A stretch of DNA of 20,051 nt. Origin: a virus. Location: positions 1 through 20,051 of the IMG/VR virus record IMGVR_UViG_3300042889_001164; one strand, 5' to 3'. The position numbers and the translations under genes are program-made. Numbering within the stretch: position 1 is the stretch's first letter; every line of letters starts with the position of its first letter. The notes beneath the pieces were generated by a model that saw only the letters and a list, made by a program, of their open reading frames with translations, was not told where the DNA came from and did no database searches. Shown here in pieces: positions 1-20,051 of the stretch.

Positions 1-318
1 TACGGAAATAGACAATTTCAAAAGACTGAACAATCAGTTAAACAACAGAAACAAGAAGAACGAAAGAAGAAGTTAATAGGTCAAATTATACCTCACAACG
101 GACATTCAATCTTTAAAATAAATGAAGAAACATTAGAAATTTCAGAACCTAAATATATTAAAAAGGCTTGGATATTTAATGGAGAAAACAAACCAGAAGT
201 ATTAGTAGAAAAAGGTTTCTTTTATGTTTCAGCACTTAACGAAAAGAATGCTTTAAAGAAATATAATCAAGGTCGTAATGGTTCAAAAGATATTTCAGAC
301 GCACCTCTCTCGTTATAA
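1..318 (+). CDS. Unknown protein, C-terminal part (5' end outside window)
   Basis: An open frame enters at base 1 and stops at TAA 316-318, giving 105 residues of a longer protein. The first 25 residues are rich in Gln, Lys and Glu (QKQEERKKK) and look like a charged linker or short coiled coil. The rest mixes beta-type and charged segments (IIPHNGHSIFKINEETLEI, then KAWIFNGENKPEVLVEKGFF). I recognise no family. The stop codon forms the first bases of a repeat that recurs after the next gene. It precedes the 376-639 gene on the same strand and could share its transcript. Function unknown. Confidence 0.6.
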   Translation, partial: YGNRQFQKTEQSVKQQKQEERKKKLIGQIIPHNGHSIFKINEETLEISEPKYIKKAWIFNGENKPEVLVEKGFFYVSALNEKNALKKYNQGRNGSKDISDAPLSL

Positions 319-345
319 TTGGTGCTAACGGAAAACGGCTACTCG
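316..345 (+). repeat. Post-stop direct repeat, copy 1
   Basis: The segment TAATTGGTGCTAAC, then GGAAAA, then CGGCTACTCG begins at the stop codon of the upstream gene. It matches 637-663, which begins at the stop codon of the next gene (TAATTGTTGCTAAC, then TAG, then CTGCTACCCG). The two copies bracket the small gene at 376-639. They differ by a few substitutions and a short gap. Role unknown; they could be relics of gene duplication or recombination, or RNA 3'-end elements. Confidence 0.45.
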
Positions 346-375
346 TCAGATTTTTTAACGACTAAATAATATAAA

Positions 376-639
376 ATGACACCAGAAGAATTTTTACAAC
401 AACTGAATCCTCATAGTAGGGTATTTGATTTAAGTATTGACTATAAATACACAGAAGAACAATTAGTGCTATTCGCTAAATTATACCACGAAAGCGAGTT
501 AAAAAAATTGCGAGTAACCGATGTTAGCAACCGAAGGGAACTGTTAATTGCCTTTATGGAAAGCTTAACAACAGAGGACTTAACTCAAATTGAAATTGCA
601 GAATTTGATAATGTTGCGAATAAATTTTTAGGCAATTAA
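376..639 (+). CDS. Small acidic hypothetical protein (87 aa)
   Basis: Starts MTPEEFLQQLNPHSRVFD and ends NKFLGN. It is acidic and probably mostly helical (YTEEQLVLFAKLYHESELKKL; ELLIAFMESLTTEDL), without signal peptide, membrane segment or recognisable domain. The ATG at 376 is the first in frame after the upstream stop, preceded by the A/T-rich sequence usual for Bacteroidota starts. A related repeat precedes and follows the gene, and a strong hairpin terminator lies 60 bp downstream, so it ends a transcription unit. Function unknown; by position an accessory phage gene. Confidence 0.6.
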   Translation: MTPEEFLQQLNPHSRVFDLSIDYKYTEEQLVLFAKLYHESELKKLRVTDVSNRRELLIAFMESLTTEDLTQIEIAEFDNVANKFLGN

Positions 640-663
640 TTGTTGCTAACTAGCTGCTACCCG
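637..663 (+). repeat. Post-stop direct repeat, copy 2
   Basis: Imperfect copy of 316-345, again starting at the stop codon of the preceding gene. It contains the short palindrome GCTA-AC-TAGC, which copy 1 lacks. It lies upstream of the terminator at 698-730. Confidence 0.45.
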
Positions 664-697
664 AACAATAGCGTATAAATGTTGTATATCCGATATA

Positions 698-730
698 AAT
701 TAACTATCTAAATCTAGGTAGTTAATTTTT
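698..730 (+). terminator. Rho-independent terminator
   Basis: AATTAACTATCTA (698-710) pairs with TAGGTAGTTAATT (715-727), with one G-U pair and a 4-nt loop AATC, and the 3' arm merges into ATTTTT. It closes the first transcription unit and insulates it from the promoter at 757-786. Confidence 0.8.
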
Positions 731-756
731 ATTTTACATTTATTTTAAATAAACGC

Positions 757-786
757 TTGTATATTAAAGATAAATGTATATATTTG
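757..786 (+). promoter_or_regulatory. Bacteroidota-type promoter for the early gene cluster
   Basis: TTG (757-759), a 19-nt spacer and TATATTTG (779-786) match the primary sigma (SigA-type) consensus of Bacteroidota, TTTG-N19-TAnnTTTG. Transcription should begin near 792, about 30 nt before the first ATG at 823. The placement between a terminator and a run of co-directional genes supports it. Confidence 0.85.
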
Positions 787-822
787 TAAAAGAAAACGAA
801 ACAATTACTAAAAACAATTATT

Positions 823-978
823 ATGAAAGCAATTAAAATCAGTAAGACAGTATTTCCAAAGGATAAACCTTCAAACTTCAACGAATGGAGCGCATACTTC
901 TTCGGAATGTACGCAACGGAAATGGCAAAAGTGAAAATAGGATGGGATAAAAATAGTTACACACCAAAAAACAAATAA
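823..978 (+). CDS. Small hypothetical early protein (51 aa)
   Basis: Reads MKAIKISKTVFPKDKPSNF to TAA at 976-978. It is basic, with aromatic residues in the middle (NEWSAYFFGMYATEMAKVKIGW). It is the first gene after the strong promoter, with an A-rich upstream stretch (AAAAACAATTATT) typical of Bacteroidota initiation sites. The next gene starts 3 nt after its stop. No known domain. It is probably expressed early, where small phage proteins often target host functions; that role is inferred from position only. Confidence 0.6.
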   Translation: MKAIKISKTVFPKDKPSNFNEWSAYFFGMYATEMAKVKIGWDKNSYTPKNK

Positions 979-981
979 GTT

Positions 982-1203
982 ATGAAAACGAATTTAGATT
1001 TAGCAACGAAATTACACTACGAATTGAACTTAGATAATTTTTTCAATGTAGACATCACAAAAACGAAAGTATCAATATTAGGATATTACAACTTAGAAAT
1101 GGAAGTGTTATTATTCTCAAAAGGTTATCAAGTTCAATGGAATGACTTCTATAAGAACTACAGGTTTGAAAGCGAAAACATTACTATTGCTTTAACATTA
1201 TGA
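982..1203 (+). CDS. Small hypothetical early protein (73 aa)
   Basis: Starts MKTNLDLATKLHYELNLDNF and ends ENITIALTL. Predicted mixed alpha/beta, with a central ILGYYNLEMEVLLFSKGYQV and several aromatic residues; no signal peptide or zinc motif. Its stop overlaps the ATG of the zinc-finger gene at 1200 by 4 nt, indicating translational coupling. Function unknown. Confidence 0.65.
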   Translation: MKTNLDLATKLHYELNLDNFFNVDITKTKVSILGYYNLEMEVLLFSKGYQVQWNDFYKNYRFESENITIALTL

Positions 1204-1490
1204 CTAAGCGAGAATGTAAACAATGTAACGTGTCGAAGTATTTGAATCACGTTAACTATAAAGAGCAAAAAGGATGGTTTACACGGATATGCAGAACGTG
1301 TTTAAATGCAAATGCTAGGGCTAAGAGCATAGAGTTAATTAAAGAAAACTTCTATGGCTTTACACCAGAAGAACATTACATTAAACGAGCGGTTATAGGT
1401 CATAAAGATGAGCCTTATTACAAAGGTGAAGATATTGAATATAAAGCACCAACATACGCAGAAATACTTAGAGAATATGCAGAAAATTAA
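1200..1490 (+). CDS. Small zinc-ribbon protein (96 aa)
   Basis: Two CxxC pairs form a probable zinc ribbon: CKQC at residues 6-9 and CRTC at 31-34, followed by LNANARAK. This resembles the short zinc-binding head found in many phage proteins and in some HNH/endonuclease VII-like proteins. No HNH catalytic motif follows. The C-terminal part (FYGFTPEEHY to YAEILREYAEN) is charged and helical. The start at 1200 overlaps the previous stop by 4 nt. A nucleic-acid-binding role is inferred from the ribbon; no enzymatic activity can be claimed. Confidence 0.7.
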   Translation: MTKRECKQCNVSKYLNHVNYKEQKGWFTRICRTCLNANARAKSIELIKENFYGFTPEEHYIKRAVIGHKDEPYYKGEDIEYKAPTYAEILREYAEN

Positions 1491-1590
1491 AATTGACAAA
1501 ACAACTTACTATATTCACTACGAAACACTTGAATATTATTTAGTAAGCTTAAAAAAAGATAGTTCAAAATTTAAAATAGATAAAAAATGA
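1477..1590 (+). CDS. Very small hypothetical protein (37 aa)
   Basis: The open frame extends upstream to 1408, but the ATG at 1477 (MQKIKIDKTTYYIHYETLEY) is preferred because it overlaps the upstream gene by 14 nt rather than 83. Lys- and Tyr-rich with no recognisable motif. Its TGA (1588-1590) overlaps the next ATG (1587). The tight stop/start packing on both sides argues that it is translated, though its size leaves doubt. Confidence 0.45.
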   Translation: MQKIKIDKTTYYIHYETLEYYLVSLKKDSSKFKIDKK

Positions 1591-1736
1591 CAGCAGTAGA
1601 ATGGTTAATGGAAATGAACATTAAACAAAATGGAATAATAACAGCAGCTGATTATCATACAGCCAAAGCAATGGAAAAGCAACAGATTGAAGATGCTTTT
1701 AAAACAGGACAAGAATCAAATTATAGATTAAGTTAA
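1587..1736 (+). CDS. Small conserved phage-type protein (49 aa)
   Basis: Starts MTAVEWLMEMN and contains ADYHTAKAMEKQQIEDAF. The pattern TAVEWL ... AKxMEKQQIxDAF is one I recognise from short uncharacterised proteins common in Bacteroidota phages and prophages, placed here from memory without a search. Predicted helical. The ATG overlaps the upstream stop (ATGA). Function unknown. Confidence 0.65.
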   Translation: MTAVEWLMEMNIKQNGIITAADYHTAKAMEKQQIEDAFKTGQESNYRLS

Positions 1737-1747
1737 AAAATAACATT

Positions 1748-1933
1748 ATGAAAAGAAATATATCAGGAATATTTATATTCGAGGACAAAGAACCTACTTG
1801 TTTTGAAGAATGTAGAGTTGAAACACAAGACAAATGGCTAGAAAATTTAGATAAACAAATGTTAATCGGTTTAGCCAAAAAATTAGCCGAAACAATAAAC
1901 GATATTGCAAACCAATTTAATCTACAAGCATGA
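1748..1933 (+). CDS. Small acidic hypothetical protein (61 aa)
   Basis: Starts MKRNISGIFIFEDKEPTCF and ends in a helical tail (LIGLAKKLAETINDIANQF). Two Cys at residues 18 and 22 are not arranged like a full zinc site. It follows a short AT-rich gap of 11 nt and overlaps the next gene's ATG by 4 nt (1930-1933). No family recognised. Confidence 0.6.
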   Translation: MKRNISGIFIFEDKEPTCFEECRVETQDKWLENLDKQMLIGLAKKLAETINDIANQFNLQA

Positions 1934-2250
1934 ATAAGAAACTAATAGCTAAGCAGCAAAGGGAAGCAAGGAATAAAGAATTTGCTAATAATAAAGACTA
2001 TTATGAAAGTTTAATCGGTATAGTTGTAACTTGGACACCTTTATTCATAGAATACTTTGAGGAGCTTAATAGTGTTATGCCGGAGTTCTTTACAAACGAT
2101 GTGATTAAAGTACTAGAACGCAACGCAAATAGCTTGTATTGGAAGAACTCGAGCGAAGATAAAGCAGAATTAGCTCAGGAACACGTAGACAATTTAAAAG
2201 AGTTTAGAGCAATTACAGAAGAAACATTTAAACTAAAAGAAAAAAGATAA
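1930..2250 (+). CDS. Hypothetical helical protein (106 aa)
   Basis: Starts MNKKLIAKQQREARNKEF and is strongly charged. Its middle (WTPLFIEYFEELNSVMPEFF) is amphipathic and the C-terminus is helical (EEFRAITEETFKLKEKR-like charge pattern). It overlaps both neighbours (4 nt upstream, 1 nt downstream). No catalytic or binding motif is visible; function unknown. Confidence 0.65.
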   Translation: MNKKLIAKQQREARNKEFANNKDYYESLIGIVVTWTPLFIEYFEELNSVMPEFFTNDVIKVLERNANSLYWKNSSEDKAELAQEHVDNLKEFRAITEETFKLKEKR

Positions 2251-2573
2251 TGGATAAACGAGAGTTAAGGATAGGTAATTACGTTAATATATTTGATGTA
2301 AAAAATAAATTTGAATTAATGGATTTTAGTTTTGAAAGTGATTTTATTAACCCAATTGAAATAACAGATGAAATTTTATTAGAATTAGGATTTGAAAAAA
2401 TAAATAACGACTATTATCAAACTAGAAATTCAGAATTAAAATTACATTGGACTATAAATAAAAATAAAATGATACCGGAATTTCAGGAAAAAAGATTAGT
2501 TACTGGATATGATTTTAAATACGTTCATCAGCTACAAAATTTATATTATTCACTTACAAATATAGAATTATAA
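2250..2573 (+). CDS. Conserved phage hypothetical protein, RIGNYV/VHQLQNLY type (107 aa)
   Basis: The ends carry the family marks: ELRIGNYV near the N-terminus and YVHQLQNLYYSLTNIEL at the C-terminus, with EITDEILLELGFEK between. I recognise this as a widespread uncharacterised small protein of Bacteroidota phages. The protein encoded at 9276-9632 in this window is a paralogue (ELRIGNLV, LSKETLLNLGY, FVHQLQNLHFSLYHEQL). Starts at 2250 by TAATG overlap with the preceding gene. No function known. Confidence 0.75.
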   Translation: MDKRELRIGNYVNIFDVKNKFELMDFSFESDFINPIEITDEILLELGFEKINNDYYQTRNSELKLHWTINKNKMIPEFQEKRLVTGYDFKYVHQLQNLYYSLTNIEL

Positions 2574-2794
2574 TGGAAAAAGATTTAAAATACGAAAATT
2601 TTGTTAAAAGAGCTACTCTAATGACAAATAAACATAGGAAAGTATATTTAGCTAAGAAGAACTTTAATACGTTGTTCTGTAAATTGTATAACACTAGAGC
2701 GAAAGTAGTCTTAAAACACTCTAAAAGGTTGTATTTTGGCTATCCATTGAGTAATTATAATAAACAATATATACAAGATGAGTGTATTAATTAA
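2573..2794 (+). CDS. Small basic hypothetical protein (73 aa)
   Basis: Starts MEKDLKYENFVKRATLM and is markedly basic (HRKVYLAKKNF; TRAKVVLKHSKRLYFGY), which would fit nucleic-acid or ribosome binding, but no domain can be named. It overlaps the preceding stop by 1 nt and the next gene by 17 nt. Confidence 0.6.
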   Translation: MEKDLKYENFVKRATLMTNKHRKVYLAKKNFNTLFCKLYNTRAKVVLKHSKRLYFGYPLSNYNKQYIQDECIN

Positions 2795-2918
2795 CAACGA
2801 ATGGTATCGAATACTAAGAATTGAAGGAAGCCTTGCGTTAGTTCAGTTTGAAAGTGGCAATATAGTATGGAATATAAAAGGGTTAGAAACTAAAAGAGAT
2901 TTATTACCTTTACACTAA
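2778..2918 (+). CDS. Very small hypothetical protein (46 aa)
   Basis: Reads MSVLINNEWYRILRIEGSLA to TAA 2916-2918. The alternating hydrophobic pattern (WYRILRIEGSLALVQFESGNIVW) suggests a small beta-barrel-like or SH3-like fold, which is inference only. It is the last gene before the terminator at 2952-2980 and overlaps the previous gene by 17 nt. Confidence 0.55.
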   Translation: MSVLINNEWYRILRIEGSLALVQFESGNIVWNIKGLETKRDLLPLH

Positions 2919-2951
2919 CAGTAATTGATTTATACGTCAATTCATTATTTT

Positions 2952-2980
2952 AACCTCGTTATTAGTAGCGAGGTTTTTTA
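2952..2980 (+). terminator. Rho-independent terminator of the early cluster
   Basis: AACCTCG (2952-2958) pairs with CGAGGTT (2969-2975), with a 10-nt loop and a T-run through 2979. It closes the unit begun at the 757-786 promoter, giving an early operon of about 2.2 kb. Confidence 0.85.
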
Positions 2981-2993
2981 TTACCTTTACTTT

Positions 2994-3185
2994 ATGAAAT
3001 ACCTTTTAATTTTACTACTATTTTCCTGCTCAACTTTGCCAATTCATCAAGCGAATCTAATCCAACAACAAAAATCAATGCTACAATTTGACCAAAAAAG
3101 TAGGAACGAGCAGCAGAAAATTCGAGATAGTAGAAAAAAAAGAGTGAAAGTTAAAAAGCTACATAAAAAACGAAAGATAGTGTAA
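2994..3185 (+). CDS. Small predicted lipoprotein (63 aa)
   Basis: The ATG at 2994 (MKYLLILLLFSCSTLPIHQA) gives a short N-terminal hydrophobic segment ending in a lipobox-like LFSC with Cys12. An in-frame start at 2925 is rejected because it lies upstream of the terminator hairpin and would spoil the signal peptide. After the Cys the protein is Gln-rich, then highly basic (KKRVKVKKLHKKRK) to the end. It is predicted to be lipid-anchored with a basic tail. A weak -7-like TACCTTTA at 2982-2989 leaves almost no 5' leader. Phage lipoproteins can act in superinfection exclusion or cor-like receptor blocking; here that is only a possibility. Confidence 0.6.
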   Translation: MKYLLILLLFSCSTLPIHQANLIQQQKSMLQFDQKSRNEQQKIRDSRKKRVKVKKLHKKRKIV

Positions 3186-3422
3186 ACTTTTGTAAATAGT
3201 GTAACCCTAAAAAGACTTAAATAGTTGATTATCAATGTAACATTGTAAAGTGTAAAGTGTAAGTTTACAGTAGACATTAATATTATTATTTATATAATTT
3301 TCAAAAATCAAGTGTAAAGTGTAAAGTTTACACTTTTTATATAAAAACTCAATGTTTATAAGGGTTTGAAGGTGTAAAGTAGTGTAAGATTGCTTTACAC
3401 TTTTATATAAAACTTTACACTT
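3179..3422 (+). repeat. GTGTAAA repeat cluster, possible origin iterons or operator array
   Basis: GTGTAA occurs eight times on this strand (starting at 3180, 3199, 3250, 3257, 3312, 3319, 3372 and 3382). TTACAC occurs three times (3328, 3395, 3415). Several copies are in tandem at 7-nt spacing. A perfect palindrome at 3317-3335 joins AAGTGTAAA and TTTACACTT through one G. AT-rich stretches separate the groups. The cluster fills the gene-free space upstream of the 3457-3489 promoter and the replication genes. By analogy with iteron origins or multi-site operators it probably binds a phage replication or regulatory protein; which one cannot be told. Confidence 0.7.
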
Positions 3423-3456
3423 AATGTTATTTAGAATGAATATAAATAACAAATAA

Positions 3457-3489
3457 TTTTTGTAGATTAGAAAATAATGTTTATATTTG
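3457..3489 (+). promoter_or_regulatory. Bacteroidota-type promoter for the replication/structural operon
   Basis: TTTTTG (3457-3462), a 19-nt spacer and TATATTTG (3482-3489) match the Bacteroidota consensus. The -7 region closely resembles that at 779-786. Transcription should start near 3495, directly at the structured leader. The GTGTAAA cluster ends 35 bp upstream, in a position to regulate it. Confidence 0.85.
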
Positions 3490-3499
3490 TAATAGTGTT

Positions 3500-3580
3500 G
3501 GCAAGGCACGATTAAGAAATTAAAACAATTCCTATTAAGACAGTAGAGACCTTGCCCTCGAAATCTTAATAGGTTTTTTT
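3500..3580 (+). ncRNA. Structured leader RNA with pseudoknot potential
   Basis: Two complementary pairs interleave: GGCAAGG (3500-3506) with CCTTGCC (3550-3556), and CCTATTAAGA (3531-3540) with TCTTAATAGG (3564-3573). The order A-B-A'-B' permits an H-type pseudoknot with stems of 7 and 10 bp. A second ATTAAGA at 3511-3517 can pair with 3564-3570 instead, which would break the terminator stem. The RNA could be a cis-acting attenuator or antiterminator, or a small RNA of about 85 nt released by termination. I do not recognise it as a known RNA family. Confidence 0.65.
3531..3580 (+). terminator. Terminator/attenuator between promoter and first gene
   Basis: A perfect 10-bp stem (3531-3540 with 3564-3573) is followed at once by seven T (3574-3580). 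It lies downstream of the promoter at 3457-3489 and ends 4 nt before the ATG at 3585, so termination here would silence the whole downstream operon. The 23-nt loop contains the CCTTGCC strand of the second helix. Confidence 0.75.
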
Positions 3581-3584
3581 ATTT

Positions 3585-4103
3585 ATGGTAGTGAAAGAAA
3601 TTTCAGAAGAAACATTGCAGAAGGTAAAGAGTTTACCTCGTATTGATTTTAATGCTTTTATAGAGCTGGTAAATCAAAAACAAGTTAGAAAACTTGTTAA
3701 GTTTAAAAAACCCAAGACAATTTTTTACGATGAAGAAAGTAAAGTATTTCTATACTTAAATCCTTTTCATAAGGAATTAAATAGATGTGGTTATTTTTAT
3801 GGTGATGAGATGGTAACATTAAAAGAGTTATCAAATGCACTTGAGGATGCTTTTTGGGATTGGGACATTAATAAACATATCAAAAAGTTAAGATCATTAT
3901 TATCTGTAAAGCATAGAGTAGATTTTACTAAAGATTATTTCATTAGATTTAATTTTGAACTTGATGATCCTTGCACTAGAGAATATTACAGAAGTCAATA
4001 TTATTACCATTATTTTGGTAGATTTTATGATGCGGTAATAAAAGAAAATACACAAGAAGAAATCGAAGAATTAATAAATCAAATTTTAATCGAAAGAAAT
4101 TAA
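3585..4103 (+). CDS. Hypothetical protein, first gene of the replication operon (172 aa)
   Basis: Starts MVVKEISEETLQKVKSLPRI only 4 nt after the attenuator T-run. No other in-frame ATG occurs before residue 76, so the start seems fixed. The middle contains KPKTIFYDEESKVFLYLNPF, and a Tyr-rich stretch follows (REYYRSQYYYHYFGRFYDAV). The C-terminus is acidic and helical (TQEEIEELINQILIERN). I recognise no domain. Being first in the operon next to the repeat cluster, it is a candidate regulator or origin-binding protein, by position only. Confidence 0.65.
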   Translation: MVVKEISEETLQKVKSLPRIDFNAFIELVNQKQVRKLVKFKKPKTIFYDEESKVFLYLNPFHKELNRCGYFYGDEMVTLKELSNALEDAFWDWDINKHIKKLRSLLSVKHRVDFTKDYFIRFNFELDDPCTREYYRSQYYYHYFGRFYDAVIKENTQEEIEELINQILIERN

Positions 4104-4105
4104 TT

Positions 4106-4429
4106 ATGAAAACGAAAAAAGATTATATAAAAAAATGGTGTGAGTTAGCACTTAAAGAAGTTAATAATATAAATCAATCAGCTCCTTCGAGTTATGGGTT
4201 AAAACACTATTGTGAAGATTCTATAGGTGAATATGTTTCTAATAATGAAATAATTCAAGTTATGGAAGAATTAGGTTATAACAGTAAAAAGTATTATAAT
4301 ATAAATTATAATTACAATATATCTAAAATAATTAATAAAGTTGTTTTTAGCAAAAGATTAGGTGATCAATATCAACATAATTGCAGAAAATTTAATAAAA
4401 GAAGTTTAATTATTAATTGTGAGATATGA
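4106..4429 (+). CDS. Conserved small phage protein, SSYGLKH type (107 aa)
   Basis: Contains SAPSSYGLKHYCEDSIGEYVSNNEIIQVM followed by a C-terminal basic, Asn/Tyr-rich part. Expressed as motifs: SSYGLKH at residues 28-34, then GEYVSNNEFI-like and an EELGY segment. I recognise this layout from uncharacterised proteins of Bacteroidota phages and mobile elements; the assignment is from memory. It follows the 172-aa gene by 2 nt and overlaps the lipoprotein gene by 4 nt. Function unknown. Confidence 0.65.
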   Translation: MKTKKDYIKKWCELALKEVNNINQSAPSSYGLKHYCEDSIGEYVSNNEIIQVMEELGYNSKKYYNINYNYNISKIINKVVFSKRLGDQYQHNCRKFNKRSLIINCEI

Positions 4430-4605
4430 GTAATTTAAAACAAAAAATAGCAGTAGCAATATTATTAACAACTTTATCTAGTTGTTATAAGAAAGAAACC
4501 AAACCAATGGTTTTAAAAAATGTAGCGTATACATTTGAAACAACAGTTTTTAATGATGGAAGAACTTCAACAGTAGTAAATAATCCAAAAGTAAATAATA
4601 ATTAA
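4426..4605 (+). CDS. Small predicted lipoprotein (59 aa)
   Basis: Starts MSNLKQKIAVAILLTTLSSC, a positively charged n-region, a hydrophobic core and a lipobox LSSC with Cys20. The mature part is short and polar (YKKETKPMVLKNVAYTFETT, ending VNNPKVNNN). Lipid anchoring to the host membrane is therefore likely. The ATG overlaps the preceding stop (ATGA). It is the second lipoprotein in the window and the only exported protein of the replication module. Possible roles are superinfection exclusion or an effect on the envelope; neither is shown by the sequence. Confidence 0.65.
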   Translation: MSNLKQKIAVAILLTTLSSCYKKETKPMVLKNVAYTFETTVFNDGRTSTVVNNPKVNNN

Positions 4606-4606
4606 G

Positions 4607-4774
4607 ATGAGTGAAGAAAAAATTGCTATTTACACATTTGTTTTTACAAATAGTGGTATTAGTTTAGAAAGTCCTTTAATAATTGGGATAGGTCAAACAT
4701 TTGAATACTGGGGTTTAATGTGGAAAGTAACAAGTGATTTAGGTGATAATAATCTAATTTGTGAGAAAATATGA
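4607..4774 (+). CDS. Small hypothetical protein (55 aa)
   Basis: Starts MSEEKIAIYTFVFTNSGISL and ends SDLGDNNLICEKI. The pattern is mostly beta (IAIYTFVFT, LIIGIGQTFEYWGLMWKV). The ATG at 4607 lies 1 nt after the lipoprotein stop, and the TGA overlaps the primase ATG at 4771. No domain recognised. Confidence 0.6.
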   Translation: MSEEKIAIYTFVFTNSGISLESPLIIGIGQTFEYWGLMWKVTSDLGDNNLICEKI

Positions 4775-7002
4775 TGACTAAAGATTATTTAAAGAAATTA
4801 ATTAGTGTAGGTTATTCAGTCATACCTTGCCACGAACATAAAGCACCTATTGAAGAAGGATGGACAAAAGCAAAAACTAAAACTGCGGATGATGTAGATA
4901 AATTTAACCCTTACTATTGGGGTTGTAGAACTGGATATAATGATATTGAAGGTATCGATGTAGATTTAAAAGTTTTTCCTTTATTACAAGATAGACAAGA
5001 ATGGTGGAATGAATATCTTAATTTTTTATGTGATAATATTGAAAACTTTATTCAAAAAGTAGTTATTGCAAAAACAAAAAAAGGTGGTTTTCATATACTT
5101 TATAAAACAAAAGTAAAAAAGGGAAATACTAAAATAGCTTCACTTAAAGGAATGAAAGAGGCAATTGTTGAAACTCGTGGCGTAGGTGGGCAATTTATTT
5201 TATACGGTGAATTTTTAAACGAAAGAGAATACCACCATATTGATTATATTTCAGATGAAGAAAGAGAAATATTATGGTGCATTTCAAAAACATATGATTA
5301 TAAAGACCCAATATTAGCGGAGATTCCTAAAAAATCTGAATATAAAAAATTAGATGAAACAGATATTACCCCTTGGGATGATTTTAATTCTAAAAAAACA
5401 GCATTTGACATTATAGAAGATGAATTTACTATTGTTAGAAACACCTCAAAAACATATGTAATTAAAAGACACGGAGCAACAAGTCCACATTCAGGTTATA
5501 TTTTTAAAGAAAATGGATGTTTATTTCTTTTTTCAACTGGAACTATTTACCCAAATGAAAAATTACTTTCACCTTTCAATTTATATACTATTAAATATCA
5601 TAACGGTGATTATGCTGAAGCGACAAAAGAATTGTATAAACAAGGTTTTGGAACGAGAAGAGTAAAAAAGATTGAATTACCTGAGATTAAATTACAGAAA
5701 CAAGACCCAATAAAAAGAGCTATTTTTCCTATTGAAATTTTTCCAAAAGAAATTCAACATTTTATAATTGAAAGTTCGACTACATTAGGAATGTCAACTG
5801 ATTATATGGGTTGTGCCTTTATGTGGATGTTATCTTTAATAGTTGGAAATTCAATGGTAATTGAAGTTAAACCCGGATGGAAAGAAGTTGCAACTTTGTG
5901 GATTGCAGTTGTTGGTAAGCCCGGTATTGGGAAAACTCCTTCTTTAAATCAAATGATTTCGCCTTTAAGGTCTTTAAATGTAAAAGAGCAAAGAGATTAT
6001 CAAAAGAACTATCAAAAATACCAAGATTATGAAGCATTAGATAAAAAAGAAAAAGAACATTGTCAAGAAGTATTTAAGCCGAAAAATAAACAATTTATAG
6101 TTGGTGATGTAACTATTGAAGCATTAGTTGATTTGCACGAAGAAAACCCAAACGCAATAGGTATTTTTAAAGATGAGTTAGCTGGTTGGTTTAAAGATAT
6201 GAATAAATACAGAGCTGGTTCAGATTTAGAATTTTGGTTATCTAGTTGGAGCGGTTCGCCTATATCTTTGAATAGAAAAACATCAAAAAACGCATTTGTT
6301 GACAAACCATTTATACCTGTTTTAGGTGGTATTCAACCGAGTATTTTTGATGAGTTTAGTAATGGAGCAAATAAAGAAAATGGTTTTGTAGATAGAATTT
6401 TAATTAGTTACCCTGAATTAACAGTTAATCATTATAATAATAGCTACATAAGTATTGAAGCATTAGAATGGTATAATGATTTTGTTGTTAATATGAAATC
6501 AAATATTGAAAAATTGTTTTTAAAATTTGATGAAAACGACCAAATACAACCTGAAGTTGTAAGATTTGAAAAAGAAAGCGAAAAAGAATGGATACGTATT
6601 CACGATAAATATACAGATATTCAAAATTCAGATAATGAGAATGAATATATGAAAAGTATGTTACCCAAACAAAAGTCATACATTCCTAGATTTGCTTTAT
6701 TATTAAATACCTTATGGAGCTTTACAGATGAGGAATATAAGTCAGGTTTTATTCATACTCAATCAATTTTAAGAGCTGAAAAACTAAGTGAATATTTTGT
6801 TAATATGGCAAAATTAGTTAAACAAGATGCCAAAGAAAAATATGAATTAAAAAATGTAGCAAAGGATAAACAAACAAATTTTGATAAATTCAAAGCTATG
6901 TATGATGCAGATTCAGATTTAAATAGAACAACAGTGGCAGAAATGTTAGATGTTTCAAGACAAACAATTTATTCATGGATTAATAAAATAGAAAACAAAT
7001 GA
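4771..7002 (+). CDS. Prim-Pol/DUF3987 replication protein with C-terminal HTH (743 aa)
   Basis: A multidomain replication protein. The N-terminal 170 residues resemble the bifunctional primase/polymerase (archaeo-eukaryotic primase) fold: GIDVDLK with metal-binding D63 and D65, KKGGFHILYK with H108, then ETRGVGGQF at 134-142. A DUF3987-type ATPase domain follows, with Walker A GKPGIGKT at 382-389 and Walker B IFKDELAGW with D468/E469. The last 45 residues hold a helix-turn-helix (RTTVAEMLDVSRQTIYSWINK). It should prime and possibly unwind phage DNA. The helicase gene overlaps its end by 4 nt and a VRR-NUC nuclease follows. The start uses the first of two adjacent ATGs, overlapping the previous stop. 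Confidence 0.88.
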   Translation: MMTKDYLKKLISVGYSVIPCHEHKAPIEEGWTKAKTKTADDVDKFNPYYWGCRTGYNDIEGIDVDLKVFPLLQDRQEWWNEYLNFLCDNIENFIQKVVIAKTKKGGFHILYKTKVKKGNTKIASLKGMKEAIVETRGVGGQFILYGEFLNEREYHHIDYISDEEREILWCISKTYDYKDPILAEIPKKSEYKKLDETDITPWDDFNSKKTAFDIIEDEFTIVRNTSKTYVIKRHGATSPHSGYIFKENGCLFLFSTGTIYPNEKLLSPFNLYTIKYHNGDYAEATKELYKQGFGTRRVKKIELPEIKLQKQDPIKRAIFPIEIFPKEIQHFIIESSTTLGMSTDYMGCAFMWMLSLIVGNSMVIEVKPGWKEVATLWIAVVGKPGIGKTPSLNQMISPLRSLNVKEQRDYQKNYQKYQDYEALDKKEKEHCQEVFKPKNKQFIVGDVTIEALVDLHEENPNAIGIFKDELAGWFKDMNKYRAGSDLEFWLSSWSGSPISLNRKTSKNAFVDKPFIPVLGGIQPSIFDEFSNGANKENGFVDRILISYPELTVNHYNNSYISIEALEWYNDFVVNMKSNIEKLFLKFDENDQIQPEVVRFEKESEKEWIRIHDKYTDIQNSDNENEYMKSMLPKQKSYIPRFALLLNTLWSFTDEEYKSGFIHTQSILRAEKLSEYFVNMAKLVKQDAKEKYELKNVAKDKQTNFDKFKAMYDADSDLNRTTVAEMLDVSRQTIYSWINKIENK

Positions 7003-8312
7003 AAATATTAGATAAACCTTCAGGAATTAAATTAAATACAACAAATATTTCTATTAAAAAAGAAGTTGAAATTGTTAAAAATAAATTACGAGATTACCAG
7101 ATAGAAATATCAGAAAAAGCAGTTAATATATTACGTCATAAAAAGATAGTTTATTTATCAATGGAAGTAAGAACAGGAAAAACTTTAACTGCTTTAAATA
7201 CTGCAGAACTATACGGAGCTAAACGAGTATTATTTTTAACAAAGAAAAAAGCTATGTCTTCTATTTTAGATGATTTTAATAACTTTAAATTTAACTTTGA
7301 ATTAGAAGTAATTAACGATGAATCTATGAGTAAAGTGTTAGGTAAATTTGATTTAATTATTCACGATGAACATCATAGATTTGGTGCTTTTCCTAAACCT
7401 GGTAAATACACTAAAGAGTTCGCTCAAAGATTTCATATGTCACCAATGATATTTTTGTCAGGCACACCCACACCCGAGTCGTTTTCTCAAATTTACCACC
7501 AATTTTGGGTATCTAATTACTCTCCATTTACTGAACAAACATTTTATAATTGGGCTTCAAACTATGTTAACATACAACAAAAAAGAGTATCATACGGAAT
7601 ATTTAATGACTATTCAGATGCTAATGTTGAATTAATAAACAGTAAGATAAAAGACTATTTAATTACATTCACACAAAAAGAAGCTGGATTTGAAACTGAG
7701 GTAAAAGAAAACATACTTTATTGTGATATGAAGCCTATAACATATCAATTAATAGACAAACTTTCTAAAGATTTAGTTATTGAGGGAGAAAACGAAGTTA
7801 TTTTAGGAGATACTGCGGTTAAATTAATGAGTAAATTTCATCAAATGTACTCAGGAACTATAAAATTTGAAAGTGGTAATACAATGATTTTAGATGATAG
7901 CAAAGCGAAGTTTATCAAAGAAAGATTTAAAGGTCTTAAATTAGCTATATTCTATAAATTTAAAGCAGAATTAGAACTATTACAACAAACATTTCAAGAC
8001 GAACTAACAACTGATTTAGATGAGTTTAATAATACTAACAAATCAATAGCTTATCAAATTGTATCAGGTCGTGAGGGAGTTAATTTAAGCAAAGCAAAAT
8101 ATTTAATTTATTTTAATATAGACTTTTCAGCTACTTCTTACTTTCAATCGAGAGATAGGCTAACAACTAAAGACAGATTAAGTAATGAGGTTTTTTGGAT
8201 ATTCTCAAAAGGTGGAATTGAAAACAATATTTATAGAACTGTAAAAAATAAAAAGAAATATACAAGCAACTATTTTAAAAAAGACTATGCTCGAATCAGT
8301 TATCCAAAGTAA
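6999..8312 (+). CDS. SF2 DEAD/DEAH-like (SNF2-related) phage helicase (437 aa)
   Basis: Superfamily 2 motifs appear in order: LRDYQ at 30-34 (motif Q/0 region), Walker A EVRTGKT at 56-62, motif II DEHH at 123-126, motif III SGTPTP at 154-159, and near the C-terminus SGREGVNLS and SYFQSRDRL as motifs V and VI. The layout fits the compact SNF2/DEAD-type helicases of phage replication modules. It is shorter than cellular SNF2 proteins and lacks extra domains. It probably remodels or unwinds DNA during phage replication or recombination together with the Prim-Pol protein. It overlaps the primase gene by 4 nt and the nuclease gene by 26 nt in another frame. Confidence 0.88.
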   Translation: MKILDKPSGIKLNTTNISIKKEVEIVKNKLRDYQIEISEKAVNILRHKKIVYLSMEVRTGKTLTALNTAELYGAKRVLFLTKKKAMSSILDDFNNFKFNFELEVINDESMSKVLGKFDLIIHDEHHRFGAFPKPGKYTKEFAQRFHMSPMIFLSGTPTPESFSQIYHQFWVSNYSPFTEQTFYNWASNYVNIQQKRVSYGIFNDYSDANVELINSKIKDYLITFTQKEAGFETEVKENILYCDMKPITYQLIDKLSKDLVIEGENEVILGDTAVKLMSKFHQMYSGTIKFESGNTMILDDSKAKFIKERFKGLKLAIFYKFKAELELLQQTFQDELTTDLDEFNNTNKSIAYQIVSGREGVNLSKAKYLIYFNIDFSATSYFQSRDRLTTKDRLSNEVFWIFSKGGIENNIYRTVKNKKKYTSNYFKKDYARISYPK

Positions 8313-8565
8313 AATAATAAATGAAGCTAAAAAGAATGGTTATTTAGTTTTGAAAGTTGTAAAATGTAATATTACAGGCTATCCAGACTTAACACTATTT
8401 AAAGACAATTTAACTCTATTTATTGAGGTTAAAAATGAAAAAGGAATACAAAGTGAAATACAAAAATATGTACAAAAACAATTAGAAAGTAAAGGCTTTA
8501 AATATTTTTTAGTACGTTCGCTTGATGAATTTAAAAAAATAGTTATCTTAGCCGAACAAAACTAA
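8287..8565 (+). CDS. VRR-NUC domain nuclease (92 aa)
   Basis: A stand-alone VRR-NUC protein of the PD-(D/E)xK superfamily. Visible features are the N-terminal ES..Q (E3, Q7), GYPDLTLF with D34, IEVKN with E47 and K49, and Q55 in GIQSEIQ. Phage VRR-NUC proteins of about 90-100 residues are usually encoded beside SF2 helicases, as here, and are thought to cut branched DNA structures. The ATG at 8287 is kept despite the 26-nt overlap because the conserved Glu3 lies just behind it. All expected catalytic residues are present. Confidence 0.9.
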   Translation: MLESVIQSKIINEAKKNGYLVLKVVKCNITGYPDLTLFKDNLTLFIEVKNEKGIQSEIQKYVQKQLESKGFKYFLVRSLDEFKKIVILAEQN

Positions 8566-8570
8566 ATAAG

Positions 8571-8744
8571 ATGAAAGAATTAGAATTAGAATTACAGAAA
8601 TTAAAAGAAGCAATAGATATTAAATGTCCTTATAGCCAGATTGAAGCAATAGGAGTCTTAGGATTAGAATTAATAACGTTATGCAATGAATTAGGGCATA
8701 ACTTTGACAGATGTGTTAATAATGCTTTAAATGACTTGTATTAA
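8571..8744 (+). CDS. Small hypothetical helical protein (57 aa)
   Basis: Starts MKELELELQKLKEAIDIKC and continues IGVLGLELITLCNELGHNF. It has a short Leu/Glu heptad-like N-terminus, suggestive of a coiled coil, and three Cys (19, 38, 48) without zinc-ribbon spacing. Its TAA overlaps the next ATG by 1 nt. Function unknown. Confidence 0.6.
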   Translation: MKELELELQKLKEAIDIKCPYSQIEAIGVLGLELITLCNELGHNFDRCVNNALNDLY

Positions 8745-9103
8745 TGGAAAATATAATAGCAGAAAGTAAAACAACGGATTTAATCGTACAAGTGACTTAT
8801 AAAGATGACAGTATTATCAAAGGACAAGTTCTTGTTGGTGATAAATATAACGAAATTGGTAAGATTGATTATTGGAGTACGGCAAGTTTTAACATATCTA
8901 ATAATAATACGGATATACCGAAACATTATAACAACGATAAAGGAACGCTTTATAAAATAGCTGAAGAACGAGGATGGAATAGTTATTTATTTGATATCGT
9001 TAAACGTCTGGAGCGTTCAGAAAAGAAAGGTGAGTTTGAAAGTGATTTAAACAAGTCCAAAGTTGTAATAGACTTATGGCTAAAAGAAAATAAATTATGT
9101 TAA
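8744..9103 (+). CDS. Conserved phage hypothetical protein (119 aa)
   Basis: The C-terminal half holds GTLYKIAEERGWNSYLFDIV and KRLERSEKKGEFESDLNKSK, ending in DLWLKE. I recognise this pattern from an uncharacterised protein of Bacteroidota phages, usually near replication genes. The N-terminal half is beta-rich (DLIVQVTYKDDSIIKGQVLV). It overlaps its neighbours by 1 and 7 nt. No catalytic motif visible. Confidence 0.7.
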   Translation: MENIIAESKTTDLIVQVTYKDDSIIKGQVLVGDKYNEIGKIDYWSTASFNISNNNTDIPKHYNNDKGTLYKIAEERGWNSYLFDIVKRLERSEKKGEFESDLNKSKVVIDLWLKENKLC

Positions 9104-9279
9104 TAGACGCAATACTTAATCTTCCAAATAGATACGATATAGTCACAAAATATGGTCGAATTCAAAACCTTCACCGTACTACAATAGAATGGTTTAAACA
9201 CGAAAATGATAGTATCTTTATGCGAGAATTTGTCAACTATATTGTAAGTAATTATAGTAACTTCAAAACAAAAAAATGA
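9097..9279 (+). CDS. Small hypothetical protein (60 aa)
   Basis: Starts MLIDAILNLPNRYDIVTKYG and ends NYIVSNYSNFKTKK. Weakly basic, with no signal peptide or known motif. It overlaps the preceding gene by 7 nt and the next by 4 nt. An opposite-strand open frame covers the same bases but has no promoter and opposes the whole operon. Confidence 0.6.
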   Translation: MLIDAILNLPNRYDIVTKYGRIQNLHRTTIEWFKHENDSIFMREFVNYIVSNYSNFKTKK

Positions 9280-9632
9280 TAATAGAAGAATTAAGAATTG
9301 GGAATTTAGTATTATTTGAAAATGAAATTCAAGAAATATCATCTATTCATTCAGATAATACAGTAAGATTAAGAAAAAACAAAAATGAAAAATGTCACGG
9401 ATGCTATACAGTAAATAGTGAAAAAATTAAACCAATATTATTATCAAAAGAAACATTATTAAATTTAGGTTATAAAAATATAGGAATGTATTTTAAAATT
9501 GATAGCAATATTGAATTTTTTGTTAATGATAACAAGTTAATTTGCGATTTATATGATGAGACAATTTACAATATGGATTTTGTTCATCAATTGCAAAATT
9601 TACATTTTTCACTTTATCATGAACAATTATGA
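9276..9632 (+). CDS. Conserved phage hypothetical protein, second VHQLQNLY-type copy (118 aa)
   Basis: Paralogue of the 107-aa protein at 2250-2573: ELRIGNLV at residues 5-12, LSKETLLNLGYKNIG in the middle, and FVHQLQNLHFSLYHEQL at the end. The central part differs and carries a CHGCYTV segment (a single CxxC) not found in the other copy. The start overlaps the previous stop (ATGA) and the TGA overlaps the next ATG. Function unknown. Confidence 0.75.
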   Translation: MIIEELRIGNLVLFENEIQEISSIHSDNTVRLRKNKNEKCHGCYTVNSEKIKPILLSKETLLNLGYKNIGMYFKIDSNIEFFVNDNKLICDLYDETIYNMDFVHQLQNLHFSLYHEQL

Positions 9633-9727
9633 CAAAAGAACTTTTTGAATGGATTGAAATAGTTGTGCATTATGATATTAGATGTGAAAATTATTACTAT
9701 ATTTATGAAATATTATGTTACAACTAG
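9629..9727 (+). CDS. Tiny hypothetical protein (32 aa)
   Basis: MTKELFEWIEIVVHYDIRCE then a Tyr-rich end (NYYYIYEILCYN). It begins in an ATGA overlap with the 118-aa gene and ends 13 nt inside the next gene, neatly filling the space between them. This packing favours real translation, but the length makes the call tentative. Confidence 0.4.
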   Translation: MTKELFEWIEIVVHYDIRCENYYYIYEILCYN

Positions 9728-9927
9728 AGAAATTAGAGAAATACTGTAAAGACAGAAATATAGAAGCCACTTTTATAGATGGTGTTCTTATCGACCCTTT
9801 ACCAATAGTGAAATATAACTATAGAGTTAAAAAAGATGCTTGGTTTTTAGAAATAGCCGTAAATAAATACGGTTGCAAAACAGTAGTAGATGCAATGTTT
9901 AACAAAAAAATGACATTAATATTGTAA
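9715..9927 (+). CDS. Small hypothetical protein (70 aa)
   Basis: Starts MLQLEKLEKYCKDRNIEATF and contains DGVLIDPLPIVKYNYRVKKD. Mixed alpha/beta. It is the last gene before the packaging genes; a 22-nt gap separates it from the small terminase gene, one of the wider gaps in this operon. No family recognised. Confidence 0.6.
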   Translation: MLQLEKLEKYCKDRNIEATFIDGVLIDPLPIVKYNYRVKKDAWFLEIAVNKYGCKTVVDAMFNKKMTLIL

Positions 9928-9949
9928 TTGAACTCAATATTTTTCAATT

Positions 9950-10228
9950 ATGGAAGACAAAAGAAAATTAAATGGTGGTCACTCAAATGGTGGTCGCAAA
10001 AGTAAAGCAGAAGAGCAAAATCTAATTGAGAAACTTTCTCCTTTGGAAGAACAAGCATTTATTAAACTTTCTGAAGCTATTGATGGTGGTAAAGATTGGG
10101 CTATTAAAATGTTCTTTGAATACATGTATGGTAAACCTAAACAGCAAACTGATATAACGTCTATGGGTGAGAAGATTCAGAATGTTATACATTTAGGGAG
10201 TGGAATAAATCCAAATGAAAATAAATGA
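9950..10228 (+). CDS. Putative terminase small subunit (92 aa)
   Basis: Starts MEDKRKLNGGHSNGGRKSKAE, the Gly/Lys-rich head typical of small terminase or DUF5681-like proteins in these phages. A helical core follows (LIEKLSPLEEQAFIKLSEAI, then WAIKMFFEYMYGKPKQQTD), and the end is TSMGEKIQNVIHLGSG. The gene overlaps the large terminase gene by 4 nt. Small subunits bind the pac or cos site and hand DNA to the large subunit. The assignment rests on position and general pattern; a typical helix-turn-helix is not evident. Confidence 0.65.
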   Translation: MEDKRKLNGGHSNGGRKSKAEEQNLIEKLSPLEEQAFIKLSEAIDGGKDWAIKMFFEYMYGKPKQQTDITSMGEKIQNVIHLGSGINPNENK

Positions 10229-10347
10229 AACTTTTAGTAAAACAGGAACACGCTACATACTATTTAAATGACAGCACCACCGAAGAAGTACTCTATGGTG
10301 GGGCTGCCTTTTATCCCCCTTTGAAATTAAGTAGGAGGGGGAGATAA
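10225..10347 (+). CDS. terL: Terminase large subunit, N-terminal segment, interrupted in the P-loop
   Basis: MKLLVKQEHATYYLNDSTTE then EVLYGGAA is the start of a large terminase; the canonical continuation GGGKSAFGC is encoded in the same frame from 10354. Between them lie 45 in-frame nt (10306-10350) with two consecutive TAA codons at 10345-10350. Ordinary translation therefore gives only 40 residues. The start overlaps the small subunit stop (ATGA). Either the gene is disrupted here, or the insert is bypassed or removed during expression. Confidence 0.7.
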   Translation: MKLLVKQEHATYYLNDSTTEEVLYGGAAFYPPLKLSRRGR

Positions 10348-10350
10348 TAA
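10306..10350 (+). repeat. 45-nt stop-containing hairpin insertion in terL
   Basis: The left arm TTATCCCCCT (10311-10320) pairs with AGGGGG (10336-10341) and ATAA (10344-10347), leaving a 2-nt AG bulge and a 15-nt loop. The insert is a multiple of three, keeps the frame on both sides, and is flanked by GCTG at 10303-10306 and 10351-10354. Its C5/G5 arms are far more GC-rich than the surrounding DNA. They resemble the C-run/G-run palindromic repeats scattered in Bacteroidota genomes. Removing 45 nt restores the terminase P-loop GGAAGGGKS; deletion between the GCTG repeats gives GGAGGGKS. Confidence 0.75.
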
Positions 10351-10395
10351 GCTGGTGGTGGTAAATCCGCATTCGGTTGCTTATGGTTAATTTCA

Positions 10396-11574
10396 ATGTG
10401 CCAAAACTATCCAAACACTAGATGGTTAATGGGTAGGGCAAAATTAAAAACATTGAAAGAAACTACTTTAAATACATTCTTTGAATTAGCTAGTAAATTA
10501 GATATAGGAGATGAGTTTAAATATAACGCTCAATCAAATGTTATTTACTTTGAGAATGGTAGTGAGATAATTTTAAAAGATTTATTCTTATATCCTTCAG
10601 ACCCAAACTATGACAGTTTAGGTTCATTAGAGATTACAGGAGCGTTTATAGATGAATGTAACCAAGTTGTTTATAAAGCGTGGCAAATCGTTAAATCTAG
10701 GATAAGATACAAACTAACTGAATATAATTTAATACCTAAAATGTTAGGCACTTTAAATCCTGCAAAGAATTGGACTTATAAAGAATTTTATCAACCATCT
10801 AAGAACGGAACTTTAAAAGATTATAGAAAGTTTATACAAGCGTTACCACAGGATAACCCACATTTGCACCCTTCTTATTTAAAGTCATTATTGCAGTTAG
10901 ACAATAACGCAAAACAAAGGTTATATTATGGTAATTGGGAATATGACGATGACCCATCTACATTAATCGATATGGATGCAATTATAGACTATTTTAACCC
11001 CGTTCATATAAATGATAATGGTAAACATTACATAACTATTGATGTGGCTCGTAAAGGTAAAGATACGACTGTTTACAGAGTATGGAATGAATGGAAGTGT
11101 ATTGATGTTGTAATATTTGCAAAGAATACAATAGTAGAAGCATACGACGAAGCTCGAAAGTTACAAGCTAAATACAACGTCCCAAATAGTCAAACAATAG
11201 CAGATGAGGATGGAGTTGGTGGTGGTTTGGTCGATATGTTAAGATGTGAGGGGTTCGTTAATAATAGTAGAGCTTTGAATGGTGAAAACTATGAGAATTT
11301 AAAAAGTCAATGTTCTATTTTAATGGCTAAAAAAATACAAGCTAGAGAATGTGGAGAGGTTTCAATTAATACACACGTTCGTGATTTGGTTAGTGAAGAA
11401 ATGGAGCAAATTAAACAAAAAGAAATTGACAAAGATACTAGATTAGGGATTATTTCAAAAGATGTTATAAAAGCAAACATAGGTCGTTCACCAGACCATT
11501 GGGATAGTATAATGATGAGATACTATTTCGAGTTAAAACCAAAAGCAAAAGCACCTAGAAGCCGTTTATTATGA
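10396..11574 (+). CDS. terL: Terminase large subunit, ATPase remainder and nuclease domain (392 aa from this ATG)
   Basis: The first ATG downstream of the insert is at 10396, but homologous coding starts at 10351 (AGGGKSAFGCLWLIS). Numbered from 10396, Walker B is GAFIDECNQV with D86/E87, followed by a coupling-motif-like GTLNPAKNW. The RNase H-like nuclease has acidic residues in TIDVARKGKD (D216), ADEDGVGGG (D270, D272) and SPDHWDSI (D367, D370). The protein should package DNA into proheads and cut it. If translated alone from 10396, it would lack the Walker A loop and could not hydrolyse ATP. All other motifs look intact, so decay is recent or the full protein is still made. Confidence 0.85.
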   Translation: MCQNYPNTRWLMGRAKLKTLKETTLNTFFELASKLDIGDEFKYNAQSNVIYFENGSEIILKDLFLYPSDPNYDSLGSLEITGAFIDECNQVVYKAWQIVKSRIRYKLTEYNLIPKMLGTLNPAKNWTYKEFYQPSKNGTLKDYRKFIQALPQDNPHLHPSYLKSLLQLDNNAKQRLYYGNWEYDDDPSTLIDMDAIIDYFNPVHINDNGKHYITIDVARKGKDTTVYRVWNEWKCIDVVIFAKNTIVEAYDEARKLQAKYNVPNSQTIADEDGVGGGLVDMLRCEGFVNNSRALNGENYENLKSQCSILMAKKIQARECGEVSINTHVRDLVSEEMEQIKQKEIDKDTRLGIISKDVIKANIGRSPDHWDSIMMRYYFELKPKAKAPRSRLL

Positions 11575-12233
11575 TAAAATTTAAAACACAAATAAAGGAT
11601 TTCAATTTACCTACTAATTGGAACGATGTAATATTTAAAGATTATCTAAGACTTCAAAGTTCAAACGAATTAGAAGCATTAAAGATATTAACGGGGCTAA
11701 ATGAGATTGAAATATTGATGTTAGATATTGAAACAATAGTGCCTTATATCGAGTTCCTGCAGGATGACATTAGTCAAATAGAACCTTTGAATTTTATAAA
11801 CGATACGATACTACCAACTGATATAGGTGAGTGTACATTTGAAGATAAAATACTAGCTTGTAGGTCAATTGATAATATTGTTAAGGTTATTAGTATTTAT
11901 TCTAAATTAGATGAAATTGATATATTAAATGCTAGTTGTGAAAGTGTTTTTTCAGCTTACAATTATTTGATATTGCAATTAAAATCTATTATTGAACGAG
12001 ATAATGGAAGATTAAAATCGGACATAACAATAGAGCAAAAACAAGCAGGGATTGATATGTTCAATGAGTTGGGGGACTTTAATACTATTGATATGATAGC
12101 AGAGAAATATGGGTACTCACATTCTGAAGTTGAGCAACTATCATATAATTTAATCTTTTTAATACTGTTAAAATCGAATATAAGTACTAAATTTGAGAGT
12201 AATTACACAAAATTGATGAGAAATGACAATTAA
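11571..12233 (+). CDS. Hypothetical tail-module protein, possibly tail assembly chaperone-like (220 aa)
   Basis: Starts MIKFKTQIKDFNLPTNWNDV, then FKDYLRLQSS and ALKILTGLNEIEILML. This early pattern (pro-Thr-Trp-xx-Val, a helix, then LTGL) recalls the head of tail-assembly-chaperone-like or DUF-type proteins of Bacteroidota phages. The C-terminal part (MIAEKYGYSHSEVEQLSYNL) is helical. It overlaps terL by 4 nt and the next gene by 11 nt. I see no portal features, although a portal would be the usual neighbour of terL. The functional label is a weak inference. Confidence 0.45.
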   Translation: MIKFKTQIKDFNLPTNWNDVIFKDYLRLQSSNELEALKILTGLNEIEILMLDIETIVPYIEFLQDDISQIEPLNFINDTILPTDIGECTFEDKILACRSIDNIVKVISIYSKLDEIDILNASCESVFSAYNYLILQLKSIIERDNGRLKSDITIEQKQAGIDMFNELGDFNTIDMIAEKYGYSHSEVEQLSYNLIFLILLKSNISTKFESNYTKLMRNDN

Positions 12234-12663
12234 ACAATTAGTTAGCGACAAAGTGGCTTTAATGAGTTCAAATAGTGAAACATATACTTTTTTACATTCG
12301 GAAACTCAGTTTCAAAATCTTATGGCGGATGAGCAACTTTTACCATGTGTATATTTAGATATGCCTATGAAATATACACCCAAAATAATGAGTACAGGAG
12401 CGTTTCAAAGAACATATATTTGTGTGGCTTTATTCTTATTTAAAAGTGAACTAGATGATAACGATACACAGCAGGAAGAAACATTTGTAAAGGCTGAAAA
12501 CTCTCAACGTGAGTTCCAATTATTACTTGAAAACGATGTGGATAATGTACGAGATTTAACCGTTGAAACGTGTGTTCAAGTTCAAAACTTATTTGACACT
12601 AATATGAGTGGAATAATGATGCCATTTAGTCTAAGAATGATAAATGCTGCAGGTGTATGTTAA
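12223..12663 (+). CDS. Hypothetical protein, possible tail terminator/connector (146 aa)
   Basis: Starts MTIKQLVSDKVALMSSNSET and has an alternating beta core (LLPCVYLDMPMKY, TYICVALFLFKSEL) followed by helix KAENSQREFQLLLEND. The size, the mixed alpha/beta pattern and the place before the tail proteins resemble tail-terminator or head-tail joining proteins. No diagnostic motif supports it. It overlaps the upstream gene by 11 nt and a 28-aa membrane peptide gene by 7 nt. Confidence 0.45.
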   Translation: MTIKQLVSDKVALMSSNSETYTFLHSETQFQNLMADEQLLPCVYLDMPMKYTPKIMSTGAFQRTYICVALFLFKSELDDNDTQQEETFVKAENSQREFQLLLENDVDNVRDLTVETCVQVQNLFDTNMSGIMMPFSLRMINAAGVC

Positions 12664-12743
12664 AGCAAACTAAATATTTGTGGCTCATCTGCATAGGTAG
12701 TTGGTTATTAATTGGTTTAGTTGTTTGGTATGTCAACAAATAA
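12657..12743 (+). CDS. Tiny single-pass membrane peptide (28 aa)
   Basis: Reads MLKQTKYLWLICIGSWLLIG then LVVWYVNK. A basic N-terminus (K3, K6) precedes about 20 hydrophobic residues, so it is predicted to be one transmembrane helix with a short lysine end. The gene begins 7 nt inside the upstream gene and ends 14 nt inside the next one, exactly filling an otherwise uncoded gap in a tightly packed operon. Tail modules can carry small membrane peptides (holin-like or entry factors); no function can be assigned. Confidence 0.5.
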   Translation: MLKQTKYLWLICIGSWLLIGLVVWYVNK

Positions 12744-13188
12744 AGAGATATTCGACCAATTTACGAATACTATTATTCCAGAACTTAAAAAAGTTAGTGG
12801 TTCTTTGGGTTCTACAATGTATGCTGAAAATACTGATAATAGCATGACCATTTATGCTAGTCCATTTATATCGGTGTTATGGAAGGGTAGAAAGCCAACT
12901 TCTTCGGGTGCAAAAACTGGTTCACCTACTTTACAACAAGCTATCTTAAGTTGGATTAAAAAGAAAGGTATATCAGGAAAAGCAAATGCACAAGGCAACG
13001 TCCCAACAAGTGAGCAATTAAGTTGGGGTATCTCTAAGTCTATTCACTTAAATGGAACTAAGTTATACCAACAAGGAGGTAAGCAAAATATTTTTGAACC
13101 GATTTTGACTACAAATAGAATAGATAATTTGTTAAATTTGATAGGACAAAGGTATTACATTCAAATAACTAATATTATAATTAAATGA
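12730..13188 (+). CDS. Hypothetical protein, possible tail completion/neck protein (152 aa)
   Basis: The start is ATG 12730 (MSTNKEIFDQFTNTIIPELK); a TTG three codons upstream is less likely. The protein continues ASPFISVLWKGRKPTSSGAK and TLQQAILSWIKKKGISGKAN, with Gly/Ser/Thr-rich linkers, and ends in ITNIIIK. The FI.VLW.GRKPTS feature is one I associate with tail completion-like proteins in Bacteroidota phages, from memory. It overlaps the membrane peptide by 14 nt and the next gene by 4 nt. Confidence 0.5.
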   Translation: MSTNKEIFDQFTNTIIPELKKVSGSLGSTMYAENTDNSMTIYASPFISVLWKGRKPTSSGAKTGSPTLQQAILSWIKKKGISGKANAQGNVPTSEQLSWGISKSIHLNGTKLYQQGGKQNIFEPILTTNRIDNLLNLIGQRYYIQITNIIIK

Positions 13189-14246
13189 TTTCAATTACAA
13201 AGAATCCAACAATATACATTAACAACAATGCTAGTAAGTGGTTTCCCGCTCATCAACCGATAACATTTGAGGTTACTAGAAAGGATGTGAATGTTATTCA
13301 AAAGTATGTTATTTACGGGCAAATTCAATTTAACTTAACGAGCAGACTGCCAAGCACTATTTTGGTAGGTCAATCAATTACATACGTTCAAAGTAATAAA
13401 TCAATTACTTTAATTGTAACAGGCTTCGGGAACAACTTTATTCGAGTTGCTTATAACTCATCTTTAATTGGTGGGGTTTTAGGATTCATTAATCTAAATG
13501 ATGCTTTGAAAGGGCATTACGTTGAAACATTAATCAGTTATGTAACAGCTTCAAATGTTTATCAAACATTAGGCTCTATAAAGAATAAAGTTAATAGCTT
13601 AGGAATAGCGAAGGTTTCAGTACAAGAGTTATTGTCTACGAAGACAATTAATCAAAATGATTTTCTTTATAATAAGATAAACGCTAAACAATTTGGGGAG
13701 GGTTCAAAGTTCAATATCCAAATTAGGGAATGTTTTAACGGTATATCTGGCAAATACACAATCTTAACAGATTCAAATGTGCTTTACTATACAAATTCAG
13801 CAAATCAAACACAGGACAAATATGGTTACAACATGGGTAGTCATGTACCGACCTATGATAATGGGAGAACTGATAAAGCTAAATTTCAAAGTGTATTTAA
13901 ACGACCTACTTACTTTGTTGGCTATCCATTTAGCTTAAATTTTATCTATTCTGAAAATATGCTTAATTATCAATTGATAAGAAAGGAAACTACTAAAGAT
14001 ATTAACGGCACAACTATAGCAACTACTTCGGATAATTTATTTGTAGCAGAACGATTCTTCGCTAATAGAATCATGTTAAAACAAGGATATACTAGTAACG
14101 TAAAAACTATTGATTTTTGGATTGAAACGGGTGCAGCAACGGGACAAAGACCTTGGACAGGTGTCGACACTTATGCAGAAGAAGGATATGGAAAAGGTTT
14201 CGGAGTTAGGGAAGTGATTAGAACAAATATAGGATTAAGACCATGA
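13185..14246 (+). CDS. Tail-module structural protein, unknown (353 aa)
   Basis: Starts MISITKNPTIYINNNASKWF followed by a beta-rich N-terminal region (PITFEVTRKDV, ITLIVTGFGNNFIRVAYN). The middle and end are beta-rich too, with RPTYFVGYPFSLNFIYSE and KTIDFWIETGAA. No signal peptide. The beta-rich composition and the place between putative connector and baseplate-like genes suggest a virion tail protein. I cannot name the component (tube, distal tail or adhesin). Overlaps both neighbours by 4 nt. Confidence 0.6.
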   Translation: MISITKNPTIYINNNASKWFPAHQPITFEVTRKDVNVIQKYVIYGQIQFNLTSRLPSTILVGQSITYVQSNKSITLIVTGFGNNFIRVAYNSSLIGGVLGFINLNDALKGHYVETLISYVTASNVYQTLGSIKNKVNSLGIAKVSVQELLSTKTINQNDFLYNKINAKQFGEGSKFNIQIRECFNGISGKYTILTDSNVLYYTNSANQTQDKYGYNMGSHVPTYDNGRTDKAKFQSVFKRPTYFVGYPFSLNFIYSENMLNYQLIRKETTKDINGTTIATTSDNLFVAERFFANRIMLKQGYTSNVKTIDFWIETGAATGQRPWTGVDTYAEEGYGKGFGVREVIRTNIGLRP

Positions 14247-14683
14247 TAGTAACGGAAATTAAAACGATAAAAATAGATAGGGAATGTAAAGACAATCCTA
14301 TATTTATTTCATGGATAAACACATATGGAGGTCGTGAACATTGGCTATTTCACAAGGTGCAAACAAAGGGTTTAATTACTCAAAACGCTGGTAACTTTGA
14401 AGCGTATATTTCAGACCTAGCAAATTCAAGAGGTCAAATTACTGATATATCTAAGAATGCTACTCCATTATTGATAGTAAATGCAACAGTTGATATTGAA
14501 GATATAGAAGGAATAAAAACAATGCTATATTCACCTTGTGTGGAATGGTTAGTTTCTGAAAGCCCTATAAAATGGCAAACGGTACGACCGCAAGTTGGGT
14601 CATTTAAGTTATATGATACAACAGATATGCAAGCGACTATACAAATTACTTTAGAGTTACCATACATTAACATACAAGCATAA
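14243..14683 (+). CDS. Tail-module hypothetical protein (146 aa)
   Basis: Starts MIVTEIKTIKIDRECKDNPI and contains FISWINTYGGREHWLFHKVQ. The NPxFxxWxNxxGGxxxWLF pattern occurs, in my recollection, in short uncharacterised proteins encoded next to tail proteins in Bacteroidota prophages. The rest is beta-rich (LLIVNATVDIEDIEGI; ATIQITLELPYINI). It is followed by a 1-nt overlap with the 659-aa gene. Probably a virion component. Confidence 0.6.
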   Translation: MIVTEIKTIKIDRECKDNPIFISWINTYGGREHWLFHKVQTKGLITQNAGNFEAYISDLANSRGQITDISKNATPLLIVNATVDIEDIEGIKTMLYSPCVEWLVSESPIKWQTVRPQVGSFKLYDTTDMQATIQITLELPYINIQA

Positions 14684-16662
14684 TGAACGAGCTATTTATT
14701 AATGGTAAAAGAGCAGATTTAAGCGACTTAACAAATGTAGGTGTAACATTTTGTGCTAATAATATAGGGGAGCTTCAGAATAGACAGGGAAACTTTACAA
14801 ATACTTTCAAAATACCGTTAACAAAGAATAATAAAGAAATACTAGAATGGTCACATTTACAGACTTCATCTAGTTTAATTCCTTATAAAAAGAATAAAGC
14901 AACTTATATTCAAAATGGTATTGAAATAATTAGTGATGGAGTTGCAGAAATTCAGTCTACAGATAACGATTATTTTTACATTAATGTTTATTCGGGTAAT
15001 TTAGATTTAATAGAAGCTATCGGAGGTTTAACCGTTGGTGAGCTATACGCAAGTGATGGTGTTTATAATTGGGCATTAAGTAATTGCTTTTACACAGCTT
15101 CAGATTACTTTGTTTACCCTTTAATTGACTGGAGAGCTGATATAGATACTTTCTTTACAACGTCTACAATTGACGTTCGTGAAATGTTGCCTACGGCAAT
15201 TGTGCATAAAATGTTCACTAGATTGAGTAATAAAATAGGTTATACTTTTACGGGTAATTATTTAAATAGTTCTGACCATTTGAACATGGTATTAACACCG
15301 AACGAATTAAAAGGAATTGACACGGGAGTTGAAGTATTAAACAATAGAAATAATTATATTTCAGATAAAATATTAGCTAATATAAGTATTGGAACGGCTA
15401 CTGAACAACATACATTATATCCTACATTTTCATTTTCATATAACGAAAAAACATTAGCAACTGATTTGCCAGATTTTGCTTTAGGAATTTTTAAACCAAC
15501 TATAAATAAAATAGGTACACTAAAATTTACAGGTAATTATAGACTGTGGTGGTCAAAAACTGAAAATTTCGGAGCTTTTACTTCGGCTAGTGATAAAGAA
15601 GTAACTGCTTATGCTGTATGTTCTTTTATAGATGACTTAGGAACTATAATTGAATCGAGAACGTCTACACCATCTACAAAAACATTGGATGTATTCCGTG
15701 CTGAATTTGATTTTGATTTTGATTTTGAAACTACTGAACAAACTTTTTATAGTAGTAGACAATATAAAATAAAAGTAGATATTTTTACAACTCAAAATAA
15801 TAAGGTAAATTCTAAAATTGAATTTTTTAATCAATTTACTGATTCATTTGGAAGTCGAGTTTATCAATATATTAGATTTACTCAAACTCAAAAAATAGCT
15901 TTTGGAAATCCTTTAAGTTTTCCTTCATTATTTACAATGAAAGTAATAGATGTTTTAAAAGACATCTTAAATATGGAAGCAATAATTATCCAAACAAATA
16001 ACTATACTAAGACTATTCAGTTTAACAAGTTTGAAGATGTCGTATTGAACAAGCCAATTGCAAAGAAATGGAGTGATAAAATTCAGTTTAATAAATCAAT
16101 GGGGTTTACATTTGGGAATTATGCCCGTAGAAACAACTTGAAATTCAAGACTGATTCATACGAAAATGGTGTTATTTGGTTAAGTGATGAAACTTTAGAA
16201 GCTGAAAAGGATATGATTAAGCTAAACCACGACCCAACATTCCAATACCAACGATTTAATGCTTATAAGATACCTACCATTGATGGATTAAAGGATATAA
16301 ATAACGAGTGGTTAAGTCCAACTTATAGGCTTTTACAGTTGAAGATTCAAAGCACTACATTCAATGTAAATTATACGGATGGCACAACAACAACTCCAAA
16401 AACTACAGTAATCCCATTTTGTGAGTTTTATAATTTTGATAGGTTAATAACTGATAATTACAACGCTATTACTAATATTTTAAGGTCACCAAAAGTATTG
16501 AAAATAATAGCTAATTTAGATGTAACAGATATTTCAGAGTTGGATTTTAGCATACCAATTGACATACAAAGACCCGATTTAAATTTAAGCGGTTATTTTT
16601 ACATAAATAAAATAGAAAACTACAAAGGTGGCTTGACAAGTTGCGAAATTATAGAGATATGA
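14683..16662 (+). CDS. Large tail protein, baseplate/distal tail-like (659 aa)
   Basis: Starts MNELFINGKRADLSDLTNVG, then GNFTNTFKIPLTKNNKEILE. This opening (an ELFINGxRxDL strand, then a region ending NTFKxPxTxxN) is typical of large Bacteroidota phage tail proteins upstream of the tape measure. Later segments include REMLPTAIVHKMFTRLSNKI and a C-terminal FSIPIDIQRPDLNLSGYFYI-like beta region. A DFDFDFDFE stretch at about residues 341-349 comes from a GATTTT triplicate at 15709-15726. It probably forms a distal tail or baseplate hub, an inference from order. No peptidoglycan hydrolase motif seen. Confidence 0.7.
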   Translation: MNELFINGKRADLSDLTNVGVTFCANNIGELQNRQGNFTNTFKIPLTKNNKEILEWSHLQTSSSLIPYKKNKATYIQNGIEIISDGVAEIQSTDNDYFYINVYSGNLDLIEAIGGLTVGELYASDGVYNWALSNCFYTASDYFVYPLIDWRADIDTFFTTSTIDVREMLPTAIVHKMFTRLSNKIGYTFTGNYLNSSDHLNMVLTPNELKGIDTGVEVLNNRNNYISDKILANISIGTATEQHTLYPTFSFSYNEKTLATDLPDFALGIFKPTINKIGTLKFTGNYRLWWSKTENFGAFTSASDKEVTAYAVCSFIDDLGTIIESRTSTPSTKTLDVFRAEFDFDFDFETTEQTFYSSRQYKIKVDIFTTQNNKVNSKIEFFNQFTDSFGSRVYQYIRFTQTQKIAFGNPLSFPSLFTMKVIDVLKDILNMEAIIIQTNNYTKTIQFNKFEDVVLNKPIAKKWSDKIQFNKSMGFTFGNYARRNNLKFKTDSYENGVIWLSDETLEAEKDMIKLNHDPTFQYQRFNAYKIPTIDGLKDINNEWLSPTYRLLQLKIQSTTFNVNYTDGTTTTPKTTVIPFCEFYNFDRLITDNYNAITNILRSPKVLKIIANLDVTDISELDFSIPIDIQRPDLNLSGYFYINKIENYKGGLTSCEIIEI

Positions 16663-19433
16663 GCGAAGAAAAAACAATATTATTGAGTATCAAATTAGAT
16701 ACGGGAGATTTAAAAAAGAATAGCGAAGTAGCTGCTGCAAAGATTTTAGATTTAAAGAAAAGACAATCTGAACTAGATAAGACAACTAAAGAAGGTGCTT
16801 TAGCTTATGCGAAGTTGGGAGCTGAAATTAAGGCACAAAATCAAATATTAACGCAATCTAGTAAAGCAATTGAAATAAATGAGCGACTAGGCAATAAACA
16901 AAATCTAAGTTTAAAAGAACAAGCTGAATTATTAAGTGCTGGTAAGGTTGCTTTACGTAATTTGACATCTGAACAAATATCAAATACTGATGCAGGAAAA
17001 CAATTAAACAAAGAAGTAAGTGATTTAAATGAAAGTTTAAAGAAGTCTGAAAAAGCATACGGAGATAACCAAAGAGATGTAGGGAATTACGGAACTTCAT
17101 TAGCTGATTTAAAACGTGAATTAAAGACGTTGAAAGGTGAAATGGTAGGATTGGATGCAGGTTCAGAAAAATACCAAGAAGCGAGTGAAAAAGCTGGTAA
17201 GTTAGGCGATAAAATCAAAGAGGTTAACGAAAATGTTAAGGCTTCGTCTGGTGGCACAGGATTTGAGAAACTATCCAACAATTTAGGGCTTGTTCAAGAT
17301 GACTTAATGAATATGGACTTTGCAGGAGTTTCTGAAAAGATGAAGCAAATGGCGGTTATTTCTAGAGGAATGACATTTAAGGAAGTTATCGGAGGTTTAA
17401 AAGATATGGGTTCTGGGTTACTTTCTTTAGGTAAAGCAATTTTAGCAAATCCTTTATTCTTAATGGCTGGTGTTATCATTGGAATAGTAGGAGCATTGAA
17501 ACTATGGAGTGATTCAGTTAATGAGAAAGCGGTTAAGGCAACTGACAACCATACGAATGCAATACAAAGAAACATTGATAAAATGATAGCTCAAAACGAA
17601 AAAAGAGCTGAAATTGCAGGGCTGGAACTTGAATTGATGAAATTACAAGGTAAAAGCGAGAAAGAGATAGGAGAAGCAAGATTAAAAGAGTATGATAGAG
17701 AACAAAATGAAAGGTTAGCAACCCTACATAGTTATGCGGATAAAGATAGATTTTTAAGAGGTAAATTTGCACAAGCTGAAGGAGAAGATAGAAAAAAAGA
17801 ATTAAATGATAAGATTAAAGATAATTCACAAAATTTCACAGAATTAGAGAAAACATTTAACGGTTGGAGAGAAAAAAGGGTAAAACTTGAAACTGAAACA
17901 AATACGGCTATTCGTGAAGAAAATAAAAAGGCAAGTGATAAAGCAATAGCAGATGCAAAAGAAACGGCACAAAAAATATTAGATGCTCAAAATAAACTTA
18001 TAGAATTGCAATTGTCAAATGAAGAACTTTCAAATGAGAATAGAGGAAAATTAATAGAAGCTAGGTACAAAATATCCATTGATGCAGCAGGTACAAATAT
18101 GGATGAAATAATATTTTTAGAACAAGAGAAAAACAAAGAATTAGATGCTTTAGATAAGTTGATGCGAGAGGATGCCTTGACACGTCAAAAAGAAGCATTT
18201 AAAAAAGAATTAACTGGAGTTGAAAAAAATTCTGATTTGGATATAGCTATAAAAAAACAAAACCAACTTGAAATTCAAAAGATAAATATTGATTTTGATA
18301 ATAAGAAAAAAGACCGTGATACAGAAACTGCAAATGCACTTGAGGAAAATGGTAAAATTACGGTTGAAATAGAACGCAAAACAAAGAACGAAATACTTTC
18401 TATAAATGCTGAATTGAATTATTTAAAATCAATAGGTACTGCAAACGAAGTAAAAGCGTTCCAAGACTTACAAGATACAAAGATTCAAATATTAAAAGAT
18501 AATGCAGAAAAAGAGATTAAGTTAGGTATTCAAACTAAAGAATTAATCAATGCAAATTTGGCTCTAGATGTTAAGAAAGTAGAAGATGAGAAAGCAAATT
18601 ATAAGGTTAAAAAAATAGAAGAAGTTGCAAAACATGAACTTACCGAAGAACAAAAGATTATCCAAAAGAAAGCCGTAGCAACTTTAAACGGTGCTGAACA
18701 ATTAGCAGGAGCAATTTCACAGATACAACAAAATAGGTTAGCAAATGAGTTAATAGCAGAGCAAAATAAGAACGATGAAAATCAAAAGAACTTACAAGCT
18801 CAATTGGATGCCGGTTTGATTTCTGAAGCTGAATTTAAAAGTAAAAAGAGTGATTTGGATGCTAAATTTAGAGCTGAAGAAAGTAAGTTGAAACGTGAAG
18901 CATTTGAGAAGGAAAAAGCAGCAGCTATAATTAAATCAATTATTAACACAGCGGTTGGTGTTACGGCTGCAGCACCTGTAATTCCTTTAATGATTTTAAC
19001 TGGTGTTTTGGGAGCAGTTGAAACGGGTTTAATCGCTTCACAACCTACACCAAAGTTCGCTAAAGGTGGTACTTTTGGAGGTTCATCACACGCAAACGGT
19101 GGTACTAAGGGAGTATTTTCAGATGGTACACAAATCGAAGTTGAAAGAGATGAGAATTTCTACATTCTAAACAAAAATGCTTCAAGACATATAAACGGAT
19201 TAAGCAACCTTAACCAACAGTTCGGTGGTATTCCGTTAATGGCAAACGGTGGTGCTGTTACAAGTTCTGGAATTATGGCAAGTAATATTACAAATGGAGT
19301 AGATGCGAATTTAAACGCACAGAACCAATTATTGAGAATGATTGAAATGATGCCGAAACCTGTTGTAATTGTACAAGACATAAACGATGCACAAGGAAAT
19401 TTGGCAAGTGTTGAAAATAGAGCGAATTTTTAA
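16659..19433 (+). CDS. Tail tape measure protein (924 aa)
   Basis: The longest gene, with tape-measure character: Lys/Glu/Ala/Leu-rich helices throughout, especially residues 1-200 and 290-740; a hydrophobic segment at about 257-283 (AILANPLFLMAGVIIGIVGA); and a second at about 757-797 (TAVGVTAAAPVIPLMILTGV). A Gly-rich end follows (PKFAKGGTFGGSSHANGG). At roughly 0.15 nm per residue the tail would be near 140 nm; no sheath gene is visible, so a siphovirus is favoured. The start is ATG 16659, overlapping the previous stop; a TTG at 16641 is less likely. The bidirectional terminator follows within 5 nt of the stop. Confidence 0.9.
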   Translation: MSEEKTILLSIKLDTGDLKKNSEVAAAKILDLKKRQSELDKTTKEGALAYAKLGAEIKAQNQILTQSSKAIEINERLGNKQNLSLKEQAELLSAGKVALRNLTSEQISNTDAGKQLNKEVSDLNESLKKSEKAYGDNQRDVGNYGTSLADLKRELKTLKGEMVGLDAGSEKYQEASEKAGKLGDKIKEVNENVKASSGGTGFEKLSNNLGLVQDDLMNMDFAGVSEKMKQMAVISRGMTFKEVIGGLKDMGSGLLSLGKAILANPLFLMAGVIIGIVGALKLWSDSVNEKAVKATDNHTNAIQRNIDKMIAQNEKRAEIAGLELELMKLQGKSEKEIGEARLKEYDREQNERLATLHSYADKDRFLRGKFAQAEGEDRKKELNDKIKDNSQNFTELEKTFNGWREKRVKLETETNTAIREENKKASDKAIADAKETAQKILDAQNKLIELQLSNEELSNENRGKLIEARYKISIDAAGTNMDEIIFLEQEKNKELDALDKLMREDALTRQKEAFKKELTGVEKNSDLDIAIKKQNQLEIQKINIDFDNKKKDRDTETANALEENGKITVEIERKTKNEILSINAELNYLKSIGTANEVKAFQDLQDTKIQILKDNAEKEIKLGIQTKELINANLALDVKKVEDEKANYKVKKIEEVAKHELTEEQKIIQKKAVATLNGAEQLAGAISQIQQNRLANELIAEQNKNDENQKNLQAQLDAGLISEAEFKSKKSDLDAKFRAEESKLKREAFEKEKAAAIIKSIINTAVGVTAAAPVIPLMILTGVLGAVETGLIASQPTPKFAKGGTFGGSSHANGGTKGVFSDGTQIEVERDENFYILNKNASRHINGLSNLNQQFGGIPLMANGGAVTSSGIMASNITNGVDANLNAQNQLLRMIEMMPKPVVIVQDINDAQGNLASVENRANF

Positions 19434-19437
19434 ACAT

Positions 19438-19472
19438 AAAAAAACCGATATAAATTAATATATCGGTTTTTT
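19438..19472. terminator. Bidirectional terminator
   Basis: CCGATATA (19445-19452), loop AATTAA, TATATCGG (19459-19466), with seven A before and six T after. It serves both the operon ending at 19433 on the plus strand and the convergent gene ending at 19473 on the minus strand. Confidence 0.9.
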
Positions 19473-19667
19473 CTAATATTTTTTATTGCATTTTGAATTG
19501 CTAATTTTATAATTTTTTAATTCTATTTTTTGAGTTTCATTTAAAACTCTATAAAACATTGAACGTGATATGTTTGTTATTATACAGGAATCCTCAATTG
19601 TATATCCTTTTTCGATTAATTTTAGAATTTTATTATAAATGGTTTTTTTTTCTAATTCTGTTTTCAT
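19473..19667 (-). CDS. Small helix-turn-helix protein (64 aa)
   Basis: Starts MKTELEKKTIYNKILKLIEK at the ATG at 19667-19665. A TTG start at 19685 is rejected because it lies inside the promoter -7 element. Residues 21-45 (GYTIEDSCIITNISRSMFYR) form a probable helix-turn-helix, with a basic tail (KNYKISNSKCNKKY). It is the only minus-strand gene in the window, with its own promoter and a shared terminator. It is probably a DNA-binding regulator, or a truncated resolvase-like HTH. It is divergent from another HTH gene at 19763, with an inverted repeat between them. Confidence 0.75.
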   Translation of the reverse strand: MKTELEKKTIYNKILKLIEKGYTIEDSCIITNISRSMFYRVLNETQKIELKNYKISNSKCNKKY

Positions 19668-19682
19668 ATTATTTAGTTTTTG

Positions 19683-19711
19683 CAAATATATAATACTTTT
19701 TTAAACTTCAA
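19683..19711 (-). promoter_or_regulatory. Promoter for the minus-strand HTH gene
   Basis: On the minus strand, TTG (19711-19709), an 18-nt spacer and TATATTTG (19690-19683) match the Bacteroidota consensus. The ATG at 19667 lies 15 nt downstream of the -7 element, giving a very short leader. Confidence 0.8.
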
Positions 19712-19722
19712 TAAATTAATAC

Positions 19723-19745
19723 TTATTTATAATGGTTATAAATAA
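19723..19745. promoter_or_regulatory. Perfect inverted repeat, candidate operator
   Basis: TTATTTATAA (19723-19732) and TTATAAATAA (19736-19745) form a perfect 10-bp inverted repeat around TGG. It sits between two divergent HTH genes, 11 bp upstream of the minus promoter's TTG and where the -33 region of a plus-strand promoter (weak -7 TAACTTTA at 19752-19759) would fall. A dimeric HTH protein could bind it and control both sides. No T-run follows, so it is not a terminator. Confidence 0.6.
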
Positions 19746-19762
19746 AAACATTAACTTTATAT

Positions 19763-19990
19763 ATGTCAATAAAATTACTCGAAAAATTACATGATAGCGG
19801 GGAGCTTCATGACTTATTGCGTTCAGGTCTTATTTCTGTAAACGTGTTAACTTGGTTTAAAATTTACAAAGCATTCCAATTTCAGATGGAGAAAGGAGTT
19901 AAAAAAACTCAATCTATTACAGATGTTTCAGATGTATTTGGAGTTAGTGAAAGAATAGTGTACAGAATAATTAAACGATTTGAACAATGA
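19763..19990 (+). CDS. Small helix-turn-helix phage protein (75 aa)
   Basis: Starts MSIKLLEKLHDSGELHDLLR, then SGLISVNVLTWFKIYKAFQF, and ends in an HTH: VSDVFGVSERIVYRIIKRFE at residues 55-74. I recognise the LL.SGLIS..V...IY ... SER.VY.IIK pattern from small uncharacterised HTH proteins near packaging or tail genes in Bacteroidota phages. It may regulate transcription or act in DNA recognition for packaging; neither is shown. A weak -7-like TAACTTTA at 19752 would make the transcript almost leaderless. Its TGA overlaps the next ATG by 4 nt. Confidence 0.7.
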   Translation: MSIKLLEKLHDSGELHDLLRSGLISVNVLTWFKIYKAFQFQMEKGVKKTQSITDVSDVFGVSERIVYRIIKRFEQ

Positions 19991-20051
19991 AAATCTACAA
20001 AAAAGGGAACTACATTTATCTAGTAAATGCAAGTGGGGATATTAAACAAGA
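19987..20051 (+). CDS. Hypothetical protein, N-terminal fragment (runs off window)
   Basis: MKIYKKGNYIYLVNASGDIK is open to the window edge. The opening MKIYKKGNYxYLV resembles short, uncharacterised Bacteroidota phage proteins I associate with the region after the tape measure. The start overlaps the HTH gene stop (ATGA), so the two are likely co-transcribed. Too little is visible to assign a function. Confidence 0.6.
   Translation, partial: MKIYKKGNYIYLVNASGDIKQ

Follow-up and report, generated by a model that had tools for sequence, protein, structure and literature searches.

A structured insert in the terminase Walker A motif of related phages, a probable mobile translational bypass element

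The window, by which we mean the whole stretch of DNA analysed, is a metagenomic phage contig of 20,051 nt. Its large terminase gene, TerL, which is essential for DNA packaging, is split inside the Walker A motif, where 45 nt separate YGGAA from GGGKS. Reading from the ATG at 10225 gives MKLLVKQEHATYYLNDSTTEEVLYGGAA, then FYPPLKLSRRGR followed by two stops, then AGGGKSAFGCLW and onward to the end of the gene at 11574. An initial annotation had described a 45 nt stop-containing hairpin insert in the terminase P-loop, and the sequence confirms it at 10309-10353. The features of the locus are given below; contigs that carry the insert are called bearers.

9950..10228, + strand: upstream gene in the small-terminase (TerS) position, from the ORF list, with a 4 nt overlap with the TerL start.
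10225..10308, + strand: TerL exon 1, 28 codons (MKLL...YGGAA), the last being the proposed take-off GCC; aligned with insert-free YGGAAGGGKS relatives.
10272..10306, + strand: 5' stem-loop, CAGCACCACCG...TGGTGGGGCTG, coding, its last base the first of GCC; from fold energy, synonymous-codon resampling and covariation.
10306..10308, + strand: GCC (Ala), the proposed take-off codon; all seven bearers share it, unchanged, as part of GCTGCC.
10309..10353, + strand: coding gap, 45 nt with the landing triplet counted in (42-45 nt in relatives).
10314..10342, + strand: gap hairpin of 9 bp, 10314-10322 with 10334-10342, starting 5 nt past the take-off codon.
10333..10338, + strand: AGGAGG, a sequence resembling a Shine-Dalgarno motif, within the 3' arm and ahead of the landing triplet.
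10345..10350, + strand: two in-frame TAA stops within the gap.
10351..10353, + strand: proposed landing triplet GCT, the sole GC dinucleotide in the window gap.
10354..11574, + strand: TerL exon 2 (GGGKS...), where reading resumes with GGT and runs for 406 codons and a stop; Pfam Terminase_3.

Exon 2 matches Pfam Terminase_3 (PF04466, E 9.5e-11), and a search by sequence for a solved structure matching TerL found none. A Pfam search with the gene at 9950..10228 returned no match; homologues of this gene precede TerL in L013/L083, L014 and L086. The window insert shows GCTG at 10303-10306 and again at 10351-10354, as well as CCCCC/GGGGG arms. Folded alone, the segment 10295-10365 is not unusual (z -0.45), and the gap hairpin is only moderately better than shuffled sequences (24/500). 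The significance of the insert derives from comparison with relatives, not from the window fold alone.

A scan of IMG/VR with exon 2 yielded 80 relatives, most of which read YGGAAGGGKS unbroken; the insert-free L002, L003 and L004 are 98-99% identical across the downstream query. Alignment of homologous terminases revealed the insert at the identical site in L013, L014 and L024, and pattern scans added L082, L085 and L086. A second scan for relatives, with an automatic P-loop check, found no further bearers. The insert is thus carried by seven separate contigs, the window and six other viral contigs, a count that comes from part of 545 IMG/VR TerL relatives and may miss bearers with different arms. 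The bearers are related phages of Flavobacterium-like bacteria.

Measured from GCTGCC to the resuming GGN, the gap is 45 nt in the window and in L085, 44 nt in L082, 43 nt in L013, L014 and L024, and 42 nt in L086. All three frames therefore occur among the seven, and the frame preserved in the window, which had been taken as meaningful, is incidental. Stops fall in the gap or soon past it, and the downstream TerL is intact in every bearer. Because the frame of the gap is not conserved, the gap must be removed or skipped if TerL is made. Two ways of translating around the stops were rejected. Stop readthrough cannot read gaps of 43 and 44 nt in frame. Internal re-initiation would need an in-frame start past the last stop and ahead of the P-loop, which six of the seven lack, so split translation cannot rebuild Walker A.

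All seven inserts share one anatomy: GCTGCC, T, NN, TA, TCCCCC, a loop of 16-18, GGGGGA, a spacer of 6-8 nt, GC(A/T) and GGN. The spacing on the 5' side is fixed (CCTNNTA in 7/7), and that on the 3' side ranges over 6-8 nt. The GCTG seen at both borders of the window insert is not a conserved feature, what is shared being GCTGCC at the 5' border and GC(A/T)GG at the 3' border. GGGGGA is present throughout; AGGAGG is found only in the window, L013, L014 and L086. Shine-Dalgarno pairing is little used in Bacteroidota.

The unit is also larger than the 10303-10354 first proposed, since it takes in the coding 5' stem-loop at 10272-10306 as well. This stem-loop consists of 35 nt of coding sequence and closes on the first base of GCC. 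Its minimum free energy (MFE) lies between -12.1 and -24.6 kcal/mol in the seven bearers; the same region averages -4.6 kcal/mol across 103 insert-free relatives, where the lowest value is -12.9 kcal/mol. When synonymous codons are resampled with the peptide held constant, the stability of the bearer stem-loops has P values of 0.0002-0.019, and 11 of the 103 insert-free relatives reach 0.05. Synonymous codon choice forms the 5' stem-loop in bearers. One insert-free TerL (L019:2887-2977) has coding sequence that forms 14 of the 15 stem-loop pairs (MFE -12.5), and is possibly a former bearer.

The gap hairpin begins 5 nt past GCC in 7/7 bearers. In an alignment fitted to the model, all nine pairs of its helix form in every bearer, two of them with changes on both sides, and 95.7% of cells pair across both helices. 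The covariation score and the number of pair types for both helices are reached by none of 500 shuffles of this alignment, which, being fitted to the structure, is biased towards it and holds only seven sequences. Slid versions of the fitted alignment collapse to 48-61% pairing. In an unfitted MAFFT alignment, where the 3' arm of L085 is misplaced, the covariation score is not exceptional (72/500). In every one of the seven bearers, the sense strand folds more stably than the antisense strand. Taken together, the conserved structure, the synonymous choice and the sense-strand stability indicate a function in the mRNA.

The downstream part of the gene is under constraint. For exon 2, dN/dS is 0.026-0.042 between the window and the close insert-free L002 and L004, 0.035 for the bearer pair L013/L014, and 0.017-0.099 when bearers are compared with their insert-free neighbours. 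The gaps of L013 and L014 are identical, so recent exchange is possible and their dN/dS alone is no proof. Inactivation of TerL by the insert, in defective phages that have no means of skipping it, would account for the window running into in-frame stops, but it would have to coexist with intact TerL and low dN/dS in seven contigs from about six lineages, and with covarying hairpins and a 5' stem-loop held at synonymous sites. Nor would dead inserts be expected to preserve their pairing as their identity fell to about 60%. We regard such inactivation as very unlikely, and the narrower proposal of a recent palindrome that kills the phage is contradicted by six relatives with the insert at the same codon, an intact TerL and purifying selection.

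Bacterial genomes commonly contain short GC-rich palindromes, and this abundance is what would favour a dispersed host repeat that landed in TerL by chance. The searches speak otherwise. The exact-arm pattern had no match in 400 Flavobacterium-genus genomes, and a covariance model run on 400 Flavobacteriaceae genomes gave no convincing copy, its three weak matches scoring 24.6-31.6 bits against 66.8-96.5 for the bearers; two of these, judged by their neighbourhoods, are intergenic hairpins, and the third is the one at 24.6 bits. The suggestion of a repeat dispersed in Flavobacteriia thus failed in both genome sets. A host repeat would further have had to strike the identical codon in seven phages, and we give this already contradicted explanation almost no credence. 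Among viruses, an exact 30-mer of the insert occurs in no other viral contig, and the arm pattern matches once per bearer record and nowhere in the insert-free phage records searched. Rfam has no significant match for the insert. Broader patterns allowing other take-off flanks or other genes gave, among the matches listed, chance matches or normal P-loops. No earlier report of this element was found in a search of open-access literature.

The distribution of the insert suggests that it moves. The seven bearers are spread over about six positions in the TerL tree, with insert-free relatives next to each, and the tree requires six changes of the insert label, which implies repeated gain or loss of the element. 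The bearer L082 and the insert-free L174 are alike on both flanks and differ across a patch made up of the 5' stem-loop and the gap. Gap types also depart from the TerL tree: that of L086 resembles those of L013/L014 (93%), and that of L024 resembles that of L082 (89%). Presence and absence alternate among close relatives with co-conversion of flanks, as in homing cassettes. The scatter on the tree, the patch and the gap types fit a cassette of stem-loop plus gap that would have moved laterally. Of the bearer stem-loop, the insert-free L004 (1834-1939) has only the 5' arm (CAGCACCACCGAAGAAGTACT); the 3' arm and the gap are missing, which may be a trace left by recombination when the element was gained or lost.

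Precise removal of a DNA element from the genome, before or during infection, would make the close insert-free relatives its products, and the hairpins could form in single-stranded DNA as well. These relatives differ from bearers at flanking wobble positions, however, and cannot be read as the products of simple excision. Recombination from phage to phage fits the local differences in the patch, each bearer record has only the one arm-pattern match, and the 5' stem-loop sits in coding sequence that would be retained. Removal at this level, for which no joined bearer sequence was seen, is highly improbable, and the same holds for the DNA-level excision proposed in the initial annotation.

Two bearers, L086 and L024 (L403 is on the same contig as the latter), have an HNH_3 gene immediately upstream of TerL, whose start overlaps the end of the HNH_3 gene. 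The two HNH proteins share 58% identity with each other, and that of L086 resembles phage proteins annotated as homing endonucleases. None of 92 distinct insert-free relatives with at least 700 nt upstream has an HNH gene abutting TerL (Fisher P 0.0043). No HNH gene lies next to TerL in five of the seven bearers, and the link is an association from two cases. The arrangement in these two resembles that of phage T4, where mobE is the endonuclease linked to gene 60.

This structured mobile insert is very probably skipped when TerL is made. The skipping itself has a close precedent. In T4 gene 60, a 5' stem-loop, a take-off stem-loop and re-pairing of the peptidyl-tRNA carry translation over a 50 nt gap, with sliding that is processive up to 56 nt (PMC11194080). 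The TerL insert is alike in that a noncoding gap of some 45-50 nt interrupts a phage gene (PMC5009743, PMC11194080), a 5' stem-loop precedes take-off, a hairpin stands at or after the take-off codon, the proposed take-off and landing codons are related, and, in two of the seven bearers, there is an association with a putative free-standing homing endonuclease (PMC5009743). From this T4-like layout we infer bypass from GCC to GCT or GCA, with the ribosome as the skipping agent, and likewise the exact codons and the target of the HNH enzyme. Judged by the sequence comparisons, the insert is probably a laterally mobile programmed translational bypass element, with take-off at GCC and landing at GCT or GCA. 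Bypass from GCC at 10306-10308 to GCT at 10351-10353 had been one of three readings offered at the outset and is the best supported of them.

In such a mechanism, the element would comprise the 5' stem-loop, formed within the 12 codons that lead up to the gap, together with the hairpin gap of 42-45 nt. The ribosome would translate 28 codons to GCC, holding peptidyl-tRNA-Ala in the P site, with the gap hairpin at its leading edge and the 5' stem-loop refolding behind it. The tRNA would leave GCC, the ribosome would slide about 45 nt, and the anticodon would re-pair with the first GC(T/A) past the hairpin, reading then resuming at GGN. The skip would restore the family-typical YGGAAGGGKS of Walker A, in a fusion peptide spanning EVLYGGAAGGGK. 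At the DNA level the cassette would spread most likely by homing-type gene conversion, and it may block the target site of the HNH endonuclease encoded beside TerL in some bearers.

The landing triplet is GCA in five of the seven bearers and GCT in the rest. It is the first GC past the hairpin in every case and the only GC of the gap in six. Take-off and landing triplets (GCC vs GCT/GCA) all encode Ala and match at two of three bases. Among 31 Flavobacterium-genus genomes, tRNA-Ala anticodons UGC and GGC were both seen; of these, a GGC tRNA would be a poor partner for GCA. No phage-encoded tRNAs that might serve as helpers were found in the window or in the other bearer records. All TerLs of the family share a conserved N-terminus, and any nascent-peptide signal is inseparable from that conservation. 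The weak points of a bypass are thus the third-base codon mismatch and the identity of the tRNA, and the case for it is a comparative one.

An imperfect match of codons would be harmless if the insert were instead cut from the mRNA, between GC and C at one end and between GC and T or A at the other, by a minimal ribozyme or by hairpin-recognising proteins. The frame of the gap would then be irrelevant, the GC dinucleotide is common to both borders, and the structure is conserved in the sense strand; moreover, the TerL of phage ICP1 is spliced, with a homing endonuclease gene that lies outside the intron, beside an exon (PMC10448857). Set against this, a gap of 42-45 nt holds no group I or II catalytic core, Rfam offers no significant match, no RNA ligase or splicing protein was found among the neighbours examined, and the matched Ala triplets, with landing at the first GC, suit re-pairing of a tRNA. 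To our knowledge, 42-45 nt is far below the size of any known group I or II intron. Excision from the RNA, also among the readings first offered, remains the main rival of bypass, and we consider it unlikely.

A bypass at TerL would differ from T4 gene 60 in several respects. The gene in T4 encodes a topoisomerase; the T4 codons are matched, GGA to GGA, where here Ala GCC would give way to GCT or GCA; and the T4 take-off codon lies inside the hairpin, which here starts 5 nt past take-off. T4 also has a stop beside take-off. The absence of a stop directly after take-off, pointed out in the initial annotation, holds for the window but not for L085, the only bearer with TAA there (the others have TTT or TAC), and such a stop is not general to bypass. 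Finally, seven natural versions from separate lineages are available here. The variant is most likely new in sequence and codons, its principle being the one known from T4.

Other systems offer partial parallels. Streptomyces phage Hau3 and prophage Strep C.1 have a predicted bypass in a phage terminase gene (PMC5009743), but with a gap reported to be much shorter and tied to the UUA codon of Streptomyces, not to a deleterious insert. The byps of Magnusiomyces capitatus mitochondria are likewise numerous small blocks that translation skips, some with imperfect take-off/landing matches (PMC5009743), but they fall at 81 sites in mitochondrial genes and are reported to be independent of mRNA context, unlike the one site and conserved context found here. 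For Prevotella loescheii plaA, a bacterial adhesin gene, a 29 nt hop in Bacteroidota was reported (PMC5009743), without follow-up. Inteins and introns of TerL that come with homing endonucleases are similarly mobile and sit in the TerL ATPase domain near its motifs (PMC5050341, PMC10448857), but rely on protein or RNA splicing, for either of which this insert is too short.

Efficient natural bypassing has so far meant mainly T4 gene 60, the predicted Streptomyces phage terminase and the yeast mitochondrial byps. If the TerL element does function in this way, it would be a second phage bypass system, one whose seven natural variants would reveal the required RNA parts by comparison. It would add another link between a recoding gap and a homing endonuclease, suggesting bypass as a repeated hiding strategy of mobile DNA, and such TerL genes would be misannotated as broken.

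The genes in the TerS position (window 9950-10228, L082:905-1390, L401:9988-10332 and L403:4-597) match differing families even where their TerLs are related: GP3_package, DUF5681, Sf6_terminase, or none. Three of the proteins end in similar tails (NVIHLGSGINPNENK in the window, NTIINLGSGIKPNEATE in L082 and NIINLGSGIKPDETTD in L401), perhaps a TerL-docking peptide. Just upstream of the terminase genes of the L085 phage is a gene (L401:10366-11520) that combines ParB_N and N6_N4_Mtase domains.
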